Under the pieces are notes generated by a model, which worked only from the letters and a program-made list of their open reading frames with translations, made no database searches and was not told the origin of the DNA. This document shows positions 1 to 64,000 of a stretch of 64,000 nucleotides of DNA, piece after piece; position 1 is the stretch's first letter, and every line of letters begins with the position of its first letter. A program made the translations under genes and the position numbers. The DNA comes from Maritalea porphyrae (GTDB lineage: Bacteria > Pseudomonadota > Alphaproteobacteria > Rhizobiales > Devosiaceae): NCBI RefSeq assembly GCF_027213965.1, contig NZ_JAPWGX010000002.1, positions 1 to 64,000 of the forward strand, in the 5' to 3' direction.

Positions 1-1208
1 GCTGCGTCCACAACTTCGCCAAAGGCACGTTGCAGTTCTTGCATCATATCCGCACGTTCCACCATGCGCTGCTTGGAGGCCATCTTCTCTTCTTCGGTCA
101 TTTCATTCACCCGAAGTCCATTGGCCCGGAAAACCTCAACCGCTCGCGCCATCTCGCCAAGTTCGTTGGTTCGCTTTGTAAATGGGACGTCCAGATCAAG
201 ATCACCATTTGCCAAATCGCGCATGGTGGTCGTGATGCGTTTAAGAGGCTGCGTAATCGTCCATCCAATTGCAATAGCTGCCAAGATGGTCAGAACGAGA
301 GCCGCACCAATGACCGCCAATATAAATATGCGGGCATTTTCTGTCACAGTTTCAAGGTTTTCGCGAGCCAATTGGCCGTTGATGTCAGCGTTGGCAATAA
401 CGACAGCTAACTCGTTGTCCATGGATTGGTAAAGTTGATCCAATTGTTGTTGAAAGTCTATGTGACGCGACTTTGCGCCAGCATATTCATCGAACGCAAG
501 ATTGTATAATTCGATCAGATCGGCCAACTCAATGCGTTCCATTGGGTCGACATTTTCCTTTTGCGCGGCCCGCAACACTTTCTTGATCTGTTTGTCGACG
601 TTGAGAATGTTGCGATCGCCACCACCAACCACAAACTCACGTTCGGCCAAGCGCATGCGCGTATACTCAAGATTGATTAGGTCCGATTTGTAAGGTTTGA
701 TTTTGCTCGCCACCACCTTGTCTGCTTCGGTAAATTCGAAGTAGAAGCCGCTTTCTGCTTTGGGTGATATCTCGATGCTTGTTTCTACCAGCGCATCAAA
801 GAGCCCGCGATATTCAGCCAACTGAAGTTTGAGGCGCTCAATGTTTTCAGAAATGTCACTTTGACCAACTTGTTCTGAAAGCGCGTCAAGCAGGGCAGCC
901 GTGTTGGTGCTTTCCGCGCGTTGCATATCAGCAATGGCAAGGTCGTCTCGCAGGATGAAATCTTTCTCAAATTGACGCACAGCCAGATTTGAGCGCCCCA
1001 CCGCTTGGGCAAGCTGCTGCACTTTAGCGAAGTGACGCTCGCTCGCTATTTCGACTGATTTTTGCTGCTCGGAAAGCAAAAACAACCCACCAACCACAAC
1101 AATGAGCAGTGCGCTCAGAACAGCGCCAATGGCAATGCGCGTGGAGATCTTGAGCGATTTGAACATAGAAAAGTCTGGCCTTGAAAACCGTATACGTGGG
1201 AAATTCAT
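1..1208 (-). CDS. Methyl-accepting chemotaxis protein, 5' part (runs off the window)
   Basis: The first 402 codons of a chemoreceptor are visible; the signalling tip lies beyond position 1. The start is ATG at 1208, preceded by a strong GGAGG. A hydrophobic segment at residues 24-46 is the first membrane helix. A long, mostly helical periplasmic part of about 245 residues follows; its length and lack of a PAS pattern suggest a helical sensor of the HBM or four-helix type. A second membrane helix lies near residues 292-315, and then a HAMP domain that begins TQPLKRITTTMRDLANGD. The charged helix after HAMP is typical of the MCP methylation region. A HAMP histidine kinase is possible because the end is missing, but the long helix without an H-box favours a receptor. 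The ligand cannot be read from the sequence. Confidence 0.8.
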   Translation of the reverse strand, partial: MNFPRIRFSRPDFSMFKSLKISTRIAIGAVLSALLIVVVGGLFLLSEQQKSVEIASERHFAKVQQLAQAVGRSNLAVRQFEKDFILRDDLAIADMQRAESTNTAALLDALSEQVGQSDISENIERLKLQLAEYRGLFDALVETSIEISPKAESGFYFEFTEADKVVASKIKPYKSDLINLEYTRMRLAEREFVVGGGDRNILNVDKQIKKVLRAAQKENVDPMERIELADLIELYNLAFDEYAGAKSRHIDFQQQLDQLYQSMDNELAVVIANADINGQLARENLETVTENARIFILAVIGAALVLTILAAIAIGWTITQPLKRITTTMRDLANGDLDLDVPFTKRTNELGEMARAVEVFRANGLRVNEMTEEEKMASKQRMVERADMMQELQRAFGEVVDA

Positions 1209-1462
1209 CTGGTTTCCTCCTCACCAAATTCTAGCGAAGAATAGTCTGCAATGGTTTCTAATTGGTTACATACCAATTTAATACAAATAAGCCCCAACCT
1301 AAGGAAAGTTCGTTGGATGCGACCGCATTCTTCATGCAGATGCCATTTCTAAGAACAGCTTGCTTGAAACGTTTTGCGATCCGTTCCAGCGTTTTTCGGG
1401 CGCAGTAAGCTAATGAAATGGTGATATCAATTATAAGAAAAGCAAAAAACAAACTGCAAAGA

Positions 1463-1489
1463 CGTCACAACATGGCGCCGCCAATCGTC
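1463..1489 (+). promoter_or_regulatory. Candidate ECF41-type sigma promoter
   Basis: CGTCACA (1463-1469) is separated by 16 bases from CGTC (1486-1489), about 37 bases before the AhpD-like start codon. This resembles the ECF41 promoter pattern as I recall it (TGTCACA near -35, CGTC near -10), and the ECF41 sigma gene is the second gene downstream. The rest of the 1209-1526 gap shows no gene; it must also carry the promoter of the divergent chemoreceptor. Confidence 0.5.
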
Positions 1490-1526
1490 ATCATCACAGG
1501 TATCAAGACCAGAACATGGAGTGATT

Positions 1527-1973
1527 ATGACGACGACGTTTGAAGATGGTAGCGCCCCGATTGTGCACGAACAGGTAGATCCGCAGCTCATAGGACATTT
1601 AGGGCAAGTGCATCCAATGATGGCCGAGCGTGGGTTGGGTGCTGGGTTATCGGCTCTAATTGAATTAAGAATTTCACAGATCAACCAATGTGCCTATTGC
1701 GTCAACCTGCATATAGTGGAGGCGCGTAAAGCGGGCATTGAACAAGAGAAGCTAGACAAGCTTGTGGTTTGGCAGCATTTCGATGTTTTTTCTCCGGCTG
1801 AAAAAGCTGTATTGGCTTGGGCAGAAGCGTTGACTTACCTCATCGATGGTACAAATTACGCCAGTTTACGCGCCAATCTGCGTGCCCACTTCTCCGACAA
1901 AAACATTACAGCCATCACCACTGATATTGGTATGATCAACCTGTGGAACCGCATTCAGATATCCAAACACTAG
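1527..1973 (+). CDS. Carboxymuconolactone decarboxylase / AhpD-like protein
   Basis: This 148-residue protein has the AhpD core signature: Glu46, then Cys55-x2-Cys58 and His62 in the string CAYCVNLH. Family members act as thiol-based peroxidase partners or, with lost cysteines, as decarboxylases; here both cysteines are present, which favours a redox role. The start is ATG at 1527, since GGAG at 1518-1521 is correctly spaced for it; a GTG at 1521 overlaps that site. The sigma gene follows 7 bases later, so the two are one operon. ECF41 sigma genes are known to sit beside carboxymuconolactone decarboxylase, oxidoreductase or epimerase genes, so this protein is probably the target of the sigma factor. 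Its substrate is unknown. Confidence 0.85.
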   Translation: MTTTFEDGSAPIVHEQVDPQLIGHLGQVHPMMAERGLGAGLSALIELRISQINQCAYCVNLHIVEARKAGIEQEKLDKLVVWQHFDVFSPAEKAVLAWAEALTYLIDGTNYASLRANLRAHFSDKNITAITTDIGMINLWNRIQISKH

Positions 1974-1980
1974 GTCTGGC

Positions 1981-2892
1981 ATGACACAGAAGACTGATAT
2001 TTTCGAAGACGCAAGACCCAAGCTCATGGGTCTTGCATATCGTCTTTTGGGATCATTCAGCGATGCCCAGGATATTGTCCAAGATACTTATGTGAAATGG
2101 TTGGCCCACAAGGGGGATTTGGACACGCCTATGGCGTGGCTCAATCGTGTTTGCACAAATGCGTGCCTTGACCAATTGAAGTCAGCCCATCGAAGTCGGG
2201 TGGATTATGTCGGATCCTGGATACCTGACCACATCCAAACCGAATTTGTACAAAGTGCTGATGAGCAATCTGAGTTTGCATCCACTCTGAGCACAGCGTT
2301 TTTGCTTTTACTTGAACGGCTCACCCCTAAAGAGCGGGCGTCCTATTTGTTGCATGACATCTTTGCAATGCCCTTTGACGAAATCGCGGATATCTTGAAC
2401 CTGCAACCGGCGGCATGTCGAAAAATGGCGTCTAGAGCACGCCGGTTTGTCAGCGAAAGTAACACGCGCCATTTGCCGTCGGTTAAGCGGCAACAAGAGC
2501 TTTTGGCCGCATTCCAAACAGCGCTCTCGACTGGTGACACGACGCAACTCAGTTCAATGCTGCGGGACGACAGTAAGTTGCGCGCTGACAGTGGTGGAGA
2601 AGTCGATGCGGTGCGTCAAGTGATTGAGGGTCAGAAAGAAATCGGTACCTTCGTTGAAAGCGTCTTGCAAAAAGCTTGGAACAATATGCAAATTGATGTT
2701 GTTTTCATCAACGATGCCCTTGGGCTGACAATTCATGATGGCCCCACCCTACATGCGACTGTTTCATTTGGCTATGATCTGAACGGCTCTGCAAACCAAG
2801 TTTTCATAATGCGACATCCAAACAAACTTCGAGAGTTCCAACGCTCTGGCACCATGAAAATCTGCTCTTTTGTTCCTGAATCTGGCGCCTAA
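1981..2892 (+). CDS. ECF41-family sigma-70 factor with fused SnoaL-like C-terminal domain
   Basis: The protein has 303 residues, much longer than a standard ECF sigma factor. Sigma region 2 covers roughly residues 12-75 (GSFSDAQDIVQDTYVKW) and region 4 about 110-165. The linker has YVGSWIPD (77-84), and the C-terminal 120 residues form a SnoaL/NTF2-like domain with DSGGEV (203-208) and HPNKL (279-283), close to the DGGGK and NPDKL motifs that define ECF41. In that group the fused domain regulates the sigma factor in place of an anti-sigma factor; none is seen nearby. It is co-transcribed with the AhpD-like gene, and the MFS exporter follows closely, so all three may form one regulon. Confidence 0.88.
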   Translation: MTQKTDIFEDARPKLMGLAYRLLGSFSDAQDIVQDTYVKWLAHKGDLDTPMAWLNRVCTNACLDQLKSAHRSRVDYVGSWIPDHIQTEFVQSADEQSEFASTLSTAFLLLLERLTPKERASYLLHDIFAMPFDEIADILNLQPAACRKMASRARRFVSESNTRHLPSVKRQQELLAAFQTALSTGDTTQLSSMLRDDSKLRADSGGEVDAVRQVIEGQKEIGTFVESVLQKAWNNMQIDVVFINDALGLTIHDGPTLHATVSFGYDLNGSANQVFIMRHPNKLREFQRSGTMKICSFVPESGA

Positions 2893-2968
2893 GTCACAAT
2901 CCGCACTTTCCAATCGTCAAGTTACAAAGTGCCACAATTGTCGGCATCCTATGCGTGAAGGAAAGCAC

Positions 2969-4402
2969 ATGGCAGAAACTCATTCCACCCCCAAACCATC
3001 CCGCTGGAGCGACTTGGCCGAAAAAGGGCACCTGGCCTATTCGGTTTTGTTTGCGGGCAGCGTGGCTTTGCATGCTGTGAACGTTTTCATCTCGATCACG
3101 ATCATGCCAACGGTGGTTCGTGATATTGGCGGACTTGGATTATATGCCTGGAGCTCAACCGTTTTCATAGCTTCATCGATATTAAGCGCGGCACTGACAT
3201 CCCAACTACTGGGGTTGTTGGGCATAAAAGGCGCTTATATTTCTGCTGTCGGCATTTTTATTCTTGGCACGACGCTGTGCGCCGCAGCTCCGGATATATG
3301 GACCTTAATTCTTGGTCGTGCCATCCAGGGGGGCGGTGGTGGCTTTTTTTACGCCCTTTCATATGCGGTCATTCGTTTGGTCTATCCCAAACCGCTGTGG
3401 CCCCTTGCGATTGGTTTGATTTCCGCCATGTGGGGTGTTGCCACTCTGCTTGGCCCAGCAATCGGCGGGGTATTCGCCCAAATACAGGCATGGCGCATGG
3501 CATTTTGGGTCCTGATCCCCTTTGCTACAGCAATTGGTGGGTTGGCCTTAATAAGTCTGCCCTCAAAACGGGTGGCACATGACCGCACCAACGTAATTCC
3601 ATTCGCCCAACTTTTGCTGCTACTTCTAATTGTCTTAAGCGTTTCAATCGGAAGCATCAACACAACAGTGATTAAGGCCATTTTTGCGTTGGCTATGGTG
3701 GTATTTTTCGGCGGAGCTTTGGTGTTTTTTGACCGCACTTTAACCGCAAGACTTTTACCAGCAGGGAGCTTTTCGCTTAAATCGAGTTTAGGGGCACGCT
3801 ATCTATATGTGGCGCTGATTATTCTTGCGATGCAGGTCGAGATTTTTGTGCCGTTCTTTTTGATTAGATTGCATGGGTTGTTGCCCATTTGGGCCGGGTT
3901 TATTGGTGCGTTCATGGCGCTTGGCTGGACAGCTGGCTCAATGCTGACGGCAAATTGGCAAGGCCTAAAGGTTCGCGTTCTTTTCCAACTCGGTCCATTG
4001 ATTTGTGCCATAGGATTGCTGCTACAAGGATTGTTTTTACCCCAACTTTCAGACGGACATTGGATCAACCTGGCGCCCATTTGCTTTGGCCTTCTTGGCA
4101 TCGGATTTGGCATAGGCGTGTCATGGCCACACATCGTTGTACAGATCTACAATTGCGCACCGGCAAAAGAGCACGACTTGGCCGCCGGGGGCATCACCAC
4201 TGTCCAATTGTTTGCCACGGCCTTTGGGGCTGCGCTGGCGGGCATGGTCGTAAACCTTGCAGGACTGAGCAATACAATCTCCCCACTAGAGCAAACCCAA
4301 GCTGCATCGGCCCTATGCCTCACATTTTTGGCGTTTCCAATCGCATGTGTTTTTGTCGCGCGCGGTTTCTCAAACGTGCCAAAGCGAAAATCTAACTCTT
4401 GA
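2969..4402 (+). CDS. MFS transporter, drug/metabolite exporter type
   Basis: This 478-residue inner-membrane protein has 12-14 hydrophobic helices. LGRAIQGGGGG (first half) is the helix-4 region of DHA-type exporters, and LLGPAIGGVFA resembles antiporter motif C, both pointing to proton-driven export. The start is ATG 2969, with AAGGA just upstream; starts further upstream would run into the sigma gene. The gap to the sigma gene is only 76 bases, with no clear terminator, so co-expression is likely. The substrate cannot be predicted. Confidence 0.8.
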   Translation: MAETHSTPKPSRWSDLAEKGHLAYSVLFAGSVALHAVNVFISITIMPTVVRDIGGLGLYAWSSTVFIASSILSAALTSQLLGLLGIKGAYISAVGIFILGTTLCAAAPDIWTLILGRAIQGGGGGFFYALSYAVIRLVYPKPLWPLAIGLISAMWGVATLLGPAIGGVFAQIQAWRMAFWVLIPFATAIGGLALISLPSKRVAHDRTNVIPFAQLLLLLLIVLSVSIGSINTTVIKAIFALAMVVFFGGALVFFDRTLTARLLPAGSFSLKSSLGARYLYVALIILAMQVEIFVPFFLIRLHGLLPIWAGFIGAFMALGWTAGSMLTANWQGLKVRVLFQLGPLICAIGLLLQGLFLPQLSDGHWINLAPICFGLLGIGFGIGVSWPHIVVQIYNCAPAKEHDLAAGGITTVQLFATAFGAALAGMVVNLAGLSNTISPLEQTQAASALCLTFLAFPIACVFVARGFSNVPKRKSNS

Positions 4403-4437
4403 TGTGCGAACAGATTTATCGAAAGGCTATGCCACAG

Positions 4438-5283
4438 TTAATTTTCGTTTATCCGTATCGTTATTTCTTTAAGACGTGACCAACTTTGCAATGTCATTGG
4501 GGCTGCAAGAGCAGACTCAACGAATTCCCAAGAATAACTGAGAATTGCAAAAATCGCCCCGACAGAAACGGCAAGGGTCGTTGTAGCGTACCACAAATTG
4601 AACATGATCATGCCAAACAGCACTAAGAATATCGCTCCATAAAGCAATGATTCCGCATCCGAAATTTTGACTTCCGTTCTACGCAGGTAGAGCAAGTGAG
4701 ATTTGAGCGCTAATCGCTTTCTCAGCGTTAGGATATCAATTTGCATCTCTGTTTGATGGTTCAATTCGCCATTCAAGTTGTAAAATCTTTTGTGAAACAA
4801 CACATATATGAGCAGGATAAGTGCGAAGGTAATTGCTGCGGCCGCTGCCAAAAACGCGTCAAACGAAAACAACACTATGATTGAAATGGCAAGTTGAACA
4901 AAAGCCATTGCCCCGTCCGGAATTTCGTTTTCCAGAAAATCAGCTAGTTCTCGCCCCATACTTAGTCGGGCATTCAGGGCTGAAATTGAAGTCGCTCTTG
5001 AGTTTTGGGACTGCAGGAGGCCCACATGAACACGCACTGCGCCAAAAACGCGTGTGTCATAGGCTCTGCGCCCAACACTCAGAGCGACAAGCGCGAACAA
5101 AACGACGCCAAGCAACCATAATTCATCTGTGCGGTCTTCAAGAAGGCCATCTATGGCAAAGCTCATGAAGAGAGGAATGAGCGCCATTGAGGCTGCTTCA
5201 CACAAAGTCAAAAACCAGGTCAGTGATATCCGACCGGGAAAAGTGCAGAACAACGCCCGCATCCTTATTGGCTTGTCACTCAT
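4438..5283 (-). CDS. ABC transporter six-helix membrane domain protein without an ATPase domain
   Basis: The 281-residue protein looks like the transmembrane half of an exporter-type ABC protein: about six hydrophobic helices, with the first pair near residues 18-75 (SLTWFLTLCEAASMALIPL) and a helix pair at about 125-165. It stops where a nucleotide-binding domain would begin; there is no Walker A, no LSGGQ and no frameshifted remainder downstream. Stand-alone proteins of this kind are known in proteobacteria, but their role is not established. It lies 57 bases after the RND pump gene on the same strand and is probably the last gene of that operon. Confidence 0.7.
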   Translation of the reverse strand: MSDKPIRMRALFCTFPGRISLTWFLTLCEAASMALIPLFMSFAIDGLLEDRTDELWLLGVVLFALVALSVGRRAYDTRVFGAVRVHVGLLQSQNSRATSISALNARLSMGRELADFLENEIPDGAMAFVQLAISIIVLFSFDAFLAAAAAITFALILLIYVLFHKRFYNLNGELNHQTEMQIDILTLRKRLALKSHLLYLRRTEVKISDAESLLYGAIFLVLFGMIMFNLWYATTTLAVSVGAIFAILSYSWEFVESALAAPMTLQSWSRLKEITIRINEN

Positions 5284-5340
5284 ATTAGCCTTTTCGTTTT
5301 ATCAAATCGAACAGACCGCCAAGCCGTCACCAAATCGGGC

Positions 5341-8300
5341 TTAGATCGTCTTGCCTGAACCCGATATTATTCGCTTGAAGTCTTCAGAAATTGCGAGCAA
5401 CACAGGCACCAAAATCAACATTAGCGCTGTGCCAAATATCTCACCATAAGCCAGCGAAACCGCGGCGGGGATGAGATATTGAGCCTGTTCAGATGTTTCG
5501 GCAAGTAGTGGTAAAAGTCCAACAACAGTTGTTGCTGTCGTCAAGAAGATCGCCTGAAAACGTCCAATGCCCGCATCTTTGAGAGACTGGCTTACATCCT
5601 TTCCGCTTTCGCGCGCTTGATTATACCGCGTGATCAAGACCAAACTGTCATTTACCACCACACCCGTGAGCGCCAGCATTCCAAAGAAGGAAAAGAGCGA
5701 CAGTGATATACCAACGATGAAGTGGCCAACTGCCGCGCCAACAAATCCAAACGGGACAATGGCCAAAATGACGAGTGGCTGCCAATAGCTTTTTAGCGGA
5801 ACGGCAAGAAGCACGTAAATGAGAACAGATGCGATAAGCAGGGCCCGTACCAAGCCGTCTTGTATTTCCCCCATTTCTTCTAGTTCACCACCAGATGACA
5901 CGGTAACGGAGGGATATTTTTTTGCAAACACCTTGATAATATCACGGCTTACCGCTTGACCAACTTCGGATGGCGAAACAATGGATCGGTCAATAGAGGC
6001 AGCAACTGTATTAGAGAGCTTGGCGTTGGTTCGGCTTACCGAGCCAGAAACGTAAGACCCTTCTATTGTTGCGACTGTTGTCAATGGCACCCATTGTCCA
6101 TTTGTCGAACGCAACTCCGATTTCAAAAGATCATCGATTGTATCACGAGCAGTTTTGGCATTTTGCACGAGCACCTTGACCTCATTTCCCTCGCGCAGAA
6201 TGCGCTGAACGTGGGCACCGCCAAAGTTTTGGCCGATTTGGGTCGCGAGTGTTTGCGCAGTGAAACCCAAACTTCTCGCCTCCTGCCGAACCCTTAATCG
6301 CAGCTCAGGCTGCCCACCCTGTAACGAATCCCGCACATTGCTCACACCTTCAATACTGCCCAGGTATTCGCGTAGTTCTTTGCTGGCAATGCCGAGAAGC
6401 TGCGCGTCTTTTGACCGAAGATCTAATCTAAACCCGCCGCCCAGTTCTTCGGCGCCAGAAAACTGCAATTCCACCACGCCCTCAACCTGGCCAACCCGTT
6501 TGCGCCATTCACGCAACATGTCTAAAATTTTGACCCCCGGACGTTCGGCAACGGGACTGAGTTCTGCAAAGATTTGCGCCTCATTTGCGCTAGAAATCAA
6601 TACGAATGTTGTGCGGATCGGAACCTCATCAAGTTCGTACTGTACTTTGTATTCGTCATTAAGCTCATCGCCGATTTTCTCAATATGCGCCACATTATCT
6701 CTAGTCAGCGTAAAGGGCGCTCGGGCGTCCATTTTCAAGTTTATAGTGATCACTTGCCCTGGCACGTCTGGAAAGAAAACAAGTTTGATTTTTCCATTTG
6801 CCACGAGGCCAAGCCCCAAAACAGCAGCCGAAATGAACATCACCAGCACTGCATAACGATGATGAACCGCAGCCACTAGCATGGGGTCGTAGATCTTGTC
6901 CCGGAACCAAAACAATCCAAATTGTGCGATGGATTGCACTTTGGACCACATTCGAGCCGGCAACGATTTGCCCGGCTCACCAATTTTGATGTGAGCCAAA
7001 TGCGCGGGCAAAATGAACTTGCTTTCAATAAGCGAAAAAACAAGTGCCAAAATTACTACCCCTGAAAATCCAGCCAAAACTTTGCCCAGTGGATTATCAA
7101 TAAGCAACATAGGGAAAAACGCAGCGATGGTGGTCAACACACCAAAAACGGTGGCCGTAGCAACTTTTTGCACACCCGTTTCTGTACCCATTATCGGGTC
7201 TTTGGTTTTGCCCCGCTCCTCAAAAACGCTTTCCCCCACCACAACGGCATCATCCACCAGAATTCCTAGGGCGATGATCAAACCAAAGGTAGTGACATCA
7301 TTGAGCGAATAATCAACCCATTTCGAGCCCGCCACAGCTATTGCGCCCAGGACAGAAATCGGTATGCCCATAGCCACCCAAAACGCCAAACGAACGTTTA
7401 GAAAAATCGACAGTATTAATGCCACCAAGGCCAAACCTTGAACACCGTTGGATCGAAGCAATGCCAATCGATCAGAAATATAGTTGGAGCTGTTTCCCCA
7501 AACGGTGATGTTAACGTTTGGAGGCAATTGAGGTGTAAAATCTGCCACCGTTCGCGACACCACATCTGCGACCTTAAGTAAGTTTTCTTTTTGGCCGATC
7601 AATACTTCCATGCCGACTGTGTTTTTGCCGTTCAATCGAAACAAGAAGTCACCTTCAACAAAAGCGTCGCTGATGTGAGCAATATCACCCAACAAAACAC
7701 GAGAGCCGCCTTCGCGCTCGATCACAGGAATGTTTTCAAAATCGCTGACATATCTTGCTCGATCGTCAGCGCGCAACAAAATGTTCCCACCTGATGTACG
7801 AAGCGAGCCGGCTTGAAAGTTCAGCGAGTTTGATTGGATAGCATCGACAATATTTGCCGTGGTAACATTGAGCTGGCGCAGTTTCTCTGGTTCAACTTCA
7901 ATACGCAGCTCTTGAGGAACAATACCCCAGATTTTCAACCGAGACAGTTCTGGTTTTGCCAATAACTCCTCTTTGAGGCGACGAGCCAGCGTCTGCAATG
8001 TTGCGGGGTCCGTGTCGCCATACAGATTGACGTAAAGTGCGGGAAAGTCGAAACCGGATGCCTCAATCACCGGTGATCGTGCCTCACTTGGCAGATCCGA
8101 AATAGCGTCGATCCGCAGGCGGACCTTATCCAGGAGTTTTTGCAAGTCTTGACCGCCGGCTCGCCTCACGGACACAAAGCTAAACCCTTGCGAGGATTGT
8201 GACCTAATCTCTTTGACGCCCTCCAGACCTTCTAGCGATTGCTCGATGCGGTGTGTGACAAGTTCGCTCACCTGCTGCGCGGTCGCGTTGGCATAGGTTG

Positions 8301-8448
8301 TTGAGATTTGAACACTCTCTGCGGGTATCCGCGGAAAACCTTCGATCCGCATTGAAACCAAAGTCATACCACCAAGGAACAAGATCAACGCCATGAGTAA
8401 ATTGGCAGCAACCGGGTTGCGGATAAACCACGATGTCAAGCTATGCAT
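5341..8448 (-). CDS. RND efflux pump inner-membrane permease (AcrB/HAE1-like)
   Basis: At 1035 residues this is the normal length for an HAE-family RND transporter. It starts with the usual cytoplasmic helix and TM1 (SWFIRNPVAANLLMALILF), has two large periplasmic loops, and carries the adjacent aspartates of TM4 in GILVDDAVVVGE that relay protons. It exports small molecules, commonly drugs, using the proton gradient, together with the adaptor encoded 3 bases upstream and an outer-membrane channel not present here. N-terminal sequence such as GFPRIPAESVQISTTYANAT is closer to the broad VexF/MdtC-like group than to AcrB itself. The divergent TetR is the likely regulator. Confidence 0.92.
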   Translation of the reverse strand: MHSLTSWFIRNPVAANLLMALILFLGGMTLVSMRIEGFPRIPAESVQISTTYANATAQQVSELVTHRIEQSLEGLEGVKEIRSQSSQGFSFVSVRRAGGQDLQKLLDKVRLRIDAISDLPSEARSPVIEASGFDFPALYVNLYGDTDPATLQTLARRLKEELLAKPELSRLKIWGIVPQELRIEVEPEKLRQLNVTTANIVDAIQSNSLNFQAGSLRTSGGNILLRADDRARYVSDFENIPVIEREGGSRVLLGDIAHISDAFVEGDFLFRLNGKNTVGMEVLIGQKENLLKVADVVSRTVADFTPQLPPNVNITVWGNSSNYISDRLALLRSNGVQGLALVALILSIFLNVRLAFWVAMGIPISVLGAIAVAGSKWVDYSLNDVTTFGLIIALGILVDDAVVVGESVFEERGKTKDPIMGTETGVQKVATATVFGVLTTIAAFFPMLLIDNPLGKVLAGFSGVVILALVFSLIESKFILPAHLAHIKIGEPGKSLPARMWSKVQSIAQFGLFWFRDKIYDPMLVAAVHHRYAVLVMFISAAVLGLGLVANGKIKLVFFPDVPGQVITINLKMDARAPFTLTRDNVAHIEKIGDELNDEYKVQYELDEVPIRTTFVLISSANEAQIFAELSPVAERPGVKILDMLREWRKRVGQVEGVVELQFSGAEELGGGFRLDLRSKDAQLLGIASKELREYLGSIEGVSNVRDSLQGGQPELRLRVRQEARSLGFTAQTLATQIGQNFGGAHVQRILREGNEVKVLVQNAKTARDTIDDLLKSELRSTNGQWVPLTTVATIEGSYVSGSVSRTNAKLSNTVAASIDRSIVSPSEVGQAVSRDIIKVFAKKYPSVTVSSGGELEEMGEIQDGLVRALLIASVLIYVLLAVPLKSYWQPLVILAIVPFGFVGAAVGHFIVGISLSLFSFFGMLALTGVVVNDSLVLITRYNQARESGKDVSQSLKDAGIGRFQAIFLTTATTVVGLLPLLAETSEQAQYLIPAAVSLAYGEIFGTALMLILVPVLLAISEDFKRIISGSGKTI

Positions 8449-8451
8449 ATT

Positions 8452-9576
8452 CTAATTTCCATTCGCAACCACTGGCTGTCCGGGCAAAAAGCTGGCCAGT
8501 GGTGTTTTGACAATTTGCCAAGTATCACCCTGGTCTGGGGCTTGGATGAATATCCGATCGTGTTTTCGAAAAAGGATTTTTGGCGTTAGGCGTTGCAGCA
8601 GGTCGTCCTGATCGACATGCCAGACGTACCCTTCCCTTGTCATTGAGTCCGCGGACAAGTCCAAGACGCCATTCAACAAGCGACCATCAAACGATGCTTG
8701 TAAAAACTCTCCCGCAAGGACCGAAGTGTCGCCTTGCGGATTAACGCTCAAAAACACGCGGTACTGTCTCGTGTTCTTGTCAAGATACCCACCACTCTGG
8801 CGTATGGTTGCGCTGCCAACCAAGTTTCCTTGATCATCCAACAAATGCGTGGTCTGTCCTTCTATGGGATGGTCAAGCAGATCCCAATTTCTTCGATCCA
8901 ATTCAACCACCATTTCGAAATGACTGTCGTCCTGCAAAAGCACAAGCGTCTCGCCCACGGATACTGATTGTCCTAAACTGGCTTGCCTTTGCGCAACAAA
9001 CCCCGAAAACGGCGCTGAAATGGTGGTGTCTGAGAGTTGCATCCGTGCGACATTGAGTTGTGCCTTGGCCGCGACAACCGTTTTCTCCGCAATATCTAAC
9101 TCTGGGATTTTTAATGCGAGATCATTGGGTGGGGAGCTCCCGTCGCGTTCAAATTGGTTTCGCGCTAATTGTGTTGCGTTTTTGGCGCGCCATAAGTCGA
9201 GTTTTGCTTGGGCAAGGATTTGCTCCGCACTTGCAAGCGTTGCTTGATATTGGTTTTTTTCAATTTCGAAAAGCGGTTCATTTTTTGAGACACGCGAGCC
9301 TTCTAGCGCCGCATTGTATACCTTTATTATTCGACCAGAAACGGAGCTGCGAATTTGCGCATTCCATTGCGGGCTAACTTCAGCGAAAACGCGGACCTGA
9401 GCAACCTGATCAATCGGATGTATCTGTTCAACAGAGACAATTTGCAGCGAAATGTCGCCCTCGACTTTTAGGACTTCCACTTCATCCTCCAGCGACAAAA
9501 CGTAGAGCGTTACGATGATCAAGACCGTTAGGGAAAGAACAATCAAAACCCACCGTTTCTGTAATATTGAAATCAC
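8452..9576 (-). CDS. RND efflux periplasmic adaptor (membrane fusion protein)
   Basis: The protein joins the RND permease to an outer-membrane channel. After a short cytoplasmic start it has a signal-anchor helix (LIVLSLTVLIIVTLYVLSL), then a lipoyl-like half motif (VSGRI), a helical hairpin (ASAEQILAQAKLDLWRAKN), the second lipoyl half (TTISAPFSGFVAQRQ) and a beta-barrel part. I chose GTG at 9576 because GGGAAG stands 5-6 bases upstream and the anchor then begins close to the N-terminus. An ATG at 9696 would add 40 charged residues but has no convincing ribosome-binding site. It is the first gene of the operon, with the permease 3 bases downstream. Confidence 0.85.
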   Translation of the reverse strand: MISILQKRWVLIVLSLTVLIIVTLYVLSLEDEVEVLKVEGDISLQIVSVEQIHPIDQVAQVRVFAEVSPQWNAQIRSSVSGRIIKVYNAALEGSRVSKNEPLFEIEKNQYQATLASAEQILAQAKLDLWRAKNATQLARNQFERDGSSPPNDLALKIPELDIAEKTVVAAKAQLNVARMQLSDTTISAPFSGFVAQRQASLGQSVSVGETLVLLQDDSHFEMVVELDRRNWDLLDHPIEGQTTHLLDDQGNLVGSATIRQSGGYLDKNTRQYRVFLSVNPQGDTSVLAGEFLQASFDGRLLNGVLDLSADSMTREGYVWHVDQDDLLQRLTPKILFRKHDRIFIQAPDQGDTWQIVKTPLASFLPGQPVVANGN

Positions 9577-9999
9577 CGAATTCTTCCCTTTTTTGCAGAA
9601 CTTTTTTCTCGAATACACGCCTTGTTGGGCTGGCAAATCACGTTTGCCTTTTTCACGCTCTATTTGTCTTGCCAGTGTTGCTGGCAGCAACCGCATCCCC
9701 GGGTTTAACCAAACGTCCCTTCGGCTGAAAAGAATGCGTTTCTCATCTGTTTCCCGTCTTGCCAGGTCTATTGGGATTGGAAACTTGAGTGGACTTGAGG
9801 AAGCAGAAACAACTCTTAACTGTCGACAACGGTTTGACTTCTTGCTGTGGTATGCATTTGATTGTTAGGATTCATAATCGCCGGAATTGTTCTAGGACGC
9901 AGGGAAGAACCATTGAAACAAAGGTGCGCTGATTTGCCCCCACCACGAGCCACTAGCCTGAATTCCCTCTTTCAGTTTAGCTCGCCCATAAATATGAAC

Positions 10000-10011
10000 G
10001 AACGATCGTTC
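10000..10011. promoter_or_regulatory. Palindromic candidate TetR operator
   Basis: GAACGATCGTTC is a perfect 12-base palindrome, and a GAAC half repeats just before it. It lies between the divergent RND adaptor and tetR genes, 36 bases before the tetR start, where an autorepressing TetR protein would bind. The rest of the gap (9577-10046) holds no recognisable gene. Confidence 0.55.
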
Positions 10012-10046
10012 ACTATTTAGTTTTTAGAACTCGAGATGTCAAGTAT

Positions 10047-10634
10047 ATGCCTGAAAAAGAAAAGCCAGTTCATCCCCGCAAGATCGAAATTGTTGATGCA
10101 GCAGTCACTTGTTTTTTGGAGCGCGGATATCATCAGACAGGCGTGCGCGATATTGCCAAACAGGCTGGCGTCAGTCTTGGCAATCTTTACAATCACTTCA
10201 AAGGAAAAGAAGACGTCTTGGCATTCATTGCCGAGATTGAAGTTAAAGAAACAGGCCATTTCATAGAATTGCTTGTTGAGCCTGATGACCCTTTGGCAGC
10301 ACTCGAACAGTTCATCTATGAATATGCGATCTACATCTCGCATCCCGAAAATGCGCTGCTGGGGGTTGAGATTTTGACCGAAGCAATACGCAACCCGATG
10401 ATCTCTGATGTGTTTGGGAAAAACCGGACCAGGTTGGTTGACGCCCTCGTCAGTTGCCTCAACAAAGGGATAAAACTCAAAGTTTTCGCTTCATATGATG
10501 ATTTATCCACGATCGCCTTCATGATGTTGGATACTCTAGAAGGGCGCGGCATTCGTAACCTGGAGCAGAGCACAATTGACGAAACCTCAATCCGATCACT
10601 GCAATCGTTTATTCTTAATGGTCTGAAACTTTAG
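10047..10634 (+). CDS. TetR/AcrR family transcriptional regulator
   Basis: This 195-residue protein has a typical N-terminal TetR DNA-binding domain at about residues 8-55: ERGYHQTGVRDIAKQAGVSL followed by GNLYNHFKGKEDVL. The C-terminal helical part is the ligand-binding and dimer domain and is not conserved enough to suggest a ligand. It is transcribed away from the RND adaptor gene, the classic arrangement of an efflux repressor, and a palindrome stands in the shared promoter region. I infer that it represses the pump and itself until an effector binds. Confidence 0.9.
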   Translation: MPEKEKPVHPRKIEIVDAAVTCFLERGYHQTGVRDIAKQAGVSLGNLYNHFKGKEDVLAFIAEIEVKETGHFIELLVEPDDPLAALEQFIYEYAIYISHPENALLGVEILTEAIRNPMISDVFGKNRTRLVDALVSCLNKGIKLKVFASYDDLSTIAFMMLDTLEGRGIRNLEQSTIDETSIRSLQSFILNGLKL

Positions 10635-10957
10635 TGCCGCAGTGATTGTGAGAGTTATTCTAGCTTGGTGAGCAATTTACTCGTGCAAGAAGGGAAGCGA
10701 TTTATCACCGACCAGAACCAACGCGTTCAAGCTCTATACTTAGCAAGCAACTTTGAGGTGCTGGTTTTAGTATCCGCTATGCCGGTTGGGTCCGGTTCGT
10801 GTGACGCTCTATAAGCAATGCGGAACGCCACACGTTTTGACCCAATTGACCAACAAGTCGGGCACCATTTTTCTGGTCGAGCCAAGTTCGATTGATAGCA
10901 TGTTGCAGCAACAATTCACTGTTTTGGTTATTGAGATAAAGTTCTAAGCCGTTTGAC
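10635..10957. other. Gap with no supported gene
   Basis: This is the 323-base space between the convergent tetR and cysteine hydrolase genes. The longest reading frame (minus strand, 10965 down to 10777) would need a TTG start inside the hydrolase gene, has no ribosome-binding site and resembles nothing I know. No clear terminator hairpin was found. Confidence 0.6.
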
Positions 10958-11596
10958 TTAACCAAGCTCGCTAAGCAATTCTTGAGTTGTGACTTGTCGA
11001 CAATATCCTTTGATCGTGTTTATTGAATTTGTGTGTCGCTCAGGGGTATAGGTCGCGCAAGCATCTGTAACTTGGGTCACCAAATAGCCAAGATCACAAG
11101 CGTCACGAATTGCGCTTTCAACGCATTGATCGGTGATGATGCCCGATATAACCAGTTGTTTCACGCCTAGGTTTCGCAAAACGTAATCAATATGCGTTGA
11201 GATAAAAACCGACGAGGAAGACTTGGGCAACACAATCTCGTTTTCGTCAGGCATTAGTTCGTCGATAACCTTACCGTCCCAAGATCCCTTTGGCACATTG
11301 AAGCCGGTTATCTTGTAATCCAACGACCTATCACGGCCATCAAGTGTCAAGCTTTCAATCGTTGTGTACAAAACTTCCATTTGTTTCTTGCGAAACGCGG
11401 CCTGCAACTTTTGCATATTGGGGATCACATGTTCATCCATTTGCCCAAAGAACCAACCATAGTCTTTTTCAAACTCTGTATCGCTCAATTTCTTGAATTC
11501 GCCACCATCACGTTTTGCAGCGAAGTTCTGAACATCGACAAACAAGAGGCCGGACTGATCAGGTTGCAAAGGTATGATTCGAGAAAGTGTTTTCAT
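10958..11596 (-). CDS. Isochorismatase-like cysteine hydrolase
   Basis: The 212-residue protein has the catalytic triad of the isochorismatase-like superfamily: Asp21 (FVDVQNF), Lys125 (VLPKSSSS) and Cys158 (TDQCVESAIRD). The cysteine separates amidases of this superfamily (N-carbamoylsarcosine amidase, ureidoacrylate amidase, nicotinamidase types) from true isochorismatases, so amide or ureide hydrolysis is likely. The start is ATG 11596, with GGAAG about 9 bases upstream; a longer reading frame exists but overlaps the preceding gene. It is the last gene of the six-gene transporter operon, 2 bases after the amidohydrolase, which suggests that it acts on the imported compound or on a product of it. 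The exact substrate is unknown. Confidence 0.85.
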   Translation of the reverse strand: MKTLSRIIPLQPDQSGLLFVDVQNFAAKRDGGEFKKLSDTEFEKDYGWFFGQMDEHVIPNMQKLQAAFRKKQMEVLYTTIESLTLDGRDRSLDYKITGFNVPKGSWDGKVIDELMPDENEIVLPKSSSSVFISTHIDYVLRNLGVKQLVISGIITDQCVESAIRDACDLGYLVTQVTDACATYTPERHTNSINTIKGYCRQVTTQELLSELG

Positions 11597-11598
11597 TT

Positions 11599-12366
11599 TT
11601 AGTCTTCCATTAGTTGTGTGACGGCGTGGGCCAGCTGGTCGGCCCAAAAATTCTGTCCGATTTTGTCACTAATCTGGTCATTTCGCACTTCGATCAATGA
11701 ATGTGGAATATTGTTCAATTCACCGTGCCTTGGAACAAACCAATCACTTTCGTCATCGATTTGATAGGGCTGGTTCATCCCAATAGAAATGTTGGGTTGA
11801 TCTTTGCTGATCGCTGCAGCCAATTTTTCTGGTGTCTGTGCGTCGCCCCGAAACAAAAAGGCCAACGGCCAAGGGCGCGGCACAGCGCCCAGCACTGGGT
11901 TGAAACTGTGAATGGAAAGAACAAGTCGAAATTGTTTCGAACCAATTGCTTGATCAACTTCATGATGAAACGGCCAAAAGATCTCTTCGACGCGCAATTT
12001 CTCTTCAATGGGAGAAAGGTTTTTATTACCCGGTATCAATATGTTGTCAGCCATTTCGGGCATGGCGTCCGGGGCATTTGGCGGGCGATTGCAATCAATC
12101 ACCAAGCGCGAGTATCGCTGCAAGATTGCCGGCGCGTTTAAGCGTGTTGCAAGTGCTTTGGTAAGCGCTGCAGCGCCGATATCCCAGCCGATATGTTTGT
12201 CCAAATCCGCCTTTTTTAAACCCAGCCCTTCAAGTCTTTGAGGTATATATTGGCCTGCATGTTCACAAACCAACAACACGTCCGCCTGGCCATGAGGGTT
12301 AAAAAAGTCAATTGGGTCTGGATCAGCGCCGCCAAGGAGACGCTGCAAGCCATTTTGTTGCTGCAT
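11599..12366 (-). CDS. N-formylglutamate amidohydrolase family protein
   Basis: This 255-residue cytoplasmic protein belongs to the HutG2/N-formylglutamate amidohydrolase family, zinc hydrolases that remove the formyl group in histidine breakdown. Family motifs visible are VCEHAGQYIP (about 31-40), DIGA (about 66), YSRLVIDCNRPP and LSIHSFNPV (near 147-155). No other hut gene is nearby, so the substrate may be a different N-acyl or N-formyl amino acid. It sits between the livH-like permease (9 bases) and the cysteine hydrolase (2 bases) in one operon. Confidence 0.88.
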   Translation of the reverse strand: MQQQNGLQRLLGGADPDPIDFFNPHGQADVLLVCEHAGQYIPQRLEGLGLKKADLDKHIGWDIGAAALTKALATRLNAPAILQRYSRLVIDCNRPPNAPDAMPEMADNILIPGNKNLSPIEEKLRVEEIFWPFHHEVDQAIGSKQFRLVLSIHSFNPVLGAVPRPWPLAFLFRGDAQTPEKLAAAISKDQPNISIGMNQPYQIDDESDWFVPRHGELNNIPHSLIEVRNDQISDKIGQNFWADQLAHAVTQLMED

Positions 12367-12375
12367 TGAAATCTC

Positions 12376-13269
12376 CTACACTTTTTCCGCTTTTAACGAG
12401 GCTGCAGGCAACAGTCCATTTGGGCGCATCACCAAAACAAGCACAACAATGCCAAGACCGATTGGATCTCGGAATTCCTGCAATTCTGCGGGCAAAAATG
12501 CTGCAAGATAAATCTCGATAAAGCCAAGCAAAAACCCACCGGCAACCGCGCCGCGCAGACTACCCAGCCCACCCAAAATGGCAGCGATGAAGGCTTTAAG
12601 AACCGGGGTGAACCCCATCAATGGATCGACAGAGGCACGCTGGCTTACCCATAAAATGGCAGCAACACCTGCGAGCAATCCTGAAATTGCAAAGGCGCCG
12701 GCGATCACCGTATTGGCCCTGATGCCCATGAGCCGTGCAACCGCAAAATCTTCAGCTGCAGCACGCATGGCAATGCCGTATTTTTGCTTGGATAGAAACC
12801 GATCTAAAAGCACCAGCATCACGATAGTCGAAACAATTGCCAAAAGCTTGTTGGTGCCAATCACCATGCCGCCAATTAGGATGCTGCCAGATATGACGTC
12901 GGGAATGTTAACGGCTTGCGATCGAACGGAAATGAAGTTCTGAAAAAGAACCTGTAAGATCATCGCCACCGCAAAACTGGTGACCAACATGGTGGCGCCC
13001 GAGCTATTGCGCACTGGACGAAATGCAATTCGCTCCATGAGCACGGCAGCAAGCATGGAGGCCAATAAGGCAAGTGGTACGGCAAAAACAAAAGATATTC
13101 CCGCGAGGCCGCAATACATTAGCGTGTAGCCAGCGATTGTCATTAACTCACCATGGGCAAAATTGATTAGCCCCATGATTGAAAACACGACCGCCAACCC
13201 CAATGCCAAGAGCGCATAGGTACCGCCCAGTGCAAACGCATTGACGGTTTGTTGTAAAAATAGATCCAT
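12376..13269 (-). CDS. Branched-chain amino acid-type ABC transporter permease (LivH-like)
   Basis: A 297-residue inner-membrane permease with about eight helices. NFAHGELMTIAGYT near residues 36-49 and FTPVLKAFIAAILGGLGSLRGA near 219-240 are conserved in LivH. It pairs with the LivM part of the fused gene at 15193-16971 to form the channel. Its start is only 1 base after the stop of the livF-like gene, which indicates translational coupling. The transporter type handles hydrophobic amino acids, amides and urea; the two hydrolases downstream point to an amide-like substrate here. Confidence 0.9.
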   Translation of the reverse strand: MDLFLQQTVNAFALGGTYALLALGLAVVFSIMGLINFAHGELMTIAGYTLMYCGLAGISFVFAVPLALLASMLAAVLMERIAFRPVRNSSGATMLVTSFAVAMILQVLFQNFISVRSQAVNIPDVISGSILIGGMVIGTNKLLAIVSTIVMLVLLDRFLSKQKYGIAMRAAAEDFAVARLMGIRANTVIAGAFAISGLLAGVAAILWVSQRASVDPLMGFTPVLKAFIAAILGGLGSLRGAVAGGFLLGFIEIYLAAFLPAELQEFRDPIGLGIVVLVLVMRPNGLLPAASLKAEKV

Positions 13270-13270
13270 C

Positions 13271-13990
13271 TCACGCGCCCCCTAAATAAGCATTCTGTAG
13301 ATTTGAGCTCTCGGCTAATTCCTCAGCTGCGCCCGACGTTGCAACCGTTCCATTGGCCAAAACGTAAGCACGATGCGCAATGTCCAAGGCCATGGAGACA
13401 TTTTGTTCCACCACCAGAATTGTCACACCCTGATCGTTTAGCGTTTTGATCAATTCAAATATTTGTTCAATAATTTTTGGTGCCAAGCCGAGGGAAGGCT
13501 CATCCAGCAACAGCATTTTCGGATTACTCATGAGCGCCCGCCCAACGGCCAGCATTTGCTGTTGTCCGCCCGAAAGCGTGCCCGCAAATTGGTTTCGTCG
13601 CTCAGCCAAAATCGGGAACAGGTCGAAAACGCGGTCCCACGCCGCAGCAATTTCATTCGGATCCCGTAGTCCAAATGCTCCCATTTGCAAATTCTCAGCG
13701 ACACTTAGCGTGCCAAAAACGCGCCGCCCTTCTGGCGAAAGTGTCATGCCAAGTCCGGGCAGCATTTCGGGGCGGATGTTTGTTATATTGTTGTCTTCAA
13801 AAATCACTTCACCGCTGAATGTTGGCACCAGGCCAACCAAAGCATTGAGTGTTGAAGATTTGCCTGCGCCGTTGGCGCCAAGCAGGGCGACGATTTCGCC
13901 CTGCTCAACATCAAAGTTGATCCCGTCAACCGCTTGCACGGCACCATAGCGCACATCAAGCGAACGGACTTGTAAAAGCGGTTGACCCAT
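13271..13990 (-). CDS. Branched-chain amino acid-type ABC transporter ATP-binding protein (LivF-like)
   Basis: This 239-residue ATPase has Walker A GANGAGKS at about 34-41, signature LSGGQQQML at about 138-146 and Walker B LLLDEPSLGLAP at about 160-171, plus the LivF string LSPEGRRVF. It forms a heterodimer with the LivG-type ATPase, which here is fused to a permease (15193-16971). It lies 17 bases after the binding protein gene and directly before the livH-like gene. Confidence 0.93.
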   Translation of the reverse strand: MGQPLLQVRSLDVRYGAVQAVDGINFDVEQGEIVALLGANGAGKSSTLNALVGLVPTFSGEVIFEDNNITNIRPEMLPGLGMTLSPEGRRVFGTLSVAENLQMGAFGLRDPNEIAAAWDRVFDLFPILAERRNQFAGTLSGGQQQMLAVGRALMSNPKMLLLDEPSLGLAPKIIEQIFELIKTLNDQGVTILVVEQNVSMALDIAHRAYVLANGTVATSGAAEELAESSNLQNAYLGGA

Positions 13991-14007
13991 TTTGGTTTCT
14001 CCTAGCC

Positions 14008-15165
14008 TTATTGCATTCGAGGTGCAGGGATGATGGCAGGGTTTGGTGAAGGCTGACCGATCAGCTTGCGCTCCCCATTCGTCACACCAATCAATGTCAC
14101 CTCACGCACTGGCATGCCGTTGGTGCCCTTGTAGGTGATCAGGCTGGTCGCCCCTTGTACATTTTCAAGATTTGCAATCGCATCGCGCAGTGCTTTTGAG
14201 TCTGCATCAGGCCCTGCGGCCAAACTCGCGGCTTCAATCACTTTTGCAAGGTCATAGCCAATCGCGTTGAACACTGTTTGGGATTCTTTGCCATAAGTTG
14301 CCTCATATTTGGCATCAAACGCAGCCATTGAGCTGTTTTCAGTTGGGTGTCCGGCTGTGGTAAATACCAATTGATCAGCGGCGGCCCCAATTGCAAAGGT
14401 TGTTGGACTGTCGATACCGTCGGATCCGATGACTTGGCTTGTTACGCCTGCTGCGCGCAGCGCCTTGATGAACGATGGGAAATCTGGCTCATATGCTGAT
14501 GTCATCACCACGTCTGGCTGTGGGTCCATATTGGCGATGCGGGTCGCAATTGCAGAGAAATCCTGTTGGCCAAGTGTGTAAGTATCCTTGCCGATTACTT
14601 CACCACCAAGAGCCTGCATAACATCCGCGAAGTAGAGTGGCATGGATGTATATTGTGAATCTGGTGAGTAGACGATGTATGCCGTTTCCAATCCTTGATC
14701 ATACGCCCATTGCGCCGAAACGGTTGCTTGCACATTGTCGCCCGGGAAGTTGGCGAACATGTAATCACCGCCAATCATGGGAAGAGTAGGCGAAGAAGCA
14801 CATGTGGATATGGCCGGGACTTCAGCACTGGAAACGACAGATATTGCGGCCAACGCGGGGTCAGCATCGCAAGGCAAAATCAGCACTTTCGCACCTTCAT
14901 CGACCAATTCCTGCGCTGCAATTGCTGTTTGCGCAGCATCAGAACGCACGTCCTTTTGAACCAACTCGATTATTAACGTGCCACCGATACCTCCTGCGGC
15001 ATTAATCTCGTCGACCCCCAGTTTTAGCCCTTCAATCACTGGACCATCATAGGTTGCAAGGCCACCGGTTTGAGACGTTGCGACGCCGATTTTTAGGGTA
15101 TCAGCGAATGTCGTGCCCGTCATGGCCACGGCTAAAGCGGCACCTGCCACAATTACCTTATTCAT
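14008..15165 (-). CDS. ABC transporter periplasmic substrate-binding protein (LivK/leucine-type family)
   Basis: The 385-residue precursor begins with a signal peptide, MNKVIVAGAALAVAMTGTTFA, cut before the DTLK sequence. The mature part starts KIGVATSQTGGLATYDGP, typical of the type I periplasmic binding fold for branched-chain amino acids, amides and related compounds. It captures the substrate for the permease pair. The gene follows the fused permease-ATPase gene by 27 bases in the operon. The family alone does not identify the ligand; the neighbouring amidohydrolases and ligase suggest an N-acyl or amide compound. Confidence 0.9.
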   Translation of the reverse strand: MNKVIVAGAALAVAMTGTTFADTLKIGVATSQTGGLATYDGPVIEGLKLGVDEINAAGGIGGTLIIELVQKDVRSDAAQTAIAAQELVDEGAKVLILPCDADPALAAISVVSSAEVPAISTCASSPTLPMIGGDYMFANFPGDNVQATVSAQWAYDQGLETAYIVYSPDSQYTSMPLYFADVMQALGGEVIGKDTYTLGQQDFSAIATRIANMDPQPDVVMTSAYEPDFPSFIKALRAAGVTSQVIGSDGIDSPTTFAIGAAADQLVFTTAGHPTENSSMAAFDAKYEATYGKESQTVFNAIGYDLAKVIEAASLAAGPDADSKALRDAIANLENVQGATSLITYKGTNGMPVREVTLIGVTNGERKLIGQPSPNPAIIPAPRMQ

Positions 15166-15192
15166 ATTTCCTCTCCTTTTTTTAGTGGGCGC

Positions 15193-16971
15193 CTAAGCTG
15201 AACGCCCCAAATATGCGTCAATGACAGCTGGGTTGTTTCGGACTTCTTCTGGTGTCCCCTCAGCAATCTTTTTGCCTTCGTTTAAGACCGCAACACGGTC
15301 ACAAAGCTGGTTAATGAGTTTCAGGTCGTGATCGACGAGCAAGATACCGATCCCCAAATCTGCGCAAAGCTGGCGCAGCGTTTCCATGAGTTGGTCGGTT
15401 TCTTCGCGGTTCATGCCCGCCGCAGGTTCGTCTAAGAACAAAAGCGAGGGCTGGCACGCAAGGGCACGTGCAATTTCGACGCGGCGCTGATCGCCATATG
15501 ACAAGGTACCAGAATCTTCATTGGCACGGCCCAACATGCCCAAGCGCTCCAACGCGTTATATGTGCGTGTCTTCGCGTCGCGCCCACCTTTGGTCGAAAG
15601 GGCCGCAACATAAACATTCTGATAAACGGTCAGCTCGGGGAACAGTCGGATATTTTGAAACGTACGAGCGATGCCCAAATCCGCCATCTCGTTAGATTGA
15701 CGGCCAACAAGGTCATTTCCATCGAGCAAAACGCTTCCAGAGGTTGGCGTAAGAACGCAAGACAATATGTTCATCACCGTGGTTTTGCCCGAGCCATTTG
15801 GGCCAATCAGGCCAAAGATCTCGCCGGACTTGATCTCGAGTGAAACATTATTCACCGCGACCAAACCGCCAAATTTCATAATAAGATCTTGTGCAACGAG
15901 CTCGGGCGCGGCCTCTTTCTCGGGCAATTGATTTGCAGCCTCTGGCGGCTTCACTTCGCGTGCAAATATGCGCTCTTCCCATTCTTTCAACCCGGCCAGA
16001 CCATCGGCCTTTTTGAACATCGCGAACAGAATAATCAGTCCAATGCCAATTTGGGTGGTGCCAAAAATGGTCGGGATCTCAAGCCCAAAGAGCGAAAATC
16101 CGCCTTCAAGCCTACGCAAAACCTCGGTGATGAAGGTAATCACAAATGCGCCGGTTAAGGCACCCGTTACGGTTGACATGCCGCCAACAATCAACATTGA
16201 AAGCAGAAAAAAGGTATCGGTGAAATAGAACTTTTTGGGACTAAATGCCCCCAAAAAATGTGCAAGAAGAGAACCTGCAAGCGCCATAATCATCGCGCTT
16301 AGAACAAATGAAATGAGACGCTCTTTTTGAATATCGATACCTATTGCATTGGCAGCGATCGCATTGTCTCGCCCTGCGCGTAGGCGCAATCCCGATATTG
16401 AATCTCGGTAAATTCTGGCAACAACGAGTGCCAAAATGCAGGCAATGACCGCGGCGAATAGCGTTGTTTCTCTTGGCACGCCAAAAAAGGTCTGAGCGCC
16501 CCGCGTGACGTCGCGCCAGCCAATGGTTACTCCATGAATGATAATCAGCAGTCCCAGAGTGGAAATTGTCGCGGCGGAGCCTTCTAGACGTCCAATAGCA
16601 AGACCAACGATTGCGGCAACTATTCCCACCAAGATGAGCGCAACAATTGTCGCTGACACAAAGTCCAGCTGAACACTTGCCAGCCAGACTGGCAAATTCG
16701 GCAGGGTTGCTGTTTTTAGGGGTACGGGTAGGGTGAGCAGTGCGGCGCAATAAGCGCCAATGCCCATAAAACCAACGTGGCCAAAACTCAAGATGCCGCT
16801 ATTGCCGCTGTAAACGCCCATGCCAGCCACGGCAATCAATGAGACCAAGAACACAATAACCGTGCGCTCGATCGCACTGCCGCCTGCAAGCGCAATGGCA
16901 GCAATGGCTGCTATCAACAAAATGATCGCGCCAGTTGCAAAAAGGATGTGGCGCATTGGTGCTGTGATCAT
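15193..16971 (-). CDS. Fused ABC transporter permease and ATP-binding protein (LivM-LivG fusion)
   Basis: This 592-residue protein combines two subunits that are usually separate. Residues 1-320 are a LivM-like permease with 8-10 helices, including SFGHVGFMGIGAYCAALL near 63-80. A linker rich in Glu and Pro (about 335-355) joins it to a LivG-type ATPase: Walker A GPNGSGKTT near 391-399, the LivG string GIARTFQNIRLF, signature LSYGDQRRVEIAR and Walker B LLFLDEPAAGMN. The reading frame is continuous. It is the first gene of the six-gene operon and faces rpiR; an inverted repeat lies over its likely promoter. Fusions of this type are known in alphaproteobacteria but are a minority arrangement. 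Confidence 0.92.
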   Translation of the reverse strand: MITAPMRHILFATGAIILLIAAIAAIALAGGSAIERTVIVFLVSLIAVAGMGVYSGNSGILSFGHVGFMGIGAYCAALLTLPVPLKTATLPNLPVWLASVQLDFVSATIVALILVGIVAAIVGLAIGRLEGSAATISTLGLLIIIHGVTIGWRDVTRGAQTFFGVPRETTLFAAVIACILALVVARIYRDSISGLRLRAGRDNAIAANAIGIDIQKERLISFVLSAMIMALAGSLLAHFLGAFSPKKFYFTDTFFLLSMLIVGGMSTVTGALTGAFVITFITEVLRRLEGGFSLFGLEIPTIFGTTQIGIGLIILFAMFKKADGLAGLKEWEERIFAREVKPPEAANQLPEKEAAPELVAQDLIMKFGGLVAVNNVSLEIKSGEIFGLIGPNGSGKTTVMNILSCVLTPTSGSVLLDGNDLVGRQSNEMADLGIARTFQNIRLFPELTVYQNVYVAALSTKGGRDAKTRTYNALERLGMLGRANEDSGTLSYGDQRRVEIARALACQPSLLFLDEPAAGMNREETDQLMETLRQLCADLGIGILLVDHDLKLINQLCDRVAVLNEGKKIAEGTPEEVRNNPAVIDAYLGRSA

Positions 16972-17002
16972 TTACTCTCCCCCACCATGTTGGTTGCTGC
17001 TA

Positions 17003-17035
17003 GACTTTGATAAATATTTTTCAAAGTCAATACAA
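17003..17035 (-). promoter_or_regulatory. Candidate promoter of the transporter operon with RpiR-type inverted repeat
   Basis: On the minus strand TTGTAT (17030-17035) and TATCAA (17007-17012) are spaced by 17 bases and fit a sigma-70 promoter. GACTTTGA (17003-17010) and TCAAAGTC (17021-17028) form a perfect 8-base inverted repeat with a 10-base spacer that covers the -10 and the spacer. This is a plausible operator for the divergent RpiR regulator acting as a repressor. Confidence 0.5.
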
Positions 17036-17093
17036 AAAAACATATTGACGAATTATTTTCATGTGAAATAGTGATCGTCATCGGAGGGGCTAT

Positions 17094-17948
17094 ATGACAG
17101 TGCGAGTGCAAATTGCAGAGCGAGCGGGAGAGTTTACCGCCAACGAGCGGAAGCTAAGTGCAACAATTTTGGCTGACTATCCGTTCGCTGGGTTGGCACC
17201 CATTCAGGTTCTTGCCGAAAAGACCAATGTCTCGGCGCCGACGATCTCGCGTTTTGTTTCAAAGCTTGGCTATGGCGGTTTTCAAGATTTCCAACAGCAA
17301 TTAATTGCCGAGTTGAAAGAGGGGCAAAAATCTCCCGTGGACTTGCACTCAACGCGCCGTCAAGTTGAGGGGGATTATCTCGTTGGCTTTTTTCAACGCG
17401 CCGAAAAACTCTTGAGTGAAACCAGCGAAATGATTTCTGCGGGGCAATTTGAGCGCGTATGCGCGTTATTGTCCGATGACAAACGCGGCCTCTACCTAAT
17501 CGGCGGTCGGATGAGCGATCCGATTGTGCAATATCTTTCGCGCCATTTGCGGCAATATCGTGCGAACGTTTTTCATCTGCCCTCAGACCCAGAAGTTTGG
17601 CCCGAATATCTTTTGCGCATGCGCCCAAAAGACATATTGGTCACCATCGACTTTCGTCGCTATCAGAATTCATTGCAAGAGCTGGCGCAGCTCGCGGTGA
17701 ACAAACGCGGTGCAGGCGTCGTCCTGGTCACCGATAAATGGATGTCTCCCATTTCAAAACTCGCCACTGAGGTTCTGCCTGTGCCCATTGATAGTGGCAC
17801 AGTTTGGGACAGCTATGCTGCAGCGCTTACGCTGGTTGAGGCCATCGTTGCGCGGGTTACTGAAAACAACTGGGAGCAAACACGCAAGCGCATAGAAGCT
17901 TGGGATTCAACTCGATTAGATTTTGAGGCACAAAAAAATGACGAATAG
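17094..17948 (+). CDS. MurR/RpiR family transcriptional regulator
   Basis: The protein (284 residues) has an N-terminal RpiR helix-turn-helix domain at about 1-77 (VLAEKTNVSAPTISRFVSKL) and a C-terminal SIS sugar-isomerase fold at about 120-260 (GLYLIGGRMSDPIVQYLSRH). SIS domains normally bind phosphosugars, but RpiR proteins beside amino acid or amine genes sense other ligands. GGAGG stands at normal distance from the ATG. It is divergent from the transporter operon and overlaps the next gene by 11 bases, so it is co-transcribed with the ligase. It probably controls both units through the inverted repeat at 17003-17028. Confidence 0.9.
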   Translation: MTVRVQIAERAGEFTANERKLSATILADYPFAGLAPIQVLAEKTNVSAPTISRFVSKLGYGGFQDFQQQLIAELKEGQKSPVDLHSTRRQVEGDYLVGFFQRAEKLLSETSEMISAGQFERVCALLSDDKRGLYLIGGRMSDPIVQYLSRHLRQYRANVFHLPSDPEVWPEYLLRMRPKDILVTIDFRRYQNSLQELAQLAVNKRGAGVVLVTDKWMSPISKLATEVLPVPIDSGTVWDSYAAALTLVEAIVARVTENNWEQTRKRIEAWDSTRLDFEAQKNDE

Positions 17949-19251
17949 CCCTTTGGTATTTGCGGCGACTTGCGACCTGGCCGGTCAAGTTAGGGGCAAA
18001 GCATTTCCGTTGTCTGAGCACACAAAACGCATGAAGAATGGCATTGGTTGGGTGCCAACCAACAGCTTAATCACTTGTTTTGACACGATAGCACCCTCGC
18101 CGTTTGGTTCACTCGGCGACCTCGTTATCATCCCCGATGCCAACACCGAAATCAATGTTCAATTGGACCAAGATTCACCATCAGAGCGATTGGTTTTGGG
18201 CGATATTTGTGAATTGGATGGCAGCCAATGGGCATTATGCCCGCGCACAATATTGCGCAATGCGCTGAAGCGCTTAAAACGCCTCAGCGGGCTGAAGCTT
18301 AACGCTGCATTTGAGCATGAATTCCAACTCACCAACCTTGAAGTCCAGCCAGGCGAGGCCTTCGGCTATGGCGCATTTGCCCAACATCGCGCCTTTGGTG
18401 AATCCCTTGTTTCTGCACTGGAACAAGCAGGCATCACACCAGACACTTTTCTAAAGGAATATGGTGCGCGCCAGTTTGAAATCACAAATGGTCCAGCGCT
18501 GAATTTGCAGTCTGCAGACTGGGCAGTATTGCTTAGAGAACTTACAAAACGATCGGCCCTAGCCCACGGTAATCACGCCAGTTTTGCGCCAATTGCGGAC
18601 CCTGAAGGTGTTGGTAACGGTGTGCATGTGCACATGAGCTTTTTGGACGAAAATGATCGACCCGCAACATTTGACCCAGCCCATGAATTGGGTATGAGTG
18701 ATGTAGCCGGTGCCTTCATCTCGGGGATTTTGAAATATCTTGACGGTATTTTGGCGATTACGGCGCCGAGCGACATTTCCTATCTAAGGCTAACACCTCA
18801 CCGCTGGAGCGCGGCATACAATAATCTGGGCTATCATGATCGTGAAGCCGCAGTTCGTATTTGCCCAGTGACCGCAAGCGACAATGAAAAGCGCGCCAAG
18901 CAATATAACTTCGAGTTTCGCGCAACCGATGCTGCCGCATCGCCTTACTTGGTGCTTGCAGCACTGGTGCATGCCGGCGCTCAGGGTATTGAGGATGCTC
19001 TTCCTATGCCCGCCGCAACGCAAGAAGACCTATCGTTGCTCAGTGAAAGCGCCCTGCATGAAAAGGGGATCGTGCGCTTGCCACAGTCGCTGAACGAGGC
19101 AATCAAACGCTTTGAACAAAACGAAACCATACAATCCTGGTTTGGTCAGCAGTTTTGCGATGTTTATGTTGCGCACAAACGCGCTGAAATTGAGCACCTT
19201 TGCGAATTGACGGACTTGGAGAAATGCAAGCAATATAGCAAGGTTTATTGA
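17938..19251 (+). CDS. Glutamine synthetase family protein (gamma-glutamyl-amine ligase type)
   Basis: A 437-residue member of the glutamine synthetase fold. The N-terminal part AATCDLAGQVRGKAFP is typical of FluG/PuuA-like enzymes rather than GlnA. Catalytic features include the FEHEF metal-binding strand, NGVHVHMSF with the catalytic histidine, the YLRLTP nucleotide loop and FEFRATDAAASPYLVLAA. Such enzymes join glutamate to an amine, or a related carboxylate and amine, using ATP. I place the start at ATG 17938, with GAGG upstream, inside the end of rpiR. The nearby transporter and hydrolases suggest that it works in uptake and breakdown of an amine or amide rather than in ammonia assimilation. 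Confidence 0.87.
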   Translation: MTNSPLVFAATCDLAGQVRGKAFPLSEHTKRMKNGIGWVPTNSLITCFDTIAPSPFGSLGDLVIIPDANTEINVQLDQDSPSERLVLGDICELDGSQWALCPRTILRNALKRLKRLSGLKLNAAFEHEFQLTNLEVQPGEAFGYGAFAQHRAFGESLVSALEQAGITPDTFLKEYGARQFEITNGPALNLQSADWAVLLRELTKRSALAHGNHASFAPIADPEGVGNGVHVHMSFLDENDRPATFDPAHELGMSDVAGAFISGILKYLDGILAITAPSDISYLRLTPHRWSAAYNNLGYHDREAAVRICPVTASDNEKRAKQYNFEFRATDAAASPYLVLAALVHAGAQGIEDALPMPAATQEDLSLLSESALHEKGIVRLPQSLNEAIKRFEQNETIQSWFGQQFCDVYVAHKRAEIEHLCELTDLEKCKQYSKVY

Positions 19252-19418
19252 TCAGCGATCAACTCGGCACTATTTGCAGCTAAAAACAACGCCGAGCTAA
19301 GGCTCGAACATAAATCGGGGACCTAGTTTGCTGGCCACAAAACCCCGTGTGATGGCGCTCTCTTGAATACTCAGGCGGCTTGTGGTTGGCAATGTTTGCA
19401 CATTCCTTAGGCATAAAG

Positions 19419-19445
19419 GCCGCGCTCTGAACGACAGAGCGCGGC
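19419..19445. terminator. Strong hairpin between convergent genes
   Basis: GCCGCGCTCTG and CAGAGCGCGGC form a perfect 11-base-pair stem with loop AACGA, between the convergent glutamine synthetase-like and tctA genes. There is no T-run on either side, so it may be a bidirectional or RNA-stabilising hairpin rather than a classical intrinsic terminator. The remainder of 19252-19476 shows no gene. Confidence 0.6.
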
Positions 19446-19476
19446 AATGACGCTTTCACAAGTGCAAATCGTCGAT

Positions 19477-20970
19477 TTATACTTTTGCCCTTTTTTTGCG
19501 AAGAAAAACGGGAACCAATGCCACGATTATTGCTAGCCCATAAAGCACAATTGAATCTGGGGAATTAACAAGGATTGACCAATCTCCAGCCGAGATAGAC
19601 AGGGCGCGACGCAAGTTGTCTTCAAACAATCCACCCAATACAAAGCCAAGAATGACAGGAGCCAACGGAAAGTCGAGTTTTCGAAGGAGCCACCCCATAA
19701 CGCCAAGCCCTATGATCATGTACAGATCATGTGGGTTTGAAACCACAGAATAGACGCCAATAAACGCCAAAACAGCGATCAAAGGTGTCAAATACTTCTG
19801 TGGAATTGTCAGCATTCGAGCAAAGATTCCGACCAACGGCAGGTTGATTATCAGCAATGCCACATTGCCAATATACATTGATGCAATCAGCCCCCAGGCA
19901 ACCTCAGGATGTTGCGTGAACATGGCGGGCCCCGGGGTTATGTTAAACAACAAAAATGCACCCAGCAGAATTGCAGTTGTGCCAGATCCGGGAATGCCAA
20001 GTGTCAACATTGGAACCATTGCGCCACCTGCGGCCGCATTGTTGGCAGCCTCTGGTGCCGCCAACCCTCTTGGGTCACCTTTGCCGAATGTGCCATTGTT
20101 ATCGGATATGCGTTTTTCCGTGCCATAAGCCACGGCCGATGCAACTGACGCGCCAGTGCCGGGCAAAATGCCAATAAAGAACCCGATAAACGACGAACGT
20201 ACAATCGCCCATTTGACATTCACCATATCGGCCCAAGACACGAAACTCTTATCGATTTTGAGGGCTTTCATCTTGCCAGACACTTGTTGTTCAACAAGAT
20301 GAATCAGCTCAGCCATGCCGAATAAGCCAATAACAACAACCAAGAAATCGATGCCCGCTAGAATGTCGGGAATGCCAAATGTATAGCGTGCAACGCCAGT
20401 GTTTGCGTCAATTCCAATCGAGGCGAGCATGAGACCAAGTAAAGCCGCTAGAAGGGTTTTAACCGCATTGCTGCCGACAAGCGAAGCCAAGCTGGCAAAA
20501 GCGAACACCATTAACGCGACATAGTCTGATGGCGAGAATGTTACCGCGTAGCTGGCGAGCAATGGTCCGAACAAACTCATTAGAATGACGGCAAAAGTAC
20601 CCCCGAAAAACGAGGCGAGCGCAGACAAAGATAATGCCCGACCAGCCTCCCCTTTTTTTGCCATCGGGTTGCCGTCCAATGTGGTGAACACTGCCCCGGC
20701 ATCACCGGGGACATTGAGCAGAATGGATGAAATTCGTCCACCGTATTCTGCGCCGTAGTAGATACCTGCGAGGAGAATAATCGCGGACTCTGCTGGCAGG
20801 CCAAGGCCATAAGCAATCGGCAGCAGGATTGCAACGCCGTTGATGGGCCCCAGACCAGGAAGAGCGCCAATCAACGTCCCAGCAAAGCACCCAACAAGCA
20901 CAAGCATAAGGTTAAAAGGGTCAAAGGCGACTGCAAAACCGGCGCCCAAGCCATTGATGATGGTGTCCAT
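19477..20970 (-). CDS. tctA: Tripartite tricarboxylate transporter large membrane subunit TctA
   Basis: This 497-residue protein has about eleven helices and the TctA signatures GLGPINGVAILLPIAYGL (near 40-57), YYGAEYGGRISSILLNVPGD and GILPGTGASVASAVAYGTEK. TctA forms the transport channel and, with TctB and the periplasmic TctC, takes up carboxylates such as citrate using an ion gradient. It is the last gene of the tctCBA operon, 8 bases after tctB. The actual substrate is unknown, since TctC homologues have diverged widely. Confidence 0.95.
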   Translation of the reverse strand: MDTIINGLGAGFAVAFDPFNLMLVLVGCFAGTLIGALPGLGPINGVAILLPIAYGLGLPAESAIILLAGIYYGAEYGGRISSILLNVPGDAGAVFTTLDGNPMAKKGEAGRALSLSALASFFGGTFAVILMSLFGPLLASYAVTFSPSDYVALMVFAFASLASLVGSNAVKTLLAALLGLMLASIGIDANTGVARYTFGIPDILAGIDFLVVVIGLFGMAELIHLVEQQVSGKMKALKIDKSFVSWADMVNVKWAIVRSSFIGFFIGILPGTGASVASAVAYGTEKRISDNNGTFGKGDPRGLAAPEAANNAAAGGAMVPMLTLGIPGSGTTAILLGAFLLFNITPGPAMFTQHPEVAWGLIASMYIGNVALLIINLPLVGIFARMLTIPQKYLTPLIAVLAFIGVYSVVSNPHDLYMIIGLGVMGWLLRKLDFPLAPVILGFVLGGLFEDNLRRALSISAGDWSILVNSPDSIVLYGLAIIVALVPVFLRKKRAKV

Positions 20971-20978
20971 TTTCTATC

Positions 20979-21419
20979 CTAAAGAAACTGTTTCAAGATG
21001 CCGGATGGCAGGTTGAGGTCCAAGATCATCTTGCACAAAACATATCCCCCCACGCCTGCTGAGACCGCAAAGAGCCCCGCAGGCTTTACGCGCGCACCGA
21101 GAAATTTTGACAATGCGAAGCTGAACATTGTTGTTGAGATGATGAAACCAAGCGGTTTGAAGAGGAATGCGTAAGCGCAAAGCATGCCAACCAAAATTGC
21201 TAGACGCAGTAATGTTTGTTTGCTTGCAGAAAAATCTTCAATTTCCGGGCGAATAATTAGGGCGGCACAGCAAAGTACGGCTAAGCTGCCAATGATCCGC
21301 GGCCAGCTTTCAGGCCCCAAAGGGTCGTACTGAAAAGGTGCCCCAATTACGGTGAATGCAAGAACGACATAGGCAAGCGCTACAAGCAGAACCGCCCCAG
21401 CAAAGATGCGATCTATCAT
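20979..21419 (-). CDS. tctB: Tripartite tricarboxylate transporter small membrane subunit TctB
   Basis: A 146-residue protein with four predicted helices, matching TctB in size and in the string GAPFQYDPLGPESWPRIIGSL after the first helix. TctB is the small, poorly conserved membrane subunit required with TctA. The operon order tctC-tctB-tctA supports the call. Confidence 0.9.
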   Translation of the reverse strand: MIDRIFAGAVLLVALAYVVLAFTVIGAPFQYDPLGPESWPRIIGSLAVLCCAALIIRPEIEDFSASKQTLLRLAILVGMLCAYAFLFKPLGFIISTTMFSFALSKFLGARVKPAGLFAVSAGVGGYVLCKMILDLNLPSGILKQFL

Positions 21420-21475
21420 AGGTATCTCCCAAAAAAGGAGCCAATGATGGCTCCTTCCTGTGTGTTTGTAGTTGG

Positions 21476-22444
21476 TTAGTCGATCAGACCCGCACCACGC
21501 GCAATGTCGCGCATCTTTGCGACACGTTCGAGGATAGACGCGTTGAGTTCGGCACCTGCCATGTTCAAAGGAAGAAGTCCTTTTTCCTTTTGAATGGTTG
21601 CGAACTCTTCGGTTTCATAGGCCGCTTCAAATGCTTCAACCCATGCGTTATATGCTTCATCTGAAACGTTCTTACCCATGTAGAAGCCACGCAAAATGGT
21701 CCACTCAGCGTCGTAACCAAGTTCAATGGCAGTTGGAATGTCTGCGAAAGGCGCGCCAATACGTTCTGGCGACATTACAGCGAGAATGCGAAGTTTGCCT
21801 TCTCCAACGTGTGAAACCAATTCACCCACGTCACCCATATAAACTTCGATTGACCCACCTAATAGCGCAGCAATTGACTCGCCGCCGCCATCAAACGCCA
21901 CATAGCGCATATCGCGTGGGCTCAACTGACGAGAACCGAGCAACAACGCCGCCTTCATCCAATCCTGAGAACCAATTGAGCCGCCTGCGCCAACCACAAT
22001 TGATTTCAAGTCCTTTTCAGCTGCGGCCATTAAATCGTCTAGCGATTTGAAACGGGAATCTTCAGGCACAACGATTGCACCAAAGTCGGCGCCGACTGAT
22101 GCGAGAAAACGCACGTCGGATTCTTTCCATTCGCCATATTTTCCAGTTGCCATGTTGAGCAAAGAACCCGATGAAAATGCCACGATTGCGTTGTCATCAT
22201 CTGTTCGCGTGGTGTTGAACAAATTGATCGCAACGGCGCCAACGCCGCCTGGCATAAATGTTACCTGGATCGGCTTCTCCATTTGAGCTTTCAAACCAGA
22301 TTGCGCAACACGACACGTCAAATCAAAACCACCGCCCGGTTTTGCTGGTGCAATGCATTCAGGTCTATCGATTGGACCGGCAAAAGCAGGAGCTGCGAGA
22401 GTAAGCGATACCGCCAAAATGGTGCTAAATTTTTTGAAATTCAT
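21476..22444 (-). CDS. tctC: Tripartite tricarboxylate transporter substrate-binding protein TctC
   Basis: The 322-residue precursor starts at ATG 22444 behind GGGAGG and has a signal peptide MNFKKFSTILAVSLTLAAPAF ending near AFA-GP. The mature protein shows PGGGFDLTCRVAQSGL near the N-terminus and MPGGVGAVAINLFNTTR, features of the Bug/TctC binding fold that holds a carboxylate. It is the first gene of the transporter operon. A -10 element and four phased TGAC boxes lie 65-121 bases upstream, so the TctD regulator probably activates it directly. Confidence 0.93.
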   Translation of the reverse strand: MNFKKFSTILAVSLTLAAPAFAGPIDRPECIAPAKPGGGFDLTCRVAQSGLKAQMEKPIQVTFMPGGVGAVAINLFNTTRTDDDNAIVAFSSGSLLNMATGKYGEWKESDVRFLASVGADFGAIVVPEDSRFKSLDDLMAAAEKDLKSIVVGAGGSIGSQDWMKAALLLGSRQLSPRDMRYVAFDGGGESIAALLGGSIEVYMGDVGELVSHVGEGKLRILAVMSPERIGAPFADIPTAIELGYDAEWTILRGFYMGKNVSDEAYNAWVEAFEAAYETEEFATIQKEKGLLPLNMAGAELNASILERVAKMRDIARGAGLID

Positions 22445-22508
22445 GATTTCCTCCCATGGGATGCAAACGAAAGCGCCCAAGCGGCCCCACAACCGCCTGA
22501 GCGTTGCC

Positions 22509-22565
22509 TTTATATGGGACCCAACTGACGGTGGATTGACTCCAAACTGACCTGAAGCTGACCGT
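22509..22565 (-). promoter_or_regulatory. tctC promoter with four 11-base-phased response-regulator boxes
   Basis: On the minus strand TATAAA (22509-22514) is a good -10. Upstream of it TGAC occurs on the plus strand at 22526, 22537, 22548 and 22559, exactly 11 bases apart, with the shared pattern RNYTGAC. The boxes cover the place of the -35 and end about 8 bases before the -10, the geometry of PhoB-type activated promoters. The adjacent OmpR-family regulator TctD is the obvious ligand. Confidence 0.65.
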
Positions 22566-22626
22566 TAGAAATTTCGGCTATCGGGCATTGGTTATGGGGC
22601 TCAATTGCCCTAATGTTTTGCTCGTC

Positions 22627-23298
22627 ATGAGGATATTGTTGGTCGAAGATAATCGAGAGTTGGCAGAACTAATTGCGCTCAGGTTCAATGCTGAGGGTAG
22701 CGCCCTCGACTGGGAATCTAACGGACAAGAGGCTCTGCAGCTTTTGCGTCACAAACAATTTGATCTGGTTATTCTAGATATCAACTTGCCTGGTGCGTCT
22801 GGCGTCGATGTACTCAACGATGTTCGCGCTAGAAACGACAATATTCCCATAATCGTCCTTACTGCCCGCTCCAACATTGCCGATCGAATAAACATTTTGG
22901 ATGTGGGAGCAGATGACTATCTGACCAAGCCTTTTGACTTCGGCGAATTGGCTGCTCGATGCAGGGCTGTGGTGCGGCGCCGATCGGGCCAATCAAGCAA
23001 TCTCGTCATCTTTGGCAAGTTCCAATATGACCGACGTGCAAAGCGCGTCTTAATCGATGGCGTGGAGGTTGAACTGCAAGCCCGAGAGGTACAGCTGCTC
23101 GAAGTGTTCTTGAGCAATTTGGGGCGGGTCATGTCAAAAGAAGACGTAGCCGACAAAATCTATACCTTTAGTCAAGCGCCCAGTTTAAATGCGGTTGAAC
23201 AAACGGTGACAAGGCTGCGAAAAAAACTCGAAGGTTCGGATTTTGCAATTCGAACGATTAGAGGGTTGGGCTATCTGGCCAGTGCAAATGAAAGATAG
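22627..23298 (+). CDS. tctD: OmpR-family response regulator TctD
   Basis: This 223-residue regulator begins MRILLVEDNRELAELI with the acidic pair of the receiver, has the phosphorylated Asp at about 51 (LVILDINLPG), the Thr in VLTARS and the Lys in DYLTKPFDFGEL, and then a winged-helix domain (VEQTVTRLRKKLEGS). An upstream TTG or ATG would add up to 13 residues but would not improve the fold. It is transcribed away from tctC and overlaps the kinase gene by 11 bases. It should bind the four TGAC boxes between the two genes. Confidence 0.92.
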   Translation: MRILLVEDNRELAELIALRFNAEGSALDWESNGQEALQLLRHKQFDLVILDINLPGASGVDVLNDVRARNDNIPIIVLTARSNIADRINILDVGADDYLTKPFDFGELAARCRAVVRRRSGQSSNLVIFGKFQYDRRAKRVLIDGVEVELQAREVQLLEVFLSNLGRVMSKEDVADKIYTFSQAPSLNAVEQTVTRLRKKLEGSDFAIRTIRGLGYLASANER

Positions 23299-24688
23299 AA
23301 AACGAGCAACTTATTCTTTGCGACGGCGGCTAACATTTGCGATGGCTGCGGGCTTTATGCTTGTCCTTGTGATCATCTCGATTGGGCTTTGGAGTTATGC
23401 CCGTTCGGCAGCAAATCAAACTTACGACTTGTTGTTGCAAGGTGCATCGATTGCCATTGAAGAACGCATATCGATTATCGACAACAAAGTTCTCGTAGAC
23501 TTACCCCCTGCCGCACACCAGATTTTGGCGCTCTCCCGCGCTGATCGTGTGTTTTACAGGGTGATGGATGCCAACGGAAAAACGATTACAGGCAACCAAG
23601 ACCTACAAAGTGTTGGGTCGCCGACCGAAGATAAAACCAATCAGTTTTACGACGCTTTCTATCTTGGTGAATTGGTTCGTTTCTCGGTGCGCTACCGTCA
23701 CTTAGTTTCAGCTACAGCAACCGAAACTGTTGGCGTTCAGATTGGCCAAACTCGAAACAGTCGAAATGAACTACAACGCGATATTTTTCTTAAGGGCTTT
23801 TCTGGCTTAGCCATATTGGCTGTTATTTCCCTGGTATTTTCGCGCGTGGCCATCACAATTGCTATGCGCCCACTTCTAGGAATTGAGAAAAACATCTCCC
23901 AAAGAACACAGTTTGACCTTTCACCTTTGGCCGCACAACCGCCAAGAGAAATTGTTGGGCTAATTGATTCAATCAATGGGTTTATGAACCGCTTGGCTGT
24001 CTCCAAAGACAATGCAGAACAATTTATTGCCGATGTGGCCCATCAAATGCGCACTTCTCTCACCACAGTGATGGGTCACATGCAAAATGCCGACAATCAA
24101 ATGGATCCTAAAATTCATAAAGCGAGCAATGAAAAAGCCTTGTCGGCACTAGCGCGCACAATAAATCTGACCAATCAATTGCTCGCACACGCAATGATCA
24201 TGCATCGTCATGATCATATTGAGTTTGAAGAAATCGATTTGGCGCAAATAATTACGGCGGCGGTAGAACGAACGCTCTCGATTGATCGCCATGAGAACAT
24301 TGAAATCGAAGTGCATATTGCACCCAAATTAAAAGGTTGCGCATTTGTTGTAGGAGATGCTGTCGCCATCAAAGAAGCGATCGACAATGTGTTGGTGAAC
24401 GCTGTTCAACACTCGGGCGGTCAGTGCCGCATTTGGATATCAATTGAGGAAACAGCTACATCTGGAGTTTGCATTCAAATCGAGGACGATGGCCCTGGCT
24501 TGGATTTGGCGCAGCAGTCAGCGGTGCTGGAGAGGTTTTTCGCGACGGGGCCTTACGCTGGTAGTGGTGTTGGCCTGTCTATTGTATCAGCTGCAATGAA
24601 AAGCCACTCGGGGAGTATTGAACTCACAGGTTCACCTCATGGCGGGGTTTGTATCAAGCTGACATTTCCCAAATTGGTGGAACATTAA
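23288..24688 (+). CDS. tctE: Sensor histidine kinase TctE
   Basis: The kinase has 466 residues from ATG 23288. A membrane helix lies at about 18-40, followed by a periplasmic 2CSK-type N-terminal domain of about 140 residues and a second helix near 180-205. HAMP-like sequence leads to the H-box DVAHQMRTSLTTV; the usual HELRTPL is altered to HQMRTSL but the histidine is kept. N-box DNVLVNAVQHSG and the ATP lid GSGVGLSIV are intact. It should sense the carboxylate, possibly through the binding protein encoded next, and phosphorylate TctD. Confidence 0.9.
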   Translation: MKDRKRATYSLRRRLTFAMAAGFMLVLVIISIGLWSYARSAANQTYDLLLQGASIAIEERISIIDNKVLVDLPPAAHQILALSRADRVFYRVMDANGKTITGNQDLQSVGSPTEDKTNQFYDAFYLGELVRFSVRYRHLVSATATETVGVQIGQTRNSRNELQRDIFLKGFSGLAILAVISLVFSRVAITIAMRPLLGIEKNISQRTQFDLSPLAAQPPREIVGLIDSINGFMNRLAVSKDNAEQFIADVAHQMRTSLTTVMGHMQNADNQMDPKIHKASNEKALSALARTINLTNQLLAHAMIMHRHDHIEFEEIDLAQIITAAVERTLSIDRHENIEIEVHIAPKLKGCAFVVGDAVAIKEAIDNVLVNAVQHSGGQCRIWISIEETATSGVCIQIEDDGPGLDLAQQSAVLERFFATGPYAGSGVGLSIVSAAMKSHSGSIELTGSPHGGVCIKLTFPKLVEH

Positions 24689-24689
24689 T

Positions 24690-25727
24690 ATGGCAAAACT
24701 TTTCCCCATTATATTGGCCCTTGGAACGTTTCTTTGCGCAACAACTGCGGCGCATGCGCAACAGCGCAACCAACTTGTTGTCCTTAGCGCCACCGACACC
24801 ACTGCGTTCGCCAATGTCTTGCATTCATTTGAAGCCAAGTTCCCGAATATCAAAATTGATTATCAAGAGTACAACACGCGAGAATTGTATGAGCACGTAT
24901 TGTCTGGTCAACATGCGGGCGACGTTATCATTTCTTCAGCCATGGATTTGCAAACCGATTTGGTGAACAAGGGATTGGCGCACAAGTTTCAACCAGCAAA
25001 ACTGGCCGACTCCCCGGAATGGTCTTATTGGCTGGATTCCTTGTTTGGGTTTACCTTTGAACCTGTGGCTATGGTTTATAATCGCGAAGCGTTTGCTGAA
25101 CTCAAGCTACCAGACACCCGTTCAGAGCTTGCGGGTCTAATACGCGACAACCCTAATTTCTTTGCGGGAAAAATTGGCACCTACGATATTGGCCAGTCTG
25201 GTGTGGGCTATTTGCTTGCGACGCAGGACACGCAGCGCGGTTACTTGTATTCGCGATTAATTGAGACCTTTGGTCGTGCCAGGGCAAAAGTCTATTGCTG
25301 CACATCGGAAATGATCGAACAGATTGCAGCAGGTGAACTGGTATTGGGTTACAATATCCTAGGCTCTTACGCTCACAATGCCGCAACTCAAAACGCTCAA
25401 ATTGGGATAAAGCTCTTTGAAGACTATGCATTGGTTATGACAAGAACCGCATTTGTTGCCAAAGGCTCCACAAACCTAAGTCAGGCCAAGACATTTGTTT
25501 CCTATTTGCTTTCGGAGGAAGGGCAACAAGCAATATCGGGTAGTTCGTCATTAATTCCGCTCCACGAGAGCAGTCGTTCGATGGAGGTAAGGTCACTCTT
25601 GCAGTCCAGCCGCGCTTTGCTTCCCATTCGACTGGGGCCTAACCTTTTGACATACTTAGACGAAATCAAACGAGATCAATTTTTGTCAGACTGGCATGCT
25701 TCACTTGACGTAAACGAACCCCAGTGA
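24690..25727 (+). CDS. Periplasmic solute-binding protein, family 1 (iron/phosphoglycerate-sensor type)
   Basis: The 345-residue precursor has a signal peptide (MAKLFPIILALGTFLCATTA, then AHA-Q) and a type II binding fold that begins QLVVLSATDTTAFANVLHSF. It resembles AfuA/FbpA-type and PgtC-type proteins. No ABC permease or ATPase accompanies it; it starts 1 base after the tctE stop. In the Salmonella phosphoglycerate system the binding protein PgtC works with a kinase in signalling, so a sensory partner role for TctE is likely. A pair of cysteines (YCCTS, near residue 205) is visible. The ligand is unknown. Confidence 0.8.
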   Translation: MAKLFPIILALGTFLCATTAAHAQQRNQLVVLSATDTTAFANVLHSFEAKFPNIKIDYQEYNTRELYEHVLSGQHAGDVIISSAMDLQTDLVNKGLAHKFQPAKLADSPEWSYWLDSLFGFTFEPVAMVYNREAFAELKLPDTRSELAGLIRDNPNFFAGKIGTYDIGQSGVGYLLATQDTQRGYLYSRLIETFGRARAKVYCCTSEMIEQIAAGELVLGYNILGSYAHNAATQNAQIGIKLFEDYALVMTRTAFVAKGSTNLSQAKTFVSYLLSEEGQQAISGSSSLIPLHESSRSMEVRSLLQSSRALLPIRLGPNLLTYLDEIKRDQFLSDWHASLDVNEPQ

Positions 25728-25920
25728 GTTTTTCTGAGCATTGCAACGTTGTGATTTACAGTTTGCAGATCTTTGCATTCCGTCCTTTGCGGACGTGAGC
25801 ATAGACTTTGGGATGGCCAATTTGTCCACGCAGCTGACATTCCAGTGAACAATATAAAGACTGCTTCTGCTCCAACACTGGGCGTTGGTCAGGTTCGTGA
25901 GACGTTCAAAAAAGGAAGAA

Positions 25921-25997
25921 TGGTGCACCGGGGAAGATTCGAACTCCCGACCCCTTGATTCGTAGTCAAGTACTCTATCCAGCTGAGCTACCGGTGC
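25921..25997 (-). tRNA. tRNA-Arg (anticodon ACG)
   Basis: The 77-base sequence folds as a tRNA: acceptor GCACCGG pairs with CCGGTGC, the D-arm has AGCTGGATAGAG, the anticodon stem CTTGA/TCAAG holds the loop CTACGAA with anticodon ACG, the T-loop is TTCGAAT, and CCA is encoded. A34 would be modified to inosine by TadA to read CGU, CGC and CGA. The flanks 25728-25920 and 25998-26134 hold no gene. Confidence 0.97.
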
Positions 25998-26134
25998 ATT
26001 TTTGACGGTGGGTAGTGGCTACCCTCATCAGTGTGGCAAAGGCATATACCGGGCTGATTTGGAATGCAAGTGCCTCATTTATATCTTTTTTGTTTTTTGG
26101 TGTTTTTTCTGTCAGATAGCCATGCCTGGTCAGG

Positions 26135-27562
26135 CTAATCCTTGATTGTTGGCAGTTCGATACAAAAGGTCGTTCCTTCTTGTGTGTCCAAATATGAAAG
26201 CCGGCCACCGTGTGATTCTGTGATTTCTTTTGCAATCACCAATCCAAGCCCCGTGCCGCCGGCACGGCCGGACCCATCAAACGCTACAAAGAGATTCTCT
26301 TTCGCCCTTGGTGGCAACCCGGGGCCGTTGTCGCCGATCTTGATTTGATAACAGTTGGCTTGTTCTTCTAATCGAACGAACACGCGCTTTGTCGCTTCCG
26401 CTTTTTTATATACCTCCAAAGCTTCACGCGCATTTTTCAGAATATTGACGAAAACCCGAGATATCTGATCGGGATCAACATTAATCACCACATCATCTGG
26501 CACTTCATTGGCGAACTCAATCGAAGGATGCGAACGCACCCCAGCGTCAATCGCTGATTCATCAATCAGCGCGCGCAAATCCACATGTTCAAACTTTGGT
26601 GGAACTGTTTTTTGTCGACCGTAGTCCAAAACCGATTGGGCAAAATTAATCGCCCGATCCAGTGTCGTCACCAAACGCGGGGCCAAACGCTGCACCTGCG
26701 GGTCTTCAAGCGTTGCCACTTGATCCGACAACATTTGTGCCGCACTAAGGGTATTGCGCAAGTCATGGTTGATTTTGGCAACGGCCAGCCCAAGATCGGC
26801 CAAATGCTGTTTTTGGCGCAGCATGGTAAAAATGTCTTGTTCCATCATCGATAGTTCGCGCTCTGCAATGCCCACTTCGTCTTTGCGATTTGATGGTACG
26901 ATGATGCGATTTGCGTCTTCGGGTGTTTTGCGAAAAGCGATCATATTTTGCGTCATGCGCCCAATCGGCTGCACGAGCAAACGATTAAGGAAGAAGAAAA
27001 TGGCCGCAGCCGTCGCAATGGCAACCAAGAGCGAAAGCCAAAAGATATTACGCGAATAGGCCAGCATTTCTTGACGCAGATTTGCTTCACTCATCAAGAC
27101 TTCAACAATAATATCTTGCGCCCCCGTAGGCGAGCCGATGATGCGCATGGTGCGGTCACTACCATTTATGATTACGTCCAGCGCTCCAACAATCAATTCC
27201 AGCGACTCGCGGTTTCGAGTGTCTGCGCCAACAACAGCAACAGGCATGGGCATGTCGAGGCGTTCTATCAATTGAGACTTATCTTGCATACGCACAACCA
27301 GCGCTTCAGCTTGGGCGGCCTTGAGCAAATTGTTGATCATGTCCGGCGTCAAATCCATTGCATCCGGCACAGTTTCGATGACACGTGCCGCAACCCCAGC
27401 AACCTGCACCCGATCATCAAGCCATCGGATGCGGAAATTGGCCACCGAAGGCAGATAGATGACCACCTCGACAATCATGATCATGCTGATAATCATGGTG
27501 ATGAGTTTGATCGACAAACCGAAACGGGCGCGCTGATAAGGCTGATTCTGAGGAACGGACAT
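26135..27562 (-). CDS. Orphan membrane sensor histidine kinase (HAMP-HisKA-HATPase)
   Basis: In this 475-residue kinase the first helix is at about 17-40, a periplasmic domain of about 130 residues follows, and the second helix lies near 173-193, with HAMP after it (NRLLVQPIGRMTQNM). H-box INHDLRNTLSAAQ lies near 266-278; N-box NILKNAREAL, G1 DNGPGLP and G2 GGTGLGLVIAKE are intact. The H-box type with HDLRN is that of NtrB-like or HisKA-5-like kinases rather than HELRTP. No response regulator is next to it. The flavoprotein gene lies 23 bases upstream on the same strand, so the two may share a transcript. The signal is unknown. Confidence 0.9.
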   Translation of the reverse strand: MSVPQNQPYQRARFGLSIKLITMIISMIMIVEVVIYLPSVANFRIRWLDDRVQVAGVAARVIETVPDAMDLTPDMINNLLKAAQAEALVVRMQDKSQLIERLDMPMPVAVVGADTRNRESLELIVGALDVIINGSDRTMRIIGSPTGAQDIIVEVLMSEANLRQEMLAYSRNIFWLSLLVAIATAAAIFFFLNRLLVQPIGRMTQNMIAFRKTPEDANRIIVPSNRKDEVGIAERELSMMEQDIFTMLRQKQHLADLGLAVAKINHDLRNTLSAAQMLSDQVATLEDPQVQRLAPRLVTTLDRAINFAQSVLDYGRQKTVPPKFEHVDLRALIDESAIDAGVRSHPSIEFANEVPDDVVINVDPDQISRVFVNILKNAREALEVYKKAEATKRVFVRLEEQANCYQIKIGDNGPGLPPRAKENLFVAFDGSGRAGGTGLGLVIAKEITESHGGRLSYLDTQEGTTFCIELPTIKD

Positions 27563-27585
27563 AAAGAACTATAAGCTGATGTTGT

Positions 27586-29016
27586 TCAGCCAAACAATCG
27601 GTTTAATGCGATAAGGCCTTTAAGCAAGGGGTTATCTAATTTGTCCTTATAGAATTCGATGCTGATGCGTTTTGTGACTTCAAACAAGGTTGGGTATGGC
27701 GAAACCATTTTTGTGAATGCGCCGATTTTCATGCCGTTGGCGATTGCAAATGCATACATATTGATCAACTCATCTGCATGTAGGCCCACCGCACCGGCGC
27801 CCAGGATTTTGCCGGAGTTATTTGTTAGAACTTTAACCAAACCGTCGGTCTGTCGCTCTGCGCGAGCACGATCATTTTCGTCAAAGCTCCAGCGTAAAAC
27901 CCGAAACTTATCGCCAAATTTTTGGCGCGCTTCTTCTTCATTCATCCCCACTTGGGAAATTGCGGGGTCTGTGTAAGTGGCCCAAGGAATGATTTGACGG
28001 TTCTGCTTTACCGGCACCCCGAACAAAGCGTTACGGACCACCAGTCCGGCTTGATAGCCGGCCACATGGGTAAACTGCAATCCACTGGCGACATCGCCAA
28101 TAGCATAGATGCGCCGGTTAGAGGTTTTCAGACCATCATTAATCGTGATGCCTTTATTGGTGTGCGCCACCATTGCGGCGTCAAGATTGAGGCGCTCCAC
28201 ATTGGGTGATCGTCCTGCGGCAACCAAAAGATGGGTACCCACCAACGTCTCGATTTGACCATCCAAACCTTCTACATCAACAGCAATTGCCCGCGCTTTC
28301 TTCTTGACTTCAACCACTTTGGTATTTGAACGGATGTCCACCCCCTCGCGCCGAATGTGGCGCAAGGCAATATCGGTGAGTTCGCGATCATCTTTGGCCA
28401 ATGGATCAGCCATTTCGAGAACAGTTACGTTACATCCGAGGCGTTGGTGGGCTTGCGCTAGCTCCATGCCGATGGGGCCACCACCGATGATGATCAACTC
28501 GGACGGTTTTCGGCGCTGCTCAAAAATACTCTCATTGGTGAGAAAAGGCGTCTCGGCGAGCCCCGGAATTGGCGGCACCATTGGGCGCGACCCGGTTGCT
28601 ATTACAAAACGTCTGGCGCGAATTTGCTCATTACCTACTTTAACTGTGCGCTTATCCACAAAGCTGGCTTCGCCCTCGATCACATTAACACCTAGGCCGC
28701 GAAACCGCTCAATCGAATCGTTTGGGGCGATGCCTGCGATCACTTCCTTGATGTGGTCGTTGATGCGGCCAAAATTGGGTTTAGGTTCTTCGGCTTGAAT
28801 ACCAAATTCGGGAGCCGTGCGCATAAGTTGCGCCCGCTTCGCGGCTGCAATTAGCGCTTTTGAGGGGACACAACCTGTATTGAGGCAGTCGCCGCCCATT
28901 TTGTCGCGCTCTATCAAGATCACCGTTGCGCCCAATTGCGCTGCTGCTGCGGCAACGGTCAATCCGCCTGATCCAGCGCCGATTACACATAAGTCAGGTT
29001 TTAAAAATTCGGCCAT
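27586..29016 (-). CDS. FAD-dependent pyridine nucleotide-disulfide oxidoreductase (Lpd/MerA-like)
   Basis: This 476-residue flavoprotein has the N-terminal FAD motif GAGSGGLTVAAAAAQLG, the redox disulfide GGDCLNTGCVPSK, the NAD-binding motif GGGPIGMELAQAHQRLG and the second FAD motif YAIGDVA. At the C-terminus, where dihydrolipoamide dehydrogenase has HAHPTLSE, the sequence is SPYPTLFE: the catalytic His of the His-Glu pair is Tyr. It is therefore probably not the pyruvate dehydrogenase E3 but one of the MerA-like reductases that accompany TVP38 proteins. The substrate is unknown. The TVP38 gene lies 18 bases upstream. Confidence 0.87.
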   Translation of the reverse strand: MAEFLKPDLCVIGAGSGGLTVAAAAAQLGATVILIERDKMGGDCLNTGCVPSKALIAAAKRAQLMRTAPEFGIQAEEPKPNFGRINDHIKEVIAGIAPNDSIERFRGLGVNVIEGEASFVDKRTVKVGNEQIRARRFVIATGSRPMVPPIPGLAETPFLTNESIFEQRRKPSELIIIGGGPIGMELAQAHQRLGCNVTVLEMADPLAKDDRELTDIALRHIRREGVDIRSNTKVVEVKKKARAIAVDVEGLDGQIETLVGTHLLVAAGRSPNVERLNLDAAMVAHTNKGITINDGLKTSNRRIYAIGDVASGLQFTHVAGYQAGLVVRNALFGVPVKQNRQIIPWATYTDPAISQVGMNEEEARQKFGDKFRVLRWSFDENDRARAERQTDGLVKVLTNNSGKILGAGAVGLHADELINMYAFAIANGMKIGAFTKMVSPYPTLFEVTKRISIEFYKDKLDNPLLKGLIALNRLFG

Positions 29017-29034
29017 TATTAGACGCTTTCTGGT

Positions 29035-29817
29035 TTAGCTGGTGGCATTATTGGCGCGAAAGCGTTTGATCACAATAGGCATAAGAGAGACAAGCCCGAG
29101 TGCGCTGAAGGCGATAAGCAACTGGGGGGTCAATAAATCGCTTGGTGCGAGAGAAACTCCGCAAGTGGCGGTGTTGGCAGATGTGCAGGCGGCAAAGGCG
29201 GTTGCTTGCGCTTCAACAATTGAGGTTACCCCCTCACCCGCATACGCATAAGCAAAGGTGCCCGGCGCAATGCCAAATAGGGTCGTCCAAAAGAAAACCT
29301 TAAAGGGCACCCCAAGAATCGCTGGTACAATATTGACAAGAGTGAATGGAAAAGCGGGTACGAGACGCAAAAACAACATGTAGTTCACTGCATCGTCCTG
29401 CATGCCTTTTCGGATTTTTTGTACAAACGGTCCGGCGCTATCGCGCATTTGTGCCCCTAACGAAGTGCTCGTTATCCAGAACAATATTGACGCCCCCATG
29501 GTGGCGGAGAAAATTGTGACCAGGCCGGCAACCCACCACCCAAAGAATATTCCTCCTGCAATGGTGAGCACCCACGCAGCGGGAAAGGACAAAGCCACAG
29601 CGACCACATATAGGGCGCCATATAAGGCAATGGCGGGCCAAAAATTGTCGCCTATATAAGACCTCAATACGCCAAAATTCTCAACCAAAGCCCCAAAGGA
29701 CAGCGCTTTGTATGCACCAGTCGACGCAATGACGGCGATGAGAATCACAAATAGGGCGAGGGGTGCCCAGCGGCGAATACTTTTGTGTAACTGGGGCTTT
29801 TCACTTTGAGGTTGCAT
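29035..29817 (-). CDS. TVP38/TMEM64 family membrane protein (VTT domain)
   Basis: A 260-residue protein with about six helices and the VTT/SNARE-associated core FPAAWVLTIAGGIFFGWWVA followed by FWITSTSLGAQM and the amphipathic LRLVPAFPFTLVNIVPA. Related DedA and TMEM41 proteins move lipids across membranes; TVP38 members in bacteria are mostly uncharacterised. I take ATG 29817, which has GGAAG upstream. It is the first gene of a probable three-gene unit with the flavoprotein and the sensor kinase. Confidence 0.88.
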   Translation of the reverse strand: MQPQSEKPQLHKSIRRWAPLALFVILIAVIASTGAYKALSFGALVENFGVLRSYIGDNFWPAIALYGALYVVAVALSFPAAWVLTIAGGIFFGWWVAGLVTIFSATMGASILFWITSTSLGAQMRDSAGPFVQKIRKGMQDDAVNYMLFLRLVPAFPFTLVNIVPAILGVPFKVFFWTTLFGIAPGTFAYAYAGEGVTSIVEAQATAFAACTSANTATCGVSLAPSDLLTPQLLIAFSALGLVSLMPIVIKRFRANNATS

Positions 29818-29984
29818 TTTCTTCCACAATGATAATTCTTGTTGGTGGCAACATAACCCCAATTATTCAAAAGTCCTCATAGGTTCACTTGAATTTGACG
29901 AGCCGTGAACGCGGGTTCAATTCTAGTTGATAAGAATTAATGCAAATTGAGGTGGAACAAGCGGATTCTTTGTTGGCTTTGAGA

Positions 29985-30013
29985 TTGACTTGAGCTCCCA
30001 ATTTGCCTATACA
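29985..30013 (+). promoter_or_regulatory. Sigma-70-type promoter of the rpmH operon
   Basis: TTGACT (29985-29990) and TATACA (30008-30013) are separated by exactly 17 bases, a near-consensus housekeeping promoter on the plus strand. The leader to the rpmH start would be about 120 bases. The rest of the 29818-30140 gap shows no gene. Confidence 0.75.
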
Positions 30014-30140
30014 CCGCCCAACTTGGCCGCAATTTGTGGTGCGACTGCAATATTGCATGGCGTACCGCTCAAGAAATTTCCGGCAAACTGTAATTTTATT
30101 TCGAGAGGAACAATGCCCCGAACGGCATTGTGGATGAGCA

Positions 30141-30275
30141 ATGAAGCGTACCTTTCAGCCTAGCAATCTAGTGCGATCACGCCGTCACGGTTTCCGTGCA
30201 CGTATGGCAACAAAAAATGGCCGTAAAATCTTGAACGCGCGCCGCTCACGCGGTCGCAAGCGTTTGTCTGCGTAA
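30141..30275 (+). CDS. rpmH: 50S ribosomal protein L34
   Basis: The gene encodes 44 residues that begin [19 protein letters not shown] and end [10 protein letters not shown], the highly basic L34 sequence of the large ribosomal subunit. It is followed 57 bases later by rnpA, the almost universal order. The upstream promoter at 29985-30013 probably drives rpmH, rnpA and yidC together. Confidence 0.98.
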
Positions 30276-30332
30276 GCATGTTCTTGTGACCCGATGGAAT
30301 CGCGTTGGGTTCGAACATTTGCAGGTGGTTTT

Positions 30333-30695
30333 ATGCGCCGTTTGAAGCATCGGGCGCAGTTTTTGCAAGCCGCGCGTGGACTGAAAGCAGTCCGCCGCGG
30401 CTTTGTGCTGCAAGCAATTAGGTGTGACGAGGCAGAACCCGGCATTGGGTTTACCGTTACCAAACGCGTTGGCAACTCGCCACAACGCAACAGAATCAAG
30501 CGACGCCTGCGCGCGCTAAGCGAAAAAACCGCACAAAAGTTTCAGCCTAATTTCAACTATGTATTGATTGGGCGCAAAGAAGCGTTACATGAGCCCTTTA
30601 GTCTTTTAGAAGAAGGCTTGGGCAAAGCGATCGAAAAAATACACAATCCACGAAAAGCAAATGTGGATGCACGGGAGCGGAAAGCAAAGTCATGA
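30333..30695 (+). CDS. rnpA: Ribonuclease P protein component
   Basis: This 120-residue basic protein helps the RNase P RNA cleave pre-tRNA leaders. The family signature is RNRIKRRLRAL near residues 57-67, after GFTVTKRVGNSPQ. I place the start at ATG 30333, which has AGGTGG upstream; the longer frame from 30294 adds a non-family 13-residue stretch. The stop overlaps the yidC start by 4 bases (ATGA), showing translational coupling. Confidence 0.95.
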   Translation: MRRLKHRAQFLQAARGLKAVRRGFVLQAIRCDEAEPGIGFTVTKRVGNSPQRNRIKRRLRALSEKTAQKFQPNFNYVLIGRKEALHEPFSLLEEGLGKAIEKIHNPRKANVDARERKAKS

Positions 30696-32518
30696 ATGGT
30701 GAAGGCCGCAATTACATTTTAGCGATCGGCTTGTCGATCTTGGTCTTGGTGGGGTGGCAGTATTTTGTTGCAGGTCCCCAATTGGAGAAAGCCCAGCAAC
30801 AAGCAGAAGTTGCCGCGGAACTAGCCGCACAAGCAGACCCGAACGCGGGACTGCCAACGCCGGGCGCAGTTGCCACTAGTGGGCAAACTGGAGCAAGCCC
30901 TGCAACGATCATGGGCACGCGAGAAGATGTGATTGCCGCCACAGATCGTGTGAAGATCGCAACGGGCGCTCTTGAAGGTTCAATCAACTTGGTGGGTGGT
31001 CGCTTGGACGATCTTCACCTCTCTCACTACCGCGAGACAATTGATGATGACAGCCCAATCATCACGCTGCTTTCGCCTCAAGGCACGCCAAAACCCTATT
31101 TTGCTGAGCAAGGTTGGACAGCATTGGCAGGTTCAACCATTGCTTTGCCAAAACCATCAACCATTTGGAGTGTAGAAGGTAATTCGACGCTCGGTGTAAA
31201 TGCCCCTGTTACTTTGGTATTTGATAATGGCCAAGGGCTTGTATTCAAGCGCACTTTCGAGCTCGACGAGAACTACCTGTTCACCGTGAAGCAAACTGTT
31301 GAGAACAACACGGCAGGCGATATTGCGCTTTACCCTTATTCATATGTCACGCGTCAAGAAACACCGGAAACTTCTGGCTACTTCATTTTGCATGAAGGAC
31401 CGATTGGTGTGTTGGGAGATGCGAACCTTATTGAGCTTGGCTACAAGGATTTGGTTGAAGACAGCCGTAAGAAGTTCGACGCGAAATCTGGCTGGCTTGG
31501 TTTTACCGATAAATATTGGGCAGCGGCTGTATTTCCAGAAGCCGGCGCGACAATCAATGCCCAATTTGATTACAAGAAAACTGATGGCCGTGATACCTAT
31601 CGAGCTAGCTACGTAACCACCGAGCCAACTGTTGTAGCCGCGGGCACAACAGCTGAGCACAAAAGCTATGTGTTCGCTGGTGCCAAGGTTGAAAGAATCA
31701 TTGATTCATACGAGACGGGCCTGGGTCTTGATCGACTTGAATTGCTGATTGACTGGGGTTGGTTCCACTTCATCACAAAACCATTGTTCTACGTCATCCG
31801 TTTCTTGAATGACATTTTGGGCAACTTCGGCCTCGCCATTTTGGCTGTGACTGTATTGATCAAGATTTTGTTCTTCTGGTTTGCGAACAAATCATACGCC
31901 TCAATGGCGGGTATGAAAAAAGTTCAGCCGGAAATGAAAGAAATCCAAGAGCGTCACAAAGAAGACCGTATGGCCCAACAACAGGCCATGATGGAGCTTT
32001 ACAAGCGCGAGAAGATCAACCCAATGAGCGGTTGCTGGCCGGTGCTTATCCAGATCCCGGTGTTCTTTTCGCTCTACAAAGTGTTGTTCGTCACCATTGA
32101 AATGCGTCAAGCGCCGTTCTTTGGTTGGATTCAAGATTTGGCTGTTCCAGATCCCACGAACTTGTTCAACCTGTTTGGCCTTATTCCTGTCGACCCGACA
32201 GCATTGCCATTAATCGGTGGCTTCCTTGTGCTTGGCGCTTGGCCGTTGATCATGGGTCTGACCATGTTTGTGCAAATGCGCCTTAACCCTCCACCAGCAG
32301 ATGCAACACAAGCTGCCATCTTTGCTTGGATGCCTGTGATCTTTACGTTCATGTTGGCGGGCTTCCCAGCTGGCTTGGTGATCTATTGGGCATGGAACAA
32401 CTTCTTGTCCATCTGTCAGCAGTATTTCATTATGAAACGGCATGGCGCGGATGTTGATATTATTGGCAACATCTTGGCGAGTTTCAAAAAGAAAGCGCCT
32501 GATGGCGATGCCAAATAA
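30692..32518 (+). CDS. yidC: Membrane protein insertase YidC
   Basis: The 608-residue protein has the proteobacterial YidC plan: an N-terminal helix (YILAIGLSILVLVGWQYFVA), a large periplasmic domain to about residue 350, and the conserved five-helix Oxa1 core with FFLSLYKVLFVTIEMRQAPF-like sequence and a C-terminal helix (AGFPAGLVIYWAWNNFLSI). It inserts membrane proteins alone or with SecYEG. It is the third gene of the rpmH operon and is followed by an intrinsic terminator at 32561-32590. Confidence 0.97.
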   Translation: MNGEGRNYILAIGLSILVLVGWQYFVAGPQLEKAQQQAEVAAELAAQADPNAGLPTPGAVATSGQTGASPATIMGTREDVIAATDRVKIATGALEGSINLVGGRLDDLHLSHYRETIDDDSPIITLLSPQGTPKPYFAEQGWTALAGSTIALPKPSTIWSVEGNSTLGVNAPVTLVFDNGQGLVFKRTFELDENYLFTVKQTVENNTAGDIALYPYSYVTRQETPETSGYFILHEGPIGVLGDANLIELGYKDLVEDSRKKFDAKSGWLGFTDKYWAAAVFPEAGATINAQFDYKKTDGRDTYRASYVTTEPTVVAAGTTAEHKSYVFAGAKVERIIDSYETGLGLDRLELLIDWGWFHFITKPLFYVIRFLNDILGNFGLAILAVTVLIKILFFWFANKSYASMAGMKKVQPEMKEIQERHKEDRMAQQQAMMELYKREKINPMSGCWPVLIQIPVFFSLYKVLFVTIEMRQAPFFGWIQDLAVPDPTNLFNLFGLIPVDPTALPLIGGFLVLGAWPLIMGLTMFVQMRLNPPPADATQAAIFAWMPVIFTFMLAGFPAGLVIYWAWNNFLSICQQYFIMKRHGADVDIIGNILASFKKKAPDGDAK

Positions 32519-32560
32519 TTTCGAGTAGGTCCCATAGACCTCCTCCAAAAAAAGCTTAAG

Positions 32561-32590
32561 ATCGCGTCGAACCCTCGGCGCGATTTTTTT
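32561..32590 (+). terminator. Intrinsic terminator after yidC
   Basis: A 10-base-pair stem with one U-G pair (ATCGCGTCGA with TCGGCGCGAT) and loop ACCC is followed directly by seven T residues (32584-32590). The T-run ends only 10 bases before the acetyltransferase ATG. Confidence 0.85.
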
Positions 32591-32600
32591 GTGGTGTATT

Positions 32601-33236
32601 ATGTTTGGTCCGGACCCTAAAAACCCAACGCCTCTGCCTGGCATTGATCAACTTATCTTTCTAAAGAACTTCATCACCCGACCAGACATTCAAGTCGGTG
32701 ACTACACCTATTACGACGATGATGAAGACGCTGCGGATTTTGAGAAGAAAAACGTGCTCTACCACTATGACTTTGTTGGTGACAAATTGATCATCGGCAA
32801 GTTTTGTTCTTTGGCAAAGGATTGCACATTCATGATGAATGGCGCCAATCATACCTTCACAGCCTTCTCTACTTTCCCATTCGCCATCTTCCAAAATGGC
32901 TGGGGCGATGGTGATGTGATGCAACTCAAGAGCCAAGCCCGCGGTGACACAATCGTTGGCAACGATGTTTGGATAGGCCGCGGGGCAACAATTATGCCTG
33001 GCGTTAAAGTTGGCGATGGTGCCATTGTTGGGGCACAAGCAGTCGTTGGACGAGACGTTCCTCCTTACACCATTGTTGCTGGCAATCCCGCGCGCGAAAT
33101 CCGCAAAAGGTTTGATGATGAGACCGTTGAATCCTTGCTGAACATCAAATGGTGGAACTGGCCAATTGAAAAAATTACGCGAAATCTTGATGCCATCACC
33201 ACAGCAGACCTAGACGGCATGCGCAATGCGGTATAG
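32601..33236 (+). CDS. CatB-related O-acetyltransferase (Vat-like, left-handed beta-helix)
   Basis: The 211-residue protein has hexapeptide repeats (IVGNDVWIGRGATIMPGVKV) and the Vat/xenobiotic acetyltransferase pattern GANHTFTAFSTFPF, whose His is the catalytic base, plus IVAGNPAREIRKRF at the end. Members transfer acetyl from acetyl-CoA to hydroxyls of streptogramins, chloramphenicol or cell-surface sugars. The position beside yidC and engB is common in Hyphomicrobiales, which favours a housekeeping substrate over antibiotic resistance. The start is ATG 32601; it lies just after a terminator and has no clear ribosome-binding site. EngB follows by 9 bases. Confidence 0.88.
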   Translation: MFGPDPKNPTPLPGIDQLIFLKNFITRPDIQVGDYTYYDDDEDAADFEKKNVLYHYDFVGDKLIIGKFCSLAKDCTFMMNGANHTFTAFSTFPFAIFQNGWGDGDVMQLKSQARGDTIVGNDVWIGRGATIMPGVKVGDGAIVGAQAVVGRDVPPYTIVAGNPAREIRKRFDDETVESLLNIKWWNWPIEKITRNLDAITTADLDGMRNAV

Positions 33237-33245
33237 ACCGCTCAA

Positions 33246-33875
33246 ATGAGTGAATTTAGCCCCAAAGAAATTGAAGCAGGTCGCCTGCTTTTTGCACGCC
33301 CTTGGCAGTTTATCAAAGGATGCGTGCGCATTGACGATTTACCGCCAGGTGATCGGCTTGAGATTGCGTTTGCGGGGCGTTCAAACGTTGGCAAGTCATC
33401 TTTGATCAACGCTCTGACAAACCGGGTAAACCTTGCACGCACGTCCAACACGCCAGGGCGTACGCAAGAGCTTAACATATTTGAAGCCGATGATGCCCCT
33501 TTGCGCATAGTTGATATGCCTGGCTATGGATTTGCGAAAGCGCCCAAAAAGACCGTTGAAAAATGGACACGCCTCATCCACGCTTATCTTAAAGGCCGCG
33601 CAACTCTGCGCCGTGTGTTCGTGTTGATTGATGGGCGTCACGGCCCCAAGGCGGCGGACGAAACGGTGATGAATGAACTTGATACAGCCGCTGTTTCTTA
33701 TCAGATCGTTCTTACGAAAGCGGACAAACCAAAAGCTGGTGAACTTGAAAAAGTCATTGCACTAACCAGCAAGATTGTTGCAAAGCACCCCGCTGCCCAC
33801 CCAGAGATGATTATTACTTCATCTGAAAAGGGAATTGGCATGGAGGAATTGCGCGCCACGATCTCGCGCTTTTAG
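33246..33875 (+). CDS. engB: Ribosome biogenesis GTP-binding protein EngB (YihA/YsxC)
   Basis: This 209-residue GTPase has G1 GRSNVGKSS (about 40-48), the G2 region with TPGRTQ, G3 DMPGYG, and G4 TKAD in [10 protein letters not shown]. EngB is an essential factor in large-subunit assembly. It starts 9 bases after the acetyltransferase and is the last plus-strand gene before the convergent GGDEF-EAL gene, 30 bases away. Confidence 0.96.
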
Positions 33876-33905
33876 TATCTGGTTGCCACACCGCGGCTAG
33901 CGTTT

Positions 33906-36569
33906 TCAGGATGCTTGGCGTTGGTGATCTTTCATAAACGAACGCAAATCCGCAGCGGACATAGGCTTTGCGTATAGGTAGCCTTGCAGGGCGTCTACGC
34001 CCAAGCTGCGCAAGATTTCCGCTTGTTCTTCGGTTTCAACGCCTTCAGCCAAGACCTCAATATTTAGCGATTTGCCCATATCGATCATAGATTTCGTCAG
34101 ACGACGCTGATCGTCGGACGAACCAATGGAAGCCACAAACTGCCGGTCAATTTTGATGCGGCTTGGTTGTAGATTGAGCAGGCCAACAATTGAGGCATGA
34201 CCTGTACCAAAATCATCAATGTCGATTTCGATACCCATTGCTTTGATCTTTGCGAGGTTGCGCTCAACAACCGTGTCGCAATCATCCAAGAAAATGGACT
34301 CGAGCAATTCAAAGGTGATTTTTCCGGGCTCTATTTCCAGTTCCTGCAAACGACGCACCAGATTTTCGTCGCGCAAACGTGGCGAAGAGATATTGACCGA
34401 GGCTTGTGCTATGGACACACCCTGCTCTTCCCACGATTTCATGTCGTTGAGTACGCTGGTTAGGATTTCATGATCAATTTCGTCGATTACATTTATGTCT
34501 TCAGCGACCTTGAGGAAATCATAGGGGGTTAACACGCCTTTATCTGGATGGTCCCAACGCGCGAGCGCCTCCACTCCAATCACTGCGCCTGTATGGGCAT
34601 CGAATTGAGGTTGGTAGTATGGAACAAACTGACTGAGCTCTAGCCCCCAAAGGATATCCTCAGATACTTCACGTGCTTTGACGATGCGTTCTTGCTGATC
34701 ATTTGAGAAGAACTCATAGCAATTCCGCCCAAGTTCTTTTGCACGATAGAGGGCAATATCAGACTTCGTCATCAGATCATTTAGATCTGCTTCCCCACTG
34801 CGGGCATAGGCGATCCCCACGCTAGCACCGAATCGGCATGGTTGACCTTCGTAGATAAAAGGTACTTTGAGTTTTTCAATGATCGAGTGCGCTAGAGCCG
34901 CAAGTTCTGCCTTGTCCAACTCGCGCTCCAAAATGATAACAAATTCATCCCCACCAACTCGAGCGACAAAATCTTGTTCATCCAGAGATTTGCTCAACAC
35001 TTTGGCCACGTGTCGCAAGGTTGCATCGCCAGCCAGGTGGCCCAAAGAATCGTTTATCTGTTTGAATCGGTCCAAGTCGATCGCCAGCATTGCAACCATG
35101 TTTTCGTTGCGGTCGTTTGGTACATACTCTTCAATCGTTTGATCCAAGAAGCGACGGTTGGGCAACATTGTGAGAGGATCGTGCAGCGCAAGATGTTTGA
35201 TACGGATTTGCATCCCTTCAAGCTCTACATTTTTGCTTTCGGCCAGTCTTTTTGCCGAGAGCAGATCATCACGCAGATTGACTTCGGCTGTTATGTCCCA
35301 ATTCACACCAACCATCTTTGGATAGCCATCAATTGGGTGGTAGTAAGCGCATCGTGACTGGAGATGACGTGTGATACCTTGGGGCGTTATGATGCGGAAC
35401 TGTGTACTGAGTTGTGATTTTTTCTCAATTGCTTCATTGAATGCACTCAAGACCCGTTCTGCATCGTCAGGATGAAGGCTATTGATGAACGCATCACCCG
35501 AGCGGGTTGTATCTTGAGGGTCCAGCCCGAAAAGCAAGTTTGTGCGCCGGTCCCAGAATCGATCTCCTGTGACAAGATTTGCCTCCCAAACACCGATATC
35601 TGAAGATGAGAGAGCAACATTTAGGCGTTCGGAAATCAGGCCAATTCTCTCTTCACGCATGGCGAGCTCTGCATTTTGCTTTTCACGCTGACGCATAAGG
35701 TGGCCAGAATATGCCGTTGGTGCAAAAACGAGTAAGCCCGCGAACAACATTGCAATGCGCAAAGACGTCAAATCTGCAGCATGTGCTTTCCAGCCCCCTT
35801 TTGGGCAGGCAAGCATTTGCCATGATCCATTTGGTAAGCTCACATTCACGCGTACCGACTTGTTAAAATCTCGCTTGTCAGGGCCAAAAAATACCTCGCC
35901 TCGGGCTCCAAGCGCATCTTTTCCCACAAGTGAAACGTCAATCGGCAAGTCTTTGTTGGTTAGGCCACTGTTTTCATAAAGCTTTTGAACATCAATCACA
36001 GCCGAAACAATTCCCCAAAAGCGTTGCGTACCGTCCGGATTGTCCGTGAATACGGGGAAACGGCCAATGAAGCCCTGACCGCCTTGAACCAGATTTACGG
36101 GGCCAGCCAAAATAAGACTTCCGCTGTCACGCGCTCTTAGCGCGGCAGCACGCTGCGCAACATTTTGGTTATAATCGAGCCCGATCGCTTTTTCGTTGCC
36201 TTCTCGCGGGTGTATCATTGATATTACAAGATCAGGTGCACCTGCGATGACGGTAAGCTCTGAATGCCCGTCAAATAGGTTCTTGGCTAATCTCTCAAAC
36301 TCTGCCGGTGTCATGTCTGGTTGCCCGGACAATACCGACACCAACCCTTTGGCCAACTGCAGATTTGAGTTTATGTTTCCCTCTAACTGGGACCGCAATA
36401 GGTTTGCGTGGCTTGTTACTTCTTCACGTACGGTCTGCTCGTGAATGGACCGACTTTGGTATTCAGAATATTGCCAAAAACACACAGTTAGTACGAGTGC
36501 AATTAACGCTGGAATATTCGTCGCACTCCATACGTGTTTCTTAAACCAATTCAATATCCGTACCAACAT
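33906..36569 (-). CDS. Membrane CHASE-PAS-GGDEF-EAL cyclic-di-GMP enzyme
   Basis: The 887-residue protein has a first membrane helix at about 17-33, a CHASE-type periplasmic sensor (about 60-270), a second helix near 270-290, a PAS domain (about 320-435), a GGDEF domain with intact VGGDEF and an EAL domain. All main phosphodiesterase residues are visible: VEAL, the Asn in SVNIS, FELLES, DIDDFGTG, IKID and AEGVET. The Arg of the RxxD inhibition site before GGDEF is replaced (DEQD), so product inhibition is unlikely. It may both make and break cyclic-di-GMP; the balance cannot be predicted. It is a single-gene unit, and the signal is unknown. Confidence 0.93.
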   Translation of the reverse strand: MLVRILNWFKKHVWSATNIPALIALVLTVCFWQYSEYQSRSIHEQTVREEVTSHANLLRSQLEGNINSNLQLAKGLVSVLSGQPDMTPAEFERLAKNLFDGHSELTVIAGAPDLVISMIHPREGNEKAIGLDYNQNVAQRAAALRARDSGSLILAGPVNLVQGGQGFIGRFPVFTDNPDGTQRFWGIVSAVIDVQKLYENSGLTNKDLPIDVSLVGKDALGARGEVFFGPDKRDFNKSVRVNVSLPNGSWQMLACPKGGWKAHAADLTSLRIAMLFAGLLVFAPTAYSGHLMRQREKQNAELAMREERIGLISERLNVALSSSDIGVWEANLVTGDRFWDRRTNLLFGLDPQDTTRSGDAFINSLHPDDAERVLSAFNEAIEKKSQLSTQFRIITPQGITRHLQSRCAYYHPIDGYPKMVGVNWDITAEVNLRDDLLSAKRLAESKNVELEGMQIRIKHLALHDPLTMLPNRRFLDQTIEEYVPNDRNENMVAMLAIDLDRFKQINDSLGHLAGDATLRHVAKVLSKSLDEQDFVARVGGDEFVIILERELDKAELAALAHSIIEKLKVPFIYEGQPCRFGASVGIAYARSGEADLNDLMTKSDIALYRAKELGRNCYEFFSNDQQERIVKAREVSEDILWGLELSQFVPYYQPQFDAHTGAVIGVEALARWDHPDKGVLTPYDFLKVAEDINVIDEIDHEILTSVLNDMKSWEEQGVSIAQASVNISSPRLRDENLVRRLQELEIEPGKITFELLESIFLDDCDTVVERNLAKIKAMGIEIDIDDFGTGHASIVGLLNLQPSRIKIDRQFVASIGSSDDQRRLTKSMIDMGKSLNIEVLAEGVETEEQAEILRSLGVDALQGYLYAKPMSAADLRSFMKDHQRQAS

Positions 36570-36639
36570 GCCAGCTCAATTGCCTATAGTGGAAAATAAC
36601 TACTATGAGACTTTATGAATGGAATGATTAATTATTGAT

Positions 36640-37353
36640 TTAGTCGGACCTATTCAAGAATCGTCGAAAATACTCAGCCATGAGCTCATTGTCGTTTTGG
36701 GTCTGCGCAGAAGCAACAGCTTCTTCGCCCACTTTTGGATCAAACAGCTCCCCCGAGCGCAATGTATAGACCGCCTTTGCATATTCATTTTCGAATTCGG
36801 GGTGCGCTTGAATGCTAATCGCGGCCCCATTGTCGTATTCCAACATAGCGTTTGGGGTGAAGTCGTTGCCACCGATGACTTTACTGATTGATGGCGGCGT
36901 AATGACTTGATCTTGGTGGATCACGTTGAACTGCATCTGGTCAGGCGCGTCGGCCATATATGCGGATTTTTGGGTAATGGCATATTGATGGCGCCCTACC
37001 CCCCAGCCTTTTTCTGACTTCTTTACGACCCCACCAAGGGCATCTGCTAAAATCTGGTGACCAAAACAAACCCCAATCATTGGGATTGATCTTGCGTAGG
37101 CTTCCCGGATGAAGTCACGCAAAGGATCCATCCAAGGTTTTTTGTCATAAACACCGAGAGAAGAACCTGTGATGATGATCGCTTCAACATCATCAATATT
37201 TGGCAGGGGCTCGTCTTCGATCAAGCTGACGGTCTCATAGGTAAACTTGCCGCCTCCGTCTCCAACTAAGTCAGCAAACATTTTGCCATAGTTGTCGAAC
37301 CGCCCTCTTAAGGGCTCAGCCACTAGGCCCGTTTGAAACACCGAAACCTTCAT
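36640..37353 (-). CDS. Class I glutamine amidotransferase-like protein
   Basis: This 237-residue protein is like the stand-alone GMP-synthase-type amidotransferases. The catalytic Cys is in IGVCFGHQI (near residue 95), and the His and Glu are in IQAHPEFE. Members include YfeJ-like proteins and gamma-glutamyl hydrolases of polyamine breakdown, so hydrolysis of a glutamyl amide is possible. ATG 37353 was chosen since MKVSVFQTG begins the fold and GAGGA lies upstream. It is divergent from argB; a 16-base palindrome stands between them. Confidence 0.85.
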   Translation of the reverse strand: MKVSVFQTGLVAEPLRGRFDNYGKMFADLVGDGGGKFTYETVSLIEDEPLPNIDDVEAIIITGSSLGVYDKKPWMDPLRDFIREAYARSIPMIGVCFGHQILADALGGVVKKSEKGWGVGRHQYAITQKSAYMADAPDQMQFNVIHQDQVITPPSISKVIGGNDFTPNAMLEYDNGAAISIQAHPEFENEYAKAVYTLRSGELFDPKVGEEAVASAQTQNDNELMAEYFRRFLNRSD

Positions 37354-37389
37354 TATTGCACCATTCCTCATGCCAGTTGGAGCGCCAAA

Positions 37390-37405
37390 TAATTTGATCA
37401 AATTA
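37390..37405. promoter_or_regulatory. 16-base palindrome between the amidotransferase gene and argB
   Basis: TAATTTGATCAAATTA is a perfect palindrome in the shared upstream region of the divergent genes, 37 bases before the amidotransferase ATG and 90 before argB. It could be an operator; no cognate regulator is evident. Confidence 0.4.
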
Positions 37406-37494
37406 AGATTGGCCACATTTTTGCGGCCGAAGCAAGACAAGTGAGCAAATTTTGTTTAAGGGTGATAAATGTTGGTGGAGCGTCTGAGAAAACT

Positions 37495-38415
37495 ATGAAC
37501 ACAGATAAAACAAAAGAAGCGGCCATATTGGCTCAAGCGTTGCCTTATATGTTGCGCTATGATCATCGTGTTGTGGTGGTGAAATATGGTGGCCACGCAA
37601 TGGGCGACCCTGAGCTTGCGCGCGCATTTGCCCGCGACATCGTGTTGCTGCGCCAATCAGGCGTTATGCCCATTGTTGTGCATGGCGGCGGTCCGCAAAT
37701 TGGCAAAATGCTTGATCGGCTGAATATCACGTCTGAGTTCAAGGATGGTCTTCGTGTTACTGACCGCAATACCGTAGACATTGTTGAGATGGTGCTGGCC
37801 GGCTCCATCAACAAACAAATCGTAACCGCAATCACACAAGAAGGCGGTCGCGCGATTGGCCTTTGCGGCAAAGACGCGGGCATGGTGAAAGCGAAAAAGC
37901 TAAAACGCACCAAAATGGACCCTGACAGCAACATAGAACGGATCATTGATCTTGGATTTGTTGGTGAGCCGGACGAAGTTAACCCCGAAATTTTACATCG
38001 CCTAATTGGCGAGGAGATCATTCCGGTTATCGCACCGATCGCCGCGGGTAAAAACGGTGACACGTTCAATATTAATGCTGACACTTTTGCAGGCGCCATT
38101 GCATCTGCAATGGATGCTAAACGGTTTTTGTTGCTTACGGACGTCGAGGGGGTGATGGATGGTGATGGCGAACTCATTCCAGACATGAACACCACAGTTG
38201 CGCAGCAGTTGATCGACGATGGTGTTGCCAAAGGGGGCATGATCCCCAAACTTGAAACTGCAATTCATGCGCTTGAAAGCGGCGTGCAAGGCGTGGTGAT
38301 TGTCAACGGCAAAACCAAGCATGCGGTCTTGCTTGAGTTGTTTACTGAACATGGTGCGGGCACATTGATTCACCTGCCTGGTGAAATTGAGGATGACGAC
38401 GATGCCTCTTACTGA
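37495..38415 (+). CDS. argB: Acetylglutamate kinase
   Basis: ArgB phosphorylates N-acetylglutamate in the second step of arginine synthesis. The 306-residue sequence shows the amino acid kinase glycine loop [11 protein letters not shown] (about 34-44), [12 protein letters not shown] (about 64-75) and [17 protein letters not shown] 37495 was chosen because it gives the normal N-terminus; a GTG at 37441 would add 18 unusual residues. The nucleotidase gene overlaps its end by 14 bases, an arrangement common in Hyphomicrobiales. Confidence 0.96.
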
Positions 38416-39088
38416 TGTGCGCCATTGGGTCTTTGATCTTGATAATACGCTCTATCCGCGTACCTGTAGATTATTTGATCAGATTGATGTTTTGATCACC
38501 GCATATGTTGCGGACATCACTGGGCTCGACCCAGTGCCCGCGCGCAAGTTGCAAAAAGAATTCTACCGCGACCACGGCACCACCTTGCGCGGTTTGATGG
38601 CCACACGCGAGGTGGATCCGCATCACTTTTTGTCCAAGGTCCATAACATTGACTATACGCCCGTGCAGCCCGCTCCAGAGCTAATTGCAGCCATTAAAGC
38701 GCTACCGGGCCAAAAGCTCATTTTCACCAATGCTGATGTTGGCCACGCTGAAGCGGTCATTGATCGACTTGGCGGCAAAGATATATTTGACGGCATTTTT
38801 GGCATTGTGGAAGCAGATTTTGAGCCAAAACCTTTCCGTCGCCCATATGAAAAGTTCATGAGTGAACACAATGTGGACCCAAAAACTGCCGCCATGTTTG
38901 AAGATATGGAAAAAAATCTACTCACCGCCCACGAAATCGGTATGCGCACGGTACATGTTATTCCGGGCGACGATTTTGAGGACGACAGTTTAGAAGACTT
39001 TGAACTAGAGCGGAAAGATGACCACGAACACGTACATCATGTGACCAATGACATTGCGCAATTTTTGCAAGCATTCGGCCAGCGCTAA
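38402..39088 (+). CDS. Pyrimidine 5'-nucleotidase-type HAD hydrolase
   Basis: The protein (228 residues) is a haloacid dehalogenase-fold phosphatase. Motif I is FDLDNTLYP, with the nucleophile Asp near residue 12; motif II is IFTNAD; motif IV is [11 protein letters not shown]. It is closest in type to the yeast SDT1/bacterial pyrimidine 5'-nucleotidase group that dephosphorylates UMP and CMP. The start is ATG 38402, with GAGG 9 bases upstream, inside argB. The C-terminus is rich in acidic residues and His (DDHEHVHHV), a family variation or metal-contacting tail. Confidence 0.88.
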
Positions 39089-39765
39089 GCACTATATCGC
39101 TTTAAATAATCGCTAAGTTGTTGCCCATTTGTTGGCACAAATTTGCGGCGCAAGTCTGAGAGTTGGTCAATCCGATCAACCCTAAAATCGCGAAAGTCTT
39201 TGCGCACCGTGCACCAAGCGGTCAAAAGCCATTTTGGCCCGAAATTTGTGAGGGCCAATGGATAAACCTCCCGGCATGTCTGTCCGCCATCCAATGCACG
39301 ATAGTTAATCTGGAGCACTTGGTTTTCATCAATCGCCCTGCGTAATCGACGCAGGGTTTTTGTGGGCATTTCAATGCCTTTTGGCGGCACAACCATGAGA
39401 TGAGGCGCGTCAAGCTTTGCTTTGTGTCTTTCGGGCACCGCATCACGGATTTTCTCCAGCGCTTCTTTTGCGGCAGCTGACAAATCATCGTCTGCAATCA
39501 GGGCCAGTGTTTTGGCGCCTAAAGCGAGTGCTTCTAGCTGTTCAAAGGTGAAGCTGAGCGGTGGCAGATCAAACTCATCCCTTAGCATAAACCCAACACC
39601 AGGCTCTGAATCGATCGGTGCTCCAGATCCGATCAGATGTGCCATATCCCGATAAATCGAGCGCTTAGACACCTCCAGTTTTTGCGCAATTTGGCTCGCT
39701 GTCAGCGCGCCGTTGGCCGTTCGCAGAATTCTAATTATCCGAAACAGTCTCTCGGCGGGGCGCAT
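39085..39765 (-). CDS. WYL-domain transcriptional regulator (YafY family)
   Basis: This 226-residue protein has an N-terminal HTH_11 winged helix (LTASQIAQKLEVSKRSIYRD, about 21-40) and a WYL domain from about residue 135, where LQINYRALDGG, REVYPLALTNFGPKWLLTAW and FRVDRI are visible. WYL domains bind nucleic acids or small ligands. It is divergent from the small monooxygenase-like gene, which it probably represses. Its end overlaps the nucleotidase end by 4 bases, tail to tail. Confidence 0.9.
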   Translation of the reverse strand: MRPAERLFRIIRILRTANGALTASQIAQKLEVSKRSIYRDMAHLIGSGAPIDSEPGVGFMLRDEFDLPPLSFTFEQLEALALGAKTLALIADDDLSAAAKEALEKIRDAVPERHKAKLDAPHLMVVPPKGIEMPTKTLRRLRRAIDENQVLQINYRALDGGQTCREVYPLALTNFGPKWLLTAWCTVRKDFRDFRVDRIDQLSDLRRKFVPTNGQQLSDYLKRYSA

Positions 39766-39784
39766 CTTTTTAATCCCTAAATCA

Positions 39785-39796
39785 TTGTGGCCACAA
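39785..39796. promoter_or_regulatory. 12-base palindrome in the WYL regulator/ABM promoter region
   Basis: TTGTGGCCACAA is a perfect palindrome between the divergent regulator and monooxygenase-like genes. A partial related sequence (GGTGGCAACAGGG) follows. It is a candidate operator for the WYL regulator. Confidence 0.4.
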
Positions 39797-39851
39797 GGGT
39801 GGCAACAGGGTCATGTTATTCCTCTTTTATCAACAATGGAAGGATATGAAT

Positions 39852-40148
39852 ATGAGCACGATTTTTGAGTTAGTCAGCTTCAAGGTGAAGGATCTTGAAA
39901 AGGCAACAAAACTGCGCCGCGATGCAATGGAACACGCAAAAAACTTCAAAGGGTTTGTCAATTATCGCGCTTTGATCAACACAGATGATCAAAATCATTT
40001 TTGCGATCTTGTGGAATGGGAAAGCCTAGAGGACGCGCAAGCCGCAGCACAACAAGTGATGATGATCCCAGAATTTCAAGCAATGATGTCGGAAATTGAA
40101 ACTGTGGAAAGCATGAAGCATTTCAGCGTCGATAAGTTCGTTAAATAA
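39852..40148 (+). CDS. Small antibiotic-biosynthesis-monooxygenase-like (dimeric alpha/beta barrel) protein
   Basis: The 98-residue protein has the ferredoxin-like pattern of ABM-type proteins: FELVSFKVKD, a helix, FVNYRALINTDDQNHFCDLVEW and a second helix, then a closing strand SMKHFSVDKF. Such proteins act as small oxygenases or heme or quinone-binding dimers, but the fold alone does not give a reaction. ATG 39852 has AAGGA 8 bases upstream; ATG 39846 is possible but too close. The divergent WYL regulator probably controls it. A hairpin follows at once. Confidence 0.75.
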   Translation: MSTIFELVSFKVKDLEKATKLRRDAMEHAKNFKGFVNYRALINTDDQNHFCDLVEWESLEDAQAAAQQVMMIPEFQAMMSEIETVESMKHFSVDKFVK

Positions 40149-40151
40149 CAA

Positions 40152-40178
40152 GAGGCCCGGCTATAAAGCCGGGTCCTC
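40152..40178. terminator. Hairpin between convergent genes
   Basis: GAGGCCCGGCT pairs with AGCCGGG-T-CCTC: an 11-base-pair stem with one bulged T and loop ATAA. It lies between the convergent ABM-like and LOG genes and probably ends both transcripts, although no long T-run follows. Confidence 0.6.
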
Positions 40179-40195
40179 ATGCACATTGTGCAAGT

Positions 40196-41065
40196 TTACT
40201 CGACAACGCAATCGCAATTCTCGTCGGTGATCGTTGGAAGATTGTAGGCATCGCGTACAATGCACCAGGCTTCTTCTGCGGTATCAACAACCGAGAACAG
40301 ATTGACATCGTCCGGGGAGATTGTGCCTTCTTCAGCCAATGCATCCAGATTGATGACGCGATTCCAAAAATGCGAACCAAATAGCAGCACCGGAACACGT
40401 TCCATACGGCCTGTTTGAATGAGCGTAAGTGTTTCAAAAAACTCATCCATGGTGCCAAAACCACCAGGGAAAACAGCGATTACTTTGGCGCGCAGCAAAA
40501 AGTGGATTTTCCGCGTTGCGAAATAGTGGAAATTGAAACTAAGGTCAGGGGTGACAAAAAGGTTTGGTGCTTGTTCGTGCGGTAAAACAATGTTCAAGCC
40601 AATTGATGGCGCGCCGACTTCGCTTGCCCCTTTATTACCCGCTTCCATTACTCCCGGACCGCCGCCGGTGACCACAACATATTCCTTATGATCCATGGTT
40701 TCTGAGGTCAGAGATGCCAAACGCGCGAATTTGCGGGCTTCGTTGTAGTATTTGGAGTTCTTTTCCAAATTAGCTTTTTGGACATCGTTTTTAGCCGCCC
40801 AAGCTTCAGCACCGGGTGCTGGCAAACGCGCACCACCAAACAAAACTACAGTTGAATTGATGCCGCGCTCACGGAGCCATAATTCTGGCTTGAGGATTTC
40901 GAGCTGCAGACGGATGGCGCGCGTGTCTTCAGACGTCATGAATTCTTCGTCAGAAAACGCCAATTTGTACGCAGCAGATTCGGTCTGTGGCGTCCTGGGG
41001 ACACGCCTTGTGACGCTGATATCTTCTTGCGAGGTGCGTAACGAGGTGTGACGGCGCTTAGACAT
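40196..41065 (-). CDS. LOG family protein (TIGR00730 type)
   Basis: This 289-residue protein carries the lysine decarboxylase-like signature PGGFGTMDE (about residue 195) and the nucleotide-binding GGGPGVME. LOG proteins release cytokinin bases from riboside monophosphates; many bacterial members are thought to act as nucleotide monophosphate phosphoribohydrolases. The protein is longer than plant LOGs owing to an N-terminal extension of about 70 residues. ATG 41065 has GGAGA upstream; a longer frame of 13 codons is less likely. It is divergent from dapD. Confidence 0.88.
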   Translation of the reverse strand: MSKRRHTSLRTSQEDISVTRRVPRTPQTESAAYKLAFSDEEFMTSEDTRAIRLQLEILKPELWLRERGINSTVVLFGGARLPAPGAEAWAAKNDVQKANLEKNSKYYNEARKFARLASLTSETMDHKEYVVVTGGGPGVMEAGNKGASEVGAPSIGLNIVLPHEQAPNLFVTPDLSFNFHYFATRKIHFLLRAKVIAVFPGGFGTMDEFFETLTLIQTGRMERVPVLLFGSHFWNRVINLDALAEEGTISPDDVNLFSVVDTAEEAWCIVRDAYNLPTITDENCDCVVE

Positions 41066-41170
41066 ATATATCTCCAAATTTCTATTACCAACTATTGTAC
41101 TCACAATCGTATTAACGATCGGTGCTCGTGGGCGGATTGCACATTGTTCATTGTTTCGTGATTGGGCTGG

Positions 41171-41198
41171 TTGACACCCTTGGCAACACCGCTAATGT
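41171..41198 (+). promoter_or_regulatory. Candidate promoter of dapD-dapE
   Basis: A perfect -35 TTGACA (41171-41176) is 16 bases from TAATGT (41193-41198), a weak -10. The dapD start lies 40 bases downstream. No operator is obvious. Confidence 0.5.
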
Positions 41199-41237
41199 CG
41201 CCACAAATCATATTGATCAGATGGAGAGCTTAGAAAT

Positions 41238-42083
41238 ATGTCATTTGCCGACTTGGCCCAGACCATTGATGCAGCGTTCGATGATCGCGAAAATGTAAAT
41301 TTGAACACGCAAGGCGCTGTGCGCGATGCTGTAAACGAAGCGCTTGCGCTGATGGACGATGGCAAATTGCGCGTCGCCGAACAAGATGCAAATGGCGAAT
41401 GGACCGTTAACCAATGGGCCAAAAAAGCTGTTTTATTGTCGTTCCGACTGAATGATATGGAAGCCATTCCCGGCGGCCCTGGTGGGGCACACTGGTGGGA
41501 CAAGGTGCCGTCTAAATTTGCGGGCTGGAGCGAAAACCGTTTTCGCGATGCAGGTTTTCGCGCCGTTCCGGGCTCAATTGTTCGCCACTCGGCGCATATT
41601 GCGCCTGGCGCTGTGTTGATGCCATCATTTGTGAACCTTGGTGCCTATGTGGGTGAAAACACAATGGTCGACACATGGGCCGCTGTTGGATCGTGCGCAC
41701 AAATTGGCGCTAATGTGCACCTGTCAGGCGGTGTGGGCATTGGTGGCGTTTTGGAGCCATTGCAAGCTGATCCGGTGATTATTGAAGATGATTGCTTCAT
41801 CGGGGCGCGTTCAGAGATTGTTGAAGGCGTTCGTGTGGGCAAAGGTTCTGTGATTTCTATGGGTGTTTTCATTGGCCAATCGACAAAAATCGTTAACCGC
41901 CATACTGGGGAAATCCATATGGGCGAAGTGCCGCCATACTCTGTGGTTGTTTCTGGTTCAATGCCGGGCAAACCTTTGCCAGATGGCACACCGGGGCCAA
42001 GCCTTTATTGCGCGGTCATCGTGAAGCAAGTGGACGAAAAGACACGTTCAAAGACATCAATCAACGATTTGTTGCGAGACTAA
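41238..42083 (+). CDS. dapD: 2,3,4,5-Tetrahydropyridine-2,6-dicarboxylate N-succinyltransferase
   Basis: DapD transfers succinyl from succinyl-CoA in the succinylase branch of diaminopimelate and lysine synthesis. The 281-residue protein has an N-terminal helical domain, then left-handed beta-helix repeats ([34 protein letters not shown]) and the C-terminal [19 protein letters not shown]. The length is normal. DapE follows after 3 bases, so two consecutive pathway genes are co-transcribed. Confidence 0.97.
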
Positions 42084-42086
42084 ATT

Positions 42087-43247
42087 ATGGCCGTCGCCCT
42101 TGATTTATTGCGGGACTTGATCCGCTGCAATTCTGTGACCCCGGCAGATGATGGGGCACTGGATGTGCTTGTGCGATTTTTGGAACCGCTTGGTTTTGAG
42201 TGCACCCGCATTCCTTTTGAAGGCGACGGCAGTTATCGCGTTGAGAACCTGTTTGCCACGCGCGGCACAAAGGGAGCACACCTTTTGTTTGCCGGTCACA
42301 CCGATGTTGTGCCTGTGGGCGATGCTGATGCGTGGTCGCATGATCCTTTTTCCGCTGATGTGGACGACAATGGCGTGATGTGGGGTCGCGGTGCGGTGGA
42401 CATGAAAAGCGGGGTTGCTGCTTTTTGTGCTGCCTTGCCCGCGTTTATTGAAAGCGGGGAAGCGGAAAATTGCACCATCTCGCTGCTGATCACCGGCGAC
42501 GAAGAAGCAGACGCGGTCAATGGCACAGTGAAAGCGCTAATATGGGCAACTGAGCAAGGGCACACATTTGATTTTGGCCTTGTTGGTGAACCCTCTAGCG
42601 CAGACACCTTTGGTGACACAGTAAAAATTGGTCGACGAGGATCGCTTGGCTTCACGGTTACCGTTGAGGGCGAACAGGGGCACGTGGCTTATCCAGACAA
42701 GGCGCGCAATCCATTGCCAACATTGGCTGGTATTGCTCATCATTTGTCCTACGCTAAACTGGATGAGGGCAATGAGAACTTCCAACCGACTAATTTGGAA
42801 ATCACATCCATAGATGTGGGAAACGTTGCCACCAATGTGATCCCTGCAAAGGGCTCGCTTAAGGGCAATATTCGTTTTAATGATATTTGGGATGCCGATA
42901 AACTAGGCTATTGGCTGTCCCAGCAAATCCTCAAAGTGCCTGCAAATGGATGCGATGTTGAACTCAACATCAAGCAACCCGTTTCGCGCTCATTCGTTTC
43001 GCACGGGTCTGAACATGTTGATTTGCTGGTCCAAAGTGTTGAAACTGTTGCGGGACAAGTGCCAAAGCGCTCCACCGGTGGCGGCACATCTGACGCGCGC
43101 TTTATCGCGGATTATTGCCCAGTTGCCGAATTTGGACTTGTGGGCAAGACCATGCATCAGGTGGATGAACGGGTGCCGACACAAATGGTGCTTGAACTTC
43201 AGTCCGTTTATGCCCATTTTCTAGCTAGCTTCGCCAAACAAAGGTAA
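42087..43247 (+). CDS. dapE: Succinyl-diaminopimelate desuccinylase
   Basis: This 386-residue M20 zinc peptidase-like enzyme removes succinate to give LL-diaminopimelate. Metal ligands appear in FAGHTDVVPVGD (His), GRGAVDMKSG (bridging Asp) and ITGDEEADAVNGT (catalytic Glu pair), followed by the dimer domain and STGGGTSDARF near 335. It lies directly after dapD and before a small membrane protein gene. Confidence 0.97.
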   Translation: MAVALDLLRDLIRCNSVTPADDGALDVLVRFLEPLGFECTRIPFEGDGSYRVENLFATRGTKGAHLLFAGHTDVVPVGDADAWSHDPFSADVDDNGVMWGRGAVDMKSGVAAFCAALPAFIESGEAENCTISLLITGDEEADAVNGTVKALIWATEQGHTFDFGLVGEPSSADTFGDTVKIGRRGSLGFTVTVEGEQGHVAYPDKARNPLPTLAGIAHHLSYAKLDEGNENFQPTNLEITSIDVGNVATNVIPAKGSLKGNIRFNDIWDADKLGYWLSQQILKVPANGCDVELNIKQPVSRSFVSHGSEHVDLLVQSVETVAGQVPKRSTGGGTSDARFIADYCPVAEFGLVGKTMHQVDERVPTQMVLELQSVYAHFLASFAKQR

Positions 43248-43252
43248 TTTTT

Positions 43253-43825
43253 GTGAATTCCAATAGCCTCATTGAAGAAATCATCGCCGCAGCCCGCGGA
43301 TGTTGGGGCATATTGGCGGGAAACCGGGCGATGGCCAATCAACTTGATGGCAGTTGGTCCGGCGTGGCAACGTCTACGATTTCCGTTCTGGTGGCGCTTG
43401 GCGCGCAAGCCATGTTGCAGTTGCCCTTGCCTGCGGACGTGATTGCACCCATGCCGCTCTTGGTGCTATTTCACCTTCTGGCGATCAATATTGCTGGGTT
43501 TTACGGGGTCTATTTGTTTCTACGCACCAAGGGAAAGCCGTTTGATATCGCCAGTTACATCGCCGCACACAATTGGTCGAATTTCTTCTTTCTGATTATT
43601 GCATTGCTCTTGACGTTTGTTCTGCCCGGCTTGATCGGCAGTCTCATTATCACCATCGCAACAGCAGTATTTTATGTGCGTGCGGCTGCATTTCTGCTCG
43701 ATATTCGCGGTCCTGATCTTGCATTGATGATCGGTGCGCAATTGCTTGCCATGCTTGGCTGTTTGGTGGTGTTGATGTTCCTTGGCGGGATTATTCCGGG
43801 CCTTGGCTTTCGTATTATTGGCTAG
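43253..43825 (+). CDS. Uncharacterised membrane protein downstream of dapE
   Basis: The 190-residue protein has four or five hydrophobic helices, for example near 40-56, 64-88, 101-130 and 140-180. I recognise no functional motif. It starts at GTG 43253, 5 bases after dapE, so it is probably translated from the dapDE transcript. Similar unknown membrane proteins occur between dapE and truA in Hyphomicrobiales, as I recall, which would make it conserved rather than accidental. Its charged loop near 90-100 and the amphipathic N-terminus give no clue to function. Confidence 0.75.
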   Translation: MNSNSLIEEIIAAARGCWGILAGNRAMANQLDGSWSGVATSTISVLVALGAQAMLQLPLPADVIAPMPLLVLFHLLAINIAGFYGVYLFLRTKGKPFDIASYIAAHNWSNFFFLIIALLLTFVLPGLIGSLIITIATAVFYVRAAAFLLDIRGPDLALMIGAQLLAMLGCLVVLMFLGGIIPGLGFRIIG

Positions 43826-43828
43826 TGC

Positions 43829-44566
43829 CTAATAATCGACTTGCGTTAGGTATAGGCCGTGCGCAGGCGCAACTGGGCCACACGCTTTTCTATCGGCAGC
43901 ATCCAGCGCTTTGCGAAAGTCAGTGGGCGACCATTTGCCTTCACCCACCATTTTGAGTGAGCCAACAAGCGAGCGCACTTGATTGTGCAAAAAGCTGAGC
44001 GCGGACACATTGATAAAGATTGTTTCGCCTTCGCGGGTAACATCTAACCGATCCAATGTACGTATCGGCGATTTGGCTTGGCATAGGCTGGCGCGAAAAG
44101 TCGTAAAATCATGTTTGCCCAAAACCAGCTGCGCAGCTTCGTGCATCTTCTTTTCATCTAAAGGGGGCAGCACTTTCCAAACACGCATGTGATCAAGCGC
44201 GGGGCGCACGCGCCGATTGAGAATTTGATATTCGTAATGGCGAGCTTTCGCTGAAAAACGCGCCTCAAAGCTATCATCAACTTTTTCCCATGCAACAACC
44301 ACAATGGGTTTTGGCTTTAGGTGAAAGTTTATCGCTTCGGCAACTTTGAATGCATCGACGTCTTTTTCTAAATCAAGATGGATAACCTGACCCAGTGCAT
44401 GCACACCCGCGTCGGTGCGACCAGCTGCCTGGGTGGCAATTCTTTGACCACAAAAGCGCTCGATCGCATCCTCAACATGATTTTGCACGGCGTTGCCTTC
44501 AAGCTGGCTTTGCCACCCCGTATAAGGTGTGCCGTCATATTCAATGGTGAGCTTATAGCGAGGCAT
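43829..44566 (-). CDS. truA: tRNA pseudouridine(38-40) synthase
   Basis: TruA converts uridines 38-40 of the anticodon arm to pseudouridine. The 245-residue sequence begins YKLTIEYDGTPYTGWQSQ and has the catalytic Asp in AAGRTDAGVHALGQV near residue 52, plus the C-terminal FLHNQVRSLVGSL. It begins on the last base of the fmt stop codon (TAATG), so it is translationally coupled to fmt in the def-fmt-truA operon. Confidence 0.97.
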   Translation of the reverse strand: MPRYKLTIEYDGTPYTGWQSQLEGNAVQNHVEDAIERFCGQRIATQAAGRTDAGVHALGQVIHLDLEKDVDAFKVAEAINFHLKPKPIVVVAWEKVDDSFEARFSAKARHYEYQILNRRVRPALDHMRVWKVLPPLDEKKMHEAAQLVLGKHDFTTFRASLCQAKSPIRTLDRLDVTREGETIFINVSALSFLHNQVRSLVGSLKMVGEGKWSPTDFRKALDAADRKACGPVAPAHGLYLTQVDY

Positions 44567-45492
44567 TAGCTGAGCACTTTACCTTTGAGCGAACCAGTGC
44601 CGCGGATAAATGTTTGTGCATCCATCACACTCTTGCCCTCGCGTTGAACATGGGTCAGCGCAATGGCGCCCTCACCTGTGGCAATGGTCAACATATCATC
44701 GACAACTGTGCCGGCAGCGCCTTGGCCCTGTGCCAGTGATGATTTGATCACTTTGATGCGGGTAGGTTTGCCGTTTAATTCAATTTCAAACCATGCGCCG
44801 GGGAAAGGCGAAAGCCCACGCACCTTGTTGTGGATGTCTATAGCTGGTTGGCACCAATCGATCCGGGCTTCGGCCTTGTCGATTTTTTTGGCGTAGGTGA
44901 CGCCCTCTGCAGCTTGGGGAACAAAATGCAGGCTATCCCGTTCAAGCGCAGGTAGCGCACGCCCCATCAAATCCGCACCACGGATCATCATTTGGTCGTG
45001 CAGTTCACCAGCAGTCATATTTTCGGAGATTGGGATTTCATCGATTAGACCCACATCGCCCGTATCAAGACCTTCGTCCATTTGCATGACCATCAGGCCC
45101 GTTTGGGTATCGCCGGCCATGATTGCACGCTGAATAGGCGCTGCACCGCGCCATCGGGGTAGCAAAGAGCCGTGCAAATTCAAACAGCCTTTTTCCGGTG
45201 CGTCCAAAATACGTTTAGGCAACAGCAAGCCATAGGCCACAACAACGGCTACGTCCGCATCCAGCGCTTCAAAGGCTGCAATATCGGCTTCATCTTTAAA
45301 GTTTAGCGGGGTGCGCACTTCAAGTCCGAAACCTTCAGCCAGTTCATGCACGGGCGATTTGCGTTCTTTCTTGCCCCGACCCGCCGGACGTGGTGGTTGC
45401 GAATAAACGGCAACCACATCATGCCCACGGCCAATAATTTCGCTAAGGGTTGGCACAGCAATTTCTGGTGTGCCCATAAAGATGACGCGCAT
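44566..45492 (-). CDS. fmt: Methionyl-tRNA formyltransferase
   Basis: Fmt formylates initiator Met-tRNA. The 308-residue protein starts [16 protein letters not shown] and shows the folate-binding and catalytic string [18 protein letters not shown] near 108-125 (Asn, His and Asp set with LNLHGS and [11 protein letters not shown]). It lies 3 bases after def. Def removes the formyl group after translation, so the two belong to one functional pair. Confidence 0.97.
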
Positions 45493-45495
45493 AAT

Positions 45496-46011
45496 TTATT
45501 CTGCCGCCCTTTTGGCCAATTTCTTGAATTTTTTCGTGACCCGCTCACGTTTGAGACGCGACAGGTAATCAATGAACAATTTGCCATCCAAATGGTCGAC
45601 TTCGTGCTGAACAATCGTTGACAACAGCCCATCGCATGTACGTTCGTGGCTTTTACCTTCTTTGTCCAAAAACGTCACTTTGCACTGGTCTGGACGCTCT
45701 ACATCCTCATAATATTCTGGGATGGAGAGGCAGCCTTCTTGATGAATGCGAAGCTCTTCTGACAACCAAATGATTTTTGGGTTGATCATAGCCAAGGGCG
45801 CTGGCTCTTCTTCTTCGCCTGCTGAGTCCATCACAATAACGCGGTGCATAACACCGATTTGTGGCGCAGCAAGGCCAACGCCGGGCGCATCATACATGGT
45901 GTCGAGCATGTCTTTGATGAGAATTTTGATCTCATCATTGATCTCAACAACTGGTGCAGCCACTTCGCGCAAGCAAGGGGAAGGAATATGAAGAATGGGC
46001 CGGATAGCCAT
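45496..46011 (-). CDS. def: Peptide deformylase
   Basis: The 171-residue metalloenzyme removes the N-formyl group from new proteins. All three motifs are present: GVGLAAPQIG (about 44-53), EGCLSIPE (with the metal-binding Cys, about 92-99) and QHEVDHLDG (the two metal-binding His residues and catalytic Glu, about 134-142). It is the first gene of the def-fmt-truA unit and is divergent from rmuC. Confidence 0.97.
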   Translation of the reverse strand: MAIRPILHIPSPCLREVAAPVVEINDEIKILIKDMLDTMYDAPGVGLAAPQIGVMHRVIVMDSAGEEEEPAPLAMINPKIIWLSEELRIHQEGCLSIPEYYEDVERPDQCKVTFLDKEGKSHERTCDGLLSTIVQHEVDHLDGKLFIDYLSRLKRERVTKKFKKLAKRAAE

Positions 46012-46184
46012 ATTTGAGATCGCCTTTGGTTCAATTTAACGTGTCGATAGGATGAAAGGGCTTTGCTGGTCAAGAAAAGCTTTCATTTTGCGCCTATCTA
46101 CCTGCTCTATATATAAGAAGTTTTGACCAGTTTTCCAGCTCTGAAATGAGAAGGCAATCGGCGCGAATCAGATAGAATTGGGAA

Positions 46185-47336
46185 ATGGAACAAACTCTCT
46201 TTTCCGCCTTTGGGCGCAATTTCTCTGGCACGGAAACGGTGTTGATCTTTTTGATCGCACTTTTGGTGCTGTCTGTTTTTGGCATTGTTGCGATTTCGCG
46301 CGCAAACCGCAAACGCCAAGACGATGCCATTGCTTTGGCGCAGCGCAATGCCGAAATGGAACGCCACATGGCGGACCTGATGCGCATACAATCGGAAATG
46401 ACAGGGCGTATGGGCACCATGTCAGAGATTTTTGGTTCACGCACATCCGATTTGGCACGGCTTCTCACAGAGCGGATTGAAGGGGCGAGCCATCGCACCA
46501 ACCAATCGGTCAATGAAACGCGGGTGAAAACCGAAGAAAGCCTTTCAAAGCTCAATGAACGTTTGGCTGTAATCGACCGAGCTCAAACCACCATCGCTGA
46601 GCTTTCAACCGAAGTTGTTTCGCTGCGCGATATTTTGGCCAACAAGCAAAGTCGTGGCGCATTTGGACAAGGGCGCATGGAAGCAATTGTTGCTGATGGT
46701 CTGCCGGCGGCAAGCTTTAACTTTCAAGCGACACTTTCAAACAACAACCGCCCTGATTGTTTGGTGACGCTGCCCAATGATGCGCCGAATTTGGTGATCG
46801 ATGCAAAGTTTCCACTGGAGGCCTGGCAGCGCCTACACGCAGCAGAAACCCCAGAGCAAACCAAATTGGCAGTGGCCGCATTTCGAAATGACATGAATAT
46901 CCACGTCAAAGCCATTTCAGACAAATATTTCATCCCCGGCGAAACACATGACACGGCCTTCTTGTTTGTGCCGTCAGAAGCAATTTTTGCGGACATTCAC
47001 GAGCGGTTTGAAGACATTGTGCAAAAAGCGCTGCGCCAGCGTGTGGTGATTGTTTCGCCATCCCTTTTGATGCTTTCAATTCAAGTGGTGCAGGCATTGT
47101 TGCGCGACGTGAAAATGCGTGAACAGGCGCATATCATCCAACAAGAGGTTTCCAACTTGCTGAGCGATGTTGGGCGATTGTCTGACCGCGTTTTAAAATT
47201 GCAGACACATTTTCAGCAAGCCAACAAAGATGTTGAGCAAATTCTCATTTCTACTGGCAAAGTCACCAAGCGTAGCGAACGAATTGAACAGATGGAATTT
47301 GAGGACAGCGCGCCAGAAGCACTGCCCCCACAATAG
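46185..47336 (+). CDS. rmuC: DNA recombination protein RmuC
   Basis: A 383-residue protein with an N-terminal helix (VLIFLIALLVLSVFGIVAI), a long coiled coil at about 45-150 and a nuclease-like RmuC domain from about residue 160 (VIDAKFPLEAWQRL, then SPSLLMLSIQVVQALLRD). RmuC limits inversions at short inverted repeats. It is shorter than the E. coli protein (about 475 residues), as is usual in alphaproteobacteria. It converges on a small unknown gene with no space between stops. Confidence 0.92.
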   Translation: MEQTLFSAFGRNFSGTETVLIFLIALLVLSVFGIVAISRANRKRQDDAIALAQRNAEMERHMADLMRIQSEMTGRMGTMSEIFGSRTSDLARLLTERIEGASHRTNQSVNETRVKTEESLSKLNERLAVIDRAQTTIAELSTEVVSLRDILANKQSRGAFGQGRMEAIVADGLPAASFNFQATLSNNNRPDCLVTLPNDAPNLVIDAKFPLEAWQRLHAAETPEQTKLAVAAFRNDMNIHVKAISDKYFIPGETHDTAFLFVPSEAIFADIHERFEDIVQKALRQRVVIVSPSLLMLSIQVVQALLRDVKMREQAHIIQQEVSNLLSDVGRLSDRVLKLQTHFQQANKDVEQILISTGKVTKRSERIEQMEFEDSAPEALPPQ

Positions 47337-47780
47337 TCAACTTTCTAAGTGGGTTTTGGTGGCTGCCAGAATTGCTTTGCCAATATTGCTTGCGCCAAAC
47401 GTACGATAGAGCCACCCCAGAATACCGTTCGCTGATACATTGCTGATGATCAGATTGTGCGTGACGCCATTGGTGGTCGACGAAAATATATTCGTGTGGC
47501 GGGATTGCGTCATCATCAGCGAGCCTGCTTGATAAGCCTCATCGAAATCGACGGTGAACTCACTTGGCGTTTTGTGCTGCGTGATGTTTGAGCGGATCAT
47601 GATACCTTCATTTGTCTGTATTTTGACCCTCGTTGCTTCTGCCTCAAGCAAAACAGCACTCGAAATGCCGGGCATGAAACCAACAACAGATTGAAAATAG
47701 TGCCCGAGGTCTTTTGCCTTCTCCTCCACACCGTCCAATGTGGTGTTCACGGTTTCAGTAGCTTCAAACCAAGTTCCCAT
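47337..47780 (-). CDS. Uncharacterised conserved small protein
   Basis: This 147-residue protein has no signal peptide or membrane helix and no motif that I recognise. Alternating beta-rich segments (AEATRVKIQTNEGIMIRSNI; EFTVDFDEAY) and a terminal helix (IGKAILAATKTHLES) vaguely resemble an SRPBCC/START lipid-binding fold, but I would not assign it. The start is ATG 47780, with AAGTGA upstream; the frame is open 16 codons further but without support. It stands alone between rmuC and lysE on the opposite strand. Confidence 0.6.
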   Translation of the reverse strand: MGTWFEATETVNTTLDGVEEKAKDLGHYFQSVVGFMPGISSAVLLEAEATRVKIQTNEGIMIRSNITQHKTPSEFTVDFDEAYQAGSLMMTQSRHTNIFSSTTNGVTHNLIISNVSANGILGWLYRTFGASNIGKAILAATKTHLES

Positions 47781-47898
47781 TAATTCACTTACCCAACATG
47801 TTTCTTTGAAGCTTAGCACATGCATCATGCCACAACGTCAAATTCGGTTCGTCAGCCCAGACAAATTCTTCTAATTTGGTTTTCTGTTTGGAGTTTTT

Positions 47899-48507
47899 AT
47901 GACTTTTCTGTTGCCACTTGTTTTGTTCCTTATACCTCTGGCTTTTTCACCAGGCCCGGGCAATCTGTTCTTTGCAGCTTTGGCCGCACGATTTGGAACG
48001 AAAGCCACTGTGCCGGCGTTGGTTGGCTACCATGTGGCTACGCTTAGCGTAACGATGGCTGTGGGATTGGGGTTTGAATTGAGCACGGGCAACAATGTCG
48101 GCCTGACCAAATTCCTAGCTTCGCTTGGGGCCATATATGTTTTGTATTTGGCCTGGAAACTTGCCACTTCAGACATTTGTGACGCCCCACAGGTTGATCA
48201 TGCGGCCAGTTTCATCGATGGGTTTTTGTTACTGCTATTCAACCCTAAAGCTTATGTGATCATTGCACTCTTGTTCACCCAGTTTCCGCCAAGCAAGCTC
48301 ATTCCCGACCAGGCTATTTTCGCAAGTTTTGTGATTGCGACAGCATTCACAATCCACAATTTGGTGGCGTTTATCGTTTGGATTATCGCCAGCGACAAGG
48401 TCGGCGCGCGTTTTAGGTCGGGCCAAAACATGCGCATGATGAACTGGGTCTTTGGTAGTCTTTTGGGGGGTGTGGCCATTTGGTTGTTCGTGGCGAACTG
48501 GTTCTAA
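47899..48507 (+). CDS. LysE/RhtB family amino acid exporter
   Basis: The 202-residue protein has about six helices. The LysE signature [21 protein letters not shown] lies near the N-terminus, then a long second helix pair and the [14 protein letters not shown] segment, typical of RhtB and LysE exporters of amino acids or homoserine lactones. GGAG precedes the ATG. It stands alone and overlaps recR tail to tail by 4 bases. The substrate is unknown. Confidence 0.92.
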
Positions 48508-49112
48508 AAATCTGTGCGGGCAGCCAAAGCCTGCGTGAGTGTGCCCTCGTCCAAATAGTCAAGTTCGCCCCCAACAGGTACGCCATGGGCCAATCGGGTG
48601 ATTTTGACATTTAGACCTTCAAGACGATCAGTCACATAGTGAGCGGTTGTTTGCCCGTCAACGGTAGCGTTGACGGCCAATACCACTTCTTTGACGTCGC
48701 CCTGTTCGACCCGGGCAACAAGGGTTGAAATATTGAGGTCTTCAGGGCCAACACCATCCAATGGTGACAATGTGCCACCTAAAACATGGTAAAGTGCCTT
48801 GGTGGTACCCGCCCGCTCCAGTGCCCAAAGATCAGCCACGTCTTCCACAACGATCAGCAAACCGGTTTCGATACGTCGCGGATCAAGACAGATGTTGCAC
48901 GGCGATTTTGTGTCGACATTACCACATTGGGCGCAGGTCAAAACACTGTCCACTGCCCGATCCAAAGCGGAAGCGAGCGGCGCCATCAAAGTGTCTTTTT
49001 TCTTGATCAAATGCAAAACAGCGCGCCGAGCCGAACGCGGCCCCAAGCCCGGCAATCGGGCAAGGAGCTGGATCAATTGTTCAATCTCTGGGCCGCCATT
49101 TTGGTTGTTCAT
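48504..49112 (-). CDS. recR: Recombination protein RecR
   Basis: RecR works with RecF and RecO to load RecA at gaps. The 202-residue protein has the helix-hairpin-helix [19 protein letters not shown], a zinc finger ([16 protein letters not shown], about 57-72) and the Toprim domain with [13 protein letters not shown]. It is the last gene of the dnaX-ybaB-recR unit, a widespread order. Confidence 0.97.
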
Positions 49113-49130
49113 AGTTTTGAGCTTAGAGAC

Positions 49131-49454
49131 CTAAAACGGCAATTTCATGCCCGGCGGAATAGGCAGGCCGGCGGTCATTTCTTGCATTTTCGATTGGCTG
49201 ATTTCTTCGGCTTTTGCACGCGCATCTGTGTGAGCAGCGATTAGCAGATCTTCCAAAATCTCTGCTTCCTCAGCTTTGAGCAGAGAAGGATCAATCTTAA
49301 CACCGCGCATATCGCCCTTGCCTGTCAGAGTGACAACAACCATGCCTGCGCCCGCGCTACCTTGAACTTCAGTTGCTTCCAGCTCGGCCTGCATCTCGCC
49401 AACTTTGGCTTGCATTTCCTGAGCTTTCTTCATCATGCCCATAATGTCTTTCAT
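49131..49454 (-). CDS. ybaB: YbaB/EbfC family nucleoid-associated protein
   Basis: The 107-residue protein begins MKDIMGMMKKAQEMQAKVGE and carries the YbaB core VVVTLTGKGDMRGVKIDPSLL. It binds DNA as a dimer. Its start overlaps the dnaX stop by 4 bases and recR follows 18 bases later, so it is tightly coupled to replication and repair genes. Confidence 0.95.
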   Translation of the reverse strand: MKDIMGMMKKAQEMQAKVGEMQAELEATEVQGSAGAGMVVVTLTGKGDMRGVKIDPSLLKAEEAEILEDLLIAAHTDARAKAEEISQSKMQEMTAGLPIPPGMKLPF

Positions 49455-51187
49455 TCTTCCAATCCTTCGTCTACATCGCCGTCATCAAGCCATTCTTCGG
49501 CCACCGGCTCATCATCAATTAGCGACTTTTCATTGACCAAGCGCGCGCCCGGGAATGCAGCCAGAATTGCCTTCACCGAAGGATCCTGCATCGCCTTGTC
49601 GAGTTTTTCCTGCGCTTCACGGTCGCGCTGTTGGCGGATGGTATCATTTGCCTTTTGCTTGGATACGGTCACAAGCCAGGGGCGGTTTGTCCATTCTTTT
49701 AGCTTTTGCGAAAGCTGGGATGCAACCGATTGATCCGCTTCGGGGGTCAACGCGATTTCAATGCGCCCGTCCGCCACTGATATGGGGCTCACATTTGCTT
49801 CCAAAGCGTGTTTAAGCACCAGCTCACGTTTTTCACCACAAAGCGCCACGATTTCAGCGAAACTGTTGAGCGACATGGTTGGCTTTTGAACGGGAGATGC
49901 TTGAGGTGCATGGTTGATGCTGACCGCCTGCATGCGCGCGCCGCCACCTGCCGCTTGCTGCATGCCACCGCCGCCGCCCGTTGGCCGCCCAGCGGGAGCA
50001 TTTGGCGCAGATGCGCCTGCCCCTTGAGGCGCGTCGCCAAGCTTTTTGATCAACTCGTCCGGCGTTGGCAAATCCGCAGCATAGGCTAGGCGGATCAAGA
50101 CCATTTCAGCCGCTTGAATAGCATCATGAGCATTGTTGATTTCGGCAATGCCCTTATTAAGAATTTGCCAAGTGCGCGACAAAACTCGAATGTTGAGCTT
50201 TTGTGCCATTTCCTTGCCGCGAGACTTCTCATCTGGCGTCAAAACGGGGTCTTTTTCCGCTGCCGGCACAACTTTTAAGCGGGTCACCAAATGGGTGGTT
50301 GCGGCCAAGTCAGTTACAACAGTTGCGGCATCCGCGCCTGCATCATATTGATGGCGCAATTGCTCAAGCGCACCGGCGGCGTCACCCTTCATAAGCGTTT
50401 CAAACAAATCAAGCGTGAGCGAGCGATCTGCGAGACCGAGCATTTGGCGGACAGTGTCAGCTTTAATGTCGCCGCCAGAATGGGCGATCGCTTGATCAAG
50501 CAACGAAAGGTTGTCGCGTGCGGACCCTTCCCCGGCTCTGATCACCAACTGCAAGGCTTCTGGTTCGAAGGTAATGCCTTCTTTTTCCAAAATGCTGCCG
50601 AGATAGGTTTGCAAAGTCTCCGGATCATAGCGGCGCAAATCAAACCGTTGACAGCGCGACAAGATGGTAATTGGCACTTTGCGGATTTCAGTCGTCGCAA
50701 AAATAAACTTCACATATGGGGGCGGCTCTTCAAGCGTTTTCAACAGGCCGTTGAACGCTGCCTTTGAGAGCATGTGCACCTCATCGATGATGAAGACTTT
50801 GTAGGGCGCTGAAACCGGGCCATAGCGCACACTGTCGATGATCTCACGGATATCATCAATACCAGTATGCGATGCCGCATCCATTTCGATAACATCTACA
50901 TGACGGCTTTCAATAATCGCGCGGCAGTGTTTGCCGTCAACTTCAAGATCAAGTGATGGATGTGGGCCACTATCATCTTCAAAATTAAGGGCACGGGCCA
51001 AAATTCGGGCAGTTGTTGTTTTGCCAACGCCCCGTACACCTGTGAGCATAAATGCATGGGCAATACGGTTGGAACTAAACGCGTTTTTAAGCGTTTGCAG
51101 CATCGCGTCTTGGCCGATAAAGGTCGAGAAGTTTTCCGGGCGGTATTTGCGGGCAAGTACCAGATATGCGTCTTGTTTGTCCGCCAT
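49451..51187 (-). CDS. dnaX: DNA polymerase III subunit tau/gamma
   Basis: DnaX is the ATPase of the clamp loader. The 578-residue protein has Walker A GVRGVGKTT (about 52-60), Walker B FIIDEVHMLS and sensor regions ATTEIRKVP and RCQRFDLR. Where E. coli has a four-cysteine zinc module, only one Cys remains (HCRAIIES), typical of alphaproteobacteria. A Gly/Pro/Ala-rich stretch near 385-420 separates the tau domain; no frameshift slippage run like that of E. coli was noticed. ATG 51187 has GGAG upstream; a TTG 15 bases earlier is less likely. Confidence 0.96.
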   Translation of the reverse strand: MADKQDAYLVLARKYRPENFSTFIGQDAMLQTLKNAFSSNRIAHAFMLTGVRGVGKTTTARILARALNFEDDSGPHPSLDLEVDGKHCRAIIESRHVDVIEMDAASHTGIDDIREIIDSVRYGPVSAPYKVFIIDEVHMLSKAAFNGLLKTLEEPPPYVKFIFATTEIRKVPITILSRCQRFDLRRYDPETLQTYLGSILEKEGITFEPEALQLVIRAGEGSARDNLSLLDQAIAHSGGDIKADTVRQMLGLADRSLTLDLFETLMKGDAAGALEQLRHQYDAGADAATVVTDLAATTHLVTRLKVVPAAEKDPVLTPDEKSRGKEMAQKLNIRVLSRTWQILNKGIAEINNAHDAIQAAEMVLIRLAYAADLPTPDELIKKLGDAPQGAGASAPNAPAGRPTGGGGGMQQAAGGGARMQAVSINHAPQASPVQKPTMSLNSFAEIVALCGEKRELVLKHALEANVSPISVADGRIEIALTPEADQSVASQLSQKLKEWTNRPWLVTVSKQKANDTIRQQRDREAQEKLDKAMQDPSVKAILAAFPGARLVNEKSLIDDEPVAEEWLDDGDVDEGLEE

Positions 51188-51264
51188 TTTTTGCTCCGCC
51201 AATATATGTGAAAGTTGGAAGCGCTATTTGACACCGATTCTGATGCACTGCGCAAAGCAAAAGA

Positions 51265-51358
51265 AGGAGGCTGGCAACGACCCGTTCCAAACTCGTTAGG
51301 GCTGCTTCCTTCCGGACCTGACCCAGTTGGCGAGCGGTTCGTCCGCGCCAACCTCCCA
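51265..51358 (-). ncRNA. ffs: Signal recognition particle RNA (4.5S type)
   Basis: The minus strand contains the conserved SRP apical sequence GGTCAGGTCCGGAAGGAAGC followed by AGCCCTAA, with ends GGGAGGTTGGC and GCCAGCCTCC that pair. At about 94 bases it is the small bacterial form with only helix 8 and part of helix 5. It binds Ffh to guide membrane proteins. It stands directly upstream of dnaX, as in other Hyphomicrobiales. The exact ends are uncertain by a few bases. Confidence 0.95.
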
Positions 51359-51363
51359 ACGCG

Positions 51364-51369
51364 ACTATA
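51364..51369 (-). promoter_or_regulatory. -10 element of ffs
   Basis: On the minus strand TATAGT ends about 6 bases before the 5' end of the SRP RNA, the right place for its -10. A TTGCAT further upstream (51389-51394) is at 19 bases spacing and may be the -35. Confidence 0.5.
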
Positions 51370-51429
51370 TGGTTGATCTTAAGCTAGAATGCAAGAGACC
51401 AACTGCAGTTTGTGCAATTGCGAAAGCGA

Positions 51430-52278
51430 CTAGACTTCTTTGCCACCCTCATCGTAGCTTTTCTTGGAAGGATAAATGCCAAGGATATTGATATAGTCAG
51501 TAAAGAACTCAAGTTCTTCCATGGCAAATTTCACGCTCTGATCGCTGGGGTGGCCTTCGATATCGGCATAAAACTGTGTCGCGGTGAAGTTTCCATCCAC
51601 CATATAACTCTCTAGTTTAGTCATATTGATGCCATTTGTGGCAAAGCCACCCATTGCTTTGTATAGCGCGGCCGGAACGTTGCGCACACGGAACACAAAG
51701 GTGGTTTTCACGTCAGGTGCAGAATTAATCTCTAGCATTCGGCGCGACATGATCAAAAAACGCGTTGTATTGTGGTCCTCGTCTTCAATATCTTCGGCCA
51801 ATAGATCCAATCCATAGATCTCACCCGCAAGTTTTGAAGCAATAGCTGCACGACGCTTATCGCCATGCTCGGACACTTCACGGGCGGACCCTGCCGTGTC
51901 CACTGCATTGATGGACCTTAGATTGTGATCTCGGATGAACTTGCGACATTGGCCAAGCGCAACAGACAAGCTTTGAACTTCTTCAATATCGTCGAGTTCG
52001 GCCCCCTTTATGCCCAGCAAACACATGTTCACACGGTGATAGTGTTCGCCGACGATTTTGAGGCCACTTTCAGGCAAAATATGGTGAATGTCGGTAATTC
52101 GGCCATATAGCGAGTTTTCCACTGGAACCATCGCATAATCCGCATCCCCATTTTGTACGGCTGCGATAGCGTTTTCAAATGTCACGCAAGGCAATGGTTC
52201 TTCGTTTGGAAAGACTGCATTGACCGCCGCATGACTGAACGCACCTTTTTCGCCTTGAAACGCAACCTTTAACATCAT
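51430..52278 (-). CDS. pheA: Prephenate dehydratase
   Basis: This 282-residue enzyme makes phenylpyruvate for phenylalanine synthesis. It begins MMLKVAFQGEKGAFSHAA, has the catalytic region NTTRFLIMS near 175-183 (Thr-Arg-Phe) and a C-terminal ACT domain with VRNVPAALYKAM and KLESYMVDGNFTATQFYADI (effector site), so phenylalanine feedback is expected. ATG 52278 (or the adjacent 52275) has AAAGGT upstream; ATG 52299 lacks a good site. No chorismate mutase domain is fused, unlike E. coli PheA. Confidence 0.95.
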   Translation of the reverse strand: MMLKVAFQGEKGAFSHAAVNAVFPNEEPLPCVTFENAIAAVQNGDADYAMVPVENSLYGRITDIHHILPESGLKIVGEHYHRVNMCLLGIKGAELDDIEEVQSLSVALGQCRKFIRDHNLRSINAVDTAGSAREVSEHGDKRRAAIASKLAGEIYGLDLLAEDIEDEDHNTTRFLIMSRRMLEINSAPDVKTTFVFRVRNVPAALYKAMGGFATNGINMTKLESYMVDGNFTATQFYADIEGHPSDQSVKFAMEELEFFTDYINILGIYPSKKSYDEGGKEV

Positions 52279-52555
52279 AGTACCTTTGAAAACTCTCATT
52301 TATCCGGTGGGCAATATCAACAAGGGGTGAATAAGAGTCAATGCGTTAAAGATTGCGCTGTTTACCCAAATTTATGCGGAAATGTCGCATATTGCATGTT
52401 GGGAGTTGCACGCGTGGGCCGCAGTATATAAGGTCCGCGCGCGAATAGCTGGTTCTGTAAATAGCTTGCGGGAATCAGTTCGGTTTGAGTAGTGATATTC
52501 AAACGTTGCAGATTTTGCTGTCGGATATGGGGCGGCGGCGTGGAGAAGGCATAAA

Positions 52556-53110
52556 ATGAATTGGATTGACCTGCAGAAAATTTTCGGTGCCGTTTTGGGC
52601 ACATTGCTGTTCATTATGGCGGGCGGCTTCTTGGCAGAAACTGTTTACCACCCAGTCGCGGGAAGTGGCGGCGGTTATACGCTTGAAGCTGCTGACGCTG
52701 GGCATAGCGATGGTGACGGTGCAGAAACAGTGGTGGAAGAAGTTTCTCTTGCAGCTTTGTTGGCAAACGCGGATGCCGCAAGCGGCGAGAAACTCATCAA
52801 AAAATGTACAGCTTGTCATTCATTTGACGAAGGTGGTGCGAACAAGGTTGGACCTGCACTTTACGGTATTGTTGATCGTCCAATTGCTGGTGTTGATGGT
52901 TTTGGGTACTCCGACGTGTTTAACGGCTACAAAGCCGAGGGCAAAGTTTGGTCGTATGATGACCTAAACGCATTCTTGACCAAACCTAAAGACTACGCAC
53001 CAGGTACGAAAATGAGCTTTGCTGGTTTGAAGAAAGAGACAGATCGTGCTGACTTGCTTGCATATTTGCAAACATTGTCTGCTTCACCTGTCGCATTCCC
53101 GACCGAATAA
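52556..53110 (+). CDS. Membrane-anchored cytochrome c (CycM-like)
   Basis: The 184-residue protein has an N-terminal anchor helix (about 10-26, IFGAVLGTLLFIMAGGFLAE), an acidic linker and a class I cytochrome c domain: heme motif CTACH at about 82-86 and axial Met in GTKMSFAGL near 147. CycM-type cytochromes carry electrons between the bc1 complex and terminal oxidases while tethered to the inner membrane. Divergent to pheA, a common Hyphomicrobiales neighbourhood. It ends at a strong terminator. Confidence 0.93.
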   Translation: MNWIDLQKIFGAVLGTLLFIMAGGFLAETVYHPVAGSGGGYTLEAADAGHSDGDGAETVVEEVSLAALLANADAASGEKLIKKCTACHSFDEGGANKVGPALYGIVDRPIAGVDGFGYSDVFNGYKAEGKVWSYDDLNAFLTKPKDYAPGTKMSFAGLKKETDRADLLAYLQTLSASPVAFPTE

Positions 53111-53144
53111 GCCGCTGAACGCAACTAGCGATTAGACGAATTTC

Positions 53145-53176
53145 AAAGGTCGTGCCATAAAGGTGCGGCCTTTTTT
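53145..53176 (+). terminator. Intrinsic terminator after the cytochrome c gene
   Basis: AAAGGTCGTGCC pairs with GGTGCGGCCTTT over 12 base pairs (three of them G-U), loop ATAAA. The T-run 53171-53176 overlaps the stem end and is only 13 bases before the next start codon. Confidence 0.85.
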
Positions 53177-53189
53177 CTTTGGAGTTTTC

Positions 53190-54134
53190 ATGACCTTTTT
53201 GATGCATCTGAGCGACGTGAGTGAACGTGAGTGGGCAAACGCATTTCAAAAGGCTTTGCCAAATCATAAAGTTGTGACGCGGCAGGACCAATATTCGCCA
53301 GTAGAAATTAAATATCTATATGTGTGGAAACCGGAGGCAGATGCCTTTGACGGGTTGGATCATTTGGAAGTGATTTTTTCGCTCGGTGCAGGTGTTGACA
53401 GCATTGTGAAACACCCCAAGTTACCGCGCGGTGTGCCTGTAGTACGTTTTGTAGACGATACACTAACGCAATGTATGAGCGATTACGTCGTCGCCAATGT
53501 TACAATGCATCATCGACAAGCCACGCGCTACAAGCGCGAGCAAGCGCAACGCAAATGGGATCAGTATTATCCGGAGCGTGCGTCGACGATTAATGTTGGC
53601 ATTATGGGGCTTGGCCAGCTGGGCAAAGATGCGGCCCAAAAGCTTTCCATGCTCGGCTATAACGTTGCGGGTTGGTCGCGCAACCCAAAATGCATAGCTG
53701 GGATCGAAGAGTTTTCAGGCACTGCCAAGTTCGATGAGTTTTTATCGCGCACTGATATTTTGGTTTGCCTTTTGCCCCTAACGCCTGAAACACAAGACAT
53801 ATTGTGCATGGAAAACTTTTCTAAGTTGCGGCGCGGGCATTTGCCCGGCGGCCCTTGCATTGTTAATGCTGCGCGCGGCGGCCATCAAAACGAAGATGAT
53901 ATCGTCGCGGCGCTGAAAGGTGGCACATTGGCAGCTGCCAGTCTTGATGTATTCAAAGTTGAACCATTGCCGACCAGCAGCGAATTATGGGCGTTGGATA
54001 ATTGTTACATCACCCCCCACATTGCCGCAATTTCTGGTTTGGAAGCTGGCGTACGCTTGGTCACATCTCAGATTAACAGCTATGAACAATCGGGTGAATT
54101 GAAGCATTTGGTGGACGTAGAGCGCGGTTATTAG
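53190..54134 (+). CDS. D-2-hydroxyacid dehydrogenase (GhrA-like glyoxylate/hydroxypyruvate reductase)
   Basis: The 314-residue NAD(P)-dependent enzyme has the Rossmann motif GLGQLGKDAAQKLSMLGYNV at about 137-156, the Arg in VNAARGG, a Glu in FKVEPLP and the catalytic His in ITPHIAA near residue 279. The N-terminal ILSLGAG-like string (IFSLGAGVDSIV) fits GhrA-type glyoxylate and hydroxypyruvate reductases. ATG 53190 has GGAG 5 bases upstream; the reading frame could begin 9 codons earlier in the terminator stem, which is unlikely. The adjacent terminator raises the question of how it is transcribed. Confidence 0.88.
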   Translation: MTFLMHLSDVSEREWANAFQKALPNHKVVTRQDQYSPVEIKYLYVWKPEADAFDGLDHLEVIFSLGAGVDSIVKHPKLPRGVPVVRFVDDTLTQCMSDYVVANVTMHHRQATRYKREQAQRKWDQYYPERASTINVGIMGLGQLGKDAAQKLSMLGYNVAGWSRNPKCIAGIEEFSGTAKFDEFLSRTDILVCLLPLTPETQDILCMENFSKLRRGHLPGGPCIVNAARGGHQNEDDIVAALKGGTLAAASLDVFKVEPLPTSSELWALDNCYITPHIAAISGLEAGVRLVTSQINSYEQSGELKHLVDVERGY

Positions 54135-54206
54135 AACTGCGCCGACCTGATAGCAACATCAGCCACCGCAACCGCCTTTCATGGCACGGACGCGATGGTA
54201 GATCGG

Positions 54207-54232
54207 GCACCCCCGCCGCTTGACGGAGGTGC
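54207..54232. terminator. Hairpin between convergent genes
   Basis: GCACC-CCCG and CGG-A-GGTGC form a stem of 5+3 pairs around a mismatch, between the convergent dehydrogenase and aminopeptidase genes. No T-run is present. A second small hairpin (CTGAT/ATCAG) lies nearer the dehydrogenase. Confidence 0.4.
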
Positions 54233-54245
54233 TTTGGCGTTGGGA

Positions 54246-55583
54246 TTAGCCGAACCGCTTCTTTAGTGCCAAATAGGCAGCACGTTGTCCCTGTTCGGTG
54301 CCACCAAGTGGTCGGCCGGGGCGCGGCTTATCTGCCCACGCCATCATATCCATATGGCTCCAACTCTTGGTGTTTTTGATAAAACGACGCAAGAAAAGAG
54401 CTGCGGTGATGGCCCCACCGTATCCGCCAAGGGAAACATGGTTCACATCGGCGATTGGCGAAGCGAGCAGCTCATCATAATTGTCCCAAAGCGGCAAGCG
54501 CCACAATGGATCAGACGCGGGAATGCCCTCGGCCATTATTTCATTGGCAAAAGCATCATCATTTGAAAACAATGCCGCGAGTTCTGTGCCAACAGCCACA
54601 CGTGCAGCTCCCGTCAATGTCGCCATATCAATGACGATCTCGGGGCTTTCCTCATCCGCAAGCGACAAAGCGTCAGCCAACACCAAACGGCCTTCAGCAT
54701 CTGTGTTGCCAATTTCTACCGTCATGCCGTTTCGGGATGGCAATACATCACCAGGACGGAACGCATTGCCTGATATGGCATTTTCAACAACGGGTATGAG
54801 AACGCGGAGCCTAACGTTCAGTTTCGCACTCATGATGGCATGCGCCAACCCAAGTACGTTGGCCGAACCGCCCATGTCCTTTTTCATCAAGAGCATGCCA
54901 GCGGCCGGTTTGATGTCCAAACCACCACTGTCAAAAATTACGCCTTTGCCGACCAAAGTAACCTTTGGCGCATCTTCAGCCCCCCAGGTAAAATCAAGTA
55001 AGCGTGGTGCTTGAGCGGAAGCGCGCCCAACCGTATGAATCATTGGGAAATTTTGTTTGAGCAGATCATCGCCAACAATCGAGCGCACGTTGGCGCCATG
55101 TTTTTGTGCGAATTCGCGGATGGTCGCCTCGTAGTTTTCTGGTCCCAAATCATTTGCAGGACGGTTGATCAAATCACGGGCCAGCTCCGCCGCTTCTGCC
55201 ATCAGCGCAACCTCGTTTTTGTCCGCGCCTTCGACATCGCCCAAACTAACTTTGGTCTCGGATTTTTTGAAGTTGGTGAATTGATAGCCACCAAGACGAA
55301 AACCCAACGCTGCTATATCAGGATTATCAAATTCTCCGCGCAAATCGAATTCGCCGTCCTTGAGTTGAGACGCTGCAAGCCCTGTCACCATCGGGTGCGA
55401 TTTTTCGCGCTCACCCATCCCAAAGACATATTGATCAATTTCGCCAGTAGCGGTTGGAACGGCAACAAGTTCCCCTGCTCGCCCCTCAAACTTGCTGGCC
55501 TTGAGCCAATTGGTTTGATTTTCGTTCAATTTAGCAAGTTGGCTCTGATCGCCTTGCCACACGCAGGTGATGGTCTTGGTCAT
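54246..55583 (-). CDS. Leucyl aminopeptidase family protein (M17)
   Basis: The 445-residue zinc/manganese exopeptidase has the M17 active site: GKGVIFDSGGLDIKPAAGML with the catalytic Lys, MKKDMGGSANVLG, and NTDAEGRLVLADAL (metal-binding Asp and Glu plus the catalytic Arg). The N-terminal domain is shorter than in E. coli PepA (503 residues), typical of the alphaproteobacterial subgroup. It releases N-terminal amino acids from peptides in the cytoplasm. A single-gene unit, divergent from tadD. Confidence 0.94.
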   Translation of the reverse strand: MTKTITCVWQGDQSQLAKLNENQTNWLKASKFEGRAGELVAVPTATGEIDQYVFGMGEREKSHPMVTGLAASQLKDGEFDLRGEFDNPDIAALGFRLGGYQFTNFKKSETKVSLGDVEGADKNEVALMAEAAELARDLINRPANDLGPENYEATIREFAQKHGANVRSIVGDDLLKQNFPMIHTVGRASAQAPRLLDFTWGAEDAPKVTLVGKGVIFDSGGLDIKPAAGMLLMKKDMGGSANVLGLAHAIMSAKLNVRLRVLIPVVENAISGNAFRPGDVLPSRNGMTVEIGNTDAEGRLVLADALSLADEESPEIVIDMATLTGAARVAVGTELAALFSNDDAFANEIMAEGIPASDPLWRLPLWDNYDELLASPIADVNHVSLGGYGGAITAALFLRRFIKNTKSWSHMDMMAWADKPRPGRPLGGTEQGQRAAYLALKKRFG

Positions 55584-55745
55584 GATATCCCGTCTTGTTT
55601 TTTGATTTGTGGTTCAGAAATATCGCGCATTTGAGTGCTTTGCAAATGGTTCTGCTCGATCGTTTTAACCGCCTGTTAGGGTTAATGATTTATTGAAATT
55701 AGGAGCTTGCCTAGAACGGGTCATGCGCCATTTGGAGAAATTTCT

Positions 55746-56528
55746 GTGCAGTTTCATCGCTCCATCCCCTTCAAACAGTTTCGCACGCTTGCGCTGGCCG
55801 GCGTTGCCGCGATAGCGCTAAATGCATGTGCAGCCAGCCGTGGCGGCAGCGAAATTCGCACACCTGATTTTTCAGCGCTTACACAGGTGCAAAAACAAGC
55901 AGCAGTTCAAGATTTTGCACAGAAGTACCAGAACAAGCCACGTGATATACGCATTGCCATTTATTACGCAGCAGCCCTTCGCGCCGCTGGCCAGCCAGGT
56001 CAGGCTGTGTCGGTGCTTGAACGCACGCGCACTGAGCACCCCCGTAGCAGAGATGTAGCATTGGCCTATGCAAAGGCGCTGGCGTCCAATGGTCAGTTCA
56101 ACCAAGCGCTGAACATCATTGATATGGCCATTCGTGTTGAAGCGCCACACTGGAACAGCTTGAGCGTTAAAGGTGCAATCCTTGACCAAATGGGGCGCAA
56201 CGCGGAAGCGCGCGACCTATATCAACAAGCAATGGTGACAGCACCAAACGAAGCCGGTCTACATGCCAATATGGGACTTTCCTATGCCATGACCGGAGAT
56301 TTGGTGCAGGCTGAGAAGTATTTGCGCAAAGCAAAAGGCCTGCCGGGTGCGACCGGACGCATTCGACAAAACCTCGCGTTGGTTATTGGGCTACAAGGGC
56401 GTTTTGATGAAGCTCGCGCAATTTATGCAGCAGAGCTTACACCCGAGGTCGTTGAGAGCAATATGGCCTATATCCGGGCCTTACTGACACAACAGAACAA
56501 GTGGGATCTAATCAAAGGCAAGAAATAG
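55746..56528 (+). CDS. tadD: Tad pilus TPR lipoprotein TadD
   Basis: This 260-residue protein has a lipoprotein signal (TLALAGVAAIALNAC, lipobox LNAC) and about five tetratricopeptide repeats at 60-240. It matches TadD, the TPR lipoprotein needed for Flp pilus secretion. The start GTG 55746 has GGAG 8 bases upstream; a TTG at 55707 overlaps its own site. The gene lies on the plus strand and converges on tadC, separated by a strong terminator, so it is regulated apart from the main operon. Confidence 0.88.
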   Translation: MQFHRSIPFKQFRTLALAGVAAIALNACAASRGGSEIRTPDFSALTQVQKQAAVQDFAQKYQNKPRDIRIAIYYAAALRAAGQPGQAVSVLERTRTEHPRSRDVALAYAKALASNGQFNQALNIIDMAIRVEAPHWNSLSVKGAILDQMGRNAEARDLYQQAMVTAPNEAGLHANMGLSYAMTGDLVQAEKYLRKAKGLPGATGRIRQNLALVIGLQGRFDEARAIYAAELTPEVVESNMAYIRALLTQQNKWDLIKGKK

Positions 56529-56554
56529 TCCTAGCTGATCTCTGATAGAAATTT

Positions 56555-56593
56555 AAAACGCCCGATTCCGTAGATTACGAAATCGGGCGTTTT
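56555..56593. terminator. Bidirectional intrinsic terminator between tadD and tadC
   Basis: AAAACGCCCGATT and AATCGGGCGTTTT form a perfect 13-base-pair stem, and the loop region adds CGTA/TACG. A-runs and T-runs stand on both sides, so it can end transcripts from both strands. Confidence 0.9.
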
Positions 56594-56629
56594 GCATCTG
56601 ATCTGCAGGTTGAACGCAGTCGCATGGGC

Positions 56630-57610
56630 CTAGTTCGGGCCATTCACCGCAAATGCAGTCAGCAGTGCAGGCGTCATGATCATGATAAACAGCACTGGCA
56701 AGAAGAATAGGATCAGTGGCACGGTTAGCTTTGGCGGCAGGGCAGCGGCCTTTTGTTCAGCAGCCATCATACGCATTTCCCGACCCTCTTCGGCCATGAC
56801 CCGCAATGAACTGCCAACTGAAGTACCATATTTGTCAGACTGAATAAGTGCCGTCATCACCGATTTCACTTCGTCCAAGCCTGTTCGTTGCGCCATATTG
56901 TCGAACGCGCGTGAACGTTTGTCCAGAAACGACAATTCAGCTGTCGTTAGTGTCAACTCTTCGCCCAACTCTTCACTCTGCGTAGAAATCTCTTTCGCCA
57001 CTTTGGCAAATGCATGTTCGATCGACATGCCGCTTTCTACACACAATAGCAACAAATCAAGACAGTCAGACCAAGCGCTGCGAATAGATTGTTGGCGCTT
57101 TGTGGTTTTGTTTTTCAACAAAATCACAGGCAAATATGAGGAAACAATGCCCACACCTATAGCATAGGTGATGGACATGAAGAGAGGGCCTTCTTTATTG
57201 AAGATAAAAACGAAATACAAAAGCGAAAAAACGGTCATGCCGATCGGCACCACAAAACGCAAGAACACGAATGTGGTAATTGCCGCAGGCCCACGATAAC
57301 CAGCACGTGCCAAATTTAGCGCTGTTTTGTCGTCGGCAAATGCTTTTTTCAGCGAGAAGCGCTCCACAATGTTTTTGACAGTATTCGAATTGTCCGCAAT
57401 CCGGCGCGCATGCTTGTCTTCGCCGCGCAAGCGGGAAATCTCTTCCACGCGCAAACGTTCGCGTTCCACCGCAACTTTTTTGATGCGTGACTTCATATCC
57501 TTGTTGTCAGAGAATTGCGCACCGAACGTGAACACAATCGCTGCAACAGAAACAGCCGCAAGGACTGAAACGATAAAGTCTGAACTGGTAACAAGGCCTA
57601 CGAAATCCAT
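56630..57610 (-). CDS. tadC: Tad pilus inner-membrane platform protein TadC
   Basis: The 326-residue protein has a GspF/T2SF domain (about 160-290, including LLLLCVESGMSIEHAFAKVA) and three or four membrane helices, the last near 300-320. With TadB it forms the platform on which the CpaF ATPase works to assemble or retract pili. It is the final gene of the operon, 30 bases after tadB. Confidence 0.95.
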   Translation of the reverse strand: MDFVGLVTSSDFIVSVLAAVSVAAIVFTFGAQFSDNKDMKSRIKKVAVERERLRVEEISRLRGEDKHARRIADNSNTVKNIVERFSLKKAFADDKTALNLARAGYRGPAAITTFVFLRFVVPIGMTVFSLLYFVFIFNKEGPLFMSITYAIGVGIVSSYLPVILLKNKTTKRQQSIRSAWSDCLDLLLLCVESGMSIEHAFAKVAKEISTQSEELGEELTLTTAELSFLDKRSRAFDNMAQRTGLDEVKSVMTALIQSDKYGTSVGSSLRVMAEEGREMRMMAAEQKAAALPPKLTVPLILFFLPVLFIMIMTPALLTAFAVNGPN

Positions 57611-57640
57611 TGGAAATCCTTACTCAATTCGCGCAACATT

Positions 57641-58621
57641 CTAATAATCAAACTGAATCATTTTGTGCATAACGAACACACCGAAAGACATCATGATTGC
57701 AGCGATGCCCAGAAACATATTGCCCGTGGGCGTTGAGAACAGGGGAACCATATAGGTCGGGCTGACCAAGGAGATCAGAATCGAGACCACAAATGGGAGT
57801 GACCCAATAATACCCGCAGAGGCTTTGGCTTCTGAAGAAACAGCCTTCACCTTTGCCTTCATTTTTTTACGATTACGCAAAACGGTTGCCAAGTTCCCAA
57901 GCGCCTCTGACAGGTTACCGCCAGATTGCTGTTGCACGGTGATCACCACAACGAAAAAGTTTACTTCAGCAATAGGCAGCCGTTCAAACAAAATTGGTAC
58001 CGCTTCGGCGACGTTTTTACCCACTGCCTGCTGTTCAATGATGCGCGTAAATTCTGTTTTCACGGGCTCTTTTGATTCACTCGCGACAACTTTCATCGAT
58101 TCATTCAGCGGCATACCTGCTTTAACACCACGCACAATGGATTCAACGGCGTTAGGAAACTCGTCAAGGAACTTAGTTTGATACTTTCTGGTGCGTTGCT
58201 TGACGTACCACATTGGCACCACATAGGTGCCAGCTGCGCCAAAAATGGTGGCAAACAAAAGTGGCACACCCAACATCCAAGTTAGCAAGAACACCATTGC
58301 GCCAAAAATCATAGAATTGCGCCAAAAACCTCCAACAGTTATCCGCATACCTGCGTGTGCGAGGCGCTTTTTAAGCGAGACTTTCTTATTCTTTTTATTC
58401 TGCTCGCTCTGTGCGTCCAGAATGTCTTGCAAGGACTTGCGACGTTCATTGCGCGCTTTTGTTGGATCAACACGATTCTTTCGGCCTTGAGTGCGTTCGC
58501 CAACGGTCAGTGCCTTGATGCGTTTGTTGGTGCGACCACCGCCCACAACGCCGGGCACAAACGCCAAACCAACAGCCCCCAGGGCAACGAATGTCAGCAA
58601 TATCAGAACAAAAGGTGGCAT
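57641..58621 (-). CDS. tadB: Tad pilus inner-membrane platform protein TadB
   Basis: TadB shares the T2SF fold with TadC: FPNAVESIVRGVKAGMPLNESM at about 150-172 and QQQSGGNLSEALGNLATVLR near 230. The N-terminus has a helix (ILLTFVALGAVGLAFVPGVV) followed by a long basic cytoplasmic segment; length is 326 residues. It follows cpaF by 3 bases. Confidence 0.95.
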   Translation of the reverse strand: MPPFVLILLTFVALGAVGLAFVPGVVGGGRTNKRIKALTVGERTQGRKNRVDPTKARNERRKSLQDILDAQSEQNKKNKKVSLKKRLAHAGMRITVGGFWRNSMIFGAMVFLLTWMLGVPLLFATIFGAAGTYVVPMWYVKQRTRKYQTKFLDEFPNAVESIVRGVKAGMPLNESMKVVASESKEPVKTEFTRIIEQQAVGKNVAEAVPILFERLPIAEVNFFVVVITVQQQSGGNLSEALGNLATVLRNRKKMKAKVKAVSSEAKASAGIIGSLPFVVSILISLVSPTYMVPLFSTPTGNMFLGIAAIMMSFGVFVMHKMIQFDY

Positions 58622-58624
58622 TGG

Positions 58625-60106
58625 CTAGGCCGCTCCAGCTTCTTCGGCGTTGGCACGTTCCAGCGCCTCAACCAAGTTCAACTCTTCGCCATAATAGCGC
58701 GCACGTTCCGCGAATTTTGGTTTGGTGATACCCGTAGAGCGGTGACGTCCAATGAGATCGCCATTGGCATCTTCACCAAGAATATCATAGACGAAAATGT
58801 CTTGGGTAACGATCACATCGCCTTCCATGCCCATGATTTCAGAAACATGGGTTATTCGACGGGAGCCATCACGCAAGCGGGCGGCTTGAACAACCACATC
58901 AACCGAGGACACGATCATTTCGCGAATTGTTCTTGAAGGCAATGAATAGCCGCCCATCGTGATCATGGATTCAAGACGGGATAGGCCTTCACGTGGAGAG
59001 TTAGCGTGCAATGTACCCATGGACCCATCGTGACCGGTGTTCATGGCTTGGAGCAAATCGAATGCCTCTGGACCACGCACCTCACCCACGATGATGCGTT
59101 CAGGGCGCATACGCAGACAGTTTTTAACCAAATCACGCATGGTGATTTCGCCTTCACCTTCAAGGTTTGGCGGACGGGTTTCAAGGCGAACAACGTGCGG
59201 CTGTTGCAGTTGCAGTTCAGCACTATCTTCACACGTAATGATCCGTTCGTCGGATTCAATAAAGGCAGTCAAACAGTTCAGCAATGTTGTTTTACCTGAA
59301 CCCGTTCCCCCTGAAATCAAAACATTTGCGCGAACTTTGCCCAAGATTTGCAGAATTTCTGCGCCGTCGGGCGAGATCGATCCAAACTTGACCAGTTGAT
59401 CTAGGGTGAGTTTGTCTTTCTTAAATTTACGAATGGTGAGAGCCGCGCCATCGATTGACAGCGGTGGCCCAATTACGTTTACCCGCGATCCATCTGGCAG
59501 ACGCGCATCACAGATCGGGCTGCTTTCATCAACGCGTCGACCGACTTGGCTCACAATGCGTTGGCACACGTTCATCAGGTGAGCGTTATCGCGGAAACGA
59601 ACGTTGGTAAGGCGAACCTTGCCGTCCACCTCGATATAAGTGGTTGCAGCGCCATTGACCATAATGTCGGCGATATCGTCGCGCGCGAGAAGTGGCTCCA
59701 GCGGACCATAACCCAACACGTCATTGCAGATGTCTTCCAACAGGTCTTCCTGCTCAGAAATCGACATTACAATAGATTTCAGAGCGATGATCTCGGAGAC
59801 AATGTCGCGAATTTCTTCGCGTGCAGACTCAATCTCCATCGTTGCCAATTGGCTAAGATCGATACTGTCGATCAGCGCATTGAACACAGAAGACTTGGTT
59901 TTGAAATATTCTGAATCCGCATCACGGCTTTTGATGTCGCTATTAACATCCATTACCGGTTCGGCTTGCACGCGAGGCGCTTTTTTGGGCGTCGTTGATG
60001 CAGGTGCCGCGACGGCTGGCTTTGGTTTTGGGGCAGCAACAGGCTGCGGCTTAGCCGGCGCCGCGCCATTTGTATTTCCCCCAAAGCTTGTGCGTTTCCC
60101 GAACAT
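58625..60106 (-). CDS. cpaF: Pilus assembly ATPase CpaF/TadA
   Basis: The 493-residue secretion ATPase has Walker [12 protein letters not shown] near 270, the Asp box [13 protein letters not shown], Walker [20 protein letters not shown] with Glu, and the His box with [13 protein letters not shown]. The N-terminal 60 residues are Pro/Ala-rich and disordered. It powers both extension and retraction of Tad pili. It lies 27 bases after cpaE. Confidence 0.97.
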
Positions 60107-60133
60107 AAAAAACCTTACTCAATGATTTCAGTG

Positions 60134-61393
60134 CTAAGCGAGCTTCAACTTTCTCAACAAACCCGGTATGACGCCGCCTTGCTGAGTGCCACCTTGGTCA
60201 GATCTGCCGGTTGTCTTAAGCGCCAGATTGGTGAAGATCTCATTGATCTTGTGAGAGGCGTTGATCTCTGCGATCATTTGCCCATTATTTGCTGCGGAAC
60301 CGAAAAGTGCTGGGTCAAATTGAATTTGGCCAAAGCACTCTGCGTCAATTGAAGTGCCAAATTCGTTGGCCGCAATTTCTGGCCGTTTTGGCACACCAAC
60401 TTTGTTCAACATTAGAATTGGCTCAGACTCATCGGGACGTAGTTCTTTTAGCTTGTCCAGAATTGTCTTGGTGTTGCGCAAATTCGCGAGATCCGGTTCG
60501 GCAACAACGACAATTTCGTCAACAGTTGAAAGCGTATGGCGTATCCAAGCGTTCCACGCGTGGGGCAGATCCAAAACGACTAATGGCACATTGTTCTGGC
60601 AAATCTCGACGATTTGCTCAAATGAGCGCTCCTCGAAGTCATAGTCACGGTCCAATGTGCCCGGTGCTGTGAGTAAGTTCACATGATTGGCGCATTTGGA
60701 CATCAAACGGTCAATGACCACATCATCCACAACGTCTTTTGAGAATACCGCATCGGCCAAACCGTGTGGCGGCTCTTGATTGAAATTTAGACCCGCGGTG
60801 CCAAACGGTAGGTCCATATCAAGGATCAAGACATCGCGGCGCACGGTTTGTGAAATTGCCCAAGCCGTATTGTGCGCAATAGTGGACGAACCTGCGCCGC
60901 CTTTTGCAGACATAAATGCAATGGTTCTGCCGATTGGCGCTGAACTCTCTGAGGCAAATTGTTCAGCAATGGTGTCAACCAAGACTGAACTCTCAATTGG
61001 CATAACCAGATACTCAGAAACGCCAAACCTTATCAGCTTGCGATAGAGTTCTACGTCGTTTTGATGACCAATGACGACCACGCGTGTAGATGCATCACAT
61101 ACCCCAGCAAGTTCGTTCAAACTGTCAATCAACTCATGCGCGGCGAGCGAGGATTCAAGGATTATTAGGTTGGGCGTGGGGTTGACCCGATAGATCTCAA
61201 TGGCTGCGCTAATGCCGCCATTGTGGGTCGTTAGCGCCACCTTATTCATCCGGCGGTCTGATGCTGCTTGCTCGATCATTTGTGCGGTTTTCGCATTTTC
61301 ACAAAACGCTTGTATTGTGATGTGCGGAACTAGACGCGCGCCAGCAATTGACGTGGCCTCTACACCGTTCGGATCGCTGTCATATTCACTCAT
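60134..61393 (-). CDS. cpaE: Pilus localisation protein CpaE/TadZ
   Basis: In this 419-residue protein residues 1-150 form an atypical receiver-like domain, followed by a MinD/ParA ATPase domain with deviant P-loop SAKGGAGSSTIAHNTAW (near 163-180): the signature Lys is present but the second Lys position is Ser, as in other CpaE proteins. CpaE places the pilus machinery at the pole. It starts 30 bases after cpaC, with no cpaD between them. Confidence 0.94.
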   Translation of the reverse strand: MSEYDSDPNGVEATSIAGARLVPHITIQAFCENAKTAQMIEQAASDRRMNKVALTTHNGGISAAIEIYRVNPTPNLIILESSLAAHELIDSLNELAGVCDASTRVVVIGHQNDVELYRKLIRFGVSEYLVMPIESSVLVDTIAEQFASESSAPIGRTIAFMSAKGGAGSSTIAHNTAWAISQTVRRDVLILDMDLPFGTAGLNFNQEPPHGLADAVFSKDVVDDVVIDRLMSKCANHVNLLTAPGTLDRDYDFEERSFEQIVEICQNNVPLVVLDLPHAWNAWIRHTLSTVDEIVVVAEPDLANLRNTKTILDKLKELRPDESEPILMLNKVGVPKRPEIAANEFGTSIDAECFGQIQFDPALFGSAANNGQMIAEINASHKINEIFTNLALKTTGRSDQGGTQQGGVIPGLLRKLKLA

Positions 61394-61422
61394 TAAAACA
61401 CTCCAAATTCAATCCGAATTTA

Positions 61423-62853
61423 TTAATCTAAGACAAAGCCAATGGAGCCTTGCAGGCTGCCGTTTTTCTCGCCGCCCACACCATACATTTCTTCCATGTG
61501 GCCAAGAAAATATGCTGCTGCATCGTCCGACATCGTGAATTTGTCCGTTGGCAAAGTGTAGTCTTGGGCACTACCTGCTTCTGTGAGGTAAGGCGTAACC
61601 AAGACCAACAATTCTGTTTCGGCCCGGATAAAGTCACGGGAGCGGAACAAAGTGCCTAGAATTGGGATCTTGCCCAAGCCAGGGACTTCATTGAAGCGTT
61701 GGCGATGTTTTTCTTCAATCAAGCCAGCAATTGCCAATGTCGAACCTGCCCGCATCCTAACAGATGTGCTGGCTTTTCGTTCCTTGGTTGCAGGAATATT
61801 GACGGGACCAACCGTGTAGCCGCCTTCGGCATTGATCTCGGACACATTCGTTTCGACTTCCATAGAGATGTCGTTGCCTGTGTGGACAGTTGGTGTAAAG
61901 GCCAACTCCACGCCGAACTTCTTGAACGTATATGTGACTTCACCGTCCTTATACCCTGTTGGTACAGGGAATTCGCCACCTGCCAAAAACTCAGCCTTGG
62001 CGCCTGAAATGGCAGTTAGAACAGGTTCTGCGAGCATGCGAATTGCGCCACGGCGTTCCAGCGCCTTGACCGTTGCTTCAACAGACAAATTGCCGAGCGA
62101 GAAGCCAGATTTTACAGAGTTTGGTGCCACAACATTTGACACACCACCCAGGCCCGGGGCTGTTACCAGTGTGGTTGATAGCCCACCTACACTCAGTGTG
62201 GTGCTCAAATCGATACCAAGTTGTTTGACTGTTTCGCGCTGAACTTCTGCAATGGTGACTTTAAGCATGACCTGTTGCGCACCATCAATGGAAATGACGC
62301 TTGCAACCGTGTCATTGTCTTCAGCAAATTGGCCAGCAATCGCTACAGCTTTTTTCATGTCGTCTTCGCTGCGCGCTGTGCCGGATAAAACAAGTTTGCC
62401 ATTGAGCGTTTGCACTTTGATTGCGCTACCAGGCAGTAGGCGAGCAATTGTGCCTTCAAGCCCCTTGCTGGACTGTTGCACCGTAACATCCAAAACGATG
62501 ATGGGTGTGCCCCGATCGTCCAAGAATAAGATGTTTGTTTCTCCCATGCCTACGCCCTGAATGATCGCGCGACGCTTGGTGCGCACCACCGCGGAGGCGA
62601 CTTGCGGGTTTGAAACAATGACTTCTTTTGCAGACACAGGAAGCTCGACAACAAAGGATTTGTTCAAGCCAATTTCGACGCGTTGTTCTTTGCCGACCTG
62701 ATTATGTGAGATGCGCAACTGACCAGATGCAGCAAATGCGGTTGGCATCAATGCCAGCGTCATTGCAAAAAGCATCGTCAAGATCATTGTTATGCGGCCA
62801 ATTGCAAAAGGAGCCGGAACAGTTTGCGTTGCAATGGAACGTGTATTCAACAT
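61423..62853 (-). CDS. cpaC: Outer-membrane secretin CpaC/RcpA
   Basis: This 476-residue secretin has a signal peptide (about 20-42), the N-terminal T2SSN/BON region (QLRISHNQVGKEQRVEIGLN, then KAVAIAGQFAEDNDTVASVI) and the secretin barrel with AMRMLAEPVLTAISGAKAEFL-type sequence and VPGLGKIPILGTLFRSR near 375. It forms the outer-membrane pore for Flp pili. It follows cpaB by 12 bases. Confidence 0.95.
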   Translation of the reverse strand: MLNTRSIATQTVPAPFAIGRITMILTMLFAMTLALMPTAFAASGQLRISHNQVGKEQRVEIGLNKSFVVELPVSAKEVIVSNPQVASAVVRTKRRAIIQGVGMGETNILFLDDRGTPIIVLDVTVQQSSKGLEGTIARLLPGSAIKVQTLNGKLVLSGTARSEDDMKKAVAIAGQFAEDNDTVASVISIDGAQQVMLKVTIAEVQRETVKQLGIDLSTTLSVGGLSTTLVTAPGLGGVSNVVAPNSVKSGFSLGNLSVEATVKALERRGAIRMLAEPVLTAISGAKAEFLAGGEFPVPTGYKDGEVTYTFKKFGVELAFTPTVHTGNDISMEVETNVSEINAEGGYTVGPVNIPATKERKASTSVRMRAGSTLAIAGLIEEKHRQRFNEVPGLGKIPILGTLFRSRDFIRAETELLVLVTPYLTEAGSAQDYTLPTDKFTMSDDAAAYFLGHMEEMYGVGGEKNGSLQGSIGFVLD

Positions 62854-62865
62854 TTCATTCTACTC

Positions 62866-63792
62866 CTACTGCAACAACGGTGGGCCTTGCCCATCGTCCG
62901 CATTACCGCCAGAACTCTGACTTGCACTATTGTTTGATACTGAAGAAAAGATCGGCATTTTGACACTTGATGTCGTTGCCGGCCCGGCTTGCTCTTGCGT
63001 CTGCGGAATGCTGACACGCGAGGCAACCGATTGGCCGGCACGAATGAATTGTATGGTTGAGTTGTTCCCAAGCGCATCTGCTGCGGGGCCATCTGCAAAA
63101 TCAATGACAGAGCGAAGCGCCAGAGACAGTTCGCCCACTTTTTGCGCATTGACCACTGTTTCGGCTTGTTGAGGGGTCAACTCAAGCGTTGCAATGGTAT
63201 CCCCTTCAAAAACTTCACCTTCACCGGCTCCTTCGCCGGTGGTGCCTTTTTCACCGAGTCGAGACCCAATGGCCAACACACGGGCGTTTGTCATTATGGT
63301 TTGCGATGTATCGCCAAATGGAGTTGGCTGGGTGACGATTACATCGACACGGTCATTTGGCACGATAAAACCGCCTGCGCCAGACTCTTGGGTAACCGTG
63401 ACTGAAACGCCCAACATGCCTTGCCCGATGACAGCTGAAAGGTATCCTTGGTCTGCGCGCACCAGTTTTGCTTCACGTACGGGTTCGCCGCTGAATATTT
63501 CAAAGCGCGCGACCACACCATCAAGTTGACTTGGGGCGTCTGGCAAAGCTGTGTTGGTAATGAACTCGGGCCGCAACCCGTCCTCTGGCCAAACTTGCCA
63601 ATCGAGCATGTCAGGACTTACACGTTGGCCAATGCCAATGGTTTGTGTTGCGATCAACACTTTCGTGCGCTCAACAACAGGAGCAGCAACTTCAATTGTC
63701 TCTTTGTTAGATCCGCCACTAACTGCAAAAAATGCAGCGAGGCCACCCGCACCAAGTGCAACAGCCAAAAGTACAATACGCGCCGGTTTCAT
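62866..63792 (-). CDS. cpaB: Flp pilus assembly protein CpaB/RcpC
   Basis: The protein has 308 residues. An N-terminal anchor helix (PARIVLLAVALGAGGLAAF) is followed by a SAF/CpaB domain (TQTIGIGQRVSPDMLDWQVW near 47-66) and an RcpC domain with GFIVPNDRVDVIVT. The C-terminal 40 residues are Ser/Gln/Asn-rich. CpaB is a periplasmic partner of the CpaC secretin. I take ATG 63792 because MKPARIVLL is the usual start; a GTG 9 bases earlier is possible. It is the first operon gene seen; pilin and CpaA are not in the window. Confidence 0.93.
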   Translation of the reverse strand: MKPARIVLLAVALGAGGLAAFFAVSGGSNKETIEVAAPVVERTKVLIATQTIGIGQRVSPDMLDWQVWPEDGLRPEFITNTALPDAPSQLDGVVARFEIFSGEPVREAKLVRADQGYLSAVIGQGMLGVSVTVTQESGAGGFIVPNDRVDVIVTQPTPFGDTSQTIMTNARVLAIGSRLGEKGTTGEGAGEGEVFEGDTIATLELTPQQAETVVNAQKVGELSLALRSVIDFADGPAADALGNNSTIQFIRAGQSVASRVSIPQTQEQAGPATTSSVKMPIFSSVSNNSASQSSGGNADDGQGPPLLQ

Positions 63793-64000
63793 CAAACTCA
63801 CACCCCGGTTGAAACATCACATCGCGCAGAAATCACACAATGCTTTTGGGGCAGTATCTATTCAAAGGGTCAAAACTTGGTTAACCGAGCCTTGTGAATT
63901 AGTCTTAATAGAAACTAAATAGAGCCAATGAGTTGCGCCAAAACCTAAAGGTTGGAGGTTAGAGCATCAAACAGGGGTGTATTTGCATATACAAACATTG
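63793..64000. other. Upstream region of the cpa operon, no gene seen
   Basis: About 200 bases to the window end hold no supported reading frame. The region is the probable cpa promoter; I could not fix a -35/-10 pair. AACC-TAAA-GGTT (63949-63960) is a small inverted repeat in it. Prepilin (pilA) and the prepilin peptidase (cpaA) would be expected further on. Confidence 0.5.

Follow-up and report, generated by a model that had tools for sequence, protein, structure and literature searches.

The window, as the whole 64-kb stretch of DNA analysed here will be called, carries a tctCBA operon that is divergently oriented from the regulatory genes tctD and tctE and from a gene encoding an extracellular solute-binding protein (Table 1). 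This gene order was seen again in relatives, though not in all the genomes fetched. The start codons that face each other across the intergenic region are an ATG at 22444 for tctC (minus strand) and an ATG at 22627 for tctD (plus strand). The protein encoded by the regulator gene combines a receiver and a winged-helix domain (Response_reg and Trans_reg_C), and its gene adjoins those of a TctE-like kinase and of the transporter, in agreement with an earlier note on this DNA that had placed a TctD-type gene of the OmpR family at this point. Its top NCBIfam model is TctD, with a score of 195.8 bits that falls under the equivalog cut-off of 337 (NF012023), and it is therefore considered a TctD-like regulator outside that equivalog.

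Table 1. Genes and predicted regulatory elements of the tct locus (positions in the window)
Feature	Position	Strand	Basis
tctA, large membrane subunit	19477..20970	-	Pfam TctA
tctB, small membrane subunit	20979..21419	-	Pfam TctB
tctC, periplasmic receptor of the tripartite tricarboxylate transporter, predicted target gene	21476..22444	-	Pfam TctC
13-bp stem-loop predicted close to the start of the tctC leader	22474..22503	-	Folding, z -2.1
Candidate -10 element TATAAA of the predicted tctCBA promoter, 10 nt past the last GTCAG	22509..22514	-	TA at equal offset in relatives
Putative operator, four TGAC/GTCA half-sites with 11-bp period, GTCAG-GTCAG-GTCAA-GTCAG on the tctC strand	22526..22562	-	Sequence; kept in relatives
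tctD, OmpR/PhoB-type response regulator, predicted binder	22627..23298	+	Response_reg + Trans_reg_C
tctE, sensor histidine kinase	23288..24688	+	2CSK_N + HATPase_c; HisKA just below cut-off
Extracellular solute-binding protein gene, 3' of tctE, recurrent third member	24690..25727	+	SBP_bac families

In the gap between tctC and tctD the tetramer TGAC occurs four times, at 22526, 22537, 22548 and 22559, with a spacing of exactly 11 bp and each copy in an RNYTGAC context (AACTGAC, GATTGAC, AACTGAC and AGCTGAC); both the positions and the contexts had been read correctly in the earlier note. On the plus strand the half-sites are CTGACGG, TTGACTC, CTGACCT and CTGACCG. The fourfold array has a single match in the 64 kb and none in 100 dinucleotide shuffles, and a scan of the window for all plus-strand 4-mers at periods of 5-25 gave no other exact array of four copies.

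At the level of the whole 3.6-Mb assembly, the exact fourfold TGAC with 11-bp period is found at three sites, including the array described here. One of the others (G000:C44; L079 near 6726-6773) is located within iteron-like TTGACAACTGG tandem repeats adjoining an integrase gene. The remaining one (G000:C76:82779-82815; L080 near 6780-6816) has flanks unlike those in the window, with a DUF2461-like gene on one side and a thymidine kinase gene on the other (gene names assigned by eye), and may serve a different OmpR-type regulator as operator. A wider regulon in this genome was considered and rejected, as the flanks of the C44 and C76 arrays differ, and therefore one target is predicted in the own genome. 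A fourfold TGAC array of the same kind was also noted in genome G1009 (G1009:C1:413835-413871; L371 near 5836-5872), at the 3' terminus of a gene that looks LysR-like by eye and 40 kb from the tct locus.

It had been proposed in the earlier note to look for the 11-base repeat in related tctC-tctD regions; this comparison was performed and the repeat is kept. A first set of 300 loci was obtained from protein similarity to TctD and TctC plus pattern searches, of which 247 contained a TctD match and 46 showed tctC divergent from the TctD gene; removal of identical intergenic sequences left 36 distinct regions from 25 genera. These regions were chosen by protein and gene order; the loci from pattern searches had re-fetched the window alone and were discarded as duplicates. 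In 32 of the 36 regions two CTGWC half-sites stand exactly 11 bp apart, against 0-1 regions for each of the other spacings from 5 to 21. In the four misses (L014, L123, L254 and L271) the half-sites at 11 bp are of the CTTTCA type, and a motif widened to CTKWC after these misses had been seen occurs at 11 bp in all 36 (other spacings, 0-2). A later search with the TctD clade of the window provided 20 distinct further divergent loci from 12 genera, one of these genera (g58) also occurring in the first set. The CTGWC pair at 11 bp was detected in 18 of these 20 loci (other spacings, 0-3); L325, still scored as a miss, has a four-box array 327 bp upstream of tctD, just beyond the stretch read, and L311 showed no 11-bp CTGWC pair in the intergenic stretch read.

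Upstream of TctD homologs without a divergent tctC the 11-bp CTGWC pair was found in 17 of 190 distinct regions (other spacings, 0-2), three of the 17 belonging to same-genus orthologs (L031-L033). In a control for a threefold TGAC at 11 bp, the upstream regions of such homologs gave 2 matches in 193, duplicates being kept and L002-L004 and L031-L033 excluded from this count. All the loci used to evaluate conservation are related by descent, and the shuffle statistics ignore this kinship. The two further exact arrays in the genome, one of them in repeat DNA by an integrase gene, would be in line with the array being a chance product or a neutral tandem repeat; however, the TGAC core and its frame are kept while the linkers vary, and the array recurs in relatives across families. 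This explanation, to which practically no likelihood was assigned, was ruled out by the conservation found. Since the pattern was found again in many related bacteria, the array very probably acts as a genuine control switch.

The position of the half-sites relative to the tctC -10 is also fixed in many relatives. On the tctC strand the window reads GTCAG-ttgggtccca-TATAAA, with a spacer of 10 nt after GTCAG; the -10 element announced in the earlier note is thus present on this strand, but at a gap of 11 nt from the nearest TGAC (22515-22525) instead of the 8 or so bases that it had indicated. A TA exactly 10 nt past the tctC-proximal GWCAG (tctC strand) was observed in 15 of 32 loci, compared to a maximum of 9 for any offset among 2000 single-base shuffles that ignore kinship. 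The four loci lacking CTGWC were left out of this test and joined in a 36-locus version, in which TA stands at +10 in 19 loci with a next-best offset of 4; in L200 a second, weaker pair located farther upstream was left unused as anchor. In the later set TA at +10 was found in 13 of 18 loci (next-best offset, 2). The dinucleotide is missing from this position in 17 of the 36 and 5 of the 18 loci, respectively. On the tctD side no -10 offset reaches above 3 of 32 loci, and a search of positions 22400-22700 detected no sigma70 site with a -35. At the position of the predicted stem-loop many, although not all, of the other tctC leaders fold better than shuffles; the operator assignment does not depend on this structure.

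A tree of 78 TctD homologs placed the window protein in a clean split of 30 members with a support of 0.89. Runs of at least three half-sites, counted within 420 bp, were found for 17 of these 30 and for none of the other 48 homologs. Divergent tctC genes are found at 15 of the 30 clade loci, representing 9 genera, and at 13 of these 15 (7 genera) the half-sites number four or six, in every case with TA at +10 (13/13); the other two, L322 with three half-sites and L303 with two, are both without it. Where the half-sites are exactly four, the second from the -10 is GTCAA in 11 of 11 loci. Eleven clade members of genus g525 that are without a divergent tctC have no half-site run, and the sole g525 clade member with a divergent tctC, L321, has four half-sites. 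In 10 of those 11 g525 genomes the threefold TGAC at 11 bp was searched for and matched in 4, none adjoining tctD, and the reversed control pattern matched in 5. The half-sites themselves differ as well: in the clade, 99% of 70 half-sites have A as the fourth letter of CTGWC, followed by a variable base (A in 39%), whereas outside the clade either A or T stands at the fourth letter and 83% of 72 half-sites have A directly after the motif. The recognition helix NA[VI]EQxx[TA]RLR was evaluated as a mark of the clade and discarded, as L204, L207, L305, L337 and L221, each of which has two half-sites, share it; specifically, NA[VI]EQxxTRLR is found in all clade members but L321 and also in L221, and EQxxARLR in L204, L207, L305 and L337. 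The clade is therefore defined by the tree and not by the helix.

The arrangement found in the window is that of the PhoB/OmpR class, with conserved direct-repeat half-sites in four copies at an 11-bp period, and with boxes that replace the -35 at a fixed spacing to the -10 (N10 as in Escherichia coli pstS and phoA). The class is further characterized by stronger binding upon phosphorylation and by contact with sigma region 4. PhoB is described as recognizing an 11-nt repeat unit (PMC4415409, PMC2648988) with GTCA(C/T) as the monomer site (PMC8041468), and at phoA its sites overlap the -35 (PMC3348028). The geometry of pstS (GTCAC-N10-TATTTT) and phoA (GTCAC-N10-TATAGT) is the same as in the window to the base, and phoB (GTCAT-N10-CATAAT) fits when CTGTCAT is the chosen anchor, a choice on which the fit depends because a further CTGAC stands 11 bp past CTGTCAT; the E. 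coli K-12 -10 hexamers were chosen by eye. At pstS there are likewise four half-sites with 11-bp spacing, of which the second from the -10 is deviant (TACAT), as is that of the window (GTCAA). The E. coli PhoB promoters differ from the window in their CTGTCAT half-sites, AT-rich linkers, regulator (PhoB) and signal (phosphate). The layout of a PhoB-class activated promoter, which the earlier note had recognized, is supported by this comparison.

The half-site GTCA and the 11-bp period are common to the pho box (PMC4415409, PMC8041468), and in Pseudomonas aeruginosa sites for PhoB and TctD adjoin at some promoters (PMC4513871), which would fit with the array being bound by PhoB or another member of the OmpR family and not by TctD. 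On the other hand, none of the four window half-sites is the CTGTCAT of a pho box. In addition, a pho-type box of the same genus, located before a 5'-nucleotidase-like gene (protein assigned by eye), is CTGTCATAAAACTGTCA, and the long half-site runs follow the TctD clade. Binding by PhoB or another OmpR-family regulator is thus regarded as quite improbable.

Not all boxes are found between divergent tctC and tctD genes. Six genomes contain 14 TctC genes and, besides that of the window, 4 of the other 13 have an 11-bp CTGWC pair upstream; no such pair was found nearby upstream of the remaining 9 (L092-L100). The four boxed genes (G000 C33, G001, G002 and G003) are without a TctD match in the 8-10 kb fetched, appear to represent a single operon shared by four genomes of the genus, and show TA at +10 in two cases. 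In this genome this second tctCBA operon (L296, G000:C33, ~49 kb) carries the two-half-site box CTGACACCAACCTGTC with no TctD match in 10 kb, and a TctD-TctE-solute-binding protein set without a box lies 29 kb off. G000 and G003 encode elsewhere a TctD-like protein of another clade whose gene has no box (L040 and L034, respectively). In G001 and G002 no TctD-like gene of that other clade is present among the matches listed, which argues against a simple one-to-one pairing of regulator and box.

Conversely, in the same-genus TctD orthologs L031-L033 the boxes are present and the divergent gene is not tctC; in L031, the case tested, it encodes an AbrB-family membrane protein (Pfam) and TATGTA is found at +10 from the boxes. 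In all three, a CTTGGC/T-17-TATGAT promoter lies downstream of the boxes and 6 nt ahead of the tctD ATG, so that the boxes there may serve tctD, the divergent gene or both. As L031-L033 and L313 keep 2-4 boxes with no tctC adjoining, the presence of boxes does not depend on tctC alone. Together with the report that TctD of P. aeruginosa also controls tctD (PMC4513871), the boxes kept by these orthologs upstream of a conserved tctD promoter suggest that the array might function mainly in autoregulation of tctD and be near tctC only incidentally. This seems unlikely: the first box lies at widely different distances from the tctD start (from -28 to -121 among the 32 loci and from -73 to -327 among the clade members), and it is the distance to the tctC -10 that is often fixed. 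Moreover, one tctC operon keeps its box in four genomes of the genus with no TctD match in 8-10 kb, and the TctD paralogs L034 and L040, with no adjoining tctC, have no box. Because the fixed distance is on the tctC side, an exclusive role in tctD control was set aside as the main function; an additional effect of the array on tctD itself is possible, with no conserved distance by which it could be placed.

Tct operons under the control of a TctD-TctE pair are reportedly present in Salmonella (tctI/TctD, work attributed to Widenhorn, 1989), and a pair of this type, BctDE, is said to govern a tct operon in Bordetella. The view expressed in the earlier note that the family is little described beyond these two genera is outdated, as a regulon, a motif and electrophoretic mobility shift assays (EMSA) are available for P. 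aeruginosa (PMC4513871). According to that report, tctD and opdH-tctCBA are among the targets identified by transcriptome analysis, the promoters of these targets yielded a de novo motif with sites termed bipartite, and the EMSA shifts described concern three co-regulated promoters, those of glpQ, ugd and PA14_56560, rather than that of opdH; expression of opdH drops in the tctD mutant, TctD being considered its activator, and the ChIP-seq data included concern PhoB (PMC4513871). Induction of opdH by citrate requires both TctD and TctE (PMC10865840), and another study calls the mechanism in this species derepression, in contrast to the activation predicted for the window (PMC6403454). The P. 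aeruginosa pair resembles that of the window in controlling a tct operon through an OmpR/PhoB-type regulator, and differs from it in that the tct operon is headed by the porin gene opdH. Since a TctD motif of P. aeruginosa has been published, the kind of operator is already known; no alphaproteobacterial TctD operator appears among the titles and abstract openings listed from the open-licence literature on TctD motifs, TctD binding sites and tctC/tctD direct repeats, although full texts (for example PMC7020829) may describe one.

Based on its conservation, the distance to the tctC -10 that is fixed in many relatives, and its association with divergent tctC and with one TctD clade, the array most likely serves as operator for the activation of the divergent tctCBA operon by phosphorylated TctD. 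A pair of TctD dimers would be positioned head to tail on the four half-sites and, as the half-site nearest to tctC lies 10 nt before TATAAA, the array would cover the -35 region. The bound regulator would then recruit sigma70 polymerase, as PhoB does at pstS. In this model TctD is the predicted binder, its phosphorylation would be needed, its binding is expected to activate tctC transcription, and the start site of tctC would be near 22502. Judged by comparison with relatives, it is well supported that the array represents a real and unusually clear case of a PhoB-class TctD operator for tctC, which entails no new mechanism.

A broader and considerably more tentative hypothesis is that of an operator code for TctD throughout the Pseudomonadota (CTKWC at 11 bp, N10 and the tctC -10), with half-site number and sequence co-evolving with TctD. 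Within such a code, which for the moment should be taken as a speculative proposal, the clade of the window might use four to six CTGAC with a relaxed following base, and other clades two CTGWCA/CTTTCA. If the code is true, the difference in half-sites would keep two TctD systems of one cell apart, as in this genome.

For many tripartite tricarboxylate transporters neither the substrate nor the control is known. A simple operator rule would help to pair TctD-type regulators with tct operons, including those that are unlinked, and the paralogous TctD regulators together with their sites would constitute a natural series for the study of target insulation among response regulators.
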